Source: Stutzerimonas stutzeri
GTDB lineage: Bacteria; Pseudomonadota; Gammaproteobacteria; Pseudomonadales; Pseudomonadaceae
DNA length: 64,000 nt
Reading direction: 5' to 3'
Assembly (NCBI GenBank): GCA_019056435.1
Contig: CP077641.1
Span: 744,001 to 808,000 of the forward strand
The notes beneath the pieces are model-generated. The model was not told the DNA's origin, searched no databases, and was given only the letters and a program-made list of their open reading frames with translations. Position 1 is the first letter of the stretch; the number at the start of each line of letters is the position of its first letter. Shown here piece by piece: positions 1-64,000 of this stretch. A program made the position numbers and the translations under genes.

Positions 1-77
1 GCTGGTACTGCATGCCCTGCGAGGCGGACTGCCCGACCGATGCGGTGACAGTGAACATTCCCTACCTGCTGCGCTGA
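1..77 (+). CDS. C-terminal end of a 4Fe-4S ferredoxin (AprB-like), cut by the window edge
   Basis: Only the last 24 residues are present. They carry the second half of an iron-sulfur motif, CMPCEADCPTDAV, followed by a short tail ending in PYLLR and a stop. The Cys-x2-Cys-x3-Cys-Pro spacing is that of a 4Fe-4S cluster ligand set. The wording resembles the small ferredoxin subunit that accompanies AprA/fumarate-reductase-like flavoproteins; that is an inference, because the partner would lie upstream of the window. The stop is 10 bases before the next start, so it is probably cotranscribed with the HEAT-repeat gene. Confidence 0.7.
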   Translation, partial: WYCMPCEADCPTDAVTVNIPYLLR

Positions 78-87
78 GGGCCGACCG

Positions 88-1047
88 ATGAAAACCTACG
101 ACGACCCACTGCTGCAGGACATCGCCACCAACCTGACCTCGAGCGATCCCGGCATCCGCCGCGTGGCCGTGCTCGAGCTGGTCGACAGCGGCGAACCGGA
201 AGCCGCCGAGCTGCTGATCCTGGCGCTGAACGACGCGGACCCGTCGGTGCGCCAGGAGGCGGCCAAGGTGGTCGACGAGTTCGACGCTGCCGACATCGCC
301 GACGCCCTGATCGCCGCCCTGCAGGACAGCGACGAGGTGGTGCGCAACGCCGCCGCCCACGCGCTGGCGGACCTCAAGGACCCCGCCGCCGCGCTGCCGC
401 TGCTCGAAGCCTTGGCCGGCAGCGACGATCCCTTCGTCGTCGCCGGCATCCTCCGTGCGCTCAAGCCGCTGCGCCATCCACAGGCGCAGGCGCCGGCCCT
501 GGTGCGGATGCAGCACGCCGACCCGGGCGTGCGCCGCGAAGCGGTGGCTGTGATCGGCTGGCTCAAGCAGCCGGCCAATCTGCCGGCGCTGATCGAGCGG
601 GCGCAGCACGACGACGACGCCGACGTCCGCCGCGCCGCCACCGGCGCGCTGGTCTATGCCGCGCCCGAACAGGTCGGCCCGGCGCTGATCGGCATCCTGC
701 GCGACGAACACTGGCAGGTGCGCGTCGAGGCCGCTGTGAGCATCGGCAAGCTCGACTACCAGGCCGCACTGCAGCCCCTGGTCGAGGCCACGCACGACAG
801 TTTCTGGCAGGTCCGGGAAAAGGCCGTCGATGCGCTCGGCAAGCTCGGTGCGGTGGGCGCGATCCCGGCGCTCGGCGTCTGCGCCCGCGACCCGATGAGC
901 AACCTGCGCAAGGCCGCCATCGGCGCGCTGGGCGCCATCGCACACAACGATGGCCGCCCCTTCGTCGAACTGGCCATGGACGACCCCGACCCGGACGTCC
1001 GCAAGCTCGCCCGCTGGGCCATGTCGAAACTCGACGCCGCGGCCTGA
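88..1047 (+). CDS. HEAT-repeat (PBS-lyase type) protein
   Basis: The 319-residue protein consists almost entirely of about ten helical repeats of roughly 30 residues, each with the pattern D(P/D)xVRxxAxxALxxL, seen for example as [24 protein letters not shown] and [12 protein letters not shown]. It has no signal peptide or membrane segment, so it should be cytoplasmic. HEAT proteins of this type are scaffolds or, in the phycobilin lyase lineage, chaperones for cofactor attachment. No catalytic residues can be named. It sits between two ferredoxin genes, so a role in assembling or docking an iron-sulfur or flavin complex is plausible but inferred. Confidence 0.85.
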
Positions 1048-1133
1048 TTTTTACGCGCTTTTTGTTGCACGGCACTTGAAGCCGAAACGTCACGAGCGCA
1101 GCGGGGCGGGGGCGCCCAGCCAAGGCGAAGGTC

Positions 1134-1180
1134 GCGCGCGGGAGCGGAGTTTACAGGCCGTAAATGAGCATCCCGCGCGC
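1134..1180. repeat. Intergenic nested inverted repeat (extragenic palindrome)
   Basis: An outer perfect 10-bp inverted repeat (GCGCGCGGGA at 1134-1143 with TCCCGCGCGC at 1171-1180) encloses an inner perfect 5-bp pair (TTTAC / GTAAA, loop AGGCC). Both sides have equal 6-base internal bulges. The fold is a long bulged hairpin in the 181-base gap between the HEAT gene and fdxA. No T tract follows, so it is unlike a simple terminator. It could be a dispersed extragenic palindromic element or an RNA processing or stability element. Confidence 0.65.
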
Positions 1181-1228
1181 CGCCTTCAACGCAGCATCCG
1201 CAAGCGCAGTGGTTTCGAGGAGAACGAA

Positions 1229-1552
1229 ATGACCTATGTCGTTACAGAGAACTGCATCCGCTGCAAATACACCGACTGCGTGGAAGTCTGCCCGGCCGAC
1301 TGTTTTCACGAAGGCCTGAACTTTCTCGTCATCAACCCCGAGACCTGCATCGACTGCAGCCTCTGCGCGCCGGAATGCCCGGCCGATGCGATCTTCGCCG
1401 ACAACGCCTTGCCCGAAGGCCAACAACACTTTCTCGAACTCAACGCTGAGCTGGCCGAAGTCTGGCCGGTGATCACCCAGAGCGCCTCGCCGCTGGCCGA
1501 GGCCGAAACCTGGGTGGACAAGGGCGGCAAGCTGGCCTTTCTGGAGCGCTGA
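1229..1552 (+). CDS. fdxA: 7-Fe ferredoxin FdxA
   Basis: The 107-residue protein has the classical FdxA layout: an N-terminal [14 protein letters not shown] motif with spaced cysteines for one 3Fe-4S and one 4Fe-4S cluster, then [12 protein letters not shown], and a long C-terminal extension ending in KLAFLER. The length equals that of Pseudomonas FdxA. GAGGAG stands 6 bases before the ATG and fixes the start; in-frame reading further upstream has no ferredoxin character. It is a soluble low-potential electron carrier. Its placement before fpr suggests the two form an NADPH-ferredoxin pair serving the cluster. Confidence 0.95.
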
Positions 1553-1777
1553 AGCATGCCCCAACTTGTCATGACGAGTGGATTGCGCCACGGCGTACTG
1601 GCCCTGGTCACGGTCAGTGCCGCCACGCTCGGCAGCGCCCGCCCGCTGGACACGCCGGAACGCTCCGTGCGCAGCCAGGAAGCGCCCACGCTGCTCATCA
1701 GTAGCGGCCCGGCGCCCCCTGCCGCGCGGCCTCGTCACACCGTTAATTCGCTAGAGGCCGCAGGCCCGGAGGGTTTC

Positions 1778-2131
1778 ATGAACGCCTTCACCGCATCGAA
1801 TCAAGACGCCACGTTCCCCATCGCACAGCCCCAACGGCCGATCGACCCACCCCGAGAGATCCGCCTGCGCAAGGCCCAGCGCGTGCTCGAACTGACCTGG
1901 CCGGATGGCGCGCAGAGCCGCATCAGCTGCCTGACGCTGCGGCGGGCCTGTGCCTGCTCCAATTGCCAACGCCTCCAGCAGACCGGCGCGCTGACGCTGA
2001 TCGACGCCGAGGTCGGCGTGAACCGCCTGGAACTGTCCGGCATCAGCGGTCTGCAGCTGTATTTCAGCGACGGTCATTTCCGCGGCCTGTACCCCTGGGC
2101 CTACCTACGTGATCTGGGCGATCCGGCATGA
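1778..2131 (+). CDS. DUF971 / gamma-butyrobetaine-hydroxylase-like N-terminal domain protein
   Basis: The 117-residue protein is a stand-alone DUF971 domain. It shows the beta-rich fold with the zinc-knuckle-like element RRACACSNCQ near residue 50 and the terminal GHFRGLYPWAYLR strand typical of the family. In other proteins this domain precedes gamma-butyrobetaine hydroxylase or follows Mrp/ApbC-type P-loop proteins linked to iron-sulfur assembly. I chose the ATG at 1778 because GGAGGG lies just upstream and the length fits the family. The frame stays open to an ATG at 1556, but the extra residues look non-conserved. The stop overlaps the next start by 4 bases, so the two are translationally coupled. 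Confidence 0.75.
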   Translation: MNAFTASNQDATFPIAQPQRPIDPPREIRLRKAQRVLELTWPDGAQSRISCLTLRRACACSNCQRLQQTGALTLIDAEVGVNRLELSGISGLQLYFSDGHFRGLYPWAYLRDLGDPA

Positions 2132-3126
2132 ATGCCCGGCTCGAAGCGCTCGCCCCGCCCGTCGCGCTGTGCCGCAAGCACTACCCGGGCCTGGCCCTGT
2201 GTGCGGTGCTGGCACTGGCCGGCAGCTTTCTTGCCGAACACTACGGCGCGCCCGCGCTGCTGATGGTGTTGCTGCTCGGCCTGGGTTTCGCCAGCCAGGG
2301 CAGTGAGGCACGCATGCAACCGGGCGTGGCGTTGTGCAGCCGGCAACTGCTGCGCATCGGTGTGGCGCTGCTCGGCGCGCGCATTGGCGTCGCGCAGCTG
2401 GAGGCGGTCGGTGCGCGGCCCTTGTTGCTGGTGCTCGTCACGGTGCCGCTGGTGCTCGGCCTGGCGCTGCTGCTCGGCCGGCTGCTGCGACTGCCGACCC
2501 TGCACAGCCTGGTGGCGGGCGCGGCGGTGGCGATCTGCGGCGTGTCGGCAGCGATTGCCGTGGCGGCGGTGATCCCGGCGGGGCGCCTGGAAGAGCGCCG
2601 GCTGCTCGCCGTGGTGGTCGGCGTGACGGTCCTCGGCACGCTGTCGATGCTGCTCTACCCGCCGCTGACCGGCCTGCTCGGGCTGGATGCGCTCGACAGC
2701 GGTCTGCTGCTCGGCGCCAGCATCCATGACGTCGCCCAAGCGGCCGGTGCCGGATATCTCGTCTCGGAGACCGCTGGCGACGTCGCGACCCTGACCAAGC
2801 TGTTGCGCGTCGCCCTGCTCGCGCCGCTGGTGCTGGTGATCGGCCTGCTGCTGCGTCGGCAGGAACCGGGCAGCCCGGACTTCCCGCTGTTCCTGCTCGG
2901 CTTTCTCGGCCTGTTCACGCTGAACAGCCTCGGCTGGCTGCCGGCTGCGCTGCGCGAGGCGCTGGTCGCCGGCTCGCAGGCCTGCCTGCTGCTGACCATG
3001 GCCGCGCTCGGCATGCGCACCCGTGTCGGCGACCTGTTTGCCCAGGGCTGGCAGCCCTTCGCCCACCTGGCCCTGCTCAGCGCCGCGCTGCTGCTGGCGA
3101 CGAGCCTGCTGCTGATCCTGTTCTGA
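2128..3126 (+). CDS. YeiH/UPF0324 family putative sulfate exporter
   Basis: The 332-residue integral membrane protein has about ten hydrophobic segments. It contains the family signatures LLRIGVALLGARI (about residues 75-87) and AVAICGVSAAIA (about residues 131-142). This family is annotated as putative sulfate exporters; the transport activity is a family assignment, not seen here. The gene starts inside the stop of the DUF971 gene (ATGA overlap). Its company of AprB-like and other ferredoxins makes export of an inorganic sulfur product (sulfate or sulfite) a reasonable inference. Confidence 0.85.
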   Translation: MNARLEALAPPVALCRKHYPGLALCAVLALAGSFLAEHYGAPALLMVLLLGLGFASQGSEARMQPGVALCSRQLLRIGVALLGARIGVAQLEAVGARPLLLVLVTVPLVLGLALLLGRLLRLPTLHSLVAGAAVAICGVSAAIAVAAVIPAGRLEERRLLAVVVGVTVLGTLSMLLYPPLTGLLGLDALDSGLLLGASIHDVAQAAGAGYLVSETAGDVATLTKLLRVALLAPLVLVIGLLLRRQEPGSPDFPLFLLGFLGLFTLNSLGWLPAALREALVAGSQACLLLTMAALGMRTRVGDLFAQGWQPFAHLALLSAALLLATSLLLILF

Positions 3127-3157
3127 TCGACTCAACCCACGAGAGAGGAAGGCCCCC

Positions 3158-3933
3158 ATGTCTGCACTCGGCACCGAAAGCGTTCTATCCGTGCATCACT
3201 GGAACGACACCCTGTTCAGCTTTCGCACAACCCGCGACCCGGCGCTGCGCTTCGAGAACGGCCATTTCGTGATGATCGGCCTGGAAGTCGACAGCAAGCC
3301 GCTGATGCGCGCCTACAGCATCGTCAGCGCCAACCACGACGAGCACCTGGAATTCCTCAGTATCAAGGTGCCAGACGGCCCGCTGACCTCGCGCCTGCAG
3401 CACCTGAAGGTCGGCGACTCGCTCATCGTCAGCCGCAAGCCGGTCGGCACCCTGGTGATGCATGACCTCAGGCCCGGCAAGCACCTCTACCTGCTGGGCA
3501 CGGGCACGGGGCTGGCGCCGTTCATGAGCATCGTCCGCGATCCGGAAGCCTACGAGCGTTTCGACAAGATCGTGCTCGTGCACGGGTGCGCGAGGTCAGC
3601 GAGCTGGCCTACCACGACTACCTCACCCAGGAACTGCCGGCGCACGAATTCCTTGGCGAAGCGGTGCGGGCCAAGCTGCTCTACTACCCGACGGTGACGC
3701 GCGAGGCGTTCCGCCAAACTGGCCGCATCAATACGCTGATCGAGACCGGCAAGCTCACCGACGACCTCGGCCTGCCGCGGCTGAACCCCGAGACCGACCG
3801 CGTGATGCTCTGTGGCAACCCGGCGATGCTCGACACCCTCACCGGCCAGCTCGATGCCCTGGGCTTCCAGGCCTCGCCCAGCCAGGGCGTACCGGGTGAT
3901 TACGTCATCGAGCGGGCGTTCGTGGAAAAGTAG
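3158..3933 (+). CDS. fpr: Ferredoxin-NADP reductase, with an apparent -1 frameshift
   Basis: Two adjacent frames together give a full-length Fpr of about 258 residues. The N-terminal part carries the FAD-binding RAYSIVSA motif and the NADP-binding GTGTGLAPFMSI. The C-terminal part carries SELAYHDYL, YYPTVTRE and VMLCGNPAMLDT. At 3584-3586 the frame breaks after VLVHG. Restoring one base (GGG to GGCG) joins it to VREVSELAY, the expected family sequence. It catalyses reversible electron transfer between NADPH and ferredoxin or flavodoxin. GAGGAAGG precedes the ATG. A single indel with no other damage suggests a sequence error, but true inactivation cannot be excluded. Confidence 0.85.
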
Positions 3934-3984
3934 AGCCGTACACCGTCGCTCTACAGGGAAGGACTCGCTCCTGGCTCAGCCTTG

Positions 3985-4017
3985 GCCCGTCCGGCGCTTG
4001 ATTCGCGCCGGACGGGC
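3985..4017 (+). terminator. Strong hairpin after fpr
   Basis: A perfect 13-bp inverted repeat (GCCCGTCCGGCGC, 7-base loop, GCGCCGGACGGGC) lies 50 bases after the fpr stop and 92 bases before the next operon. The downstream tract is only weakly T-rich (ACTTTCGCCTCTTTCG), so termination efficiency is uncertain. The position fits the end of the ferredoxin cluster. Confidence 0.65.
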
Positions 4018-4109
4018 AACTTTCGCCTCTTTCGTTGTCTCGTTCTAAGGCGCGCATCCAACCAGACATAAGCGCGCCGTTTCCGAGCCTGACGTGAGGT
4101 CCCTGTTCC

Positions 4110-4562
4110 ATGCTGACACTTTCCATCAACGGCGCCGACCTTCAGGTCGACGTGCCCGAAGACATGCCCCTGCTCTGGGTCCTGCGCGACGTGCTCGGGC
4201 TCACCGGCAGCAAGTACGGCTGCGGTATCGCCCAGTGCGGCGCCTGCACCGTGCACCTGGACGGCCAGGCGGCGCGCGCCTGCGTCTTGCCGGTCGGAGA
4301 GGTGAAGGGCCGCAAGGTGGTCACCATCGAACGCATCGGCAACACGGAGCTCGGCCGGAAGGTGCAACAGGCCTGGCTGGAGGATGAGGTGGTGCAGTGC
4401 GGCTATTGCCAGTGCGGGCAGATAATGTCCGCCGTTGCCCTGCTGGAGCAAAATCCGCAGCCCGACGACCGCGCCATCGACCAGGGCATGGCCGGCAACC
4501 TCTGCCGCTGCTGCACCTATACCCGCATCCGCAGCGCCATCAAGCGCGTCGCCCAGGCATGA
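4110..4562 (+). CDS. [2Fe-2S] subunit of a molybdenum hydroxylase (IorA/aldehyde dehydrogenase small subunit type)
   Basis: The 150-residue protein has the two-domain architecture of xanthine-oxidase-family small subunits. A plant-type 2Fe-2S domain has [15 protein letters not shown] (about residues 43-57), and a helical 2Fe-2S domain has CGYCQCGQI and [12 protein letters not shown]. It passes electrons from the molybdenum site of the large subunit to the cytochrome c subunit. It has no signal peptide, whereas its partner has one, so co-export with the folded partner is the likely route. It is the first gene of a three-gene operon, 11 bases before the large subunit. Confidence 0.92.
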
Positions 4563-4573
4563 GGAGGCGCGAG

Positions 4574-6772
4574 ATGAGCCAACCCGACACGACCCTGCAA
4601 TCCCCTTCGCGCCGCACCTTGCTCAAGGTCGGCAGCCTGGCCCTGGGCGGGCTGGTGATCGGTTTCACCCTGCCGTTCGCAGGACGCAGCTTCGCCGAGC
4701 AGATCCTGAACGAAGGCCCGGAAGACCAGCCAATGTCCAACGCCACGGCGCTGGATGCCTTCATCAGCATCGACCGCGACGGCCAGGTCACCTTCACCGT
4801 GCCGAAGATCGAGATGGGCCAGGGCGCGCAGAGCGGCCTGGCGGTGATGGTCGCCGAGGAGCTGGAGATCGGCCTCGAGCAGATCACCCTCAAGGAAGCC
4901 CCGCCGAACGAGCAGATCTACAACGACAAGCTGCTGAATTTCCAGGCCACCGGCGGCTCGACCTCGATCCGCAGCAACTGGGAGCCGCTGCGCCAGGCCG
5001 GCGCGGCGGCGCGCCTGCTGCTGATCCAGGCCGCCGCTCAGCGCTGGCAGGTGGGCGCCGATCAGCTGCGCGCCGAGAATGGCCGTGTACTGGGCCCGGA
5101 CGGCCAGAGCCTCGGCTATGGCGAGCTGGTCGAGGACGCCGCGAAACTGCCGGTCCCCGAAGACATTCCGCTCAAGCCGGCCGATCAGTACAGGCTGATC
5201 GGCAAGCCGACCCGGCGCCTGGACACACCGGCCAAGGTCGACGGCACCGCGCGCTTCACCATCGACCTGGTGGTGCCGGGCATGAAGTACGCCTCGATCC
5301 GCGCCTGCCCGGTGCTCGGCGGCACCCTGCGCGAGGTCGACGAACGCGCGGCCCGGCAGATACCGGGGGTGATCGAAGTGGTGCGGCTGGACAATGCCGT
5401 GGCGGTCATCGGCGAACACACCTGGGCCGCCTTCGCCGGCGTGCGCGCGCTGGAGATCGACTGGGCGCTGGGCGACAACGCCGGCATCGACTCGGCGCAG
5501 ATGGAGCGCGAGATCAGGGAGGCGCTGGACAAGCCCGGCGCCATCGCCAACGAGCAGGGCGACATCGACGCGGCGCTCAAGGACGCGGCCAACACCTTCG
5601 AAGCCGAATACGAAATGCCCTTCCTCGCCCACGCCGCGCTGGAGCCCATGACCTGCGTCGCCGAGGTGCGCGCCGACGCCGTCGAGCTGTGGGTCGGCAC
5701 CCAGGTGCCGGTGCGCGCGCAGACGGCCGCCGCCGAGGCCGCCGGGCGTCCGGCCGAGCAGGTGATCGTCAACAACCAGCTCATCGGCGGCGCCTTCGGC
5801 CGGCGGCTGGAGGTGGACTTCATCAGCCAGGCGGTGGCGATCGCGGCCCAGGTCGATTATCCGATCAAGCTGACCTGGACCCGCGAGGAAGACACCACCC
5901 ACGACATGTACCGCCCGCACTACATCGACCGCTTCGCCGCCGCGCTGGATGCCGAAGGCCGCCTGCAGGGCTGGCGCCACACCATCGCCGGCGCCTCGGT
6001 GCTGGCCCGTTTCGCGCCCGAGGCGGTGCCGGAGAACGGCCTGGACGGCGATGCGGTGGAAGTCGCCATGCATCCGATCTACGCGATGCCGAACCTGCGG
6101 GTGAACTACGTGCCGGTACCACCCCGGGCACTGCACCAGTCCTGGTGGCGCGGCGTCGGCCCGCTGCGCAGTACCTACATGCTGGAAAGCTTCATCGACG
6201 AGGTGGCCCGCAGCGTCGAGCAGGATCCGGTCGACTACCGCATGGCCCTGCTCGGCAGCCATCCCCGTGCCCAGGGCGTTCTGCGTCTGGCTGCGGAAAA
6301 GGCCGGCTGGGGCGAACCGCTCGAGGCCGGGCACGGTCGCGGCGTGGCCGTGCAGGAGGTCTTTGGCAGCTTTCTCGCCACCGTGGTCGAGCTGCAGGTC
6401 AGCGAGGACAAGGGCATCAGGCTCAAGCGACTGGTGGTGGCCATCGACTGCGGGCAGGTGATGAACCCGGTATCGGTCAAGTCGCAGATCGAGGGCGGCA
6501 CCCTGTTCGGTCTGTCGGCCGCGCTGTTCAACGAAATCACCGTGCGCGAGGGCCGCGTCGAGCAGACCAACTTCCATGATTACCGGCAGTTGCGCATCAG
6601 TGATGCGCCGCCAGTGGAAACCTACATCGTCGAAAGTCGCGAGGCGCCCGGCGGGGTCGGCGAGGCCGGCACGGCGATGATCGCCCCGGCGCTGGTCAAC
6701 GCCCTGGCGGCCGCCAACGGCACGCGCATCCGCCGCCTGCCCCTGGCGCGCGCCGGCTACTACGTGATCTGA
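4574..6772 (+). CDS. Molybdopterin-binding large subunit of an aldehyde dehydrogenase / IorB-like hydroxylase
   Basis: The 732-residue protein starts with an SRRTLLK twin-arginine motif followed by a hydrophobic stretch, so it should be exported folded by Tat. The body shows xanthine-dehydrogenase-family landmarks: EMGQGAQSGLAVMVAEEL, GGAFGRRLEVDF (about residues 402-413), and near the C-terminus PGGVGEAGTAMIAPAL, whose Glu is the expected catalytic base. It would bind molybdopterin-cytosine dinucleotide and oxidise an aldehyde or N-heterocycle using water. GAGGAG precedes the ATG at 4574; the open frame upstream overlaps the small subunit and is not coding. The exact substrate cannot be read from sequence. 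Confidence 0.9.
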   Translation: MSQPDTTLQSPSRRTLLKVGSLALGGLVIGFTLPFAGRSFAEQILNEGPEDQPMSNATALDAFISIDRDGQVTFTVPKIEMGQGAQSGLAVMVAEELEIGLEQITLKEAPPNEQIYNDKLLNFQATGGSTSIRSNWEPLRQAGAAARLLLIQAAAQRWQVGADQLRAENGRVLGPDGQSLGYGELVEDAAKLPVPEDIPLKPADQYRLIGKPTRRLDTPAKVDGTARFTIDLVVPGMKYASIRACPVLGGTLREVDERAARQIPGVIEVVRLDNAVAVIGEHTWAAFAGVRALEIDWALGDNAGIDSAQMEREIREALDKPGAIANEQGDIDAALKDAANTFEAEYEMPFLAHAALEPMTCVAEVRADAVELWVGTQVPVRAQTAAAEAAGRPAEQVIVNNQLIGGAFGRRLEVDFISQAVAIAAQVDYPIKLTWTREEDTTHDMYRPHYIDRFAAALDAEGRLQGWRHTIAGASVLARFAPEAVPENGLDGDAVEVAMHPIYAMPNLRVNYVPVPPRALHQSWWRGVGPLRSTYMLESFIDEVARSVEQDPVDYRMALLGSHPRAQGVLRLAAEKAGWGEPLEAGHGRGVAVQEVFGSFLATVVELQVSEDKGIRLKRLVVAIDCGQVMNPVSVKSQIEGGTLFGLSAALFNEITVREGRVEQTNFHDYRQLRISDAPPVETYIVESREAPGGVGEAGTAMIAPALVNALAAANGTRIRRLPLARAGYYVI

Positions 6773-6783
6773 GGAGTCCCAGC

Positions 6784-8013
6784 ATGAACAATCGATTCAC
6801 AACCGGCAGCCTGCTGGGCGCTGCCCTGGCCCTGTTCGGCACGGCGGCCTTGGCGCAGCAGGCGGACGACGCCTTACTCGAACGCGGCGAATACCTGACC
6901 CGCGCCGCGGACTGCCTGGCCTGCCACGTCACCGAAGGCGGCAAGCCCTACGCCGGCGGCCTGCCGGTGGAAATGCCGTTCGGCACGCTGTACTCGACCA
7001 ACATCACGCCGGACAAGGAAACCGGCATCGGCAACTGGACCGACGATCAGTTCGTCGAAGCCATGCAGAAGGGCGTCGGCCCGGATGGCCGCCACTACTA
7101 CCCGGCCTTCCCTTACACCTCCTACACCCTGATGCCGCGCGAAGACATCCTCGCCATCAAGGCCTACCTGTTCAGCCTGGAACCGGTGAACCAGCCGAAC
7201 CGGCAGAACGACATCGGCTTTCCGTTCAACCAGCGCTGGGGCATCGCCCTGTGGAACCTGCTGTTTCTCGACGACGAACGCTTCGAGCCGGACCCGCAGC
7301 AGTCCGCGCAATGGAACCGCGGCGCCTACCTGGTGGAAGGTCCGGGGCACTGCGGTGAATGCCATACGCCACGCAACTTCATGCAGGCGAAGCAGAGCTC
7401 CAAGGCGCTCGGTGGCGCGACCATCCAGGGCTGGGCCGCCTGGAACATCACCGGCGACGAGCAGAGCGGCATCGGCGGCTGGCCGGACGACGCCCTGGCG
7501 GCTTACATGGCTACTGGCGTCGCGCCGGGCTACGGCGTGGCGGGCGGGCCGATGGCCGAAGTGGTCAACCACAGCCTGCGCCACCTCACACCCGAGGATA
7601 TCCAGGCCATGGTCGTTTATCTCAAATCGGTGCCCGCCCAGCCGGCGGACGTGAAACGCCCCGAAGCCCGCTCACTGGCCAGTCAGCCGCCCACCGAAAG
7701 CGAGCACCCGCTGGGGCAGAAGCTCTTCGCCGACGCCTGCGCCAGCTGCCACCAGTGGGACGGCAGCGGCCGCCAGAGCGACTACGCCGCGTTGCGTGGC
7801 CTGCGCACGCTGAACGACCCGCAGGGCCTGAATCTGGTCAGGGTCATCCTCGACGGCGACGCCCTGCACGGCCCCAGCGGGCATCACCTGATGCCGGCCT
7901 TCAACCGGCACTTCAACGATCGGGAAGTGGCAGAGCTGGCCAATTTCATGCTCGGGCATTTCGGTGCGCAGCCCGGAGCGCTGAGCGCAGAGACGATTTC
8001 CGAGCGGCGCTGA
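6784..8013 (+). CDS. Triheme cytochrome c subunit of the dehydrogenase
   Basis: The 409-residue protein has an N-terminal Sec signal peptide ending near ALA-QQ and three c-type heme motifs: CLACH at residues 44-48, CGECH at 190-194 and CASCH at 319-323. This matches the membrane-associated triheme subunit that accepts electrons in bacterial aldehyde and alcohol dehydrogenase complexes and passes them to the quinone pool or a terminal oxidase. It follows the large subunit by 11 bases with GAGGAG in front of the start, so the three genes form one operon. No XdhC- or MobA-like maturation gene is adjacent. Confidence 0.93.
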   Translation: MNNRFTTGSLLGAALALFGTAALAQQADDALLERGEYLTRAADCLACHVTEGGKPYAGGLPVEMPFGTLYSTNITPDKETGIGNWTDDQFVEAMQKGVGPDGRHYYPAFPYTSYTLMPREDILAIKAYLFSLEPVNQPNRQNDIGFPFNQRWGIALWNLLFLDDERFEPDPQQSAQWNRGAYLVEGPGHCGECHTPRNFMQAKQSSKALGGATIQGWAAWNITGDEQSGIGGWPDDALAAYMATGVAPGYGVAGGPMAEVVNHSLRHLTPEDIQAMVVYLKSVPAQPADVKRPEARSLASQPPTESEHPLGQKLFADACASCHQWDGSGRQSDYAALRGLRTLNDPQGLNLVRVILDGDALHGPSGHHLMPAFNRHFNDREVAELANFMLGHFGAQPGALSAETISERR

Positions 8014-8033
8014 AGCCCGCCGCGCCGCGGGCT
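8014..8033. terminator. Hairpin between converging genes
   Basis: AGCCCGC, a 6-base loop, then GCGGGCT, located exactly between the cytochrome c stop and the stop of the converging solute-binding protein gene. It is short and has no long T tract. It may serve both directions. Confidence 0.5.
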
Positions 8034-8037
8034 GTCT

Positions 8038-8796
8038 TCAGTTCACGTAGCGGCGCGCAGCCTGTTGCAACAGGCCTTCCTGCTTCATCTGGTCGAGGGT
8101 GCGCTGCAGCTTGTCGACAACCTCGTCGGGGGTGTCCTTGTTCAGCGCCAGGTAGAGGTCGACCCGGCTCAGCGTCAGGGCCACCGCCAGCGGGCCGACA
8201 CCGGCCTGCTTCGCTTCGTATTCACCGGAAGGGTTGGTGGTCGCCCAGAGATCGAACTGGCCAGCCTTCAACTTGGCCGGGGTGTCGATCAGCGAGCTCT
8301 GCACCTCGATACCGCGGGTAATCATGTACTGGCTGCCGACGCTGCCGTCCTTCGAGCCGATGCGGTACTGCTTGGCGTCCTCAAGGCTGGATAGCTGGAT
8401 CGGACTGTCCGGGTTCTTGAGCAAGACGATCTGGATTTCGCTCAGCGGGCCAACCCACTTGTACTTCGGCTCGCGCTGGGGCGTGCGGCTGAGGGAAAAC
8501 ACGCCAAAGCCGTGCGTCTTCTCCGCCAGGTCCTGCAAGCGGCTCCAGGGGAAGCGCAGGGTCATCTCGTAAGGCACGCCGGCCCGTTTGAACAGCTCGG
8601 CGACGACCTCGGCGTCGATGCCGTTGATTGCGCCCTCCTTCGCGAAATTCTTGCCATCGACGGCCATGCTGAACGGAGGGAAATTCTGGGTCAGAAGGTT
8701 GATTTTCTCGCCGGCGGCGTTGGCCGGAGCGAGCGGCAGAAGGGTTATCAGCGCGCCCAGAAGGGCGCCGCGAACGTTGTTGTTCTTGGTTGGCAT
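8038..8796 (-). CDS. Periplasmic solute-binding protein, SBP_bac_3 (amino-acid binding) family
   Basis: The 252-residue protein has a signal peptide (NVRGALLGALITLLPLAPANA) and a type II periplasmic binding fold. Recognisable elements are LLTQNFPPFSM, INGIDAEVVAELFKRAGV and, in the second lobe, YRIGSKDGSVG and GQFDLWATTNPSGEYEAK. It resembles the stand-alone transporter-substrate-binding family of Pseudomonas rather than a component of an adjacent ABC system, since no permease or ATPase is next to it. I take the ATG at 8796 because the signal peptide follows directly; the frame is open further upstream. The ligand is unknown. Confidence 0.8.
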   Translation of the reverse strand: MPTKNNNVRGALLGALITLLPLAPANAAGEKINLLTQNFPPFSMAVDGKNFAKEGAINGIDAEVVAELFKRAGVPYEMTLRFPWSRLQDLAEKTHGFGVFSLSRTPQREPKYKWVGPLSEIQIVLLKNPDSPIQLSSLEDAKQYRIGSKDGSVGSQYMITRGIEVQSSLIDTPAKLKAGQFDLWATTNPSGEYEAKQAGVGPLAVALTLSRVDLYLALNKDTPDEVVDKLQRTLDQMKQEGLLQQAARRYVN

Positions 8797-9258
8797 GATC
8801 GTGTCTCGTCGTCGGACGTTATTGTTGTACGTTCCCGGCATGGCGCGACCTGGCGGCTTGATCGGCAGCGCCGCTGTCGCTTGTGCCTGCGGGCCGCTCG
8901 TGATGGAGCGACCGCGGTGCCGAACGGTAGCAGGCACGGGCCTTGCAAACTCTGCTGCGGGTCACTTAAGCGACAGCCAGTTTCGAGGCTGCCGTTTCGT
9001 TCCACGACCAACGGGTCATTCGTCGCAAACTGGCCCGCCATTCGTCGCGCGACCGCTCCGACGGTGGCGCTTGCCGTATCCTCGCCGGCTATCGGCGTCC
9101 GACGACCCGATTCACAGTCCGGCATATAAATCGCATCCAACACGTCCGAGCTGTGTTGCGCCATCCGATTGGCGCCGCGGGATTTTCCCGTGAACAACTG
9201 TGGTCCGCCTCCCCGGCGGTTGTTTGTCGAGACATCGGGCTTCCCGATTGGATGTGAA
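8797..9258. other. 462-base intergenic region between divergent genes
   Basis: No convincing gene is seen. It should hold the promoters of the solute-binding protein gene (leftward) and the FtsH-like gene (rightward). Its left edge contains one copy of an imperfect 14-base direct repeat (about 8813-8826) whose other copy (8771-8784) lies at the start of the solute-binding protein gene. Open frames here have no protein-like composition. Confidence 0.5.
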
Positions 9259-11232
<1,974 letters not shown>

Positions 11233-11266
11233 GCCGGCGGCCGTTCCGCATCCGGGTGTCGGCCGC

Positions 11267-12344
11267 TCAGTGCAGCGCCGGCGCCCGCTCCTCCTGCAGC
11301 GTGGCGATACCGGCCAGGCGCCGTGACAGCACGCCGAAGCGTCGGCGGTACTGTGCCGGGGTCAGGCCGACCTTGCGCCGGAACAGCCGGCCGAAGAAGC
11401 CCGCATCCTGATAACCCACCTCCCAGGCGATCGCCTCCACCGACAGCTCACCGCTCTCCAGTAACTGCTTGGCCTCTTCCAGACGCAGGGTGTGGATGTA
11501 GTCCAGCGGCGTCAGCCCGGTGGCCAGGGCGAAGCGGCGCTGGAAGGTCCGCTCCGGCAGGCCGCTGATGCGCACCATGGCGCTCACTGGCGCCTCCTCC
11601 TCGTAATGTTGCGCGGCCCATTCCTGGCAGCGGGCGATGATCGGATCGGCCAGCTGACCGGTGCGCATCATCGCCGCATAGGCCAGCGGGCTGGTCGCGT
11701 CCCAGTCGAACAGGTTCAGCCGCGCCACTTCCATCGCCTCGCGCGCACCGACGAAACGGGCGATGAGAAACAGCCCCAGCGCGTGCCAACTGCTGCCGCT
11801 GCCGGACATCACCAGGCGCTGGCCGATACCGGTACTGACCAGCGCCTTGTCCGGATGCCAGTGCACGTCCGGGTATTCGCGGCGCAGGCAATCGCAGTAT
11901 CCCCAGTGCGAGGTGCCTTCGCAGCCGGCCAGCAGCCCGGTCTGCGCCAGCAGCATCGCCCCCGAGCAGGCCGCGGCCAGCGTCGCCCCGGCCGCGTAAC
12001 GCTCGTAACCATTGCGCCTCCGGCGCATAGCGATCGTCCAGCGGCTCCCAGGGGCTGACGGCGAGGTTGCTGACGATCACCACATCCAGCGGTGGTGCCT
12101 CGGCGAGGCTCGCATGGGGCTGGACCGGAATGTCGTTGTAGACCCGCAGCAGCCGGCCGTCACGGCTGACGATCAACGGCCGGAACGGCGATGCCACATC
12201 GCAGCGGTGCACCAGCTGCTGCCAGTCGCGACGGGCACCGAGAAGCAGATCGTAGAGGCCGAAGAGCGTCGAGGCCGTGCTGTCCGGCGTCGCCAGCAGG
12301 GCGACGGTCAATGGCGGACGTTCGGCGATCTCGGAGCGGGCCAT
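11267..12344 (-). CDS. GlxA-family AraC-type transcriptional regulator, with apparent frameshift
   Basis: Two overlapping frames give one regulator of about 358 residues. The N-terminal part is a DJ-1/PfpI-like domain (PPLTVALLATPDSTASTLFG ... LDVVIVSNLAVSPWEPLDD). It continues in another frame with YAAGATLAAACSGAMLLAQTGLL. The C-terminus is a two-helix-turn-helix AraC domain with GLPERTFQRRFALATGLTPL and VGYQDAGFFGRLFRRKVGL. The frame changes near 12005-12012 by +1 (or -2), right after the codons for AQWL. The ligand and targets are unknown. It converges on the FtsH-like gene and diverges from the TPR gene. The start at 12344 is chosen by domain extent; no clear ribosome site is seen. Confidence 0.75.
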
Positions 12345-12455
12345 GGCGGAAATAGCCGTTTTGTTTCCAGGATGACTGGGGTGCAAAGCAAGCGTAACCC
12401 CGAGTATGGGCGCGTTGGCCGACGCCAACGAACCGGACTCATGGAGCATAGAACA

Positions 12456-13733
12456 ATGAAAGACGCACACGGGTACCAACTGACCGGCTGCAATGGCGAG
12501 GCGCAAGCCCTGCTCGATCAGGCGCTGGCGCAATTCCGCTGCCTGCACGCCGACTCGCTGGCGACCACCGAGGCCGCGCTGCAGGCCTCGCCTGAACTGG
12601 TGATGGGCCATGTCCTGCACGCCTGGCTTTACCTTCTCGGCACCGAGGCGGCGGCCCTGCCGGTGGCCCGGGCCGCCCACGAACGTGCCCTCGAGCTGCC
12701 ACACAATGATCGGGAAGGCCGCCATCTGCATGCCCTGGAGCTGTTGCTGAACGGTCGCTGGCATGCCGCCGGCCGCGCCCTGGAAGACCTCAGCATCGAC
12801 TACCCCCACGACCTGCTCGCCCTGCAGGCCGGCCACCAGATCGACTTCTTCACCGGCGACGCCCGCATGCTGCGCGATCGCATCGCGCGCGTGCGGCCGG
12901 ACTGGTCGCCGGAAGTGCCCGGCTACCACGCCCTGCTCGGCCTGTATGCCTTCGGCCTCGAGGAAACCGGTGACTACCGCCTCGCCGAGCGTCTGGGCCG
13001 TGAAGCGGTGGCACTGCAGCCCGACGATGCCTGGGCCCAGCACGCCGTCGCGCACGTGCTGGAAATGCAGGGGCGGCGCGAGGAAGGCATCGCCTGGATG
13101 CGCGGCAACCCGGCCTGGCAGCAGGACAGCATGCTCGCCGTGCACAACTGGTGGCACCTGGCGCTGCACTATCTGGAAATGGACGAGTTTGACAGCGTCC
13201 TGGACCTGTTCGACGGGCCGCTGAACGGCCACGGCAGCACCCTGGCGCTGGAGCTGATCGACGCCAGCGCGCTGCTCTGGCGCCTGCAGTTGCGCGGGGT
13301 GGAGGTCGGCCAGCGCTGGTCCGGTGTGGCCGAGCGTTGGGCGGCGATGGCGGCGGACGGCTGCTATGCCTTCAATGACTTCCATGCGGCGATGGCCTTC
13401 GCCTGCGCCGGCCGCGAGGACCTCCTGACCTCATTGCACGAGGCCCAGCGAGTGGCCGCTGCGCGGGATGACGACAATGCACGTTTCACCGGCCAGATCG
13501 GCGCCCCGGGAGTCGAGGCCCTGCTGGCCTATGTCGACGGCGATTATCGACGCTGCACCGACCTGCTGCGTGCGATCCGCAACCAGGCGCAACTGTTCGG
13601 TGGCAGCCATGCGCAACGCGATCTGCTCGACCAGACGCTCATCGCTGCCGCCGAGCGCAGCGGTGAGCAGGGCCTCGCACGCGCCTTGCAGCGTGAACGC
13701 AGACTGCTCGCCGAGCAGCGCCGCATGCAGTGA
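12456..13733 (+). CDS. TPR-repeat protein of the TTC38 type
   Basis: The 425-residue, all-helical protein has loosely repeated tetratricopeptide-like units, clearest around ALLGLYAFGLEETGDYRLAE and AQHAVAHVLEMQGRREEGI. The motif HNWWHLALHYLEMDE near residue 230 is typical of the TTC38-like family found in bacteria and animals. It has no signal peptide and no catalytic signature I recognise. GGAG lies 9 bases before the chosen ATG. It is divergent from the GlxA-type regulator, which may control it; that is a positional inference. Function unknown. Confidence 0.75.
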   Translation: MKDAHGYQLTGCNGEAQALLDQALAQFRCLHADSLATTEAALQASPELVMGHVLHAWLYLLGTEAAALPVARAAHERALELPHNDREGRHLHALELLLNGRWHAAGRALEDLSIDYPHDLLALQAGHQIDFFTGDARMLRDRIARVRPDWSPEVPGYHALLGLYAFGLEETGDYRLAERLGREAVALQPDDAWAQHAVAHVLEMQGRREEGIAWMRGNPAWQQDSMLAVHNWWHLALHYLEMDEFDSVLDLFDGPLNGHGSTLALELIDASALLWRLQLRGVEVGQRWSGVAERWAAMAADGCYAFNDFHAAMAFACAGREDLLTSLHEAQRVAAARDDDNARFTGQIGAPGVEALLAYVDGDYRRCTDLLRAIRNQAQLFGGSHAQRDLLDQTLIAAAERSGEQGLARALQRERRLLAEQRRMQ

Positions 13734-13782
13734 AAGGAGGCAGGAAGACAGCGGACGTCTTCCACTCTCTGGTCGGCCAGAG

Positions 13783-14400
13783 CTACGGCAGCACCACCAG
13801 ATGGTTCGGCAGTTCGTTGCGCTCATGCGTCGCCGGCACATGCTGCTTGAGCAGCGAGCCGCAGGTCTCGATGCAGGTCAGGAAGCCCTCCAGCACCTGG
13901 CCGTTGCGCACGTCTTCGGTGAAGGCCGCGACCACCGACTGCCAGACACTGTCGTCGATGCGACTGGAGATTCCGCGGTCCACCAGGATCTCCACGTAGC
14001 GCTCGGCCTCCGAGACGAAGATCAGCATGCCGGTGCCGGCTTCGGTGTGATGCAGGTTGAGTTCGATGAACTGCCGCCGCGCCAGGTTGCAGGCGCGCCA
14101 GTGACGGACCGAGCGGGGGATGAGCCGGCTGGTCAGGGCGTCGATCCGGAAGATCAGCGCCAGCACGATGAAGGTCAGCCATTGCACCAGCAGCAGTTGC
14201 CAGGCGCTCAACCAGCCGCTGAAGAACACCACCGCACCGGGCAGCAGCAGGGCCAGCAGGCTCGCCCAGAGCAAGGGGATGTAGCGATAATCGTCGGCCT
14301 GTGCGGCCAGCACCGTGACCAACTCGGCGTCGGTCTCCCGCTCGACACGGTTGATCGCGTCGGCGACCTGTTGCAACTCGCTTTCGCTCAGTAGGCTCAT
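13783..14400 (-). CDS. TPM-domain membrane protein (second TPM gene)
   Basis: The 205-residue protein begins with a short helical region, has two hydrophobic segments (about residues 41-60 and 65-85), and ends in a TPM-type domain with GTGMLIFVSEAERYVEILVDRGI and VWQSVVAAFTEDVRNGQVLEGF. It is the last gene of a lemA - TPM - TPM operon, 49 bases after the secreted TPM gene. This paired arrangement is common in Proteobacteria and is linked to envelope maintenance, but the biochemical role of this membrane variant is not known. A 7-bp hairpin (GGAAGAC/GTCTTCC) lies between it and the converging TPR gene. Confidence 0.82.
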   Translation of the reverse strand: MSLLSESELQQVADAINRVERETDAELVTVLAAQADDYRYIPLLWASLLALLLPGAVVFFSGWLSAWQLLLVQWLTFIVLALIFRIDALTSRLIPRSVRHWRACNLARRQFIELNLHHTEAGTGMLIFVSEAERYVEILVDRGISSRIDDSVWQSVVAAFTEDVRNGQVLEGFLTCIETCGSLLKQHVPATHERNELPNHLVVLP

Positions 14401-14449
14401 GTTCAGTCCGTCATGTATGGGTCGTTGTCCTGTCGAAGCTCCAGCGGCC

Positions 14450-15205
14450 TTACCAGCCGCCGGACGCACCCCCGCCGCCGAAGCCGCCACCACCACCGCC
14501 AAAGCCGCCACCTCCGAAGCCTCCACCTCCGCCGCCGCGCCCCATGCCACCGAGCAGAGCGCCCAGCAGCAACGCGCGACCGGCGCCGCGACCGCCACGC
14601 CCACCGCGGCCGCCGCCAATGACGAAGATCGCCACGAGCATGAGAAAGAAACCAAGGATGCCGAAACCGCCCGGCTCCTGGGCATGCATCGGCATCACGG
14701 GCGGCGTGGCGGCTGTGCTCACAGGGTCGCCGCCCAGTACCTGGACCATGGCTTCGGCCCCTTCGGTGATGCCGCGGGTGAAGTCGCCCTGCTGGAATGC
14801 CGGCGCGATGATCTGGTTGATGATCACCGAGGCCTGGGCATCGGTCAGCCGCCCTTCGAGGCCATAGCCGACTTCAATTCGAATCCGCCGATCATCCCGG
14901 GCGACGATCAGCAGCGCGCCGGTATCCTCGCCCTCCTGACCAATCCCCCATTCGCGCCCCAGCGCCAGGCCGACCTCCTCGATGCTGCGGCCCTGCAGGT
15001 CCGGCAGGGTCACCACCACGACCTGCTCGCCGCTCGCCTGTTCGTGCGCGGCGAGCATACCGGTCAGGCGCGCTTCGGCCTGGGCGTCGAGCAACTCGGC
15101 ACGGTCGACCACTCGCCCCGTCAGTGGCGGCACCTCGAACGCCTGCGCAGCAACACCACCCGCCCAGCACAACAGCGCCAGCAACAGCGCGAGCGAGCGG
15201 ATCAT
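14450..15205 (-). CDS. Secreted TPM-domain protein (YgcG family)
   Basis: The 251-residue protein has a signal peptide (LALLLALLCWAGGVAAQ). The TPM domain follows with LTGRVVDRAELLDAQAEARL, EQVVVVTLPDLQGRSIEEVGLALGREW and IRIEVGYGLEGRLTDA. Then comes a membrane helix and a glycine-rich tail ending in GGASGGW. The low-complexity Gly tail is normal for the YgcG family. Some TPM proteins are acid phosphatases, but that activity cannot be assigned here. The start overlaps the lemA stop by 4 bases, so expression is coupled. Confidence 0.9.
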   Translation of the reverse strand: MIRSLALLLALLCWAGGVAAQAFEVPPLTGRVVDRAELLDAQAEARLTGMLAAHEQASGEQVVVVTLPDLQGRSIEEVGLALGREWGIGQEGEDTGALLIVARDDRRIRIEVGYGLEGRLTDAQASVIINQIIAPAFQQGDFTRGITEGAEAMVQVLGGDPVSTAATPPVMPMHAQEPGGFGILGFFLMLVAIFVIGGGRGGRGGRGAGRALLLGALLGGMGRGGGGGGFGGGGFGGGGGGFGGGGASGGW

Positions 15206-15810
15206 TGAAATTGCACTTGCGGCGCCTGCTCGGCGTTCTCGGCCGTCGCCTCGAAGTTCTCGCGGATCGGCATGTCGCTATACAGCAGGCTGTGCCAGAT
15301 GCGGCCGGGAAAGGTGCGAATCTCGGTGTTGTAACGCTCGACCGCGGCGATGAAATCGCGTCGCGCCACGGCGATGCGATTCTCCGTGCCTTCGAGTTGC
15401 GATTGCAGGGCGAGGAAGTTCTGGTTGGACTTCAGATCCGGATAGCGCTCGGATACCGCCATCAGCCGGCTTAGCGCGCCGGTCAGCTGGTTCTGCGCCT
15501 GCTGGAATTGCTGCAGCTTCTGCGGATCATCCAGGTCCTCCGCGCTGATCTGGATGGAGGTCGCCCGCGAGCGCGCCTCGGTCACGGCAGTTAGCGTCTC
15601 CTGCTCCTGACGGGCGAAGCCCTTGACCGTCTCGACCAGATTGGGAATCAGGTCAGCGCGGCGCTGGTACTGGTTTTCCACCTGCGACCAGGCCGACTTC
15701 ACCTGCTCATCGTATTGCGGAATGTTGTTGATCCCGCAGCCGGCCAACAGCCAGGACATGAACAGGACAACCGCGAGTTGCCAGGTGAACCGATAACGCT
15801 GCGTCTGCAT
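15202..15810 (-). CDS. lemA: LemA-family lipoprotein
   Basis: The 202-residue protein has a hydrophobic leader ending in a lipobox-like LLAGC near residues 22-26, so it is probably a lipoprotein. The LemA helical domain follows with INNIPQYDEQVKSAWSQVEN, YQRRADLIPNLVETVKGFA and EQETLTAVTEARSRA. This is the short LemA family found next to TPM proteins, not the GacS sensor kinase that was once called LemA in Pseudomonas. I chose the ATG at 15810; an upstream GTG at 15843 would add a non-conserved stretch before the leader. First gene of the operon. Confidence 0.88.
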   Translation of the reverse strand: MQTQRYRFTWQLAVVLFMSWLLAGCGINNIPQYDEQVKSAWSQVENQYQRRADLIPNLVETVKGFARQEQETLTAVTEARSRATSIQISAEDLDDPQKLQQFQQAQNQLTGALSRLMAVSERYPDLKSNQNFLALQSQLEGTENRIAVARRDFIAAVERYNTEIRTFPGRIWHSLLYSDMPIRENFEATAENAEQAPQVQFQ

Positions 15811-16071
15811 GATTCGCTCGTCCGCCAATGTGATGAATTCCACATATAAGGATGACCTAACGGCGGGAGAGTTCAGCCTATGCGCGGGGCCGGCCCGTTT
15901 CGGTCGTTGGCTGAGGCGGGTGATCGGGAGGTGCGGCTGGTCGCGAGCAAGCCGATGCCTACAGAGGAGGCCGCCCGAAAGACAAGGCTGGCGCGCCTAC
16001 GCAGGTGAGAAAACCTAGCCCGCAGGCGCCCGCTCGCTGGGGATCCAGGCGAGCCGTCACCAGACAGGTAT

Positions 16072-17291
16072 TCAGATCACGCCGGACTGGCGCAACGACA
16101 GGATCTTCTCGAAGCTCAGACCCAGCAGTCCCTGTAGCAGGGTTTCGCTGTGCTCGCCAAGCAGTGGCGGGGCCTTGCGGTATTGCACCGGCGTTTCGGA
16201 GAGGCGGATCGGGCTGGCCACCTGCGGCACGCTGCCGGCCAGCGGGTGTGGCATCTCGATCTTCAGCCCGCGCGCCTGGACCTGTGGGTCGGCGAAGACC
16301 TGCGCCAGGTCATTGATCGGCCCGCAGGGCACGCCGGCCTGTTCGAGCAGAGTCACCCATTCGGCGGTGGTGCGGAACACCGTAGCCTGACGGATGAGCG
16401 GGATCAGCTCGACGCGGTGGGCCACGCGCGCCTTGTTGCTGGCGAAACGCGGATCGCTCGCCCACTCGGGATGCCCCGCCACTTCGGCGAACTTGCGGAA
16501 CTGCCCGTCGTTGCCAATGGTGAGGATGATGTCGCCATCGGCCGTCGGGAAGTCCTGGTAAGGACGATGTTCGGATGCGCATTGCCCATGCGCTTGGGCG
16601 CCACCCCGGTGGTGAGGTAGTTCATCGCCTGGTTGGCGAGACAGGCCACCTGGACATCCAGCAAGGCTAGTTCGACGTGCTGCCCGACACCCGTCTGCTC
16701 GCGACTGTTGAGCGCTGCCAGCACCCCGACGGTGGCGTACAGGCCGGTGAGAATATCGGTCAAGGCGACGCCGACCTTGACCGGCCCCGCGCCCTCTTCG
16801 GCATCGCTGCGCCCGGTCAGGCTCATCAACCCGCCCAGGCCCTGGATCATGAAGTCGTAGCCGGCACGCTGGGCATAAGGCCCATCACGGCCGAAGCCGG
16901 TGATCGAGCAGTAGATCAACCGCGGGTTGATCGCCTTCAGGCTTTCGTAGTCGAGCCCATAGGCTGCCAGGCCGCCGACCTTGAAGTTCTCCAGCAGCAC
17001 GTCGCACTGAGCAACGAGCTCGCGAATGATCCGCTGCCCCTCGGGCTGAGTGAAATCCAGGGTCAGCGATTGCTTGTTGCGGTTGGCCGACAGGTAGTAG
17101 GCCGCCTCCGAGGTGTTCTCGCCGTCCTGGTCTTTCAGATAGGGCGGGCCCCAGTGGCGCGTATCGTCGCCCGTCCCGGGCCGCTCGACCTTGATCACCT
17201 CCGCGCCGAGGTCACCGAGTATCTGCCCACACCAGGGGCCGGCGAGCACGCGGGACAGGTCGAGAACGCGGATGTTGGATAAGGCAGGCAC
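16072..17291 (-). CDS. CaiB/BaiF family CoA-transferase (glutarate-CoA transferase-like), with apparent frameshift
   Basis: Two frames combine into one type III CoA-transferase of about 406 residues. The N-terminal part has LDLSRVLAGPWCGQILGDLGAEVIKVE, with the nucleotide/CoA-binding region, and GFGRDGPYAQRAGYDFMIQG with the conserved Asp of the family. After PNIV the frame breaks at 16562-16563. One added base restores PYQDFPTADGDI and joins AGHPEWASDPRFASN and the C-terminus. It lies 96 bases downstream of gcdH on the same strand, so glutarate or a related dicarboxylate is the likely acceptor (inferred from context). The break looks like a 1-base deletion. Confidence 0.82.
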
Positions 17292-17387
17292 TGCTAGAAC
17301 TCCTCATGTTTCGGCAATCAGCGGAGGGCCGGACGACGGATTGCACATGCCCCTTTTCGTCCAGCCTATCGCCGCTCTTCGGCTTCA

Positions 17388-18569
17388 TTAGAAGAAAGCC
17401 TGGATCCCTGTCTGCGCGCGGCCGAGGATCAGTGCATGCACGTCGTGGGTGCCTTCGTAGGTGTTCACCACCTCGAGGTTGACCAGATGGCGCGCCACGC
17501 CGAACTCGTCGCTGATGCCGTTGCCGCCCAACATGTCGCGGGCCATGCGCGCCACATCGAGCGCCTTGCCGCAGCTGTTGCGCTTCATGATCGAGGTGAT
17601 TTCCACCGCGGCGGTGCCTTCGTCCTTCATTCGGCCGAGGCGCAGGCAGCCCTGCAGCGCCAGGGTGATCTCGGTCTGCATGTCGGCCAGCTTCTTCTGG
17701 ATCAGCTGGTTGGCAGCCAGCGGGCGGCCGAACTGGTTGCGATCGAGCACGTACTGACGCGCGGTGTGCCAGCAGAACTCGGCAGCGCCCAGCGCTCCCC
17801 AGCTGATGCCGTAGCGGGCGCTGTTCAGGCAGGTGAACGGGCCCTTGAGGCCGCGAACGTCAGGGAAGGCGTTCTCTTCAGGGCAGAACACGTTGTCCAT
17901 GACGATCTCGCCGGTGATCGACGCGCGCAGCCCGACCTTGCCGTGAATCACCGGGGCCGAGAGGCCTTCCCAGCCTTTTTCCAGGACGAAGCCGCGGATC
18001 GCACCCTCGTCGTCCTTCGCCCAGACCACGAAGACGTCGGCGATCGGGCTGTTGGTGATCCACATCTTGCTGCCGGTCAGGCGGTAGCCCCCATCGACCT
18101 TCTTCGCGCGGGTGACCATGGAGCCTGGGTCGGAGCCGTGGTTCGGCTCGGTCAGGCCAAAGCAGCCGATGTATTCGCCGCTGGCCAGCTTGGGCAGGTA
18201 CTTCTGCTTGGTCGCCTCGTTGCCGAACTCGTTGATCGGGACCATCACCAGGGAGGACTGCACGCTCATCATCGAGCGGTAGCCGGAGTCGACACGCTCG
18301 ACTTCGCGGGCGATCAGCCCGTAGCAGACGTAGTTCAGGCCGCTGCCGCCGTACGCTTCCGGAATGGTCGCGCCCAGCAACCCGGTCTCGCCCATTTCGC
18401 GAAAGATCGCCGGGTCGGTCTGCTCGTGACGGAAGGCCTCGAGCACCCGCGGCGCCAGCTTGTCGGCGCAGAACTGCGCGGCGCTGTCGCGCACCATGCG
18501 CTCGTCTTCGGTGAGCTGCTGGTCGAGCAGCAGCGGGTCGATCCAGTTGAAGCTTGCGGTGCCGGCCAT
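17388..18569 (-). CDS. gcdH: Glutaryl-CoA dehydrogenase
   Basis: The 393-residue flavoprotein starts [19 protein letters not shown], as in Pseudomonas GcdH. It has the acyl-CoA dehydrogenase motifs [14 protein letters not shown] and [16 protein letters not shown] for FAD binding, and [16 protein letters not shown] at the C-terminus, whose Glu is the catalytic base. It oxidises and decarboxylates glutaryl-CoA to crotonyl-CoA in lysine and glutarate catabolism, in the cytoplasm, with electrons going to ETF. GGAGGTCC-type spacing lies just upstream of the ATG. It is divergent from gcdR and followed by the CoA-transferase. Confidence 0.96.
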
Positions 18570-18752
18570 GGGAGGTCCTCTTGTCGGAAAGGGTGTACCG
18601 GGCAGTGCCCGGTGCGGCAATCGATGGGGTTGATCCTAGAAGCCGATGGCCGTGCCGGCAAACGAGTAATTCGCAACGACCTGTGCATAAAACGCACTAC
18701 AAGCTATTCTCTCCTCCCCCGTTTAACCCCAGTTTAGTGAGGCAGCCGCATA

Positions 18753-19661
18753 ATGCGTCGCAAGATTCCCCAGCACCGCGGCCCTCATTGCCTTCGAGGC
18801 CGCGGCGCGCCACCAGAGCTTTACCCGTGCCGCCGAGGAGCTGTCGCTGACGCAGAGCGCCATCTGCCGGCAGATCGGCGGGCTCGAAGAGTTTCTTGGC
18901 CTTGAACTGTTCCGCCGCTCGAGACGCGGCGTGAAGCTGACCGAAGCCGGCCAGTCCTACGCTCGCCGGGTCGCCAGCCAACTCGATGCGGTGGAGCGCG
19001 ACACCCTGTCGGTGATGGGCCAACAGGGCGCGCAGACCATCGAACTCGGTCTGGTGCCGACCTTCGGCACCCAATGGTTGCTGCCGCGGCTCCGCCAGTT
19101 TCAGGCGCTGCACCCGGAAATCACCGTCAACCTGACCAACCGAACCCGCCCTTCCTGTTCGCCGATACCGACTTCGACGCGGCGATCTACTTCGGTGACG
19201 GCGACTGGTCGGGCACCGAGGCGCACTACCTGATGCCAGAAGACCTGCAGCCGGTCTGCAGCCCGGCGCTGCTTCGCGAGGGTGAGCCCCTGCAGACCCA
19301 GGCGCTCGCCGAAATGCCGTTGCTGCAACAGACCACACGCCCCTACGCCTGGCGGCAGTGGTTCGAATCGCTGGGGCTCAAAGTGGCCCGCGACATGACC
19401 GGGCCGCGGCTGGAGCTGTTCTCCATGCTGGCCCAGGCCGCCGAACACGGCATGGGCGTGGCGCTGATCCCGCCGTTCCTGATCCAGCGCGAGCTGGCCG
19501 AAGGGCGACTGATGCTGGCGCATCCGCATGCCTACCGCAGCGAGACGCGGGCGTATTACCTGATGATTCCGGAGCGGAAAGTTGAGTCGGCGGGGCTGGT
19601 GGCGTTTCGGGACTGGTTGAAGAATGAGGCAAGGGTTTGGCGGGAGGGAGCAAGCTCCTGA
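18753..19661 (+). CDS. gcdR: LysR-type regulator of gcdH, with two compensating apparent frameshifts
   Basis: The start MRRKIP is in one frame. After a CCCC run at 18768-18771 the frame moves to AALIAFEAAARHQSFTRAAEEL...LTQSAICRQI, the LysR helix-turn-helix, and continues to EITVNLTNRTRP. At CCC 19149-19151 it returns to the first frame with FLFADTDFDAAIYFGDGDW and runs to the end. Adding one base and removing one base gives an intact protein of about 302 residues that resembles GcdR. It would activate gcdH and the CoA-transferase gene in response to glutarate (family knowledge). Two opposite indels in C runs within 400 bases suggest read errors. Confidence 0.82.
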
Positions 19662-19702
19662 CGAACTCATCGCCGCCCAAGAGATTCAGGCAAGGCAGCC
19701 AC

Positions 19703-20868
19703 TTATGGCCGTGCCGCCACGACAGGCTCAGGAATAAAGCCTTCGGTCGTCAACGTACGAATGACGCCCTGAAGCAGGTAGTTATTCGTGAAGCCCAGTG
19801 TGTACTGACGGGAGTTGGGCTGAATCGGGACCAGCATTCGTCTGTCCACCAACTTCTTGATTTGATAGGTCCGCTGCGGCCCTTTCAGGTCAGGCATCGC
19901 ATCTGCCAAGTCTCCAGACTTCGCCACGCCGCTGTCAGTGTCCAGAAGTCGACGAAGAATTGAGTGCTCCTGCCCGGTGATATGTTCTCTCTCACGAGAG
20001 AAGGCGAGTGCAGGTTGCAGGATTCTGGCTTTAAGGTAGCCATAGTCACACAGGCGATCGAGCTTGCTCAGCTCTGTGAGGATGCCTTGGAGTACGTAGA
20101 TACACCACCGTTCCAGGCCTTGCTGTGTGCCGCGATCAGCCTCGCCCAGCATCTCGTAGTAACGCTCACGATCATTGCAGAACACTGCAGTGGGGTTCAG
20201 CAGTCGACCGCCGGCGGAGACATCGAATCCGTACTTGATGAGCATCAGGTACGTCAACAAACGAACCACCCGGCCATTGCCATTGGCAAAAGGGTGAATC
20301 CATCCGAATCGGTGGTGCGCGAGCGCCACTTTCATAAGGTGGTACTTCTGCGGATCGTGAGCATTGATGAACGCCACCAACTCATCCATGTACCCAGCAA
20401 CTTGCACGGCGTCCGGCGGAAGGTGCTTCGATTGCGCAATGCGGACCTGGGTCGTTCTGAACTGACCGGGATTGCGGTCTCCCTCTCTGTCGAGCCCCCT
20501 ACGGTAATGGCGTGCAATTCTCGAATGAGATGGAGGCTGACGTCGTCTCCTTCCTTGAAATGTTGCTCGATGAAGCTCATGGCTCTCTCGATATTGGAGA
20601 TTTCGCGCAATTGATCGGTAGCCGCGTCATCTCCCTCCATCTTGCTTTCCACGTAGTCAGCGAGGGTTGTGTGGTTGCCTTCAATGCGGGCAGACCCAAG
20701 GCTTTCCAGGATGTGGAAAACGTTCTTGAGCTGGAAGAAAAGGCTTGCTGGAGTCGTACCCGCCAGCCTGTAGCGGCGGAGGTGCTCCAGCTCATTCAAG
20801 ACGTCGACAAGTGGTGAGTCGAAGGCTGGATTGAGGAGACCCAAGTCGTGATGAGTGAAATTCGGCAC
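19703..20868 (-). CDS. Fic-family AMPylator-like protein, with apparent frameshift
   Basis: The combined product is about 388 residues. The N-terminal Fic_N-like domain includes SSRTFHILE-type helices and [15 protein letters not shown]. The Fic core motif is [12 protein letters not shown], with the catalytic His and the phosphate-binding GNGR loop. A winged-helix-like C-terminus has [18 protein letters not shown]. The SARIEGN segment matches the inhibitory motif (S/T)xxxE(G/N) of self-inhibited class II Fic proteins. The frame breaks at a C5 run (20495-20499); one more base restores [15 protein letters not shown]. The GTG at 20868 has GGAG 9 bases before it; an upstream TTG is possible. Flanks are AT-richer than neighbours, suggesting acquisition. 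Confidence 0.8.
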
Positions 20869-21109
20869 GTTGAAAATCTCCGCCCCTCTCAACAATTAAG
20901 TCGACACAATGCCACGCAAGCCCGCAAAAACGCTAGCCGATGTAAAGATTCACTCCACACCATAAGTCAATTCATGCATTCAGCTAACTTAAATTTGAGT
21001 TACGAACCAAGTCCAAGCCGATCCGCTCAGGTCCCGACCAAGTGGAAAACGCTACGCGGTTTTCCACGCTATGGTTCTTGGCCAGATATGAGAAGGTGCC
21101 GCGGCAGGG

Positions 21110-21484
21110 TCACTTCTTCTTGCGAGGCTTCAGATATTTCGTCAGCCCCTGAAACCACATCACCAGCGCCGGATTCCCCTGGATCTGGATGTTCTTGTCC
21201 TGGATCCCCTGCATGAATGCCAGCTGCTTGTTCTTGGCATTCATGGTGGCGAACCCGTAGGCGCTGTCCTTGAACCCAATGGCGAATGCCGGTTCGCTGG
21301 CCGGACCGGCCTGATGGGTCACGCGCTGATCCTTGACGACGTAGTGCCGGGCGACTTTACCGTCGAGCGTATGCAACTGGAACGTCAGGGCCTTGTCACC
21401 GAGTTGCTTCTGGAAGTCAGGGTTGGTGCGGCTAGCCTTGCTCATGAGGCGACCCAGCATCCAGAGAAGAAAGCGAAATTTCAT
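21110..21484 (-). CDS. SCP2-like sterol-carrier-domain conserved protein
   Basis: The 124-residue protein begins with a short hydrophobic N-terminus (MKFRFLLWMLGRLMSKA) and then a compact alpha/beta domain with KALTFQLHTLDGKVARHYVV, FAIGFKDSAYGFATM and IQIQGNPALVMWFQGLTKYL. It ends in a lysine-rich tail. The fold pattern resembles SCP2-type lipid-binding domains found in many Pseudomonas genomes as hypothetical proteins. No enzyme activity is indicated. A GGGA ribosome site precedes the ATG at 21484; upstream in-frame codons are not conserved-looking. Confidence 0.65.
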   Translation of the reverse strand: MKFRFLLWMLGRLMSKASRTNPDFQKQLGDKALTFQLHTLDGKVARHYVVKDQRVTHQAGPASEPAFAIGFKDSAYGFATMNAKNKQLAFMQGIQDKNIQIQGNPALVMWFQGLTKYLKPRKKK

Positions 21485-21595
21485 GCGTTTCCCGAAATTG
21501 TTGAAATTTCGCGCATTGTAGCGGCTCGTTCGATAAATTCTAGCCGCTGAAAGGAACAGCACCCGGAGCCTGGGCGGCCCCGGGGCCACGCGGCA

Positions 21596-21868
21596 TCAGT
21601 TGATGGCGTCTTTCAACATCTTTCCCGGCTTGAAGGCCACGGTGTTGCTGGCCTTGATAGTCACGGGTTCGCCCGTTTGGGGATTCTTTCCAGTGCGGGC
21701 GCCACGATGGCGCTGCAGGAAGGTGCCAAAACCGACCAGGGTCACGCTGTCCTTGCGGTTGAGCGCGTTGGTGATTTCATCGAGAACGGCATTGAGCACA
21801 CGATTGGCCTGATCCTTGGTGAGATCGGCCTTCTCGGCGATGGCGGCTGCGAGTTCCGGTTTGCGCAT
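21596..21868 (-). CDS. hupN: HU-family nucleoid protein (HupN type)
   Basis: The 90-residue DNA-binding protein has the HU fold: MRKPELAAAIAEKADLTKDQ, then TLVGFGTFLQRHRGARTGKNPQTG, where the arm carries the DNA-contacting RxGxNPxTG element, and a C-terminus FKPGKMLKDAIN. The RHRGARTGKN arm differs from HupA and HupB of Pseudomonas and matches what I remember of the third paralogue, HupN. The ATG at 21868 is the family start; the upstream extension of the frame is arginine/alanine-rich non-coding sequence. It lies next to the rubredoxin genes, as in other Pseudomonas. Confidence 0.85.
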   Translation of the reverse strand: MRKPELAAAIAEKADLTKDQANRVLNAVLDEITNALNRKDSVTLVGFGTFLQRHRGARTGKNPQTGEPVTIKASNTVAFKPGKMLKDAIN

Positions 21869-22016
21869 AGGTAGCCTCTGAGACTTTCTTGTTGTTGTGT
21901 CCGCTGTTCTCCGAACAGCATTCCAAAGCGCTGCAGCGGCTCTACGCTGCGGCAGCGCTCTAGCAGAATGGCACGCTGCTAGCACTCGCGCCAGCCCCCG
22001 CCCGCGCTTTGCCGCT

Positions 22017-23216
22017 TCAACCCGGCGACTTTAGCGACAGAACCTGTGGCAGTTCCGCCAACACCGGCGGCAGCTGCTTGTTCAGTGCCAACCGCTGCTG
22101 AACCGCGGCCCCTGTCAGGGCGTAGCCCAGCAAGCGACCGTCAGCAGCCCGGAACTCGGCCTTGAGGTCATTGCCCTCGCCTTCCACACGCCAGACGCCT
22201 TCGCTGCCATCGGCCGGTGGCGAGACCACCAGCGGGCAAACGGGGGTCTTGACCGTGATCGGCATGGGCCCGTAGCTGACCGGCGTCGTCTCGCCGGTCA
22301 GCGTGCGGGCCAGCGCGCGCACCCCGCTCATCAACGGCATGACGTACAGTAGATTGAGGCCTTCGACTTCGGCACAGTCACCGAGCGCATAGACGTGTTC
22401 GGCCGAAGTCTGCAGCTGGCGGTCCACCTCGATGCCTCGATTCACCTTCAACCCCGCGGCCTTGGCGAGTTCGATGCGAGGGCGCAGACCGACGGCGCTG
22501 ACCACCAGATCGCAATCGATTCGCTGGCCGTCAGACAGTAACGCCTGCAGTGCATCGTCCTGCCGCTCGAGCCTCTCCAGCACCGGCCCCAGATGGAAGC
22601 GCGCACCCAGCGACTCCAGCCCGCGCCGAACGGCCGCCGCCGGCTCAGGCGGCAGCAGCGATGGCATGACCTGGTCACAAGGGGCGACCAGCGTCACCTC
22701 ATAGCCACCCTGCAGGAGATCGTTGGCGAATTCGCAGCCGATCAGCCCCGCGCCAAGGATCAGCACCCGCCGCTTTCCGTGCGCGGCCACGCGGAAGCGG
22801 CCGTAATCGAGCAGGTCGTTGATCGGGTAGATCGCATCCTGGGCGTCGCCGGCAACGGGCACGGAGATGGTCTGCGCGCCCCAGGCAATCACCAGGTCGC
22901 GGTAGGCGACCGGCTCGTTGCCGATCCATACGCGGCGGGCATCGGGCTCGAGCCGGGTGACGCGGGTGTGCGTGCGGATCTCGGCGTTGAGCTGAATGGC
23001 CATCTGCCCGGCCGTCATCATGCCCAGCGCGTCTGCGTCCTTGTTCATGGCGAAGCCGGTGGAGAGCATGGGTTTGGAATAGGAGCGGCCATCGTCCGCC
23101 GTGATCAGGAGCAGCGGCGTCTCGCTGTCGAGCTTGCGAAACTCCCGGGCGAGGTTATAGCCCGCCAGCCCTGTGCCGATGATGACCAGCGGCGCCATAT
23201 CGTTCGATGCATTCAT
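22017..23216 (-). CDS. rubB: Rubredoxin-NAD+ reductase
   Basis: The 399-residue flavoprotein has an N-terminal FAD dinucleotide fold ([20 protein letters not shown]), a central NAD-binding fold ([21 protein letters not shown], about residues 147-167) and the second FAD motif [13 protein letters not shown]. These are the features of AlkT/RubB-type rubredoxin reductases. It transfers electrons from NADH to rubredoxin for alkane hydroxylases or oxidative-stress enzymes. The ATG at 23216 follows the rubredoxin stop by one base, so the pair is coupled. Confidence 0.9.
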
Positions 23217-23217
23217 A

Positions 23218-23385
23218 TCAGCCGATCGCAATCATTTCGAAGTCCATCTTGCCGACGCCACAATCAGGGCAGAGCCAGTCTTCGGGTACGTCTTCCCAAC
23301 GGGTGCCCGGCGCGATGCCTTCGTCCGGCCAGCCTTCGGCCTCGTCGTAGATGAAACCGCATACCACGCATTGCCACTTCTTCAT
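23218..23385 (-). CDS. rubA: Rubredoxin
   Basis: The 55-residue protein has the two CxxCG knuckles of the Fe(Cys)4 site, CVVCG at residues 6-10 and CPDCG at 39-43, plus the family core [18 protein letters not shown]. It carries electrons from the adjacent reductase to terminal acceptors in the cytoplasm. From memory, P. aeruginosa has two tandem rubredoxins at this locus; only one is present here and the sequence upstream of it is non-coding. Confidence 0.95.
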
Positions 23386-23499
23386 TATTCACCTCGATCA
23401 GTCTCGGTTGCGCTGACGCTATAACAGAACCGCGGAAAGCGCCAAATCGCCCGCTCGGATTAAGGACAACGCCGCGCGCGCTTTTCCTGCACTAAAGGA

Positions 23500-23523
23500 A
23501 ACGGGCGGCCTGGGCCGCCCGTT
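23500..23523 (-). terminator. Intrinsic terminator of glcA
   Basis: A perfect 10-bp GC-rich inverted repeat (AACGGGCGGC, short loop, GCCGCCCGTT) lies 16 bases after the glcA stop. Reading leftward it is followed by TTCCTTTAG, a moderate T tract. It separates the glycolate operon from the rubredoxin genes. Confidence 0.8.
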
Positions 23524-23539
23524 CGGTGTCACAGCGCTA

Positions 23540-25249
23540 TCAGCTTCCGTTGGCGATGCCCACCAGCGGATCGCTGATACCCATCACATAGAAGCCGATC
23601 AGGCCGATGGTGCCGGCCAGTACGAGGTAGTACAGCGTCGGCAGCATGGTCTTGCGCAGCGTGATGCCTTCGCGGCCCAGCAAGCCGACCGTGGCGGAAG
23701 CCGCGACCACGTTGTGGATGGCGATCATGTTGCCCGCCGCCGCGCCGACCGACTGCAGCGCCACCATCAACGCGCCGGACAGCCCCAGCAGCCCCGCGGT
23801 ATTGAGCTGGAACTGCGAGAGCATCAGGTTCGATACGGTGTTGGAACCGGCAATGAAGGCACCCAGCGCGCCCACGGCTGGCGCGAAGAACGGATACACA
23901 CCGCCCACGCTATCAGCGACCAGCTGCGCCATGGCCACCGGCATGGAGACCAGATCCGACCCGTTGACGCCCGAGTTGATCAGGATGCGCACCATCGGGA
24001 TGGTGAAGATCAGCACGAAGCCCGCGCCGAGTAGCGTCTTGCTCGACTCGGAGACCGCCGCGCCCAGTTCCCGCGCGCTCATGCGATGCAGGAAGAACGT
24101 CACCAGCACGACGATGCAGAGGATGCCCCCTGGCAGGTAGAGCGGCTCCAGCGTACCGGAGACGCCCGTCTCGCCGAGGATGTCCCGCCAGCCGAAGCTG
24201 ACCGACATCAACGCCGTCTTCACGCTCGGGAACACGCGGGAGATCACCAGGAAGGCCGCCAGCAGCAAGTACGGCGCCCAGGCCATCGGCACGGAGATCG
24301 GCGTCTTGCCGGCGACGTCCTCGATCTTCATCTCGATCTTGCCCATCCACTCCACCGGCCACTCACTGGCCGGAGCAAAATCCCAGCTGGTCTTGGGCAG
24401 CAGGAAGCCCGCCTTGGCCGCCGGCACCACGATGGCGAGGCCGATCAGGGCGCCGATCATCGACGGGAATTCCGGCCCAAGGAACACGCCAGCCGCCGCA
24501 TAGGGAATCACGAACGCCAGGCCAGTGAAGATGGCGAACGGTGCCATGGCAAGGCCTTCGCTCCAGGAGCGGTTACGGCCGAAGAAGCGGGTCATGATGC
24601 AGATCATGATCAGCGGCATGAGGATGCCGCACAGCGCATGGATGATCGCCACGCGGGAGAAGATCAGGTGGAAGAACACCTCCCAGCTGCTGCCCGCGGC
24701 TGTGAGCTGGCCGCCCAGCGTGGCTTGGTCGAGGCCACCGGCAACACCCACCAGGATTGGCGTACCCACCGCCCCGAAGGACACCGGTGTCGATTGCACC
24801 ATCATCCCCAACACGACCGCCGTCAGCGCCGGGAAGCCCAGTGCGACGAGCAGCGGCGCAGCCACCGCAGCCGGCGTACCGAAGCCCGAAGCCCCTTCGA
24901 TGAAGCAGCCAAACAGCCAGGCCACGATCAACACCTGGACGCGTTTGTCCGGGCTGACGTTGGCGAAGCCGCGACGAATCGAAGCGATACCCCCGGAATG
25001 CTTGAGCGTATTCAGTAGAAGGATGGCGCCGAAGATGATCCAGAGGATCGCGGCGGTGAGAATCAGGCCTTGCAGCGTGGAGGCCAGGACCCGGTTGAAG
25101 GTCATGTCCCAGGCCAGGAGGCCGATCAGTGCAGTGAGTACGAAAACCAGCGGCATTGCGTACTTGGCCGGCCAGCGAAAGCCGATCAGCAGTACCCCCG
25201 CCAGCACCAGCGGCACGAAGGCCAATATGGACAGCAGTGTCTGACTCAT
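23540..25249 (-). CDS. glcA: Glycolate/L-lactate permease (LctP family)
   Basis: The 569-residue inner-membrane protein has about 13 hydrophobic segments and the LctP-family signatures [24 protein letters not shown] (about residues 110-133) and [20 protein letters not shown]. The family imports L-lactate, D-lactate and glycolate by proton symport. It stands at the 3' end of the glc operon, as glcA does in E. coli, so glycolate is the most likely physiological substrate. A 299-base gap with a hairpin and a repeat pair separates it from glcB, so it may also be expressed separately. Confidence 0.88.
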
Positions 25250-25382
25250 TGTTGGGTTCCTTGTTTTTTGTTGTGAACCACTTCTATCCGGGTTAGCCCG
25301 GTCCTACGCATTAGCCGACATGGAAACCACATCGACCCGAGAAACTGACCAATGGGTCACATCGGCCGGCCCCTCTTGCTGA

Positions 25383-25413
25383 AAGCCCCGAGCGCTCGAA
25401 GCGCCCGGGGCTT
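25383..25413 (-). terminator. Hairpin between glcB and glcA
   Basis: A 13-position stem with one mismatch (AAGCCCCGAGCGC / GCGCCCGGGGCTT, loop TCGAA). Read leftward, downstream of glcB, the stem is followed by TTTCAGC. It could terminate or attenuate transcription before glcA. Confidence 0.65.
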
Positions 25414-25471
25414 GTCAAATGTTGGCGCTCGTATAACGCCTCAGCCGAATGGGTCCGCCGCTGCCTGGCCG

Positions 25472-25523
25472 GTCGAATAAATTCGACCCTACAACAACCG
25501 CCGTAGGGGCGAATTCATTCGCC
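25472..25523. repeat. Inverted pair of REP-like palindromes (BIME-like)
   Basis: Two related palindromes face each other. The left is GTCGAATAAATTCGAC followed by CCTACA (25472-25493). The right is preceded by CGTAGG and reads GGCGAATTCATTCGCC (25508-25523). Each is a hairpin, and together they can form one long stem because the CCTAC/GTAGG flanks pair. This is the arrangement of Pseudomonas REP elements mobilised by RAYT transposases; no RAYT gene is in the window. It sits 26 bases downstream of the glcB stop. Confidence 0.75.
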
Positions 25524-25548
25524 AGCGTCGGCATGGCGGGAGACCCGC

Positions 25549-27729
25549 TCAACCAACCTGCTGCTTGAAGCGCTGGCGCCAGGCATGCAGCAAGGGCTCG
25601 GTGTAGCCGCTCGGTTGCTCGCGCCCCTTGAAGACCAAGTCGCAGGCCGCCTGGAACGCCGCAGACTGAGCATAGTCGTCCGCCATCGGGCGATAGGCCG
25701 GATCGCCGGCGTTCTGCTGGTCGACCACCTTGGCCATGCGCTCGAGGGTTTCGCGTACCTGGGCCTCGTCGACGACGCCATGGTGCAGCCAGTTGGCCAG
25801 GTGCTGGCTGGAGATGCGCAGCGTGGCGCGATCTTCCATCAGACCGACATCATGGATGTCCGGCACCTTGGAGCACCCGACGCCCTGCTCGACCCAACGC
25901 ACCACGTAACCGAGGATGCCCTGGCAGTTGTTGTCCAGCTCCTGCTGGATCGCCTCGGCGGACCAGTTGCGCTCCGGCGCGACCGGAATGGTCAGCAGAT
26001 CGTCCGTGAGCTTGTCGCGCTCGGCGGCGAGGTCGATCTTCTCCAGCTCGGCCTGCACGGCCTGGACGTCGACCTGGTGGTAATGCAGCGCATGCAGCGT
26101 GGCGCCGGTCGGTGACGGTACCCAGGCGGTGTTGGCGCCGGCCTTGGGGTGGGCGATCTTCTGTTCGAGCATGGCGGCCATCAGGTCCGGCATGGCCCAC
26201 ATGCCCTTGCCGATCTGCGCCTTGCCCCGCAGGCCGCAGTTCAGGCCGACCAGCACGTTGTTGCGCTCGTAGGCCTGGATCCAGGCAGTGCCTTTCATGT
26301 CGCCCTTACGCAGCACGGCGCCGGCTTCCATGCAGGTGTGCATCTCGTCGCCGGTACGGTCGAGGAAGCCGGTGTTGATAAAGGCCACGCGGTTTTTTGC
26401 CGCGCCGATGCAGGCCTTGAGGTTGACGCTGGTGCGGCGCTCCTCGTCCATGATGCCGACCTTGAGCGTGTAACGCGGCAGGCCGATCAGGTCTTCGACG
26501 CGACCGAACAGCTCGTCGGCGAAGGCGACCTCGGCCGGTCCGTGCATTTTCGGTTTGACGATGTACATCGAGCCGGTGCGCGAGTTGCCCTTGCGCTGCT
26601 GGTCGTGCAGAGCGATCAGGCTGGTGACCACGCCGTCCATGATGCCCTCGGGAATCTCGTGGCCCTCGCCATCGATGATCGCCGGGTTGGTCATCAGGTG
26701 ACCGACGTTGCGGATGAACAGCAGCGAACGGCCGTGCAGCTTCAGGTTGGAGCCGTCGGCGGCGGTGTATTCACGATCGGCGTTGAGGCGACGGGTGATG
26801 CGCTTGCCGCCCTTCTCCAGGTCTTCGACCAGATCGCCCTTCATCAGGCCCAGCCAGTTGCGGTAGACCAGGACCTTGTCATCGGCATCGACGGCGGCAG
26901 TAGAGTCTTCGCAGTCCATGATGGTGGTGACAGCTGCTTCCATCAGCAGATCCTTCACGCCGGCCGCATCGGTCTGGCCGATCGGGCTGTTCGGGTCGAT
27001 CTGGATTTCGACGTGCAGGCCGTTGTTCTTCAGCAGCACCGCAGTCGGTTCCACGGCCTCGCCCTGATAGCCGACGAATTTTTCAGGTTGCTTGAGCTCG
27101 GTAACGCTGCCGTTTTCCAGGGTGACCTTGAGCTGGCCGTCCTGCACGCGGTAGCTGACCGAATCGGCGTGGCTGCCCTCGGCCAGCGGGGCGGCCTGGT
27201 CGAGGAAGTTGCGCGCGAAGGCGATGACCTTGGCGCCGCGCACTTCGTTGTAGCCCGGCCCCTTCTGTGCGCCGTTCTCTTCGCTAATGGCGTCGGTGCC
27301 GTAGAGCGCGTCATACAGCGAGCCCCAGCGCGCGTTGGCAGCGTTCAGCGCATAGCGCGCGTTGCCGATGGGCACGACCAGCTGCGGGCCGGCCTGGGTG
27401 GCGATTTCGCTGTCGACGTTGCTGGTGCTGATCTTCACCTCGCCCGGCTCGGGCTGCAGGTAGCCGATGGACTCGAGGAAGCGGCGGTAGGCCGGCATGT
27501 CGGTGATCGGGCCGGGATTGCTGCGGTGCCAGTTGTCCAGCTCGACCTGCAGGCGGTCGCGCTCGGCCAGCAGGGCGCGGTTCTTCGGTGCCAGGTCGTG
27601 AACCAGCTGATCGAAGCCCTTCCAGAAGGCTTCTGCCTCGACGCCGGTGCCCGGCAGAACTTCGTCTTCGATGAAGCGTTGCAGGTTGGCCGCCACTTGC
27701 AGGCGGCCCAGGGTTACGCGCTCGGTCAT
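25549..27729 (-). CDS. glcB: Malate synthase G
   Basis: The 726-residue cytoplasmic enzyme has the length and landmarks of isoform [20 protein letters not shown] at the start, [23 protein letters not shown] near residue 270, [20 protein letters not shown] and the acetyl-CoA site region [18 protein letters not shown]. It condenses glyoxylate with acetyl-CoA to malate, consuming the glyoxylate made by glycolate oxidase GlcDEF. GGAG lies 7 bases before the ATG at 27729. It is cotranscribed with glcG, which ends 19 bases upstream of its start. Confidence 0.97.
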
Positions 27730-27748
27730 GTCTTTCTCCTTCTCCGAA

Positions 27749-28153
27749 TCAGTTGGCGACAGCGGCAACGCCGGCCTTGGCGACCTGTGCATCCTGAGCG
27801 GCGGTCACGCCGGAGACACCGACCGAACCGATCACCTGCCCGTCGACGATCACCGGCACGCCACCTTCCAGCGAGCAGACCACCGGGGCGGACAGGAAAG
27901 CGTTGCGCCCGCCGTTGACCATGTCTTCGTAGCCCTTGGTTTCGCGACGCCCCACCGCGGCGCTGCGCGCCTTTTCGGTGGCGATGTAGGAGGCGATCGG
28001 CGCACAGCCGTCCAGACGTTCCAGCGCCAGCGGGTGGCCGCCGTCGTCGGCGACCACGATGGTCACGGCCCAGCCGTTGTTCTGCGCTTCGCTGCGCGCG
28101 GCGGCCAGGATGGCGGTCACTTCGGTCTGGCTGAGTACGGCTTTGGTTTTCAT
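27749..28153 (-). CDS. glcG: GlcG/HbpS-family (DUF336) heme-binding-like protein
   Basis: The 134-residue protein has the DUF336 fold: [26 protein letters not shown], then the helix region [23 protein letters not shown], and the closing [20 protein letters not shown]. Homologues include HbpS, which binds haem in Streptomyces, and GlcG of the E. coli glycolate operon, whose role is undefined. No signal peptide is present, so it is cytoplasmic here. It lies between glcF and glcB. A related paralogue occurs at 35454-35891. Confidence 0.9.
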
Positions 28154-28265
28154 CTCGGTCTCCTGTCTTCGTATTCGGTTGTTCATCGGGACGGCCGGGC
28201 ATAGGTGCCGACCGCTGTCCCCTCACCCAGCCCTCGGGGGAGAGGGTCGGGTCAGGGCGTTCGGC

Positions 28266-29483
28266 TCACGCCATCGCCTCCTCGACGATCTCGATCCAGT
28301 GCCGCACCGGCGTGCGACCGGCGCCGTCGAGGTGCGTCTGGCAACCGATGTTGGCGGTGACGATCACTTCCGGCTTGCCGCTTTCCAGCGCGTTGAGCTT
28401 GTTGTCACGCAGCTGCTTCGACAGCACCGGCTGGGTGATCGAATAGCTGCCCGCCGAACCGCAGCACAGATGCGCATCCGGCACCGCGGTGAGCTGGAAG
28501 CCCAGCCGGGTAAGCACGTCTTCGACCGCGCCGCCGAGCTTCTGTGCGTGCTGCAGCGTACAGGGACAATGGAACGCCATACGCTTGTCCGCCTTGACCC
28601 CGAGTCGCTCGAGATCGGCGCTGCGCATCACCTCTACCAGGTCCTTGGCCAGCGCGCTGACACGGGCAGCCTTGCTCGCGTAGGCCGGGTCGCCCTTGAG
28701 CAGATGGCCGTATTCCTTGATGAAGGCACCGCAACCACTGGCGGTCTGCACGATGGCTTCGGCACCGCCTTCGATGGCTGGCCACCAGGCGTCGATGTTG
28801 CGGCGCGCGCGGTCGAGGCCGGCTTGCTGGGCGTTCAGGTGGTAGTCCACCGCACCGCAGCAACCAGCTTCACGGGCTGTCGTCACGCTGATGCCGAGGC
28901 GGTCGAGCACGCGAGCCGTGGCGGCGTTGGTGTTAGGCGACAGACTTGGCTGCACGCAACCTTCGAGGATCAGCACACGACGGGCATGCAACACCTGCGG
29001 CCGAGGCTTGGCCGGGGTGACCTGGCGCGGCATGTGCGACCGCAGCGTGGCCGGCATCAGCGGACGCAGCGCGTTGCCGGTGCTGAGCAGGCTCTTGAAC
29101 AGTCCCGGACGCGGAATCACGGTGCGCAAGCCGGTGCGCAGCAGCCGCTCGCCCGTCGAGCGCGGCACCTGCTGTTCCATGAAGTCGCGCCCGATATCCA
29201 GCAGGTTGTGGTACTTCACGCCGGAGGGGCAGGTGGTTTCGCAGTTGCGGCAGGTCAGGCAGCGGTCGAGGTGGGTCTGGGTGGCCTCGGTGACTTCGCC
29301 CCCTTCGAGCATCTGCTTCATCAGGTAGATGCGCCCGCGCGGGCCATCCAGCTCGTCGCCGAGCAATTGATAGGTCGGGCAGGTGGCGTTGCAGAAGCCG
29401 CAGTGCACGCAGGAGCGCAGGATGCTTTCGGCTTCCTCGGCACGCGGCAGTTTCTTCGCGGCTTCGCTGAGATTCGTTTGCAT
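28266..29483 (-). CDS. glcF: Glycolate oxidase iron-sulfur subunit
   Basis: The 405-residue protein has two 4Fe-4S motifs near the N-terminus, CVHCGFCNATCP and CLTCRNCETTCP. Two cysteine-rich CCG domains follow, with CCGAVDYH and CCGSAGSYS. This is the GlcF/LutA-type electron-transfer subunit that links the flavin subunits GlcD and GlcE to the quinone pool at the inner membrane. It follows glcE by 8 bases. The 112-base gap before glcG contains no clear signal. Confidence 0.95.
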   Translation of the reverse strand: MQTNLSEAAKKLPRAEEAESILRSCVHCGFCNATCPTYQLLGDELDGPRGRIYLMKQMLEGGEVTEATQTHLDRCLTCRNCETTCPSGVKYHNLLDIGRDFMEQQVPRSTGERLLRTGLRTVIPRPGLFKSLLSTGNALRPLMPATLRSHMPRQVTPAKPRPQVLHARRVLILEGCVQPSLSPNTNAATARVLDRLGISVTTAREAGCCGAVDYHLNAQQAGLDRARRNIDAWWPAIEGGAEAIVQTASGCGAFIKEYGHLLKGDPAYASKAARVSALAKDLVEVMRSADLERLGVKADKRMAFHCPCTLQHAQKLGGAVEDVLTRLGFQLTAVPDAHLCCGSAGSYSITQPVLSKQLRDNKLNALESGKPEVIVTANIGCQTHLDGAGRTPVRHWIEIVEEAMA

Positions 29484-29491
29484 GGTTAGAA

Positions 29492-30549
29492 CTAGACCTC
29501 GGAATACAGGCGGCCGGGATTGAAGATCCCCTGCGGGTCGAGCGCGGCCTTGAGCTGGCGGTGGTAACGCAGCAACGGTTCGGCCAACGGCTGGAACGGG
29601 CTCACCGCGGCGCCTGCGGTGAAGCAGGTGGCATGGCCGCCGACCTCGCTGACGATGGCGCGGATGGTCTCGGCGTCCGCATCGGATTTCAGCCAACGCT
29701 GAGCGCCAGCCCAGTCGATCAGCTGGTCGCCCGGCAGCGCCAGGGCAGCGGTGCTGGTCGGCAGCGACAGGCGCCACAGGGTGCGCGCGTCGTTGAAGAA
29801 GCCCAGCCGCTGCTCCCGCAGGTCGGCCCAATAGGCGGCATCCAGCGCCTCGCCGCCGATGCGGTCGCAGGCGGCATTGACCGAACCCTCGCCGCCTTCC
29901 AGCCGCAAATGCAGCGCCTGGCCGTCGTGGCTTGCCGCGGTGATCGGCACCGGCTGCTGGCCCCATTCGGCGAGTTTGAGCAGCGCGCGATCGACGGGCA
30001 TGTCGATCCGCAGGCTGCGGCACAGCTGTGGCCTTGGCAGGACCTTCAGGGACACCTCCGTCAGTACACCGAGGCAGCCGAAGCTGCCGGCCATCAGACG
30101 CGACAGGTCGTAACCGGCGACATTCTTCATCACCTCACCGCCGAAGCGCAGGTGCTTGCCGTGGCCGGTGATGATGCGCGAGCCCAGCACGAAATCGCGC
30201 ACCGACCCAGACCAGGGGCGCCGCGGCCGGACAGGCCCGACGCGATCATGCCGCCAACGGTGGCGCCTTCGCCCAGGTGAGGCGGCTCGCAGGGCAGCAT
30301 CTGGTTGGCCTCGTCGAGCGCGGCCTCCAGTTCGGCCAGCGGTGTGCCGGCGCGAACGCTGACCACGAGCTCTGTCGGGTCATAGGTGACGATGCCGCGA
30401 TGCGCACGGGTATCGAGCAAGGCGCCCTGCCCTTCGCGGCCGAGAAATGCCTTGCTGCCGCCGCCCTGGATGCGCAGCGGCGTGTTGCTGGCCAACGCCT
30501 GGTTGACCTGATCGAGCAGCTGCCCGCTGTCGTCGAAGGAAACCGTCAT
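29492..30549 (-). CDS. glcE: Glycolate oxidase FAD-binding subunit GlcE, with apparent frameshift
   Basis: Two frames form one protein of about 353 residues. The N-terminal part has the FAD-binding LRIQGGGSKAFLG, VRAGTPLAELEAALDEANQ and PHLGEGATVGGMIASGLSG. The rest continues in another frame with VRDFVLGSRIITGHGKHLRFGGEVMKNVAGYDLSRLMAGSFG. Adding one base near 30226-30230 gives PRRPWSGSVRDFVLG, the expected join. It is the second flavin-type subunit of the glycolate oxidase GlcDEF. Its ATG overlaps the glcD stop by one base. Because the rest of the operon is intact, the break is probably a sequence error. Confidence 0.9.
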
Positions 30550-32048
30550 CAGAAGCGCTCCAGTTCAGGGAAGGGCAACTGCCCGCCGTGGACGTGCATG
30601 CCGCCGAATTCAGCGCAGCGGTGCAGCGTCGGGATGTTCTTGCCGGGGTTGAGCAGGCCGCTGGGGTCGAAGGCCGCCTTCACCGCGTGGAACAGCGTCA
30701 GCTCGTCGGCATTGAACTGCGAACACATCTGGTTGATCTTTTCGCGGCCGACGCCGTGTTCGCCGGTGATCGAGCCACCGACTTTCACACAGAGCTCGAG
30801 AATCTTGCCGCCCAGCGCCTCGGCGCGCTCCAGCTCGCCTTCGGTGTTGGCATCGAAGAGGATCAGCGGGTGCATGTTGCCGTCGCCGGCGTGGAAGACA
30901 TTGGCCACGCGCAGGCCGTATTCATCCGACAGATCGCTGATGCCCTTGAGCACGCCCGGCAGTTCGCGGCGCGGGATGGTGCCGTCCATGCAGTAGTAAT
31001 CCGGCGAGATGCGCCCGACGGCAGGGAAGGCATTCTTGCGCCCGGCCCAGAACTTGACGCGTTCGGCTTCGTCCTTCGCCAGGCGCACTTCGGTGGCGCC
31101 GGCCAACTTGAGCACCTCGCCCACACGCGCACAGTCGTCGTGCACGTCCGCTTCGACGCCGTCCAGCTCGCAGAGCAGGATCGCTTCCGCCTCAACCGGG
31201 TAGCCGGCGTGGATGAAGTCTTCGGCGGCGCGGATCGAGAGGTTGTCCATCATTTCCAGGCCGCCGGGGATGATGCCGGCGGCGATGATGTCGCCCACCG
31301 CGCGCCCGGCCTTCTCCACCGAATCGAACGCCGCCAGCAGCACCTTGGCCACCTGCGGCTTGGGCAGCAGTTTGACCGTGACCTCGGTGACGATGCCGAG
31401 CATGCCTTCGGAGCCGGTGAACAGCGCCAACAGGTCGAAGCCTGGCGAATCCAGGGCGTCGGAGCCCAGCACCATGCGCTCGCCTTCGACGGTGAGGATT
31501 TCCACCTTGAGCAGGTTATGCACGGTCAGGCCGTATTTCAGGCAATGCACTCCGCCCGCGTTCTCGGCAACGTTGCCGCCGATGGAGCAGGCAATCTGCG
31601 AGGACGGATCGGGCGCATAGTAGAGGTCATAGGGCGCCGCCGCCTGGGAAATCGCCAGGTTGCGCACGCCGGGCTGGACGCGGGCGAAGCGACCGGCCGG
31701 GTCGACTTCAAGGATCTTGTTGAAGCGCGCCATCACCAGCAGGATGCCCTGCTCCAATGGCAGCGCACCACCGGACAGACCCGTCCCCGCGCCACGCGCC
31801 ACCACCGGCACGCCCCGCTGATGGGCAATCTTCAGCAGGGTCTCGACCTGCTCGACGCGCTCGGGCAGCACCACCAGCATCGGCGTGGTGCGGTAGGCGG
31901 ACAGACCGTCGCACTCGTAGGGTTTGAGGTCTTCGCCTCGATGGAGGACGTCCAGGTCCGGCAGCTGCGCCTGCAGCTCAGCCAGCAACGCGGCCTTGTC
32001 GACCTTGGGCAGCTCACCGTCGACGCGTTCGTCGTAGAGGATATTCAT
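30549..32048 (-). CDS. glcD: Glycolate oxidase catalytic FAD subunit
   Basis: The 499-residue protein belongs to the FAD_binding_4 / lactate-glycolate oxidase family. It contains VPVVARGAGTGLSGGALPLEQG and CSIGGNVAENAGGVHCLKYG for flavin binding, and at the C-terminus HAGDGNMHPLILFD and ITGEHGVGREK. It oxidises glycolate (and D-lactate) to glyoxylate. It is the first gene of the leftward operon. The ATG at 32048 begins MNILYDERVDGELPK; upstream in-frame codons reach into the operator region and are not coding. Confidence 0.97.
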   Translation of the reverse strand: MNILYDERVDGELPKVDKAALLAELQAQLPDLDVLHRGEDLKPYECDGLSAYRTTPMLVVLPERVEQVETLLKIAHQRGVPVVARGAGTGLSGGALPLEQGILLVMARFNKILEVDPAGRFARVQPGVRNLAISQAAAPYDLYYAPDPSSQIACSIGGNVAENAGGVHCLKYGLTVHNLLKVEILTVEGERMVLGSDALDSPGFDLLALFTGSEGMLGIVTEVTVKLLPKPQVAKVLLAAFDSVEKAGRAVGDIIAAGIIPGGLEMMDNLSIRAAEDFIHAGYPVEAEAILLCELDGVEADVHDDCARVGEVLKLAGATEVRLAKDEAERVKFWAGRKNAFPAVGRISPDYYCMDGTIPRRELPGVLKGISDLSDEYGLRVANVFHAGDGNMHPLILFDANTEGELERAEALGGKILELCVKVGGSITGEHGVGREKINQMCSQFNADELTLFHAVKAAFDPSGLLNPGKNIPTLHRCAEFGGMHVHGGQLPFPELERF

Positions 32049-32147
32049 GGCAGTCGGTGCTCTTGATTGTTCACCGCCAGCACGGCCAGCTGCGGTGGTT
32101 TGACGCATCATTAGCCCGAGGGGCGATGACCGTCCATATCCAAACCC

Positions 32148-32162
32148 ACTGGTCCTACCAGT
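32148..32162. promoter_or_regulatory. GlcC operator 1 (palindrome)
   Basis: ACTGGTCCTACCAGT, a 15-bp palindrome with the TGGTnnnACCA core typical of FadR-subfamily GntR regulators. It lies 100 bases upstream of the glcD start and 123 bases upstream of the glcC start. An identical copy lies at 32256-32270. Confidence 0.85.
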
Positions 32163-32255
32163 TTCTTTCGCAGCGCTTTCGTTGTTTTTTCGCGCAATCG
32201 CCAGTTATCAGGGGCTGGAACGAACAGGCAGGCCTTTGAGGTAAGATGCGTACAA

Positions 32256-32270
32256 ACTGGTCCTACCAGT
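32256..32270. promoter_or_regulatory. GlcC operator 2 (identical palindrome)
   Basis: A second exact copy of ACTGGTCCTACCAGT ends 15 bases before the glcC start codon, overlapping where its promoter or leader would be. This position suggests autoregulation. The two copies are 108 bases apart, centre to centre, a spacing compatible with looping or with separate control of the divergent promoters. Confidence 0.85.
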
Positions 32271-32285
32271 CAGGAGCCGCTTGTC

Positions 32286-33056
32286 ATGTTGAATGAAAAT
32301 CCCCAGGAACGACGCCAGTTGGCGGACGTGGTGGCCGAACGCATCGAGCGCCTGATCGTCGATGGCGTGCTCAAGGTCGGGCAGGCGCTGCCGTCCGAAC
32401 GCCGTCTGTGCGAAAAGCTCGGCATCTCCCGCTCGGCGCTGCGTGAGGGCCTGCGCGTGCTGCGCGGGCGCGGCATCATCGAGACCGCCCAGGGACGGGG
32501 CTCGCACGTGGCACGGTTGTCCGGCCAGCAGGACGCCAGCCCGCTGATGCACCTGTTCAATTCGCAGCCGCGCACGCTCTATGACCTGCTCGAGGTCCGC
32601 GCCCTGCTTGAAGGCGAGTCGGCCCGCCTGGCCGCGCTGCGCGGCACGGAAGCCGATTTCGTCCTGCTGCGCCGACGCTACGAGGAGATGCTCGCCGCCC
32701 ATACCGCCGAAAGCGCCGACCCGCGAGAGCATGCGCGCCTCGACCACGCCTTTCACCTCGCCGTCAGCGAGGCCTCGCACAACCCGGTATTGGTCCATAC
32801 GCTGCAATCGCTGACCGACCTGATGCTTTCCACCGTATTCGCCTCGGTGAACAACCTCTATCACCGCCCGCTGCAGAAGCGGCAGATCGACCGCCAGCAC
32901 TCGCGCCTGTTCCATGCCATCACCGAACGCCTGCCGGATCAGGCACAGCGTGCGGCGCGCGATCACATTCACAGCATTCGCGACAACCTCAAGGAAATCG
33001 AGCAGGAAGAGCAGCGCCTGGTGCGGGCGACCATGCGGTTGGAGGGGTGGGCGTAG
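32286..33056 (+). CDS. glcC: GntR/FadR-family regulator of the glycolate operon
   Basis: The 256-residue regulator has an N-terminal winged helix (LADVVAERIERLIVDGVLKV, ALPSERRLCEKLGISRSALREGLRVLRGRG) and a C-terminal FCD ligand-binding domain with LLEVRALLEGESARLAA, HARLDHAFHLAVSEASHNPVL and HSRLFHAITER. The His/Asp residues in these segments are those that bind a metal in this family. It is divergent from glcD, as in other Pseudomonas. AGGAGCC stands just upstream of the ATG. It would switch the operon in response to glycolate or glyoxylate (inferred from family and position). Confidence 0.93.
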   Translation: MLNENPQERRQLADVVAERIERLIVDGVLKVGQALPSERRLCEKLGISRSALREGLRVLRGRGIIETAQGRGSHVARLSGQQDASPLMHLFNSQPRTLYDLLEVRALLEGESARLAALRGTEADFVLLRRRYEEMLAAHTAESADPREHARLDHAFHLAVSEASHNPVLVHTLQSLTDLMLSTVFASVNNLYHRPLQKRQIDRQHSRLFHAITERLPDQAQRAARDHIHSIRDNLKEIEQEEQRLVRATMRLEGWA

Positions 33057-33171
33057 GAGGACGCAAGGCCTGCGGGCCAAACGCCCAAGCAGGTCGGCGT
33101 GCGGCGCGGACGGGTCGGTTCAGGCGGACCCTACCCCTCATGCTAGACTCGCGCCTTCCTTTTTGCCGCGC

Positions 33172-33720
33172 ATGACCACCGTGTCCGATATTCAAGCCTG
33201 GTCGCTCGCCGACCACCTCGCTTCGCCGCTGCCTGCCGACCTGCATGACTGGCTCTACACCGACCGTGGCTCCCTGACGCGCCGCCTGACCACCCTGGCC
33301 GAGGGCGCCTTCAGCGTGGTGCCGCTGGAAGAAGGCTGGCAGGTGCTACGCGACGACGAATGCGCCGCACTGCATGTGGCCGAGGGGAGCGAGGGCTGGG
33401 TTCGCGAGGTCTACCTGCGCGGTCACGAGCAGCCTTGGGTATTCGCCCGTAGCGTGGCGGCCCGCAGCGCCCTGGCGCATTCGGGGCTGGATCTTCCGCA
33501 ACTGGGCAACCGATCGTTGGGCGAGCTGCTGTTCAGTGACCCGGCGTTCGCCCGCGGCCCGCTCGAAGCACGTCACTACCCGGCCGATTGGCTGCCGCTG
33601 CCCGTCAGGCAAGCCGGCCTCTGGGCACGCCGCTCCTGCTTCAGCCAGAGCGAGCTGCGCGTGCTGGTCGCCGAAGTGTTCCTGCCCGAGCTGTGGCGCG
33701 CGGCACGGATCACCCTCTGA
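33172..33720 (+). CDS. ubiC: Chorismate-pyruvate lyase
   Basis: The 182-residue cytoplasmic enzyme matches the UbiC family: [22 protein letters not shown], then [20 protein letters not shown] with the conserved Arg/Glu of the active-site lid, [12 protein letters not shown] and WARRSCF near the C-terminus. It converts chorismate to 4-hydroxybenzoate and pyruvate, the first committed step of ubiquinone synthesis. It precedes ubiA by 46 bases, forming the usual ubiCA operon. Confidence 0.95.
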
Positions 33721-33766
33721 ACAGCGCCCAGACTGTTATCCAGCCAACCCACACGGAGACCCGCTG

Positions 33767-34660
33767 ATGTTCCAGAAGCTTCTGCAATCGAGCAATCGCC
33801 TGCACCCGCGCGCCTGGGACTTCATCCAGCTGATGAGGCTGGATAGGCCGATCGGCACGTACCTGCTCCTGTGGCCCACCCTCTGGGCGTTGTGGATCGC
33901 GGGCGAAGGCTCGCCGAGCGTGAAGAACATCGTCATCTTCGTGCTCGGCGTGATCCTGATGCGCGCCGCTGGCTGCGTCATCAATGACTTCGCCGACCGC
34001 AACTTCGACGGCCACGTTTCGCGTACCAAGGGTCGCCCGCTGGCCACCGGAAAAATCACCCCGAAAGAAGCCTGGATCCTCTTCGCCATCCTCGTCGCGC
34101 TGAGCTTCGGCCTGGTGCTGATGACCAATGCCACCACGGTCTGGCTGTCCTTCGGCGCCTTGGGCGTCGCTTCGCTATACCCGTTCATGAAGCGTTACAC
34201 CTTCTACCCCCAGGTGGTTCTGGGTGCCGCGTTTTCCTGGGGCATGCTGATGGCCTTTACCGCCGAGCGTGGCGAGCTGCCGCCAGAGGCCTGGCTGCTG
34301 TTCATCGCCAACGTGGTCTGGACGGTGGGCTACGACACCTACTACGCCATGGCCGACCGCGAGGACGACCTCAAGATCGGCATTCGCTCCACCGCCATAC
34401 TGTTCGGTGAAGCCGACCGCATCATCATCGCCACGCTGCAAGGGCTGGCGCTGTTCTGCCTGATTCTCGCCGGCGTGCGCTTCGAGCTGGGCCAGTGGTT
34501 CCACCTGGGCCTGGTCATCGCCGCCTGCTGCTTCGCCTGGGAGTTCTGGAAAACCCGCTCACGCAAGCCACAGGCGTGTTTCAAGGCTTTCCTGCATAAC
34601 CATTGGGCAGGATTGGCGATTCTGGCCGGGATCATCGTCGACTACGCCAACCGGGCATAA
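33767..34660 (+). CDS. ubiA: 4-hydroxybenzoate polyprenyltransferase
   Basis: The 297-residue inner-membrane protein has about eight hydrophobic segments and both aspartate-rich motifs of UbiA prenyltransferases, [18 protein letters not shown] and [17 protein letters not shown]. It joins the polyprenyl side chain to 4-hydroxybenzoate in ubiquinone synthesis. The ATG at 33767 follows a CGGAGACC ribosome site. Its stop is six bases before the first recognisable IS-derived sequence, marking the left border of the accessory segment. Confidence 0.96.
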
Positions 34661-34665
34661 AAGGT

Positions 34666-35190
34666 TCATCGCGCTTTCCCGCGGAAGGCGCCCTTGATTT
34701 TCAGGAAGAAGTACGCCGAGGCACGGAAGCCGTAGGCCATACGTTTTGATCACCTTGATGCGGTTGTTAACGCCCTCCAGAACACTGGTGTGGATGCCCC
34801 GAGCGTATCGAACCAGACTTCCTTCAGTGCATCCTTATGTACATAAGCCGTGGCCAGTGGCTGGCCGCGGGCAGCTCCTGCAACTGCACGGCTTGCCGTC
34901 CTTCAGGTTTTCGCGATTGCGCAGCAGCCGCCAACGGCTTTGCTTGATCACCTTGCGCGCTGGCTTGTCTTCACGCTGGAGGTTGGCTTGATCGACTCGG
35001 ATACGATCCATTACGTCGCGGCCATAGCGGGCCACCACATGGAACAGGTCGTACACCACTTCCGCCTGCGGGCAGTGCCGCCGCACTTCCAGATCAAAAG
35101 CGGTGTTCATGTCCATCGCCACGGCCTCGATCTGCTGACAATGCTCGCCAAGCAACTCGATCACGCACCTGACGAGTTCGGCGTTCATGG
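34666..35190 (-). pseudogene. Decayed ISL3-family transposase fragment
   Basis: Read leftward from 35190, the frame gives CQQIEAVAMDMNTAFDLEVR, CPQAEVVYDLFHVVARYGRD and VIKQSRWRLLRNRENLKDGK. These are core sequences of ISL3-type DDE transposases, including the catalytic-domain region. After frame changes come AYVHKDALKEVWFDTL, SVLEGVNNRIKVIK and a degraded YGFRASAYFFLKIKGAFRG end. The N-terminal half is missing, a segment between the KEVWFDT and SVLEG blocks is deleted, and at least two frameshifts are present. No terminal inverted repeats could be identified. It is a non-functional remnant. Confidence 0.8.
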
Positions 35191-35401
35191 ATCAATGGCA
35201 CACCGGCTGCAACCGGTAAGCGCTCGGCTAGGGGTTCGAGACTGATAGTAAGGTGTCGTCAGTGGCTTGGCGACAGGCGACGACCGCGTAGCTTGGCCAG
35301 AAAGCAGCAAGATAGGCAGGTAACGGAGGTTGGTTCGTTTGGCGACTGCCAATCTCCCTGACTGTCAACTCGCTCTTTCCACATATTCCGCGATGAGCCA
35401 T
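35191..35401. other. Non-coding stretch at the edge of the IS remnant
   Basis: About 210 bases with no gene. It begins with a short inverted repeat (ACCGGCTGCAACCGGT) directly beside the truncated transposase and may be the scar of another element. I see no promoter or intact repeat boundary. Confidence 0.4.
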
Positions 35402-35437
35402 AAAAAAAGCCCGTCGCGGCGTACCGGGACGGGCTTT
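35402..35437 (-). terminator. Intrinsic terminator of the sugar-acid operon
   Basis: A 10-bp stem AAAGCCCGTC / GACGGGCTTT. Read leftward, after the DUF336 gene, it runs directly into seven T residues. This is a canonical rho-independent terminator 16 bases after the stop. Confidence 0.9.
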
Positions 35438-35453
35438 CGTCTGCTGACAGTAT

Positions 35454-35891
35454 TCAGCCGTTCACGACGCGGGCGCCGGCTTCGGCGGTCTGGCCGTCTT
35501 GGGTCGGGTGCATACCGGACACACCAATCGCGCCAATCAGCTTTCCATCTTTGATCAGCGGGACGCCGCCATCCATAAGAATGGCGTTGTGCATCGACAA
35601 CAGTCGCAAGGTAGCCCCGCCTGTGGCGAGCGTTTCCTCGAAACCCTTGGTGGTGCGCTTGAATGCCGCTGCCGTGGCAGCCTTGCGCTGCGCCACCTCG
35701 ACACTCCCGTGCGCGGCGTGGTCCATCCGCAGCAGCAACACTAGATGCCCGCCTGCGTCCGTCACGGCAATGACCATTGCCCAACCGTTCGCCTGTGCAT
35801 GAGCGCGCGCGGCCTCGGCAACGCGGCTGGCCGCCTCCAGACTGATCGGCGGCCCGTAGGCCAACGGAGGGGCTGCAACCTGAGTAGTCAT
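35454..35891 (-). CDS. Second GlcG/HbpS-family (DUF336) protein
   Basis: The 145-residue protein resembles GlcG at 27749-28153: AHAQANGWAMVIAVTDAGGHLVLLLRMDHA, VEVAQRKAATAAAFKRTTKGFEE and GGVPLIKDGKLIGAIGVSGM. It has no signal peptide, although the first 20 residues are extended and proline-rich. It is the last gene of the sugar-acid operon, 10 bases after the SDR gene. Its role is unknown; haem or metal-cofactor binding is the only family clue. Confidence 0.85.
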   Translation of the reverse strand: MTTQVAAPPLAYGPPISLEAASRVAEAARAHAQANGWAMVIAVTDAGGHLVLLLRMDHAAHGSVEVAQRKAATAAAFKRTTKGFEETLATGGATLRLLSMHNAILMDGGVPLIKDGKLIGAIGVSGMHPTQDGQTAEAGARVVNG

Positions 35892-35901
35892 ACTGCGCTC
35901 C

Positions 35902-36681
35902 TCAAGGCATCGCCTGGCCGCCGTTGACGTCCAGCGTCTGGCCTGTGATGTAACCGCTGCAGGCATGCGAAGCGAGGAACAGATAAGCCGGGGCCATTTC
36001 CTCGGATGTGCCGAAACGGCCAAGCGGAATGGTGGTGTTGACCTGCGCCCGTGCAGCGTCGTCTTTGTCGGCATGGAAGGCAGTGTCTACGGTGCCGGGC
36101 GCCACGACATTGAAGCGGATGTTGTCACCGGCGAACTCGCGCACCCAGTTGCGCTGCACGTTATGCAGCCAGGCCTTGGCCGCCGCGTAGAGGCTGGCGC
36201 CCGGACCACCGCCGTTGTAGGCAGCGATCGAGCCCGTGGTGATAACAGAGGCGCTCTGCCCGCTGGCCTTCGCCGACGCTCGCAGGTGCGGGATCGCTTC
36301 GCGCGTCGCCAGCAATGCCGAGCGCAGGTTCACGTCAACCATCGCGTCGAAGAAGGCGTCATCGATTTTCTCAAGCCCACGCCGTTCCAACAGAGCACCT
36401 GCGTTGTTGACGAGCACATCGAGGCCATCAAAGCGCCCAACGAAGGCCGCAACGGTGTCGATGCAGTCCTGGCTGCGGCTCAGGTCGCCTGCGAAGAAAG
36501 CCGCTTCGCCGCCATTGGAAGACAACTCGGTTAGCAGCGAGTCGAGGTTTGCCGGCTGGTTGCGCGCGGTGATACCGACATGCGCTCCGAGCGCGGCGAA
36601 GGCCTTGGCGGTCGCCAGACCGATGCCCATGGTGGCACCAGTGATCAGGATACGTTTGCCCTTGAGGTCGTTGAAGTACAT
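35902..36681 (-). CDS. Short-chain dehydrogenase/reductase
   Basis: The 259-residue classical SDR has the cofactor motif TGATMGIG (residues 14-21), the NNAG motif (about residue 91), a catalytic Ser in TTGSIAAYNG and the YAAAK catalytic pair near residue 167, plus the C-terminal GYITGQTLDVNGGQ. It would oxidise or reduce a hydroxyl or carbonyl with NAD(P). In this operon the likely substrate is the sugar or sugar acid imported by the tripartite transporter, but this cannot be told from sequence. AAGGAG precedes the ATG at 36681. Confidence 0.9.
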   Translation of the reverse strand: MYFNDLKGKRILITGATMGIGLATAKAFAALGAHVGITARNQPANLDSLLTELSSNGGEAAFFAGDLSRSQDCIDTVAAFVGRFDGLDVLVNNAGALLERRGLEKIDDAFFDAMVDVNLRSALLATREAIPHLRASAKASGQSASVITTGSIAAYNGGGPGASLYAAAKAWLHNVQRNWVREFAGDNIRFNVVAPGTVDTAFHADKDDAARAQVNTTIPLGRFGTSEEMAPAYLFLASHACSGYITGQTLDVNGGQAMP

Positions 36682-36690
36682 GGAGACTCC

Positions 36691-38196
36691 TTAGTCAGTC
36701 AGTGCGGGACGGGGAATGCGGTGCTCGCGCCAGAGGCGCAGCAGCGGTGGAATCAGCCAGACCGCCAGCGTGGTGAGCGCAAGCACCAGCGAAACGGGCC
36801 GTTCAATGAAGGCAACAAAGCTGCCGTTCGAGCGCATCATCGAGGTCACGAAGGTTTCCTCGAGCAGAGGCCCAAGCACGATGCCGAGAATCATCGGCGC
36901 CAGCGGGAAGTCGTTTTCCTCGAGGAGGAAACCGAGCACGCCGAACAAGAGAATGGTCACCACGGCGAACAGGCTGTTTTCGACGGCATAGGCACCGACC
37001 ATCGCAAACAGCAGAATCGAGGGCATGAGGACACCCTGCGGTATACGGAGCACCTGCTTGAACAGACGTACCGCAATGAAACCAAACGGGATCAGCAGCA
37101 GGTTGGCCAACAGGAACGCCACGAACACGGCGTTGATCATCCCCGCGTTGTCCGTGAATATCGTCGGCCCGGGATTTAGGCCTTTCATGAGCAACACGCC
37201 GATGACAATGGCGGTCAGCGAATCACCCGGAATACCGAACACGGTTGCCGGGATGAAGCTGCCGCCGACCGCGGCGTTGTTAGCTGCAGTCGCCGGTGCA
37301 ATCTGTGAGACTGCGCCGTCGTCCTGCTCAGCGCCAGCTGAACCCTTACGCCGTCCCATCGCATAGGCGATGTAGGCCGCAATATCAGCTCCGGCACCCG
37401 GCAGCGCCCCGATCAGCGTGCCAGTCACCGAGCCGCGAAGAATGCCGAGCTTATTGTTGAGCGCATCACGCAGAGCCCTCCAATACAAAGGTTGCTGCGC
37501 AACCTGAGGCAACTCCCTTTCGCTGGCGCTGCGGGTGCAGTAGCGCAGGATTTCTGCCACTGCGAACAGACCGATGATGACCGGTATGAAGCCGAAGCCG
37601 CCAAGCAGCGCATCGCTTCCAAAGGTGAAACGGGTCTCGCCAGATACCGGGTCAATTCCGACCGCGGCCACCAACAGGCCAATCAGCAACGACACTGCAC
37701 TGCGGGTGATCTGCGTGCCGCCGACCATGATCGCGGCGGTGAGGCCTAGGGTTGCCAGCCAGAAATATTCAAACGAACTGAAGTTGAGCGCAAAACGGGC
37801 CAGCAGCGGCGCACCGAAGATTAGCGCCAGCACGCCAATCGCGCCGCCGATGGCCGAAGTGCAGGCGCTCATCCCAAGGATGTACTCACCCCGCCCGGCC
37901 TGCGTGAAGCGGTAGGCCTGATCGGTATAGGCAGCGGACGCCGGCGTACCGGGCATGCGCAGCAGAACAGCGGGTAGATCGCCCGCGAAAATTGCCATTG
38001 CAGCCATCGTCACGATGCCGGCAATCGCGGGGACCGGCTCCATGAAGAAGGTGATGGGCACCATGAGGGCCACCGCAAGCGTCGCGGTCAGGCCAGGTAT
38101 TGCGCCGACCATCAAGCCGTACAGCGCAGCAACGACCATGACGGCCAGCACCTTGAAGGTGAACACCTGACCAAAGGCATCGAGCATTACGTCCAT
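36691..38196 (-). CDS. tctA: Tripartite tricarboxylate transporter large membrane subunit TctA
   Basis: The 501-residue inner-membrane protein has about 12 hydrophobic segments and the TctA signatures GLMVGAIPGLTATLAVALMVP and LPGAGADIAAYIAYAMGRR, with VFGIPGDSLTAIVIGVLLMKG. TctA forms the permease with the small TctB. The GGAGGG ribosome site stands 8 bases before the ATG at 38196, one base after the tctB stop. The substrate is set by TctC and is inferred to be a sugar acid from the operon. Confidence 0.94.
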   Translation of the reverse strand: MDVMLDAFGQVFTFKVLAVMVVAALYGLMVGAIPGLTATLAVALMVPITFFMEPVPAIAGIVTMAAMAIFAGDLPAVLLRMPGTPASAAYTDQAYRFTQAGRGEYILGMSACTSAIGGAIGVLALIFGAPLLARFALNFSSFEYFWLATLGLTAAIMVGGTQITRSAVSLLIGLLVAAVGIDPVSGETRFTFGSDALLGGFGFIPVIIGLFAVAEILRYCTRSASERELPQVAQQPLYWRALRDALNNKLGILRGSVTGTLIGALPGAGADIAAYIAYAMGRRKGSAGAEQDDGAVSQIAPATAANNAAVGGSFIPATVFGIPGDSLTAIVIGVLLMKGLNPGPTIFTDNAGMINAVFVAFLLANLLLIPFGFIAVRLFKQVLRIPQGVLMPSILLFAMVGAYAVENSLFAVVTILLFGVLGFLLEENDFPLAPMILGIVLGPLLEETFVTSMMRSNGSFVAFIERPVSLVLALTTLAVWLIPPLLRLWREHRIPRPALTD

Positions 38197-38197
38197 G

Positions 38198-38683
38198 TCA
38201 AAGCCCTCCGAGGCGGGCCAGCAAGCCTTGTGGCAAGGGCACGCCCATGACCTGCTGGAAGAACACATAGAGGAAGGCGACCACACCGACGGCACTGGTC
38301 AGCGCCAGCATGGGTCGCCCCGTGAAACGTAGCGCCAGTGCAGCGATCAGCAGCAAACCCGTGGGCAGGAAGCCCAACGGCTCGACCATCAATAAGAACC
38401 CCAGGAGCCCGCCGATAACCAGCGTCAGGTTGAGCCAGCGTGCAGGTTCGCGACACCAGGCACACAGCCCGAGCCAGAGCGGCGCCCGTTCGGCTCGGGC
38501 CGCGGCGATTCCCTTGGCCGCTAGCGTCAGCCCGCTGAGCGCGAGTAGCGCTCCGATGATGGACGGGTAGAAGCCAGCGCCGTACTGGAAGTACGGCGAC
38601 TTCTCCATGCCACTGGCCACCCCGAGCACACCGAGGCCGAGCGCCAGGCAAACGATTCCCCAAGACAGGTCGGACAGTTTCAT
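38198..38683 (-). CDS. tctB: Tripartite tricarboxylate transporter small membrane subunit TctB
   Basis: The 161-residue protein has four hydrophobic segments, as in the TctB family (DUF1468), with SPYFQYGAGFYPSIIGALLALSG after the first. It pairs with TctA in the inner membrane. It lies between tctC and tctA with tight spacing, so the three form one transport unit. Confidence 0.88.
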   Translation of the reverse strand: MKLSDLSWGIVCLALGLGVLGVASGMEKSPYFQYGAGFYPSIIGALLALSGLTLAAKGIAAARAERAPLWLGLCAWCREPARWLNLTLVIGGLLGFLLMVEPLGFLPTGLLLIAALALRFTGRPMLALTSAVGVVAFLYVFFQQVMGVPLPQGLLARLGGL

Positions 38684-38708
38684 AGCTGCGACTCCGTGCC
38701 GGCTGCGA

Positions 38709-39688
38709 TCACATGTCCATTTTGGCGAACAGCGCCTGGACGTCTCCGGTGTGCTGCTTCAAGTACTCCGCGAACGCTTCGGAGTCGCGCCACTGGGGGT
38801 TGAAGCCGCGTGCCTTCATGTCAGCCTGCCACTCGGGGTTGGCGTAGATCGCCTTCATCGCCGCTTCGAGCTTGGCGCGTACGTCATCGGGCAATCCAGC
38901 CGGGGCCACCAGACCGCGGAAGGAGCCAAGCTCCATCTCCAATCCAGTGGCTTCCTTCAACGACGGAACTTCCGGGAAGTTTTCCTGCCGGTCGGGCCCG
39001 AACACCGCCAGGCTACGTACGGTGCCGGTCTTGAGCATGGCATCGGCCTCAGGCAGAGAGCTTGGAACGAAGTCCACGCCACCCGCGGCGAGATCCTGCA
39101 TGGCGGCGGCCGCCCCTGCCCCGGAATCATACGGACCTTGGCCATATCCACACCCCAGCGGTCGAGCAGCGTAGCCACCGCGACCGGCCAGGAGCCGCCG
39201 CAGCCACCCGCGCAAGCGATGGTGTATTTGCCTGGCTCGGCCTTGATTGCATCCAGTGCTTGGTTAACCGTTTTGAACGGTGAATCGGTACGAACCTGGA
39301 ATCCCGCCGGATCGAAGTTGTACTGTGCGATGGGGGTGAAATCCTTTAGCTCGAAGTCGGCCTGCCCCATTTCCTTGTAATGCGCGTAATTGAACAGCAC
39401 GCCGAGGGTATAGCCGTCCGGCTTCGAATTGACGATGCGGTTGATTCCAACGACACCGCCGCCCTGGCCAAGGTTGAGCACATTGAATTGCTGGCCAAAC
39501 TCGTCCTTGAGGTACTTGGCGAGAATGCGCGCGGTGCCGTCAGAGCCGCCGCCTGCACCGGCAGGGACAACGATTGTAACGGGACGAGTTGGCCACTCAG
39601 CGGCCATCGCCGGCATGACGCTCAGACCCAACAGCAGCGCCATGGCTCGGCAACCTTTGCGAACCCAATGCGGGGTAGTCTTAGACAT
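38709..39688 (-). CDS. tctC: Periplasmic substrate-binding protein of the tripartite transporter, with apparent frameshift
   Basis: The combined product is about 326 residues with a signal peptide ending in AMAAEWPTRP. The Bug/TctC fold has VTIVVPAGAGGGSDGTARILAKYL, NLGQGGGVVGINRIV and GYTLGVLFNY. The frame breaks at a CCCC run (39119-39122). One added base gives MIPGAGAAAAMQDLAAGGVDFV and the intact C-terminus. The binding protein decides transport specificity. AGGAGAG lies just before the ATG. It follows dgoA by 53 bases. Confidence 0.88.
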
Positions 39689-39741
39689 ATCAGCTCTCCT
39701 TTTATTGTTGTTGAGTACAGCTGCACGGCCTCACAGGCCTT

Positions 39742-40377
39742 TTAGTTGCTCCGCTCGATTACCAGCCGCTCCCAGGCCGCCACATACGCAGCAGCGTTTT
39801 TAGCGACCTCACCGACATCAAGGCCCGGCTTGTATAAAGCCGAGCCCAAACCGAAACCTGTAGCGCCCGCTTCGACGTACGCGCCCATGTTTTGCGGAGT
39901 AATTCCACCGACCGGGACGAGCGGGCAATCCTTCGGGAAAACGGCCCGCCAGGCTTTCACCACAGCGGGGCCGCATTGCTCAGCGGGAAACAGCTTGAGC
40001 AACTGAGCCCCGGCTTCTAGCGCAGCGAACCCTTCAGTGGGGGTTGCAACGCCAGGCGCGCTGACCAAACCACACGCGCGGCTGGCTCGGATGACGGATG
40101 GGTTCATGTTTGGTGAAACGACGAGCCGACCACCAATTGTCGCTACTGCTTCCACCTGAGCGACATCCAGCACCGTGCCGGCTCCAATAAGGCACTCGGA
40201 GCCGAGGTCAGTGATAAGCCTCGAGATGCTGACCAGCGCTTCCGGAGAATTCAGTGGGATCTCGATCAGACGAAAACCCGCCTCATGGAGCGCTCGCCCA
40301 ACCGGAACGACTTCATCGGGTGTAACGCCTCGCAGAATGGCAATGAGCGGCAGGCGATCCATATACGCGTCAAACAC
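39742..40377 (-). CDS. dgoA: 2-dehydro-3-deoxy-6-phosphogalactonate aldolase
   Basis: The protein of 211 residues (206 from the ATG at 40362) belongs to the KDPG/KDPGal class I aldolases: LIAILRGVTPDEVVPVGRAL, GFRLIEIPLNSPEAL with the catalytic Glu, CLIGAGTVLDVAQVEAV and LLKLFPAEQCGP with the Schiff-base Lys. Its pairing with DgoK supports DgoA over the Entner-Doudoroff enzyme Eda. It splits 2-dehydro-3-deoxy-6-phosphogalactonate into pyruvate and glyceraldehyde 3-phosphate. The GTG at 40377 has AAAGGGG upstream and overlaps the dgoK stop by 8 bases, so I prefer it. Confidence 0.92.
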   Translation of the reverse strand: MFDAYMDRLPLIAILRGVTPDEVVPVGRALHEAGFRLIEIPLNSPEALVSISRLITDLGSECLIGAGTVLDVAQVEAVATIGGRLVVSPNMNPSVIRASRACGLVSAPGVATPTEGFAALEAGAQLLKLFPAEQCGPAVVKAWRAVFPKDCPLVPVGGITPQNMGAYVEAGATGFGLGSALYKPGLDVGEVAKNAAAYVAAWERLVIERSN

Positions 40378-41314
40378 CTTGCACCCCCTTTGCTTTAACC
40401 AGCCCGGCTGCCTCAGCGATCTGCCAGAGACCAGCCGTACCAGGGTTCTTGATGGGTTTAGCCGTCTGGACATCAAAGGATTCCATGGCCAGGCGATAGC
40501 GCGCGCATAGCGATGGATCGCCCAGCAACACCGGTACGGACGCAGACGCTGTTCCGCCAAGCGCACTTCGCAATTCCTCTCCGATCAGCAGACCGGAGAG
40601 GTACTCGAGGCTTTGGTTAGGTTGGAGTTCGTTACAGAGCACCAGGCTGCGAACGCCAAAGAGGCAATCAGCAATCCCGCGAGAACCGCTGTCACGAGCG
40701 GTCTGCACGCCGCGAATGAAGGTGTCGGCATCGCTGATCGCTCCCGCCTCAAGCGCCGGACGCCCCAGAATCGAATGGTCCCGCAACACGGCGAAGAGCT
40801 CGCCCGTCATGAAGGTGGAAAACGCTTGAAGCCGACCGTATTGAACCTCGACCCATTTGCTGTGAGTGCCAGGTAATAACAGCAACGCGTCGTCAGCCAG
40901 TTCAGGTTTGAGCGCTATGGCGCCGAAGACTTGTGTCTCCTCACCCCGCAACACGTTGGGCCGGCTGCCGAGTTGCCGGACGCCTGGCACGAGGTGCAAG
41001 CGGCCAACGCCGGTCTCTAGGCAGACCATTGCCGCAGCAAGCGCGGAGGCATCTGCCGGGCAATCCACGTACGGAACCTCGCACCAACCCTGGCGGCTGC
41101 CGATCATGCCGGATGCGATCGCAGGCAAGCCGGGCCATTGAGCTAGCCAATCTTCCAGCAGCAGCCGGTAGGCGCGGGCAAAATCGCGGTCCGGGGTGTA
41201 TTGGATCCCCCAAGGTTGCGCCCGAGAGTCGAGCAACGACGCGTCTTGGCCGAGCAGGTAGGCCCGTAGAGACGAGGTTCCCCAGTCAATCCCGATCAGA
41301 CATGGCTCGCTCAT
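40370..41314 (-). CDS. dgoK: 2-dehydro-3-deoxygalactonokinase
   Basis: The 314-residue kinase has the DgoK N-terminus CLIGIDWGTSSLRAYLL with the phosphate-binding loop, IASGMIGSRQGWCEVPYVDCPAD, GEETQVFGA, LLLLPGTHSKWVEV and FMTGELFAVLRDHSILGR. It phosphorylates 2-dehydro-3-deoxygalactonate at C6 for cleavage by DgoA. GGAGGGG lies just upstream of the ATG at 41314, which overlaps the stop of the IclR gene by 4 bases. First catabolic gene of the operon. Confidence 0.95.
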   Translation of the reverse strand: MSEPCLIGIDWGTSSLRAYLLGQDASLLDSRAQPWGIQYTPDRDFARAYRLLLEDWLAQWPGLPAIASGMIGSRQGWCEVPYVDCPADASALAAAMVCLETGVGRLHLVPGVRQLGSRPNVLRGEETQVFGAIALKPELADDALLLLPGTHSKWVEVQYGRLQAFSTFMTGELFAVLRDHSILGRPALEAGAISDADTFIRGVQTARDSGSRGIADCLFGVRSLVLCNELQPNQSLEYLSGLLIGEELRSALGGTASASVPVLLGDPSLCARYRLAMESFDVQTAKPIKNPGTAGLWQIAEAAGLVKAKGVQGV

Positions 41315-42099
41315 CGACCCCTCCAACCCAGCTCAGCGGACACGTGGGCAGCGCAGCGAATCACAAGCGGGCGCAACTCCTCCAGACGGCTTTCCGGCAT
41401 ATAGGGAATGGCGCTGGCGACACTCAGTGCAGCGACGATCTCGCCGCCTGCGTCTCGCACTGGAGCCGCGACGCAACGTACGCCCAGCTCGTTTTCTTCG
41501 AGGTCGAAGCTGAACCCGCCAGCGGCGTATTCAGCCATCTGGGTGTGGTACTCGTGCCAAGGCGTAAATTCTTCACGAAGGCCGCTCTGACCAGCGCGAC
41601 GCTGCAGACCCTCGTCGTAAAGCTTTCGCCATTCTGTCGCAGGCAGGTCGAGCATCAGCGACTTTCCGATCCCAGTCAGCGCTAGCGGCATACGCAGACC
41701 AATACGAGAGCGCATCTCAAGGCCACGAGTGCTCGCCAGCTTGTCGATGTAGAGGACGTCACCACTTTCACGCACACCGAGATGGATGGTGTCCTGTGTC
41801 AGGTCCGCCAGCCGCTGCAAGTGGGGTCGCGCAAGCTTGATGAGCGGCATCTCGGCGCGGGCCTTGTAACCAAGTTCGATCAATCGTGGGCCAAGGCGAT
41901 AGCCTTGGGCCTCGCTGCGCAGATAGTCGGCCTGAACCAGCGCCGCAACCAAGCGGTGAGTCGTACTGCGTGTACAGCCAATCACCGAACCTATCGCTGC
42001 AAGCGAATCCGCACCTTGGGAAACCGCGTCGATAACTGCCAAACCTCGGAAAAGTGCCTGGGCGCCGAGGGGAGCCTCTTTGTTCTTGTCTTGAGTCAT
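41311..42099 (-). CDS. IclR-family transcriptional regulator of the sugar-acid operon
   Basis: The 262-residue regulator has an N-terminal winged helix (ALFRGLAVIDAVSQGADSLAAIG, CTRSTTHRLVAALVQADYL) and an IclR effector domain with IHLGVRESGDVLYIDKLAS, LPLALTGIGKSLML-like core and GGFSFDLEENELGVRCVAAPV. It is the first gene of its own operon, its stop overlapping the dgoK start. This means the regulator is probably autoregulated together with the genes it controls. The ligand is likely the sugar acid or its deoxy-keto product. Confidence 0.92.
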   Translation of the reverse strand: MTQDKNKEAPLGAQALFRGLAVIDAVSQGADSLAAIGSVIGCTRSTTHRLVAALVQADYLRSEAQGYRLGPRLIELGYKARAEMPLIKLARPHLQRLADLTQDTIHLGVRESGDVLYIDKLASTRGLEMRSRIGLRMPLALTGIGKSLMLDLPATEWRKLYDEGLQRRAGQSGLREEFTPWHEYHTQMAEYAAGGFSFDLEENELGVRCVAAPVRDAGGEIVAALSVASAIPYMPESRLEELRPLVIRCAAHVSAELGWRGR

Positions 42100-42162
42100 G
42101 AGCTTCTCCTACGGCCCGTACAATAGGCCGCGATGCGGTTAATCTCAATATACGAGTTACAC

Positions 42163-42177
42163 TCCCATATATTGGGA
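42163..42177. promoter_or_regulatory. Candidate IclR operator
   Basis: TCCCATATATTGGGA, a 15-base near-palindrome with perfect 5-bp arms, lies about 64 bases upstream of the IclR gene start in the otherwise AT-rich gap before phoB. Size and symmetry fit IclR-family operators. No second copy was seen in the window. Confidence 0.5.
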
Positions 42178-42196
42178 CAAATAAAGCATTCACACC

Positions 42197-42214
42197 TTGT
42201 CACATCCCTGCAAT
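42197..42214 (+). promoter_or_regulatory. Candidate Pho box upstream of phoB
   Basis: TTGTCACATCCCTGCAAT resembles the direct-repeat Pho box (two CTGTCAT-like heptamers separated by four bases: TGTCAC and CTGCAAT). It is 49 bases before the phoB start, where autoregulation by PhoB would be expected. The second heptamer is a weak match. Confidence 0.45.
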
Positions 42215-42262
42215 ATTTCCGTTATCTAATGCCGAGCGACAAGAAACGGACCGAGAGCGGAC

Positions 42263-42952
42263 ATGAACGGCAAATGCATTTTGATCGTCGATGACGAAGC
42301 GCCGATTCGCGAGATGATCGTCGTGGCGCTGGAGATGGCCGGCTATGAGTGCCTGGAAGCGGAAAATACGCAGCAGGCCCATGCGCTGATCATTGATCGA
42401 CAGCCCGACCTGATCCTGCTCGACTGGATGTTGCCTGGCACCTCTGGAATCGAGCTGGCACGGCGCCTCAAGCGTGACGAGATGACGGCCGGGACGCCGA
42501 TCATCATGCTCACCGCCAAGGACGCCGAAGACAACAAGATCCAGGGTCTGGAAGTCGGTGCCGACGACTACATCACCAAGCCCTTCTCGCCCCGCGAGCT
42601 GGTGGCGCGCCTGAAGGCCGTGCTGCGCCGCGCGGCACCGTCCGACAACGAATCGCCCATCGAGATCGGCGGCCTGTTGCTCGACCCCGTCAGCCACCGC
42701 GTCACCATCGACGGCACGCCGGCGGACATGGGCCCTACCGAATACCGCCTGCTGCAGTTCTTCATGACCCACCAGGAGCGTGCCTACACGCGCGGTCAGT
42801 TGCTCGACCAGGTCTGGGGCGGCAATGTCTACGTCGAGGAGCGCACGGTGGATGTCCACATCCGCCGACTGCGCAAGGCACTGGGCGAAACCTACGAGAA
42901 CCTGGTGCAGACCGTGCGTGGCACAGGCTATCGCTTCTCCACCAAGAGCTGA
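42263..42952 (+). CDS. phoB: Phosphate regulon response regulator PhoB
   Basis: The 229-residue regulator has a receiver domain ([30 protein letters not shown] with phospho-acceptor Asp54, and Lys in [13 protein letters not shown]) and an OmpR-type winged helix ([43 protein letters not shown]). It activates phosphate-starvation genes after phosphorylation by PhoR. It is separated from phoR by 99 bases. Confidence 0.98.
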
Positions 42953-43051
42953 CCCACTGGACCGGTCGGCCCTCTTCGACCGGCCACTCACCAAGCCGAA
43001 CCGGCAGAGTAGACTCGCCGAACAAGCCCAGCCGCCTCAAGGAGCGTAGCG

Positions 43052-44353
43052 TTGAACCAAGACTGGCAAGGCGCCCTGGTGCGCCGCCTGCTGTTGCTGC
43101 TCGGCGGCTGCCTGTTGGTCGGCCTGATCACCGGCCAGTACGCCTGGGCGCTCGTCGCGGGACTCACCGGCTACCTGGGCTGGACGCTGTACCAGATGCG
43201 TCGACTGCTTCTGTGGCTCAAGAGCGAGCAGACCGACCAGCCGCCGCCCGACAGCCATGGGCTGTGGGGCGAGGTGTTCGACAGCCTCTACCAGCTCCAA
43301 CGCCGCGACCTGCGCCTGCGCGGGCAGCTGCAGGCGGTGATCGACCGGGTCCAGGGTTCGACCACCGCGCTGCGCGACGCGGTGATCATGCTCGACCATG
43401 AGGGCAACCTGGAGTGGTGGAACCCCGCAGCCGAGCGTCTGCTGGGACTGAAGAACCCGCAGGACACCGGGCATCCGGTCACCAACCTGGTCCGCCATCC
43501 GACGTTCAAGGAATATTTCGAGAGCGGCCGCCACGAAGAACCGCTGGAACTGTCCTCGCCGGTCAATGACCGCCTCTGGTTGCAGATCACCATCACCCGT
43601 TACGGCAACAGCGAGCACCTGATGGTGGCGCGGGACATCACTCGGCTCCACCAGCTGGAGCAGATGCGCAAGGACTTCGTCGCCAACGTGTCCCATGAGC
43701 TGCGCACGCCACTGACGGTGATCGCCGGCTACCTGGAGACTATGCTCGAGCACACCGACGAGATACCGGCCCGCTGGTCGCGCGCGCTCCACCAGATGAA
43801 CCAGCAGGCGAGTCGCATGCAGCACCTGCTCAACGACCTGCTGCTGCTGGCGAAACTGGAAGCCACCAGCCCGCCGACCATGACCCAGCCGGTTGCCGTC
43901 GCCACGTTGCTGCAGTCGATCAAGGGCGATGCCCAGGCCCTCTCTGGCGAGCGCCACCACAGGATCACCCTCGAAGCCGACCCGACGCTGTTGCTCAAGG
44001 GCAGCGAGGCCGAGCTGCGCAGTGCCTTTTCCAACCTGGTGTTCAACGCCGTGAAGTACACGCCCGATGAAGGCGAAGTGCACATCCGCTGGTGGTGCAA
44101 CGAGCACGGTGCGCACCTGGCGGTGCAGGATTCGGGGATCGGCATCGAGGCCAAGCACCTGCCGCGCCTGACCGAACGCTTCTACCGGGTCGACTCCAGC
44201 CGCGCCAGCAAGACCGGCGGCACCGGATTGGGCCTGGCCATCGTCAAACACGTGCTGCTGCGTCACCAGGGCCGGCTGGACGTCAACAGCACCCCCGGCA
44301 AGGGCAGCACCTTCACCTGCCACTTCCCGCTGTCCCAGGTGACGGTGCGCTAG
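43052..44353 (+). CDS. phoR: Phosphate regulon sensor histidine kinase PhoR
   Basis: The 433-residue kinase has two N-terminal membrane segments (about residues 9-45), a cytoplasmic PAS domain (VIMLDHEGNLEWWNPAAERLLGL), an HisKA domain with FVANVSHELRTPLTVIAGYL (His215) and an ATPase domain with VFNAVKYTP, VQDSGIGIE and GGTGLGLAIVKH. The start is TTG, with GGAG 7 bases before it. Lack of a large periplasmic domain is normal for PhoR, which senses through the Pst/PhoU system. Confidence 0.97.
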   Translation: MNQDWQGALVRRLLLLLGGCLLVGLITGQYAWALVAGLTGYLGWTLYQMRRLLLWLKSEQTDQPPPDSHGLWGEVFDSLYQLQRRDLRLRGQLQAVIDRVQGSTTALRDAVIMLDHEGNLEWWNPAAERLLGLKNPQDTGHPVTNLVRHPTFKEYFESGRHEEPLELSSPVNDRLWLQITITRYGNSEHLMVARDITRLHQLEQMRKDFVANVSHELRTPLTVIAGYLETMLEHTDEIPARWSRALHQMNQQASRMQHLLNDLLLLAKLEATSPPTMTQPVAVATLLQSIKGDAQALSGERHHRITLEADPTLLLKGSEAELRSAFSNLVFNAVKYTPDEGEVHIRWWCNEHGAHLAVQDSGIGIEAKHLPRLTERFYRVDSSRASKTGGTGLGLAIVKHVLLRHQGRLDVNSTPGKGSTFTCHFPLSQVTVR

Positions 44354-44453
44354 CGCGTCGCGGTGCCGAACAGCAACCTTCGCCTGGCCATCACCTTGAA
44401 ATAACCCCGACCCGGCCCCATCCTTGGGCCGTCATCGACTACCCGACACTTCA

Positions 44454-45802
44454 ATGGACCCTTCCCCCAGTATCGCCGCGAGCTACGCCGCCCCTCCTAT
44501 TTCGCCGACATCGGCATGATTCTGTTTGCCCTCTTCCTGGTCCTGCTCAACGGTTTCTTCGTGGCCGCCGAGTTCGCCATGGTCAAGCTGCGTGCGACCA
44601 AGGTGGAGGCCATCGCCAAGCAGCACGGCTGGCGTGGGCGCATCCTGCGCACCGTGCACAATCAGCTCGACGCCTACCTGTCCGCTTGCCAGCTCGGCAT
44701 CACACTGGCCTCGCTCGGGCTTGGCTGGGTGGGCGAGCCGGCATTCGCGCACCTGCTCGAGCCGGTGCTCGCGGCCGCGGGCGTGCAATCAGCCGCCGTC
44801 GTCCATGCCGTTGCCTTCTTCACGGCGTTCTTCATCATTTCGTACCTGCACATCGTGGTCGGCGAGCTGGCCCCGAAATCCTGGGCGATCCGCAAGCCCG
44901 AGCTGCTGTCGCTGTGGACGGCCGTGCCGCTCTATTTGTTCTACTGGCTGATGTATCCGGCCATCTACCTGCTCAACGCCAGCGCCAACGCCATCCTGCG
45001 CATCGCCGGCCAGGGTGAGCCCGGCAGCCATCACGAGCATCACTACAGCCGCGACGAACTCAAACTGATCCTGCATTCGAACCGCGCGCTCGACCCGGGC
45101 AACAGCCAGATCCAGGTATTGGCCTCGGCCGTGGAAATGAGCGAGCTGGAGGTGGTGGACTGGGCCAATTCCCGAGAAGACCTGCTGCAGCTCGACCATG
45201 ACGCTACCCTCACGGACATCCTCGAGCTCGTGCGCCGACACAAGTACAGCCGATATCCCGTCTATGACGCCGAGCAGGGTGACTACATCGGCCTGCTGCA
45301 CATTAAGGACCTGCTCCTGGCTCTGGCCGGCGACCCGCAGCTCGCCGAGCACTTCGATCTGGATGCCCTGCTGCGCCCGCTCGAGCGGGTGTCCAAGCAC
45401 ATGCCGCTGAGCGAACTGCTCGACCAGTTCCGCCAAGGCGGCGCGCATTTCGTGCTGGTCGAGGAAGGCGATCACAAGGTCATCGGCTTCCTGACCATGG
45501 AAGATGTGCTGGAGGTGCTGGTTGGCGACATTCAGGACGAACACCGCAAGACAGAGCGCGGCATCCTCGCCTACCAGCCCGGCAAGCTGCTGGTCCGCGG
45601 CGACACCCCGCTGTTCAAGCTCGAGCGCCTGCTCGACGTCGACCTGGACCATATCGAAGCCGAAACCCTGGCCGGCCTCGTCTACGAAAGCCTCAAACGC
45701 GTGCCGGAGGAGAACGAAGTCATGCAGGTCGAGGGCCTGCAGATCGTGATCAAGAAGATGCGCGGACCGAAGATCGTGCTGGCCAAGGTGTTGAAGCAAT
45801 AA
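44454..45802 (+). CDS. CNNM/CorC-type hemolysin-family membrane protein (DUF21-CBS-CorC), N-terminus frameshifted
   Basis: The main frame (ATG at 44516) gives 428 residues: a DUF21 membrane domain (LFALFLVLLNGFFVAAEFAMVKLRA, VGELAPKSWAIR), two CBS domains (TLTDILELVRRHKYSRYPVYD; FVLVEEGDHKVIGFLTMEDVLE) and a CorC_HlyC domain at the end. The family is linked to Mg2+/Co2+ efflux. An ATG at 44454 starts MDPSPSIAAS in another frame. Adding one base to the CCCC at 44491-44494 gives SYFADIGMILFALFLVL, which I remember as the usual N-terminus. So the true start is probably 44454. Confidence 0.85.
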
Positions 45803-45821
45803 GCGCCAGCTGGTGCAAATC

Positions 45822-45840
45822 GAGGGTGGAAGTCACCCTC
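45822..45840. terminator. Hairpin between converging genes
   Basis: GAGGGTG, 5-base loop, CACCCTC, between the CNNM gene stop and the stop of the M23 peptidase gene, whose stop codon it overlaps by two bases. Short; could act in both directions. Confidence 0.5.
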
Positions 45841-46735
45841 AATCGCCACCAACCGCGAAGTTCGGCAGGCTGTTGACCGGCTGGGCGAAGTCGAAGGGGA
45901 TCGACTCGACAGCCAGGCCGACGTTGCGCTGGACGACGAAGTGCAGGTGCGGGCCGGTGCTGTTGCCAGTGTTGCCGGAGCGGGCCAGCAGGCTGCCGGT
46001 CTCGACGCGCTGGCCTTCGCGAACGCTGACCGAGCCCTTCATCAGGTGAAGGTAGACGCCCATGGTGCCGTCGTCATGCAGCACGCGGACGAAGTTGCCG
46101 GCCGGGTTGTTGCCACGACCACTCTGGGCATTCTCGACCTTGACCACCATACCGCCGCGTGCCGCGACGATGGGCGTGCCCTCGGGCATGGCGATGTCGG
46201 CCGCGTAACGTCCTTTCGGAGTGAAGTGGCTGTACTTGCCGTTGGCGCCCTGGGTCAGGCGGAACGGACCACCGCGCCAGGGCAGCGGGTACTTGTATGG
46301 CTTCGGCAGCAGACGCGGGTCGCCCAGGGCATGACGCAGCTTGGGCGTGTATTTCAGCGGTTTGGATGGATCCAGCGGGGCGAGGGTCGCCAGGCGGATC
46401 TGGCTACGTGGCGGCAGCACCCAGCGAATCGGCTTTTGCGGTGCTCCGACGGCGTTCTGCACGCCCGTCAGCTTGAGTTCGATATCGACCGGAGCGAAGA
46501 GGTCGTTGCGCACCAGCAGGGTTTCACCGGCGGCATGCTTGCGGGTTTCCAGTTTCACCTGGGTGTCGAGCTTCTCGACCATCCGGTCGCTGAAGGTGAA
46601 CACCCGCGCGCCCGGTGCGGCCTGGTCGCTATAGGTGACCACGCCGTTGGCGTCGGTGTACTTGTAGATGGTCAGAGCCGAGGCGGATGTGGCCAGCCAG
46701 AACGCCCCGAGAGCAAGGAGAATGCGCCCGAACAT
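45839..46735 (-). CDS. M23-family peptidase with DUF4124 N-terminal domain
   Basis: The 298-residue protein has a signal peptide (ILLALGAFWLATSASA). A short DUF4124 domain follows (LTIYKYTDANGVVTYSD), then a beta-rich region and a C-terminal LytM/M23 domain with GRYAADIAMPEGTPIVAARGG, GVYLHLMKG and GNTGNSTGPHLHFVV. The HxH of PHLHF and the upstream D in YAADIAMP are zinc ligands, but the first-ligand His of the usual HxxxD motif reads Tyr/Ala here. That occurs in some M23 subfamilies and leaves activity uncertain. It would act on peptidoglycan in the periplasm. Confidence 0.88.
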   Translation of the reverse strand: MFGRILLALGAFWLATSASALTIYKYTDANGVVTYSDQAAPGARVFTFSDRMVEKLDTQVKLETRKHAAGETLLVRNDLFAPVDIELKLTGVQNAVGAPQKPIRWVLPPRSQIRLATLAPLDPSKPLKYTPKLRHALGDPRLLPKPYKYPLPWRGGPFRLTQGANGKYSHFTPKGRYAADIAMPEGTPIVAARGGMVVKVENAQSGRGNNPAGNFVRVLHDDGTMGVYLHLMKGSVSVREGQRVETGSLLARSGNTGNSTGPHLHFVVQRNVGLAVESIPFDFAQPVNSLPNFAVGGD

Positions 46736-46867
46736 AACTGCAACTTCGAAGTCCAGAGGTCGGCAGACTAGCAGCGCGGCCCCTCAGGCGCGAGCCACGG
46801 ACCCTCGACCTGTGAATTTGTTCATCACAAAGCGGTGGTTTCTGACGAGCGGTGAATCGAACCTGAC

Positions 46868-47764
46868 TCAGGCGCCGGGGACGAAGTGCCGCTGGGCGGT
46901 ACCGCGTGCGATCAGCCTGGACAGGTAATCGAGCTTCTGCGGATCGCGGTCGACGAAACGGAAGGTCAGCTGCAGCCACTCGCTGTCGGGCTTGGGCTCC
47001 AACGCGGCGACGGCGTGCAGGTAACCGTTGAGCCGGGCCACCTCGCCACCCTCGCCTTGCTCCAGGTCGAGCACTGCACTCTCCAGTACCTGCGGCAGGG
47101 TCTCGCCGCGTTTGACCACCAGCAGTGCCTCCTTGAGACTCAGCGCCTTGATCACGCAGGCCTGGGTGCCCGATGCCAGCCGCAATTGACCCTGACCACG
47201 ACCGCCACTCGCGGCACTGGGTTTGCTCGCCGTCGGTGGGATCAGCGGCGCGGCAGGGGCAGCGGCCTGGGGTGCCGGTTTGATGACTTCGGCCTTGCCG
47301 CCGGTAAGCGCGGCCAGCGAATCGTTGGCCATGCCGGTCGCCATGTTTTTCACCGGCGCGCTGGCAGCCAGCGCATCGAGCTTGCCGGCGCGCGCCAGCG
47401 CCTTGCGGACCTTGGTGGTCAGCTGTTCGTTGGAGAAGGGCTTGCCGATGAAATCGGACACACCGGACTGGATTGCCTGGACGACATTTTCCTTGTCGCC
47501 CCGGCTGGTGACCATGATGAAGGGGATCGTTTTCAGCCGCTCCTGGGACCGACACCAGGTGAGCAGCTCGAGGCCGGACATCTCCGGCATTTCCCAGTCG
47601 CAGAGGATCAGGTCGAAACGTTCGCGGTCGAGCAGCTGCTGAGCCTTGCGCCCATTGACGGCATCCTCGATGTTGATTCCCGGAAACTGGCTGCGCAGTC
47701 CCTTCTTCACCAGATCACGGATGAAGGGCGCGTCATCCACCACCAGAACGTTGACCTTGCTCAT
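46868..47764 (-). CDS. Response regulator with C-terminal PilZ-like domain
   Basis: The 298-residue protein has a CheY-like receiver (VLVVDDAPFIRDLVKKGL, FDLILCDWEMPEMSGLELL with the phospho-acceptor Asp, and Lys in DFIGKPFSNEQL). A proline/alanine-rich linker (about residues 165-200) follows. The C-terminal domain, GEVARLNGYLHAVAALEPKPD and WLQLTFRFVDRDPQKLDYLSRLI, is typical of single-domain PilZ-type modules. From memory it corresponds to the response regulator between the M23 gene and phoU in P. aeruginosa. No DNA-binding domain. No partner kinase is adjacent apart from PhoR. Confidence 0.82.
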   Translation of the reverse strand: MSKVNVLVVDDAPFIRDLVKKGLRSQFPGINIEDAVNGRKAQQLLDRERFDLILCDWEMPEMSGLELLTWCRSQERLKTIPFIMVTSRGDKENVVQAIQSGVSDFIGKPFSNEQLTTKVRKALARAGKLDALAASAPVKNMATGMANDSLAALTGGKAEVIKPAPQAAAPAAPLIPPTASKPSAASGGRGQGQLRLASGTQACVIKALSLKEALLVVKRGETLPQVLESAVLDLEQGEGGEVARLNGYLHAVAALEPKPDSEWLQLTFRFVDRDPQKLDYLSRLIARGTAQRHFVPGA

Positions 47765-47953
47765 TGATCGCTCCTGACTTGTTGGTCGCCAGCATAGCGG
47801 CAGCGGCGTGATTAAAAAAGCGCAGGTGATCGGTGAATCAGCTTTTCTTGCGTCAGGTCAGCCTGCGCGGCCCGCCGAAGGCGCACCCTGGTCCGCACGA
47901 GGCAACCGGGGCGGGCATACTGCCTGTCTGTCTTCCAGAATGCGAGGCCCGCC

Positions 47954-48745
47954 ATGCACCAGATACTCGTTGCGCACGACCTGAGCCCTGAAGCCGACCG
48001 GGCACTGGCGCGCGGCGCACGGCTGGCACGCTCCAGTGGCGGGCGCCTGGACGTCGTGCATGTGCTGCATGAGCACGCCGACTGCGCCCGGACGCAGCAC
48101 CCACGCGAACAGTTGCAGGCCCGGCTTGCCGAGCTCGGCCTGGGGCAGGTACCGATCTGGTTTCGGCCTGGCCATGTGGCGGAGGCGATCATCACCCAGG
48201 CCGCCGGCCTGCAGGCGGACCTCCTGATACTTGGCCGCCATCACCGTCAGTCACCGAGCGGATTTGCCGGGACTACTCTCGAGCGCATCCTCCAGGCATG
48301 CCCGGTGCCGGTGCTGCTCGCCGTCGACGCGCCAGGCCCATACAGTCGCGCCCTGGCGGCCCTGGATTTCTCCCACTGCGCCAGCCGTGCACTTCGTCAT
48401 GCCTGGAGATTGATGAGCGCAGGCGGCGTGCTCACGGCACTGAACGTCCACGAAGTCGCCGAGGTTCACGGCGCCGACGAGGCCGACCTGGCGCTGCAGC
48501 GCGAGCTCTTCGACCAGCTGCTGGCCGACCTCCGCGGCGAGCTGCCGGACAACGGCGCCCGCCTCGACGCCCGTTTGCGACAGGGCGAACGCAGCAACTG
48601 TCTCGACACCGCCGTGGCCGAGCTCAAGCCGCAATTGCTGGCATTCGGCGGGCATAGCCGCGGCGAAATCAGCGAGGCCCTGCTGGGCAGCCTGACCCGG
48701 GCCTACCTTGAGCAGCCACCCTGCGACGTGCTCATCGCGCGCTGA
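47954..48745 (+). CDS. Tandem-domain universal stress protein
   Basis: The 263-residue protein has two UspA domains. The first has ILVAHDLSPEADRALARGARLA and the ATP-binding-type signature LLILGRHHRQSPSGFAGTTLERIL. The second is more degenerate, ending in LLAFGGHSRGEISEALLGSL. The GxxxxxxSxxG-like loop after the first domain suggests nucleotide binding. It is cytoplasmic and divergent from the response regulator. Its stress signal is unknown. Confidence 0.88.
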   Translation: MHQILVAHDLSPEADRALARGARLARSSGGRLDVVHVLHEHADCARTQHPREQLQARLAELGLGQVPIWFRPGHVAEAIITQAAGLQADLLILGRHHRQSPSGFAGTTLERILQACPVPVLLAVDAPGPYSRALAALDFSHCASRALRHAWRLMSAGGVLTALNVHEVAEVHGADEADLALQRELFDQLLADLRGELPDNGARLDARLRQGERSNCLDTAVAELKPQLLAFGGHSRGEISEALLGSLTRAYLEQPPCDVLIAR

Positions 48746-49050
48746 GTGGGAGCCCGATGACGCTCGGTTGCGTCTGGCCAAAGCCCTGCTACGGTTAGTT
48801 CAAGAATAATAATTAGATGAACGCCCCATGCCCCCGAGCGACTCCTACGCCCAGTTCGGCCCGTGACGCCCCACGTCGGCGCGTCGCCGTTGCGCTTCTC
48901 TCGGGGCCCGGGCGACCGTTGTACATCATCCCATTCGTGCCGGGCCCAGCACGCCCTGCCCCACCCGTTCCGTACACCTGACCGCGGTCGTCAGGCGCTG
49001 GCGACTCGCCTGCGCCACGCGCGCGGTCGCCCCCTGCAAGGAGATAGGCG
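48746..49050. other. 305-base region upstream of the Liv-type operon
   Basis: No gene is seen. It should hold the promoter of the ABC operon. A short AT-rich patch (AAGAATAATAATTAGATGA around 48803-48821) stands out from the GC-rich surroundings. The remainder is C-rich and has no clear hairpin. Confidence 0.45.
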
Positions 49051-50253
49051 ATGAAGCGTCTGGCAATTGCAACGGCAGTACTGAGCACCGCAACGGTCAT
49101 GCCCGCCTGGGCGGAGATTTCCGACGGCAAGGTGAAGATCGGCATCCTCAACGACCAGTCCGGCGTCTACGCGGACTTCGGCGGCAAGTGGTCCTTCGAG
49201 GCAGCGAAGATGGCCGCCGAGGACTTCGGCGGCAAGGTGCAGGGCGCGCCCATCGAAATCGTCACGGCCGACCATCAGAACAAACCGGACATCGCCTCCA
49301 ACATCGCGCGGCAGTGGTACGACCGTGAGCAGGTCGACTCGATCATGGAGCTGACCACGTCCTCCGTGGCGCTGGCCGTGCAGGGCATTTCGAAGGACAA
49401 GAAGAAGATCGATCTGGTCACCGGGGCCGCCACAGTGGAGCTGACCGGCAAACAGTGTTCGCCCTACGGCTTTCATTGGGCCTACGACACCCATGCGCTG
49501 GCCGTCGGCACCGGCGGCGCGCTGGTGTCCCAGGGTGGCGACAGCTGGTACTTCCTAACCGCCGACTACGCCTTCGGCTATTCGCTGGAAGAGCAGACCA
49601 GCGAGTTCGTCAAGGCCAAGGGCGGCGAGATCAAGGGCTCGGTGCGCCACCCGCTGGCGACCAATGACTACTCATCCTTTCTGCTTCAGGCGCAGTCCTC
49701 CGGCGCGGAGGTCATCGGCCTCGCCAATGCCGGGCTGGACACCGCCAATGCCATCAAGCAGGCCGCGGAGTTCGGCATCGTCGCCAGTGGCCAGCGCCTG
49801 GCCGCGCTGCTGTTCACCCTGTCGGAAGTCCACGGGCTGGGCCTGGACGCGGCGCAGGGCCTGACACTGACCGAAAGCTACTACTGGGACCGCGACGACA
49901 AGTCCCGCGAGTTCGCCAAGCGCTTCTTCGAGCGCACCGGGCGGATGCCTAACATGGTCCACGCCGGCACCTATTCCGGCGTGATGCAGTACCTCAAGGC
50001 GATCGACAAGGTCGGCACCGACGAAACCGAAGCGGTGGCCAAGGCCATGCACGAAATGCCGGTGGACGACATGTTCGCGCGTAACGCCAAGGTCGGTGCC
50101 AACGGCCGCCTGATCAGTGACGTGTACCTGATGGAAGTGAAGAAGCCGGACGAGAGCAAGGAGCCCTGGGACTACTACAAGGTGCTCGCCACCGTGCCCG
50201 GCGACGAGGCGTACATCGACCCGGCCGAAAGCGGCTGCGACCTGGTGAAGTGA
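49051..50253 (+). CDS. livK: Liv-type ABC transporter periplasmic binding protein
   Basis: The 400-residue protein has a signal peptide (LAIATAVLSTATVMPAWA) and a type I periplasmic binding fold of the branched-chain amino acid / amide family: VKIGILNDQSGVYADFGGKWSFEAAKMA, LTGKQCSPYGFHWAYDTHA and YWDRDDKSREFAKRF. It is longer than E. coli LivK and closer to binding proteins for urea, amides or aromatic compounds, so the ligand is uncertain and the symbol is generic. GGAG precedes the ATG. First gene of a five-gene operon. Confidence 0.85.
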   Translation: MKRLAIATAVLSTATVMPAWAEISDGKVKIGILNDQSGVYADFGGKWSFEAAKMAAEDFGGKVQGAPIEIVTADHQNKPDIASNIARQWYDREQVDSIMELTTSSVALAVQGISKDKKKIDLVTGAATVELTGKQCSPYGFHWAYDTHALAVGTGGALVSQGGDSWYFLTADYAFGYSLEEQTSEFVKAKGGEIKGSVRHPLATNDYSSFLLQAQSSGAEVIGLANAGLDTANAIKQAAEFGIVASGQRLAALLFTLSEVHGLGLDAAQGLTLTESYYWDRDDKSREFAKRFFERTGRMPNMVHAGTYSGVMQYLKAIDKVGTDETEAVAKAMHEMPVDDMFARNAKVGANGRLISDVYLMEVKKPDESKEPWDYYKVLATVPGDEAYIDPAESGCDLVK

Positions 50254-50258
50254 GCGTG

Positions 50259-51047
50259 ATGACGCCCAATGGCGATAACGCAGCCGTAACCGAAGCACCT
50301 CGCGTGGTGCTGTCGGCGCGCGGCCTGCGGCGCGATTTCAAGGGCTTCGTCGCGGTGAACGACGTCGACCTGGACGTCCATCATGCCCGCGTCCATGCGC
50401 TGATCGGCCCCAACGGCGCGGGCAAGACCACCGTGTTCAACCTGCTGACCAAGTTCCTGCAGCCCTCAGCGGGCGCCATCACCCTGCTCGGTGAGGACAT
50501 CACCCGTACCGACCCGGCCCGGGTGGCCCGCATGGGCCTGGTGCGCTCGTTCCAGATTTCCGCGGTCTTTCCCCACCTGACGGTGCTGGAAAACGTTCGT
50601 GTGGCCCTGCAACGTCCAGGCGGGCTGGCGACGCAGTTCTGGCTGCCGCTACGCTCGCTCGACCGGCTCAACGAGCGGGCCATGGCGCTGATCGAGTCGG
50701 TTGGCCTGCAGGATGCCTGCGACAGCCCGGCGGCGGACCTGTCCTACGGGCGCAAGCGCGTGCTGGAAATCGCCACCACCCTGGCGCTCGAGCCCCGGGT
50801 GCTGCTGCTCGACGAGCCCATGGCGGGCATGGGCCACGAGGATGTGCACATCGTCTCGGAGATCATCCGCGAGGTGGCTCGTGAGCGCGCCGTGTTGATG
50901 GTCGAACACAATCTGAAGGTGGTCGCCGACCTCTGCGATCAGGTCACCGTGTTGCAACGCGGCGAGATCCTCACCTCCGGCGACTACCGCAGCGTCAGCC
51001 AGGACGCTCGCGTCCGCGAAGCCTACATGGGGACCGACGATGACTGA
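50259..51047 (+). CDS. livG: Liv-type ABC transporter ATPase LivG
   Basis: The 262-residue ATPase has Walker A GPNGAGKTT, the Q-loop FQISAVFPHLTVLENV, signature LSYGRKRVLEIA and Walker B VLLLDEPMAGM, plus the H-loop in MVEHNLKVVADLCD. The signature LSYG is typical of LivG, in contrast to LSGG of LivF. The ATG at 50259 is chosen; GTG at 50250 or 50256 could also serve. It overlaps livF by 8 bases. Confidence 0.92.
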   Translation: MTPNGDNAAVTEAPRVVLSARGLRRDFKGFVAVNDVDLDVHHARVHALIGPNGAGKTTVFNLLTKFLQPSAGAITLLGEDITRTDPARVARMGLVRSFQISAVFPHLTVLENVRVALQRPGGLATQFWLPLRSLDRLNERAMALIESVGLQDACDSPAADLSYGRKRVLEIATTLALEPRVLLLDEPMAGMGHEDVHIVSEIIREVARERAVLMVEHNLKVVADLCDQVTVLQRGEILTSGDYRSVSQDARVREAYMGTDDD

Positions 51048-51750
51048 CGCGAGCCCGCTGCTGCACGTGCGCGAACTCAATGCCTGGTATGGCGAAAGCC
51101 ATGCGCTGCACGGCATCGATCTGGACGTGCACCAGGGCGAAACCGTTACCCTGCTCGGCCGCAACGGTGTCGGCAAGACCACCGCCCTGCGTTCGATCAT
51201 GGGCATCATCCGCAAGCGCAGCGGCATCATCCGGTTCGATGGTCGCGACATGATGCGTGTGCCGCTGCACCGCACCGCGCATACCGGCATGGGTTTCGTG
51301 CCGGAAGAGCGCGGCATCTTCGCCACCCTGACGGTGGACGAGAACCTCAATCTGCCGCCGATCATCGCCAAGGGCGGCATGACCACCGACGAGATATACG
51401 AGCTGTTCCCCAATCTGAAGGAGCGGCGAAACAGCGCCGGCACCAAGCTCTCCGGCGGCGAACAGCAGATGCTGGCGATCGCCCGCATCCTGCGCACCGG
51501 CGCGAAGCTGCTGTTGCTGGACGAGCCCACCGAAGGCCTGGCGCCGGTGATCGTCCAGCGTATCGGCGATGTCCTGCTGACCCTCAAGCAACGCGGCATG
51601 ACCATCCTGCTGGTGGAGCAGAACTTCCGCTTCGCGAGCAAGGTCGCCGACCGCTTCTACCTCGTCGACCATGGGCAGATCGTCGACAGCTTCCGTGTCG
51701 AGGAGCTGCCCGAGCGCATGGCGATACTCAACGAAACCCTGGGGGTCTGA
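51040..51750 (+). CDS. livF: Liv-type ABC transporter ATPase LivF
   Basis: The 236-residue ATPase has Walker A GRNGVGKTT, MGFVPEERGIFATLTVDENL, signature LSGGEQQMLAIARIL and Walker B LLLLDEPTEGLAPVIV, as in LivF. It forms the ATPase heterodimer with LivG. Its stop and the next start share one base (TGATG). Confidence 0.93.
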   Translation: MTDASPLLHVRELNAWYGESHALHGIDLDVHQGETVTLLGRNGVGKTTALRSIMGIIRKRSGIIRFDGRDMMRVPLHRTAHTGMGFVPEERGIFATLTVDENLNLPPIIAKGGMTTDEIYELFPNLKERRNSAGTKLSGGEQQMLAIARILRTGAKLLLLDEPTEGLAPVIVQRIGDVLLTLKQRGMTILLVEQNFRFASKVADRFYLVDHGQIVDSFRVEELPERMAILNETLGV

Positions 51751-52637
51751 TGACGGAGATCTTCGGCGTACCCATCCAGGCCTTTCTCGGGCAACTGCTG
51801 ATCGGCCTGATCAACGGCTCCTTCTACGCCATGCTCAGCCTTGGGCTGGCGATCATCTTCGGCCTGCTGAAGGTGATCAACTTCGCCCACGGCGCCCAGT
51901 ACATGATGGGCGCCTTCGCCGGTTACCTGCTGCTGGCGGTACTCGGCATCGGCTACTGGCCGGCGCTTATCCTCGCACCGCTGATCGTCGGGCTGGCCGG
52001 CGCGGTGGTCGAGCGGCTGGCGCTTTCGCGGCTGTACAACCTCGATCATCTCTACGGGCTGCTGTTCACCTTCGGCCTGGCGCTCGCGCTGGAAGGGGCC
52101 TTCCGCTACTACTACGGCTCCTCCGGCCAGCCATACGCGGTGCCGAACCTGCTCGCCGGGGGCTACAACCTCGGGTTCATGTTCCTGCCCAAGTACCGCG
52201 CCTGGGTGGTGGTGGCGTCGCTGCTGATCTGCCTGGGCACCTGGCTGCTGATCGAGAAGACCAAGCTGGGCGCCTACCTGCGTGCCGCGACCGAGAACCC
52301 AACGCTGGTGCGCACCTTCGGCATCAACGTGCCGCTGTTGCTGACTTTCACCTACGGGCTCGGCGCCGGCCTGGCGGGGCTGGCCGGCATCCTCGCCGCG
52401 CCGATCTACCAGGTCAGCCCGCTGATGGGTTCGAACCTGATCATCGTGGTGTTCGCCGTGGTCGTGGTCGGTGGCATGGGCTCGATCCTCGGCGCCATCA
52501 TCACCGGCTACATGCTCGGCATTCTCGAGGGGCTGACCAAGGTGTTCTATCCCGAGGCGTCCAATATCGTGATTTTCGTGATCATGGCGATCGTGCTGCT
52601 GGTGCGGCCGGCGGGCCTTATGGGAAGGGATGGCTGA
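51750..52637 (+). CDS. livH: Liv-type ABC transporter permease LivH
   Basis: The 295-residue inner-membrane protein has about eight hydrophobic segments. Signatures include LINGSFYAMLSLGLAIIFGLLKVINFAHG near the N-terminus and VVVVGGMGSILGAIITGYMLGILEG at the C-terminus, both typical of LivH. It pairs with LivM. Its end overlaps the livM start. Confidence 0.94.
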   Translation: MTEIFGVPIQAFLGQLLIGLINGSFYAMLSLGLAIIFGLLKVINFAHGAQYMMGAFAGYLLLAVLGIGYWPALILAPLIVGLAGAVVERLALSRLYNLDHLYGLLFTFGLALALEGAFRYYYGSSGQPYAVPNLLAGGYNLGFMFLPKYRAWVVVASLLICLGTWLLIEKTKLGAYLRAATENPTLVRTFGINVPLLLTFTYGLGAGLAGLAGILAAPIYQVSPLMGSNLIIVVFAVVVVGGMGSILGAIITGYMLGILEGLTKVFYPEASNIVIFVIMAIVLLVRPAGLMGRDG

Positions 52638-53622
52638 CATGCAGCGAGCAACCGTAACCCCGGCAACCGAACGCAAGCGCTGGAACACCGAGACGACGCT
52701 GATCCTCATCGGCATCCTCGCCCTGGTGCTCGCACCGCTGTACTTCTATCCCGTGTTTCTGATGAAGGTGCTGTGCTTCGCGCTCTTCGCCTGCGCCTTC
52801 AACCTGCTGCTGGGCTATACCGGCATCCTCTCCTTCGGCCACGCGGCCTTCTTCGGCGGCGCGGCCTATTTCACCGCCCATGCCGTCAAGGAATGGGGGC
52901 TGACGCCCGAACTGGGCATTCTGGTGGGGATGGTCGGCGCCGCGCTGTTGGGGCTGGTGATCGGCTTCCTGGCGATCCGCCGGCAGGGCATCTACTCGAC
53001 GATGATCACCCTGGCGCTGTCGCAGATGTTCTTCTTTTTCTGCCTGCAGGCCCCCTTCACCCATGGCGAAGACGGCATCCAGGGCATCCCGCGCGGCCAC
53101 CTGTTCGGTCTGATCGACCTGAAGGAGCCGCTGAACATGTATTTCTTCGTGCTGACGGTGTTCCTGCTCGGCATGCTGGCCATCTGGCGGATCATCAATT
53201 CGCCCTACGGCATGATCCTCAAGTCGATCCGCGAGAACGAGAACCGCGCCATCTCACTGGGCTATACGGTGTCGCGCTACAAGCTCGGCGCCTTCGTCAT
53301 GTCGGCGACGCTCGCCGGGCTGGCCGGCGGGCTCAAGGCGTTGGTGTTCCAGTTCGCCACGCTCACCGACGTGAGTTGGCAGATGTCCGGCGAGGTGGTG
53401 CTGATGACATTGCTCGGTGGCATCGGCACGCTGGTCGGGCCGATCTTCGGCGCTGCGCTGGTGACCACCCTGGGCAACTACTTCGCGACGTCCGAGCTGC
53501 CGGTCACGCTGGTCACCGGCATCATCTTCATGATCTGCGTGCTGATCTTCCGCCGCGGCATCGTCGGTGAGTTCTACGCCTCGCGCCTGGGCAGACGCCT
53601 GGCGCGCTCGCGCACCGGTTGA
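52630..53622 (+). CDS. livM: Liv-type ABC transporter permease LivM
   Basis: The 330-residue permease has about nine hydrophobic segments and the LivM signatures NLLLGYTGILSFGHAAFFGGAAYF, SIRENENRAISLGYTVSRYKL and MTLLGGIGTLVGPIFGA. The operon order binding protein - ATPases - permeases differs from the K-H-M-G-F order of E. coli liv and from urtABCDE. An ATG at 52639 is an alternative start. It converges on parA with no gap between the stop codons. Confidence 0.94.
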   Translation: MADMQRATVTPATERKRWNTETTLILIGILALVLAPLYFYPVFLMKVLCFALFACAFNLLLGYTGILSFGHAAFFGGAAYFTAHAVKEWGLTPELGILVGMVGAALLGLVIGFLAIRRQGIYSTMITLALSQMFFFFCLQAPFTHGEDGIQGIPRGHLFGLIDLKEPLNMYFFVLTVFLLGMLAIWRIINSPYGMILKSIRENENRAISLGYTVSRYKLGAFVMSATLAGLAGGLKALVFQFATLTDVSWQMSGEVVLMTLLGGIGTLVGPIFGAALVTTLGNYFATSELPVTLVTGIIFMICVLIFRRGIVGEFYASRLGRRLARSRTG

Positions 53623-54393
53623 TCAGGCGCTCTCCAGGTGCCCGTGCAGTTCGACGAACTGCTGGCTGAGCTTGTGCCTGGGATCGAAATGAATGAGCGG
53701 CGTGCAGGCCTGGTGCGACTCGCGCATGCGCACCGAGCTCATCAGGTGAACCGGCAGCACCGGCAGGCCTTCGGCGATCAGCTCGTCGATCATCTGCTGC
53801 GGCAGCGCCGCGCGCGGCTGGAACTGGTTGACGACGATGCCCTCGACTTCCAAGCCCTCGTTATGGTCTTCCTGCAACTCCTCGATCTCGTCGAGCAGGC
53901 TGTACAGCGCCTGGCGCGAGAAGCTGTCGCAGTCGAAGGGAATCAGGCAGCGGTCGGCGGCGATCAGGGCCGAGACGGTGTAGAAATTCAGCGCCGGCGG
54001 CGTGTCGATGTAGATCCGCTCGTATTCCTCGGACAGGGTCAGCAGCAGCTTTCGCAGCTTGTTGATCTTGTGCTTGGCTTCCAGCTTGGATTGCAGGTCG
54101 GCCAGCTCGGCGGTCGCGCCGATCAGATGCAGGTTGTCGAAGCGTGTCTCGCTGATGGGTGGGCGAGCCTTCTTCCCGCCCGGCCCGCCGGCGAGGATCT
54201 GCTTGAAGTAGTCGGCCATGCCGGTGGGCAGCGCGTCACCGCTGAGGCCGGTGAGGTAATGGCTGGAGTTGGCCTGGGCGTCGAGGTCGATCAGCAAGGT
54301 CCTGTAGCCCTGCGCGGCACTGACCGCGGCCAGATTCGAGGCAATGCTGGACTTGCCGACACCGCCCTTCTGGTTGAACACCACCCTTCGCAT
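53623..54393 (-). CDS. Orphan ParA-family ATPase
   Basis: The 256-residue protein has the deviant Walker A KGGVGKSS (residues 9-16), a second Asp motif LLIDLDAQANSSHYLTGL and IYIDTPPALNFYTVSALIAAD, the Walker B-like element. It resembles ParA/Soj-type ATPases that move cargo on the nucleoid. No ParB-type gene or parS sites are adjacent, so it is not a plasmid partition cassette. Such stand-alone ParA proteins often position a protein complex or chemoreceptor array; the cargo here is unknown. The ATG at 54393 is divergent from the GluR0-like gene. Confidence 0.88.
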   Translation of the reverse strand: MRRVVFNQKGGVGKSSIASNLAAVSAAQGYRTLLIDLDAQANSSHYLTGLSGDALPTGMADYFKQILAGGPGGKKARPPISETRFDNLHLIGATAELADLQSKLEAKHKINKLRKLLLTLSEEYERIYIDTPPALNFYTVSALIAADRCLIPFDCDSFSRQALYSLLDEIEELQEDHNEGLEVEGIVVNQFQPRAALPQQMIDELIAEGLPVLPVHLMSSVRMRESHQACTPLIHFDPRHKLSQQFVELHGHLESA

Positions 54394-54533
54394 GGTTCGT
54401 TCCTCCTGTCTGGTCTGGCTGGAGTCTATACAACGCTTGCGGCAAGGGTATGACTACTTTCGCCGGGTCCCACCGGCACGCCTTGATAGCGCTTTGTTAC
54501 CCTGCGGCAAAAAACAACCCAGGAGCTTGTTCC

Positions 54534-55595
54534 ATGGCCCGGATGCTCATCGGTCTGATATTCAGCCTGCTGTCGTCACCCCTGTTGGCCCAGCCGGCAC
54601 CGGAGGTGCTCAGGGTGGGCATTACCGAGGTGCCGCCCTTCGTGATCCAGGAGCCCGACGGCCGCTGGAGCGGCATCAGCCTGGAACTCTGGCAGCAGGC
54701 CGCCGAGCGCAACGGCTACCGCTACGAACTGCAGCCCCTGCCCTTCGATCAGTTGCTGCCGGGGTTGCAGAACGGGCAGCTGGATATCGCCGTCGGTGCC
54801 CTGACCATGACCGCCGAACGCGAGGCACTGATCGATTTCACCCACCCCTTCTACCGCACCGGGCTGGCCATCGGCGTGCCGGCCCAACCTGACAATGGCT
54901 GGGCGGCCCTGCGGGCGCTCATGTCCTGGCAGTTTCTCAGCCTGATCATCGGGCTGGCGGCGCTGCTGCTCATCGTCGGAACGGTGTTGTGGCTCTTCGA
55001 ACGCCGGCACAACCGGACGCAATTCGGTGACAGCTCGCTTCAAGGCATGGGCAACGGGTTCTGGTGGGCCGCCGTGACCATGACCACCGTCGGCTACGGC
55101 GACAAATCACCGGTGACCTTCGGCGGCCGACTGGTGGCGATCATCTGGATGTTCGCCGCCCTGGTCATGGTGTCGACCTTCACCGCGGCGGTGACCACGA
55201 CCCTTACGGTGGGCAACCTGCAAGGCGGGCTGGAGGGGCCGGACGATCTGCGTCGCGCCCACGTGGCGACCGTCGAGGGCACGGTCAGCGAACGCTACCT
55301 GGACGAACAGCGCATCCGCGCCAGTCGCTATCCCGACCTCAGCCAGGCGATGCGGGCCGTGCAGTCGGGCGAGGCCGAAGCGGTGGTCTACGACCTGCCG
55401 ATCCTGCAGTACCGCAACGGCGAGCTGAACCACGGAGGTCTGCGCGTGCTGCCCGGCACCTTCGAGAATCAGTCGTACGCCTTCGCCGTTCCCAGCCATA
55501 GCCCGCTGCGCGAGCCGGTCAGCCAGGCGATCCTCGAAATCACCACCGGGCCGGCCTGGCAGCAGCTGCTGGAGCGCTACCTCGGCAAGCCCTGA
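54534..55595 (+). CDS. GluR0-like ligand-gated potassium channel
   Basis: The 353-residue protein has a signal peptide (IGLIFSLLSSPLLAQ) and a periplasmic binding domain split in two. S1 (residues 25-130) has LRVGITEVPPFVIQE and MTAEREALIDFTHPFYRTG. A membrane helix (about 142-163), the pore loop MTTVGYGDKSP (TVGYGD at 185-190) and a second helix follow. S2 has YDLPILQYRN and closes the lobe. This is the layout of prokaryotic glutamate receptors, with a K+ selectivity filter. The AERE/DFTHPF block matches the amino-acid carboxylate-binding segment. AGGAG precedes the ATG. Confidence 0.9.
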   Translation: MARMLIGLIFSLLSSPLLAQPAPEVLRVGITEVPPFVIQEPDGRWSGISLELWQQAAERNGYRYELQPLPFDQLLPGLQNGQLDIAVGALTMTAEREALIDFTHPFYRTGLAIGVPAQPDNGWAALRALMSWQFLSLIIGLAALLLIVGTVLWLFERRHNRTQFGDSSLQGMGNGFWWAAVTMTTVGYGDKSPVTFGGRLVAIIWMFAALVMVSTFTAAVTTTLTVGNLQGGLEGPDDLRRAHVATVEGTVSERYLDEQRIRASRYPDLSQAMRAVQSGEAEAVVYDLPILQYRNGELNHGGLRVLPGTFENQSYAFAVPSHSPLREPVSQAILEITTGPAWQQLLERYLGKP

Positions 55596-55603
55596 GGCGA
55601 AGG

Positions 55604-56398
55604 TCAGACCGCGACGGGCGCCTTGATGTGCGGATGGGCCTGGTAGCCGACCAGCTCGAAGTCCTCGAAGCGGAAGGCGAACAGGTCCTTCACGTCCGGG
55701 TTGAGCTTCATGGTCGGGAGCGGCAGTGGCTCACGGGTGAGCTGCAGGTCGGCCTGCTCCAGGTGGTTGGCGTAGAGATGGCAGTCGCCGCCGGTCCAGA
55801 TGAATTCACCCGGTTCGAGGTCGCAGACCTGCGCCACCATCAGCGTCAGCAGCGCGTAGCTGGCGATGTTGAAGGGCACGCCAAGGAAGATGTCGGCCGA
55901 ACGCTGGTAGAGCTGGCAGCTGAGCTTGCCGTCGGCGACGTAGAACTGGAACAGCGCGTGACAGGGCGGCAGCGCCATCTGTTCGACCAGGGCCGGATTC
56001 CAGGCCGAGACGATCAGCCGGCGCGAGTCCGGGTTGCGCTTGATCATGTCCACGAGCTTGGCGATCTGGTCGATGGACTCACCGTTCGGTGCCGGCCAGC
56101 TGCGCCACTGATAGCCATATACAGGCCCGAGCTCGCCGTGCTCGTCGGCCCACTCGTCCCAGATCGAGACGCCGTTTTCCTTCAGGTAACGGATATTGGT
56201 CTCGCCTTTGAGAAACCACAGCAGCTCGTGAATGATCGACTTGAGGTGGCACTTCTTGGTGGTCACCAGCGGGAAGCCGTCGGCCAGGTCGAAGCGCATC
56301 TGGTAGCCGAACACGCTGTAGGTGCCGGTGCCGGTGCGGTCGCTCTTGAAGGTGCCGTGCTCGCGCACGTGGCGCATCAGGTCGAGGTACTGTTTCAT
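55604..56398 (-). CDS. thyA: Thymidylate synthase
   Basis: The 264-residue enzyme matches the E. coli length. It has [28 protein letters not shown], the catalytic Cys in [34 protein letters not shown] and the C-terminal APVAV. It methylates dUMP to dTMP with methylenetetrahydrofolate. It lies downstream of lgt (77-base gap), as in E. coli and P. aeruginosa. Confidence 0.99.
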
Positions 56399-56475
56399 CG
56401 AGGGGCTCGTCGAACGAAAGTGGGCGCCATAGTAAAGGCTCGTCGCCCGGCTTGTCGCGCCGGACGGAGCAGCGG

Positions 56476-57276
56476 TCAGGCCGTCGCGTTACGCGGCTCG
56501 TGGCGATAGGCCCAGACCATCATCCCGAGACCGATCAGGATCATCGGCACGCAGAGCACCTGCCCCATGGTCAACCAGCCGAAGGCGAGGTAGCCCAGCT
56601 GGGCATCGGGCACACGAACGAACTCGACGATGAAGCGGAAGATGCCGTAGCACACGGCGAACAGGCCGGAAACGGACATGGTCGGCCGCGGCTTGCTCGA
56701 ATACAGCCAGAGAATGACGAACAGGGCGACGCCTTCGAGGGCGAATTGGTAGAGCTGCGAAGGATGGCGCGCCAGCTGCTGCGGATCGGTCGGAAAGACC
56801 ATGGCCCAGGGCACGTCGCTCGCCTTGCCCCAGAGTTCGGCGTTGATGAAATTGCCGATGCGCCCGGCGCCCAGGCCGATCGGCACGAAGGGCGCGATGA
56901 AGTCCATCAGCTCGAAGAAGCGTTTCCCGTTGCGCCGGGCAAAGATCCAGCTGCACAACAGTACGCCGATCAGCCCACCGTGAAAGGACATGCCGCCCTT
57001 CCAAACCTGCAGGATCAGCGTCGGGTCGTTGAGATAGGACGCCAGGTCATAGAACAGCACGTAGCCCAAACGCCCGCCGACAATCACACCCATGGCCACC
57101 CAGAACACCAGGTCGGAGAGTTTGTCCTTGTTCCAGCTCGGGTCGAAGCGATGCAGCCGGCGCGACGCCAACAGCCAGGCACCGCCGATACCGACCAGAT
57201 ACATCAGGCCATACCAATGGATTTGCAACGGCCCCAGCGACACGGCGACGGGGTCTATCTGCGGATAAGGCAGCAT
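56476..57276 (-). CDS. lgt: Prolipoprotein diacylglyceryl transferase
   Basis: The 266-residue inner-membrane enzyme has seven hydrophobic segments and the Lgt signature [17 protein letters not shown] (about residues 136-152), with HGGLIG in the active-site region. It adds diacylglyceryl to the lipobox cysteine of prolipoproteins such as the LemA-family protein in this window. It starts 10 bases after the tauE stop. Confidence 0.97.
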
Positions 57277-57286
57277 CCAGGTTTCC

Positions 57287-58069
57287 TCAGATCAAGAAAT
57301 TGATACCCACGCCCAGCAGCAACAGAGCGAACAGCCGCCGCAACATCTGCGGCGACAGGCGATGCGCGAGCAGCGCGCCGACTCGGGCAAAAAACATACT
57401 GGTGATGGCAACGCCCACCAAAGCCGGCAGGTAAACGAAGCCGACACTCCATTCCGGCAGATGCGCATCCTGCCAGCCCACCACGGCGAAACTCAACGCG
57501 CCGGCGATCGCGATCGGTAAACCACAGGCGGCGGATGTCGCGACGGCCTGCTGCATCGGCACACTGCGCCAGCTGAGAAAGGGCACCGTCAGCGAGCCGC
57601 CGCCAATGCCGAAGATCGCCGATGCCCAGCCGATCACCACCCCGGCGAACGTCAGCACCGGCTTGCCCGGCACGCCCGCGCTGGCCTTGGGCTGCAGCGA
57701 AAAGCCCATGTGCACGGCCATGGCGATGGCAAAGATGCCAATGATCTTCTGCAGCAGCGGGCCCTGGATCGCGGCCGCGGTCAGGCTGCCGAGCGCGGCG
57801 CCCAGCACGATACCGAGCGTCATCCAGAGCACCACCGGCCAGCGTACCGCCCCCTTGCGATGATGGGTCAGGATCGAATTGAGCGAGGTGAAGACGATGG
57901 TAGCCAATGAGGTGCCAACGGCCAGGTGGGTCAGAATCTGCGGATCGAAGCCTTGCGCGGTGAAGCTGAAGACCAGAACCGGCACGATGATCAGCCCACC
58001 TCCCACGCCGAACAGCCCCGCCATAACCCCAGCGAATCCGCCCAGCAGCAGATAAAGCGCGAACTCCAT
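57287..58069 (-). CDS. TauE/SafE (TSUP) family membrane transporter
   Basis: The 260-residue inner-membrane protein has about eight helices in two TSUP repeats: [24 protein letters not shown] at the N-terminus and [22 protein letters not shown] in the second half. Each repeat carries the glycine-rich substrate motif. Members export sulfite or organosulfur/organic anions. It is conserved beside lgt in Pseudomonas, so its role is unlikely to be linked to the sulfur cluster at the left end. The ATG at 58069 gives the best N-terminus. Confidence 0.88.
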
Positions 58070-58261
58070 CGGACCACCCTGACAAAACAAAGCGGCATGG
58101 TAGCGGAAAAACGCCTTGGCGGCTGGACGCGTGGTCTGCCGACGCGCAAAGGGATCGGCAGCGAACGTCAGCGGTCAGAGTTCGGGTACGTCGGCTCGCT
58201 TGCTTGTGGGCGAGCCGCCCTTTCGTCTAGCCTCGAGCCTCATTCGCCTTTTCGACCGCCT

Positions 58262-59020
58262 ATGTGCTTGATCGTGTTTGCCTGGCGCCCGCAACACTCG
58301 GTGCCCCTGATCGTCGCCGCCAACCGTGACGAATTCTACGACCGTCCCAGCCTGCCACTCGGGCATTGGCAGGACGCGCCCGGCGTCGTCGGCGGCATCG
58401 ATCTGCAGGGTGGCGGTACCTGGATGGCCGTCACCGAACGCGGCCGTTTCGCCGCGCTGACCAACATCCGCGACCCCGGCGCGCCGACCGGCTCGCGCTC
58501 GCGCGGCGAGCTCCCGGCTCAGTACCTGCGGGGCGACCTGTCCCCGGAGGCCTACCTGATCGAGGTGTCGGGCTTTCTCGAGCATTATTCGGGCTTCAAC
58601 CTGCTGGTCGGTGACCGCGACGAGCTGTGGTACCTCAACTCCTGCGAGGCCACGCCACGCAAGCTGGCGGCGGGCGTCTACGGGCTGTCGAACGCGGCGC
58701 TGGACAGTCCCTGGCCGAAGTTGCGGCGGGCACGCGCCGCACTGCAAGGCTGCCTCGACACGGCCAGCTGCGAAACCTTGCTGCAGTTGCTCAGCGACCC
58801 GCGCACCGCCGAGGACGAGGAGCTACCCGATACCGGCGTCTCGCAGGAACTGGAACGGTTGCTGTCGAGCGTGTTCATTGCCAGCGACGACTACGGCACG
58901 CGCGCGAGCACGGTGATCATCCGCCACGCCGATGGCTCGACGGAGGTGGTCGAGCGCAGCTTCGATGCCAAGGGGCCGGCCGGGGAAACCCGCATCGTCC
59001 TGCCGCCGTTTCGCGACTGA
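58262..59020 (+). CDS. NRDE-family (TANGO2-like) protein
   Basis: The 252-residue protein opens with MCLIVFAWRPQHSVPLIVAANRDEFYDRP, the N-terminal Cys and NRDE motif that define the family. It continues with GGIDLQGGGTWMAVTERGRFAALTNIRDP. The human relative TANGO2 and bacterial members are implicated in haem trafficking, but an Ntn-hydrolase activity has also been suggested from the N-terminal Cys. It is divergent from the tauE-lgt-thyA operon and converges on ptsP. Confidence 0.9.
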   Translation: MCLIVFAWRPQHSVPLIVAANRDEFYDRPSLPLGHWQDAPGVVGGIDLQGGGTWMAVTERGRFAALTNIRDPGAPTGSRSRGELPAQYLRGDLSPEAYLIEVSGFLEHYSGFNLLVGDRDELWYLNSCEATPRKLAAGVYGLSNAALDSPWPKLRRARAALQGCLDTASCETLLQLLSDPRTAEDEELPDTGVSQELERLLSSVFIASDDYGTRASTVIIRHADGSTEVVERSFDAKGPAGETRIVLPPFRD

Positions 59021-59037
59021 AACGGCGGCTGCCTCGC

Positions 59038-61309
59038 CTAGATCGCCGCGGCCGGGTTGACCATGCGATCCAGCCCGAGGTTGCGCAGCGTCAATTGCAT
59101 GGTGGCGTGGATGACCTGCGGGCTGTCCATCTTCATCACCTTGGCCAGCAGCTCGCGGCCGGTGGCCGAGCTGATCTGGCGCAGCATCCATTTCACTTTC
59201 GGCAGGTTGGTGGCGTTCATCGACAGGCTGTCGAAGCCCATCGCCAGCAGCAGAATCGCCGCAGCCGGGTCGCCAGCCATTTCGCCGCAGATGCTGACCG
59301 GCTTGCCCTCGTCATGCGCCTCGCGAACGATGCGCTGCAGGGCCTCGAGCACCGCCGGGTGGAGGTAGTCGTAGAGGTCGGCGACGCGCGGGTTGTTGCG
59401 ATCGACGGCCAGCAGGTACTGGGTGAGGTCGTTGGAGCCGACCGAGATGAAGTCCACCTGGCGCGCCAGCTCTCGCGAGGTACACAGCGGCCGGCACTTC
59501 GATCATCACACCGACCGGCGGCATCTCGACGTCGGTGCCTTCGTCGCGCACCTCGCCCCAGGCCCGGTGGATCAGGTGCAGCGCTTCTTCGAGTTCGCGG
59601 GTGCCGGAAATCATCGGCAGCAGGATGCGCAGATTGTTCAGCCCCGCGCTGGCCTTGAGCATGGCGCGCGTCTGCAGCAGGAAGATCTCGGGATGATCCA
59701 GCGTCACGCGGATGCCGCGCCAACCGAGGAACGGGTTTTCTTCCTTGATGGGAAAGTACGGCAGGCTCTTGTCGCCGCCGATGTCCAGGCTGCGCATGGT
59801 CACCGGCAGCGGATGGAAGGCCTGCAGCTGCTCGCGATAGATCGCCATCTGCTCCTTTTCGCTGGGGAAGCGCTCCTTGATCATGAAGGGCACTTCCGTG
59901 CGGTACAGACCGACGCCCTCGGCGCCACGCTCCTGGGCGCGCACCACATCGGCGAGCAGGCCGGTATTGACCCACAGCGGGATGCGCACGCCATCGGTGG
60001 TCTCGCAGGGCAGCTCGCGCAGCACGTCCAGGCCTTCGGACAGCTGGCGCTCCTGCTCGGCGAGCACCAGGTACTGCTCACGCAGCACCTTGGCCGGGTT
60101 GGTGATGATCTCGCCGCGCGTGCCGTCGATGATCAGTTCGATACCATCGACCTTGGAATAAGGCAGGTCCACGGCGCCCATCACCGTGGGAATGCCCATG
60201 GCGCGGGCGAGGATCGCCACATGCGAGTTGCTCGAGCCAAGTACCGAGACCATACCCACGAGCTTGCCTTCGGGCACCTCGCCGAGCATGGCCGGTGACA
60301 GTTCCTCACTGACGAGAATGGTGTTGTCCGGGTAGGTCAGCGTCTGCTGGCGGGCCTGCTGCAGGTAGCTGAGCAGGCGACGACCGATGTCCTTGACGTC
60401 GGAGGCGCGCTCGCGCAGATAGGCGTCGTCCATCATTTCGAAGCGCGCGACGTGGTCGCCGACGACCTGGCGCAGTGCACCCTGCGCCCACTGGCCGGTG
60501 CGGATGACCTTGGTCACCTCGCCGCCGAGGGCGGAATCGTCGAGCATCATCAGGTATACATCGAACAGCGCACGCTCTTCCTTGCGCATCTGCGTGGCGA
60601 GCTTTTCGGACAGCGCGCGCATGTCGGCACGCACCGCCTCCAGTGCCGACTCGAACAGCGCCAGCTCGGCGGGAATGTCATCGACCGTCTTGTCCGGGAC
60701 CACATCCAGGTCGGCTGGCGGCAACACCACCACAGCCTTGCCGACTGCGGCACCCGGCGCCCCGGGAATGCCGATGAAGCGAGTTTCCTGAATACCCTTG
60801 CCCTGCCGGCCGAGGCCGCGGATCGAGCCGGTCGCTTCGGCATGGGCGATGACGCCGGCAAGCTGCGCGCTCATGGTGACGAGGAAGGCTTCCTCGCCCT
60901 CGTCGAACAGGCGCTGCTCCTTCTGCTGAATGACCAGGACGCCCATGACGCGTCGGTGGTGAATGATCGGCGCCCCGAGGAAGGAGGCATAACGCTCCTC
61001 GCCGGTCTCGGCGAAGTAGCGGTAGCGGGGGTGCTCGGAGGCGTGCTCGAGATTGAGGGGTTCTTCCCGTGTGCCGACCAGGCCGACCAGGCCCTCGTTG
61101 GGCGCCATGCTGACCTTGCCGATGGCCTTCTTGTTGAGGCCTTCGGTGGCCATCAGGACGAAGCGGCCGGTTTCGTGGTCGAGCAGGTAGACAGAGCAGA
61201 CCTGGCTGCCCATGGCTTCCCGAACCCTCAACACGATAATGCCCAGGGCCGACTTCAGGTCCTTGGCGGCGTTGACTTCCTGGACGATCTTGCGCAGCGT
61301 GCCGAGCAT
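59038..61309 (-). CDS. ptsP: PTSNtr enzyme I (PtsP), with apparent frameshift
   Basis: The combined product is about 757 residues. It has a GAF domain (residues 15-150), an enzyme I N-domain with the phosphohistidine motif GSSNSHVAILARAMGIPTVMG, and a PEP-binding TIM barrel with GLYRTEVPFM, MRSLDIGGDKSLPYF and, after the break, SICGEMAGDP with the catalytic Cys. The frame breaks at 59474-59478, consistent with loss of a CG from a CGCGCG run (or a +1). It feeds phosphate from PEP into the nitrogen-related PTS (NPr, PtsN). It follows rppH by 19 bases. Confidence 0.93.
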
Positions 61310-61328
61310 GCTCAGGGGCTTTCTCCCG

Positions 61329-61808
61329 TCAGTCCCGCACCAACAGGCGCGGGGCGAGTTCTTTTAACGCGCGACGGTAGACCTCGCGCTTGAAGGTGAC
61401 CACCTGGCCCAGCGGGTACCAGTAGCTGACCCAGCGCCAGCCGTCGAACTCGGGCTTGCCGGTGACGTCCATGCGAACCCGTTCCTCGGCGCCCGTCAGG
61501 CGCAGCAGGAACCACTTCTGCTTCTGACCGATGCACAGCGGCTGGCTGTGCGTGCGCACCAGGCGCTGCGGCAGGCGATAACGCAGCCAGCCACGGGTGC
61601 AGGCGAGGATCCGGACATCCTGCTGTTCCAGGCCGACTTCTTCGTTGAGTTCACGATAGAGCGCTTCTTCGGGCGTCTCGCGCGGATTTATGCCGCCTTG
61701 CGGGAATTGCCAGGCATCCTGATTAATCCGCCGGGCCCAGAGCACCTGGCCGACATCATTGGTCAGGATGATGCCGACATTTGGGCGAAAACCATCGGAG
61801 TCGATCAC
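61329..61808 (-). CDS. rppH: RNA pyrophosphohydrolase
   Basis: The 159-residue protein has the complete Nudix box [23 protein letters not shown] (about residues 37-59) and flanking [11 protein letters not shown] and [20 protein letters not shown] typical of RppH/NudH. It converts 5'-triphosphorylated RNA to monophosphate and starts mRNA decay. The start is GTG at 61808 with GAGG 9 bases upstream. It forms an operon with ptsP, as in E. coli and P. aeruginosa. Confidence 0.97.
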
Positions 61809-61988
61809 GGCATACAACCTCGCAAACGCATGTCGCGGCATTGTTCCACAAAAAAGCGGAAAGCAGAAAGCACGCTTCGCGGCCATTGATCCAGCGCCGC
61901 GCACGCGCCGCCGGGCGCACTGCGGAGGTGCCGCCGAGTCGCTAATCCCGCTATGCTGCGCCCCCACCATCAGCTTCGAGGATGCAGC

Positions 61989-62642
61989 GTGCGCCTGGCT
62001 CTTTTCGATCTCGACAACACCCTCCTGGCCGGCGACAGCGACCACGCCTGGGGCGAATTCCTCTGCCAGCGCGGCCTGGTCGACACCGAGTCCTATCGCG
62101 CGCGCAACGACGCCTTCTATCAGGACTACCTGGCCGGCCGACTGGACGTGCACGCCTATCAGAACTTCTGTCAGGAATTGCTCGGCCGCAGCGAAATGGC
62201 GCAGCTCCAGCAGTGGCACGCCGAGTTCATGCGCGACCACATCGAACCCATCGTGCTGGCCAAGGGCGAAGCACTGGTGCGTCAACACCACGAGGCCGGC
62301 GACCGGGTGGTGATCATCACCGCCACCAACCGCTTCATTACCGGCCCGATCGCCAGGCGCCTGGGCGTCGACACCCTCCTCGCCACCGAATGCGAGATGC
62401 GCGATGGCCGCTACACCGGGCGGCTTACCGACATTCCCTGCTTCCAGGAAGGCAAGGTCACCCGCATCGAGCGCTGGCTGCAGGACAACGATCAGAGCCT
62501 GGACGGCAGCTATTTCTACAGCGACTCGCGCAACGATCTGCCACTGCTCGAACGCGTCAGCCATCCGGTTGCCGTCGACCCGGACCCAACGCTCCGGCAG
62601 ATCGCCAAGCAGCGCGGCTGGAAGGTCATTTCGCTGCGCTGA
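61989..62642 (+). CDS. HAD-superfamily IB phosphatase (SerB-like)
   Basis: The 217-residue enzyme has the HAD motif [17 protein letters not shown] with nucleophile and acid Asp, motif [12 protein letters not shown], the Lys in [11 protein letters not shown] and motif [15 protein letters not shown]. The helical cap insertion is that of the SerB/IB subfamily. Its substrate is unknown; related genes are annotated as phosphoserine phosphatase-like. It uses a GTG start with GAGG 7 bases upstream and is divergent from rppH. Confidence 0.9.
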
Positions 62643-63859
62643 AGGGCGGGCGCTGACCGCGCAGCGTAACCCACCAGCCTGCGGCGAGACCCGCCAACAG
62701 CAGCGCGCCACCCCCGTAAAAGCCAGGAGAAGCCGCCCGGGACGGTCAGCAGGAGAAAGGCCAATGGCGGACCGAGCGCAGCCCCCAGGTCCTGGCCGAT
62801 CGAGTAGCGGGTCATCGAGCGCACCACGTCGCCCTGGCGCGCGGCATCCGCCGCCAGCGCATCACCGAGCGTGGTCAGGGCCGTGCACAGCACCATGACC
62901 AGCAGGCACAGCAGCAGCCATAACCCCAGCGGCAGGTTGAGGACCAGGCAGCCGAAAGCCAACGCCATTGACGCCTGCGCCGCCACCAGCAACGGCAGGC
63001 GTCCCTGTGGGCCGTCGCTGAGCGACCCGATCCGACCGCCTAGCCATGTCTCCCAGCTCCAGCGTGCTGCCTGCAACAACCCCGACAGCGCAGTCACGCC
63101 AAACAGCACGCCAAACAGCGCAATTTCGGCCCCATAGAGATGAGCGATCAGCGCGCTGAGGGTCGCAGCCAGCACGCCCTGCACCAGCAGCGCAATGCTG
63201 AAGCCGTTGAAGACGATGCGCCGCCAGTGACGCGGCAGCGCGGCAGCCGTCGACCGGCTCGCCCGCTGGCTGGGCAAGGGTTGGTGACCGGCCGGCGGGT
63301 GAAATCCGAACAGCAGCAATGGAAATCCCAGCAGCGCCACCGCGCCGAACGCCAGGGCGAGCGCCGGCAGGCCGAACACGGGCACCAGCAGCCCGCCAAC
63401 CAACATACCGACAAGACTGCCCAGGCGGTACAGCCCGTTGTACAGACCCATGGCCCGGCCGCGCTGATCGTCAGCGGCGCAATAGACGACCGCCGACAGC
63501 CCGCCGATGCGAAAGAACGACCACGCCACGCCCCAAAGCGCGCGCAGCACCAGCCAGGCGACGAACCCACTGGCCAACGCGTAGCCGGCAGTGGTGACGA
63601 CCCCGAGCATGACCGCCACCAGCAGGCCAGCCTTCAGGGAGATGCGCGCGTAGAGCGCCCCGATCAGCGGGTTGAATGGCAGACGGATGAACCGGTTGAC
63701 CGCCAACAGCACGCCTACCTGCCAGAGCGAATCCAGCCCGGCCTCGCGCCAGTAGATCGGCAGCGCGATGTAGAGCATGGAATCGCCAGTCAGGCACAGG
63801 GCGGTGACCAGCGCCACGATGACGACATCTGCCGGTGCCTTGCTGGCCGCTCCGGTCAT
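62626..63859 (-). CDS. MFS transporter, with apparent frameshift near its C-terminus
   Basis: The protein of about 410 residues has 12 predicted membrane segments with the MFS inter-helix patterns [19 protein letters not shown] after helix 2 and [23 protein letters not shown]. Near 62718-62721 an extra A in an A4 run shifts the frame. Removing it yields [20 protein letters not shown] and a stop at 62626, overlapping the end of the converging HAD gene by 17 bases. The substrate is unknown. GGGG precedes the ATG at 63859, whose A also belongs to the stop of the upstream gene (TGATG). Confidence 0.82.
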
Positions 63860-64000
63860 CACATCCCCTTGCTCACCATCAGATAGAAGATCGCCACAAA
63901 GGCGATGAACGCCGGCCAGCCCAGGGCAAACCACCAGCGCATGTAACGGAACGCCTCGGGCGCGAGCGGGGTGCCGTCCCGCAGGGCCTGTTCGGCCAGC
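63859..64000 (-). CDS. C-terminal end of a DUF2269-family membrane protein, cut by the window edge
   Basis: The last 46 residues are visible: a segment ending in PEAFRYMRWWFALGWPAFIAF, a hydrophobic helix and the tail FYLMVSKGM. The pattern RYMRWWFALGWPAF followed by a single helix matches the C-terminus of DUF2269 proteins. Its stop overlaps the MFS start (TGATG), so the two are translationally coupled. Confidence 0.7.
   Translation of the reverse strand, partial: LAEQALRDGTPLAPEAFRYMRWWFALGWPAFIAFVAIFYLMVSKGM

Follow-up and report, generated by a model that had tools for sequence, protein, structure and literature searches.

The window analysed here, a stretch of 64,000 nucleotides of the Stutzerimonas stutzeri genome, encodes on its forward strand a protein in which a signal peptide, a first lobe (S1), a membrane helix (M1), a pore loop reading TTVGYGDKSP, a second helix (M2) and a second lobe (S2) follow one another (Table 1). 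The boundaries that the initial annotation gave for this gene, and with them its strand and length, were right to the base. The ATG at 54534 is preferred over an in-frame ATG upstream, at 54450, because AGGAG stands 8 nt ahead of it. A promoter scan of 54300-55700 gave no sigma-70-like promoter, and a terminator scan around the channel gene returned nothing.

Table 1. Features of the channel gene and its immediate neighbours (window coordinates)
Feature	Coordinates	Strand	Basis or remark
ParA/MinD-like ATPase, divergent neighbour, outside the system	53623..54393	-	Pfam, comparative loci
AGGAG, Shine-Dalgarno-like	54521..54525	+	8 nt before ATG 54534
Putative GluR0-type channel CDS	54534..55595	+	353 aa, TGA stop
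Predicted signal peptide, residues 1-19	54534..54590	+	hydropathy peak; boundary by eye; fast-evolving
S1, residues 22-118 (ligand-binding domain, lobe 1)	54597..54887	+	Pfam, PDB sequence match, model
R96 (S1), expected alpha-carboxylate binder	54819..54821	+	alignments; role according to PMC2950845
M1 helix, residues 132-156, then RRHNR	54927..55001	+	model, hydropathy
Pore helix 168-183 and filter TVGYGD 185-190	55035..55103	+	sequence, model, alignment
TVGYGD filter, residues 185-190	55086..55103	+	
M2 helix, residues 196-228, equivalent of iGluR M3, with STFTAAVTTTLTV	55119..55217	+	model, hydropathy, alignment to plant GLR3.4
S2, residues 231-352 (ligand-binding domain, lobe 2)	55224..55589	+	Pfam, PDB sequence match, model
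D287 (S2), expected alpha-amino binder	55392..55394	+	alignments; role according to PMC2950845
thyA, convergent neighbour, site marker, outside the system	55604..56398	-	named by eye from translation

The best Pfam family of the protein, SBP_bac_3, covers residues 26-352 (E 6e-25) and spans an insert that is recognised by Lig_chan (residues 140-243, E 7e-17; both above their curated cut-offs) and by Ion_trans_2 (PF07885; residues 143-225, E 6e-14, 52.1 bits against a cut-off of 22.5); the binding domain is therefore split by the pore, and the earlier description of a divided amino-acid-binding domain combined with a TVGYGD pore is confirmed. That description had allowed for two to three membrane segments. 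Two stand, as hydropathy (centres 134-152 and 200-218, besides the signal peptide) and the structure model both place them, together with a re-entrant loop; a third does not appear. The M1-pore loop carries three K/R and one D/E and the segment before M1 one of each, a charge bias that would fit an M1-pore loop lying inside.

In an AlphaFold2 model of the monomer (input alignment of 80 rows; mean pLDDT 84.4, pTM 0.62), helices at residues 132-156, 168-183 (the pore helix) and 196-228 are placed between the two lobes; the model is least certain at residues 1-4 and in the M2-S2 linker (225-230). The top PDB sequence match is 2PYY, the ligand core of Nostoc punctiforme GluR0 (E 5e-28), and the second is plant GLR3.4 (E 7e-25), which aligns over residues 71-344, within S1 and on through M1, pore and M2 into S2. 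Every one of the best 50 Foldseek matches is a chain of an AMPA receptor, with E-values between 1e-23 and 9e-22 and TM-scores, normalised by query length, of 0.51-0.67. VIA-align ranks the glutamate-bound GluR0 core 1II5 first (Z 27.3, 217 residues, 2.2 A), in a tie with glutamine-binding proteins (Z 27.3-26.5) and 2PYY (Z 27.2); since glutamine-binding proteins score as well as 1II5, the fold marks a wider superfamily and not the ligand. For the comparison with GluR0 we used the 2PYY alignment and, by eye, the GluR0 segments printed in PMC2950845. Pfam, the PDB sequence search, the fold search and the conserved residues described below all back the GluR0-type architecture originally proposed.

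According to Ger et al. 2010 (PMC2950845), an Arg in S1 and an Asp in S2 are conserved throughout Groups 1 and 2 of the prokaryotic receptors, the former binding the alpha-carboxylate of the ligand and the latter its alpha-amino group. The corresponding R96 and D287 are each found in 36/36 rows of alignment A1, which represents 35 of the 36 loci L007-L042 (L029, a partial match, was dropped, and three further family-sample matches have no locus), and in 80/80 rows of alignment A2, which represents 79 of the 80 loci from named genomes (L104 was dropped). TVGYGD is present in 33 of the 36 rows of A1; A2 is unusable for filter conservation because its loci were fished with filter patterns. The T250-V251 pair presumably corresponds to the side-chain carboxylate contacts of AMPA receptors. 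It is aligned with a Ser-Thr pair of the glutamate-bound Nostoc GluR0 (2PYY), and position 251 is occupied in A2 by A (36 rows), T (20), V (11), S (7), I (4) or Y (2), so that residues other than T and S account for 53 of the 80 rows. Because this one position of the side-chain pocket differs from Nostoc GluR0, glutamate is uncertain as the ligand; the protein may bind glutamate or another L-amino acid.

The seven copies from the genus, compared in 21 pairs with a Nei-Gojobori-type script, gave pN/pS ratios of 0.10-0.39 in 21/21 pairs, and the gene is thus under purifying selection where it is present. Mean pN was 0.008 over residues 178-193, around the filter, 0.092 over residues 119-230, 0.105 in S1, 0.178 in S2 and 0.388 in the signal peptide; among the regions compared, constraint is strongest at the filter.

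Within Stutzerimonas, the channel was detected in 7 of 56 genomes (E <= 1e-20), one of them a metagenome-assembled genome (MAG) titled Pseudomonas sp., and the remaining 49 gave no match, which makes the gene dispensable. Relatives were found in at least 28 of 298 genomes sampled from the family, four of them only about 30% identical; the two of these four that were read (L030, G060) both lack a K+ filter. The class sample yielded at least 13 of 369 genomes, the window's own included, with L041 and L042 lacking the filter, and a profile search of sampled Pseudomonadota recovered the architecture in at least 28 of 398 genomes; all of these family, class and phylum counts are lower bounds, at most five or six candidates having been scored per genome. 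Eleven of the 28 Pseudomonadota genomes carry TVGYGD, 16 have no K+ filter, and one (G857) has a broken frame with five stops (L235), which was classed with neither filter type. The non-K+ filter types include TLATQADQ, SGK-type, NGGFEER and KGPFNYY, among others. Across named genomes, at least 588 stretches matched a filter pattern and at least 542 of them encode a relative; the 80 kept for analysis include Pseudomonas, Stutzerimonas, Halopseudomonas, Marinobacter, Oceanimonas, Salinisphaera, Alteromonas, Idiomarina and Thioalkalivibrio, as well as MAGs of Planctomycetota, Verrucomicrobiota, Nitrospinota and others, and span ten phyla by their record titles, of which the MAG assignments may be wrong. 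The initial statement that such channels are rare does not hold in general, and the GluR0-type channel is more widespread in bacteria than it implied, although locally it is sparse, as seen in the genus and in the at least 11 of 398 sampled Pseudomonadota genomes that have a K+ filter. In a quick family tree with many long branches, used for the placement of the window protein and the title-read phyla alone, the protein groups close to the copies from Stutzerimonas and Pseudomonas. In a Piscinibacter MAG (L050) there is a copy with 67% identity to it that falls within the Pseudomonas-type clade, and either transfer or a misbinned contig may account for this.

Relatives occur in 12 of 72,556 plasmid records, at no more than 39.7% identity; a search of 50,697 phage records gave one match, confined to the first binding lobe. 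The plasmid relative with 39.7% identity lies on Rhizobium tumorigenes pRt932 (L216:5001-5987). This protein and those at L162 and L217 (G841), 36-39% identical to the Stutzerimonas protein, have the same architecture and M2 region and keep the equivalents of R96 and D287 and most of the other pore landmarks, but read MTQASTGHR or MTQAGAAQN where the Stutzerimonas protein reads MTTVGYGDK. The filter-less relatives mostly retain both ligand-backbone residues. The same S. stutzeri genome also encodes two other Ion_trans_2 pore proteins, one voltage-gated-like with TTVGFGD (L006:1357-2208, minus strand) and one small with TTLGFGD (L005:1468-1932, minus strand).

All seven carriers in the genus have a single channel gene adjoining thyA, and in them parA is separated from thyA by 1213-1246 bp. 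The stretch around thyA contained parA in 38 of the 47 non-carriers examined and did not in the other nine; the gap between the two genes measures 89-97 bp in 35 of the 38, the outliers being G016 (233 bp), G024 (131 bp) and G052 (2020 bp). In G052, whose ThyA is the most similar of the genus (97%), the gap by eye appears to hold an EamA-type transporter and a LysR regulator (L210, about 1.1-3.1 kb), and the occupation of the channel's site by other genes marks parA-thyA as a variable spot. The site table and a tree of the neighbouring genes cover 54 of the 56 genomes, G021 and G037 having been dropped for fragmentary thyA matches. In this tree, which combines ThyA, Lgt and TSUP from the 54 genomes with four outgroup rows, the seven carriers fall within one starred clade of 19 without being monophyletic (AU p 1.6e-5), and at least five changes are required, the three genes being site-adjoining ones that may themselves recombine. 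Contrary to the tree, the channel copy of G022 is nearer to those of G026 and G031 (88.6%) than to that of G036 (84.6%). The number of changes and this discordance together point to repeated loss, to transfer through recombination at this site, or to a mixture of the two.

Gene neighbourhoods beyond the genus offered no partner. Among the 80 named loci, the channel follows thyA in the same orientation at 12 of Pseudomonas type and is convergent with it at three of Stutzerimonas type, while 65 have none of six queried neighbours within their flanks. Clustering of the ORFs around these relatives, which missed some genes (the channel's own cluster was recovered at 72 of the 80 loci), gave as its largest non-channel cluster an NRDE-type gene of the thyA-lgt region, named by eye, at 14 of 80 loci; no recurring operon emerged, none of the 25 largest clusters extending beyond Pseudomonas-type, Marinobacter or Halopseudomonas-type loci. 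With no recurring neighbour, gene context is silent on function. The ParA/MinD-like ATPase of the window is an orphan that adjoins a branched-chain-type ABC cassette. We considered the cassette and ParA as partners of the channel and rejected both, since each occurs in genomes without the channel, and since ParA is found at three and LivM at one of the 80 named loci. Further along the window, at 59038-61309 on the minus strand, ptsP (named by eye) apparently lies in two frames: the frame at 59312-61309 ends in an unlike tail, and a PtsP-like C-terminus is found in another frame at 59038-59457, as a frameshift or a sequencing error might produce.

GluR0-type channels are distant cousins of the glutamate receptors of the brain, and the type has long been known. 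We propose that the protein is a ligand-gated K+ channel of this type in the plasma membrane, a reading to which sequence, model and analogy lead us to assign a probability of roughly 0.78. Judged by its sequence it is a proteobacterial member of an already known class, Group 1 of Ger et al., which PMC2950845 defines by a K+-type filter: it has a split domain of the glutamate-binding type, the two transmembrane segments flanking a P-loop and the K+-type filter of that group, whereas the P region of Group 2 lacks such a filter. The same text listed 12 Group 1 members in 2010, by accession and without organisms, one of them functionally characterised. Like GluR0 of Synechocystis (Slr1257), the Stutzerimonas protein has the order S1-M1-P-M2-S2 and a K+ filter, with neither an amino-terminal domain nor an M4, and it shares the S1 Arg, the S2 Asp and the fold of the ligand-binding domain (Z 27) with both Slr1257 and Nostoc 2PYY, although identity to these ligand-binding domains from another phylum is just 27-30%. 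The fold of the ligand-binding domain plus pore, the M3-like segment and the M3-S2 linker are common to AMPA receptors and GLR3.4; unlike the animal and plant receptors, it has no amino-terminal domain, no M4 and a K+-type filter. The pore module and filter resemble those of KcsA-type two-helix K+ channels, from which it would differ in its opposite membrane orientation and differs in its external binding domain.

If the protein works as GluR0 does, four subunits would assemble into a channel with the N and C termini in the periplasm and the pore inverted relative to KcsA, a topology with which the predicted signal peptide and the charge bias would agree. A periplasmic L-amino acid, its backbone gripped by R96 and D287, would close the clamshell, and lobe closure would pull the M2 ends apart and open the pore. 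K+ would then flow down its gradient, inward at a jump of K+ outside and outward otherwise; this would bring the membrane potential closer to the K+ equilibrium and cushion abrupt changes in cell volume. According to PMC13099474, Synechocystis GluR0 rescues the K+-uptake-deficient E. coli strain LB2003, and PhoA fusions place its termini outside, with some sites not significant; the Synechocystis mutant grows better on agar with 250 mM KCl, with no difference in liquid, and shrinks faster 70-150 ms after KCl upshock, while 100 uM glutamate slows the first phase of shrinkage and speeds up the second. PMC6385376 describes a viral K+ pore that is put under the control of the ligand domain of an iGluR, which supports such a modular mechanism. 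By analogy with Synechocystis GluR0, buffering of sudden K+ or osmotic change would be the most economical guess for the role of the protein. The role of such channels in proteobacteria had been called unknown, and this stands in part: our literature search of open-licence papers found no experimental work on GluR0-type channels from proteobacteria, but the class itself is described (PMC2950845) and a role in KCl upshock is reported for the Synechocystis protein (PMC13099474).

The same Synechocystis data would also fit a K+ leak or osmotic channel that works largely without a ligand, uses its binding domain for assembly and carries K+ at salt shock. The rescue of E. coli by GluR0 took place in a medium without listed glutamate and failed when the soluble domains were removed or two dimer residues were changed, and the phenotype was specific to KCl, all according to PMC13099474; many carriers, moreover, are marine or salt-loving by genus name alone (Marinobacter, Halopseudomonas, Salinisphaera, Idiomarina). 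Against this, among 22 filter-less rows (L235 excluded) the R is kept in 22 and the D in 20, and that these residues persist in proteins without the K+ filter argues that the ligand site has been retained; we consider a channel of this kind distinctly unlikely. Decay into a non-conducting sensor might be suspected from the patchy presence of the gene, the minimum of five changes across the 54 genomes of the genus tree pointing to frequent loss or gain, yet the frame and the filter are intact and pN/pS is well below 1 in 21/21 pairs, so that this seems extremely improbable.

That the protein is merely the membrane-anchored solute-binding protein of an amino acid ABC transporter is suggested by its best Pfam family, by the usual automatic label of its plasmid-borne relatives ('transporter substrate-binding domain-containing protein') and by the ABC cassette nearby (49051-53622). 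A binding protein of that sort would be soluble or lipid-anchored and poreless, whereas here M1-P-M2, two helices with a strongly constrained K+ filter, is inserted; the cassette, moreover, owns a Peripla_BP_6 binding protein of a different family, and the single occurrence of its LivM-like gene at the 80 related loci refers to flanks of up to 5 kb. We regard this explanation as very improbable and retain the ligand-gated K+ channel as the preferred reading.

A bolder picture, which we offer as a conjecture and think rather unlikely as a whole, is that the channel, with some amino acid other than glutamate as its ligand, might give Gammaproteobacteria a rapid electrical signal of amino acids that they or neighbouring cells release when osmotically or salt-stressed, and that the K+ filter might have been lost within Pseudomonadota, replaying the step from GluR0 to the non-K+-selective receptors of animals. 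The most useful by-products of this analysis are the site in Stutzerimonas at which a single gene comes and goes, and the relatives that lack the filter. Stutzerimonas offers a clean natural experiment, in which closely related culturable bacteria either have or lack one gene at a constant position, and the filter-less relatives with 36-39% identity make the change from K+-selective to non-selective pores in iGluR evolution testable in small bacterial proteins.
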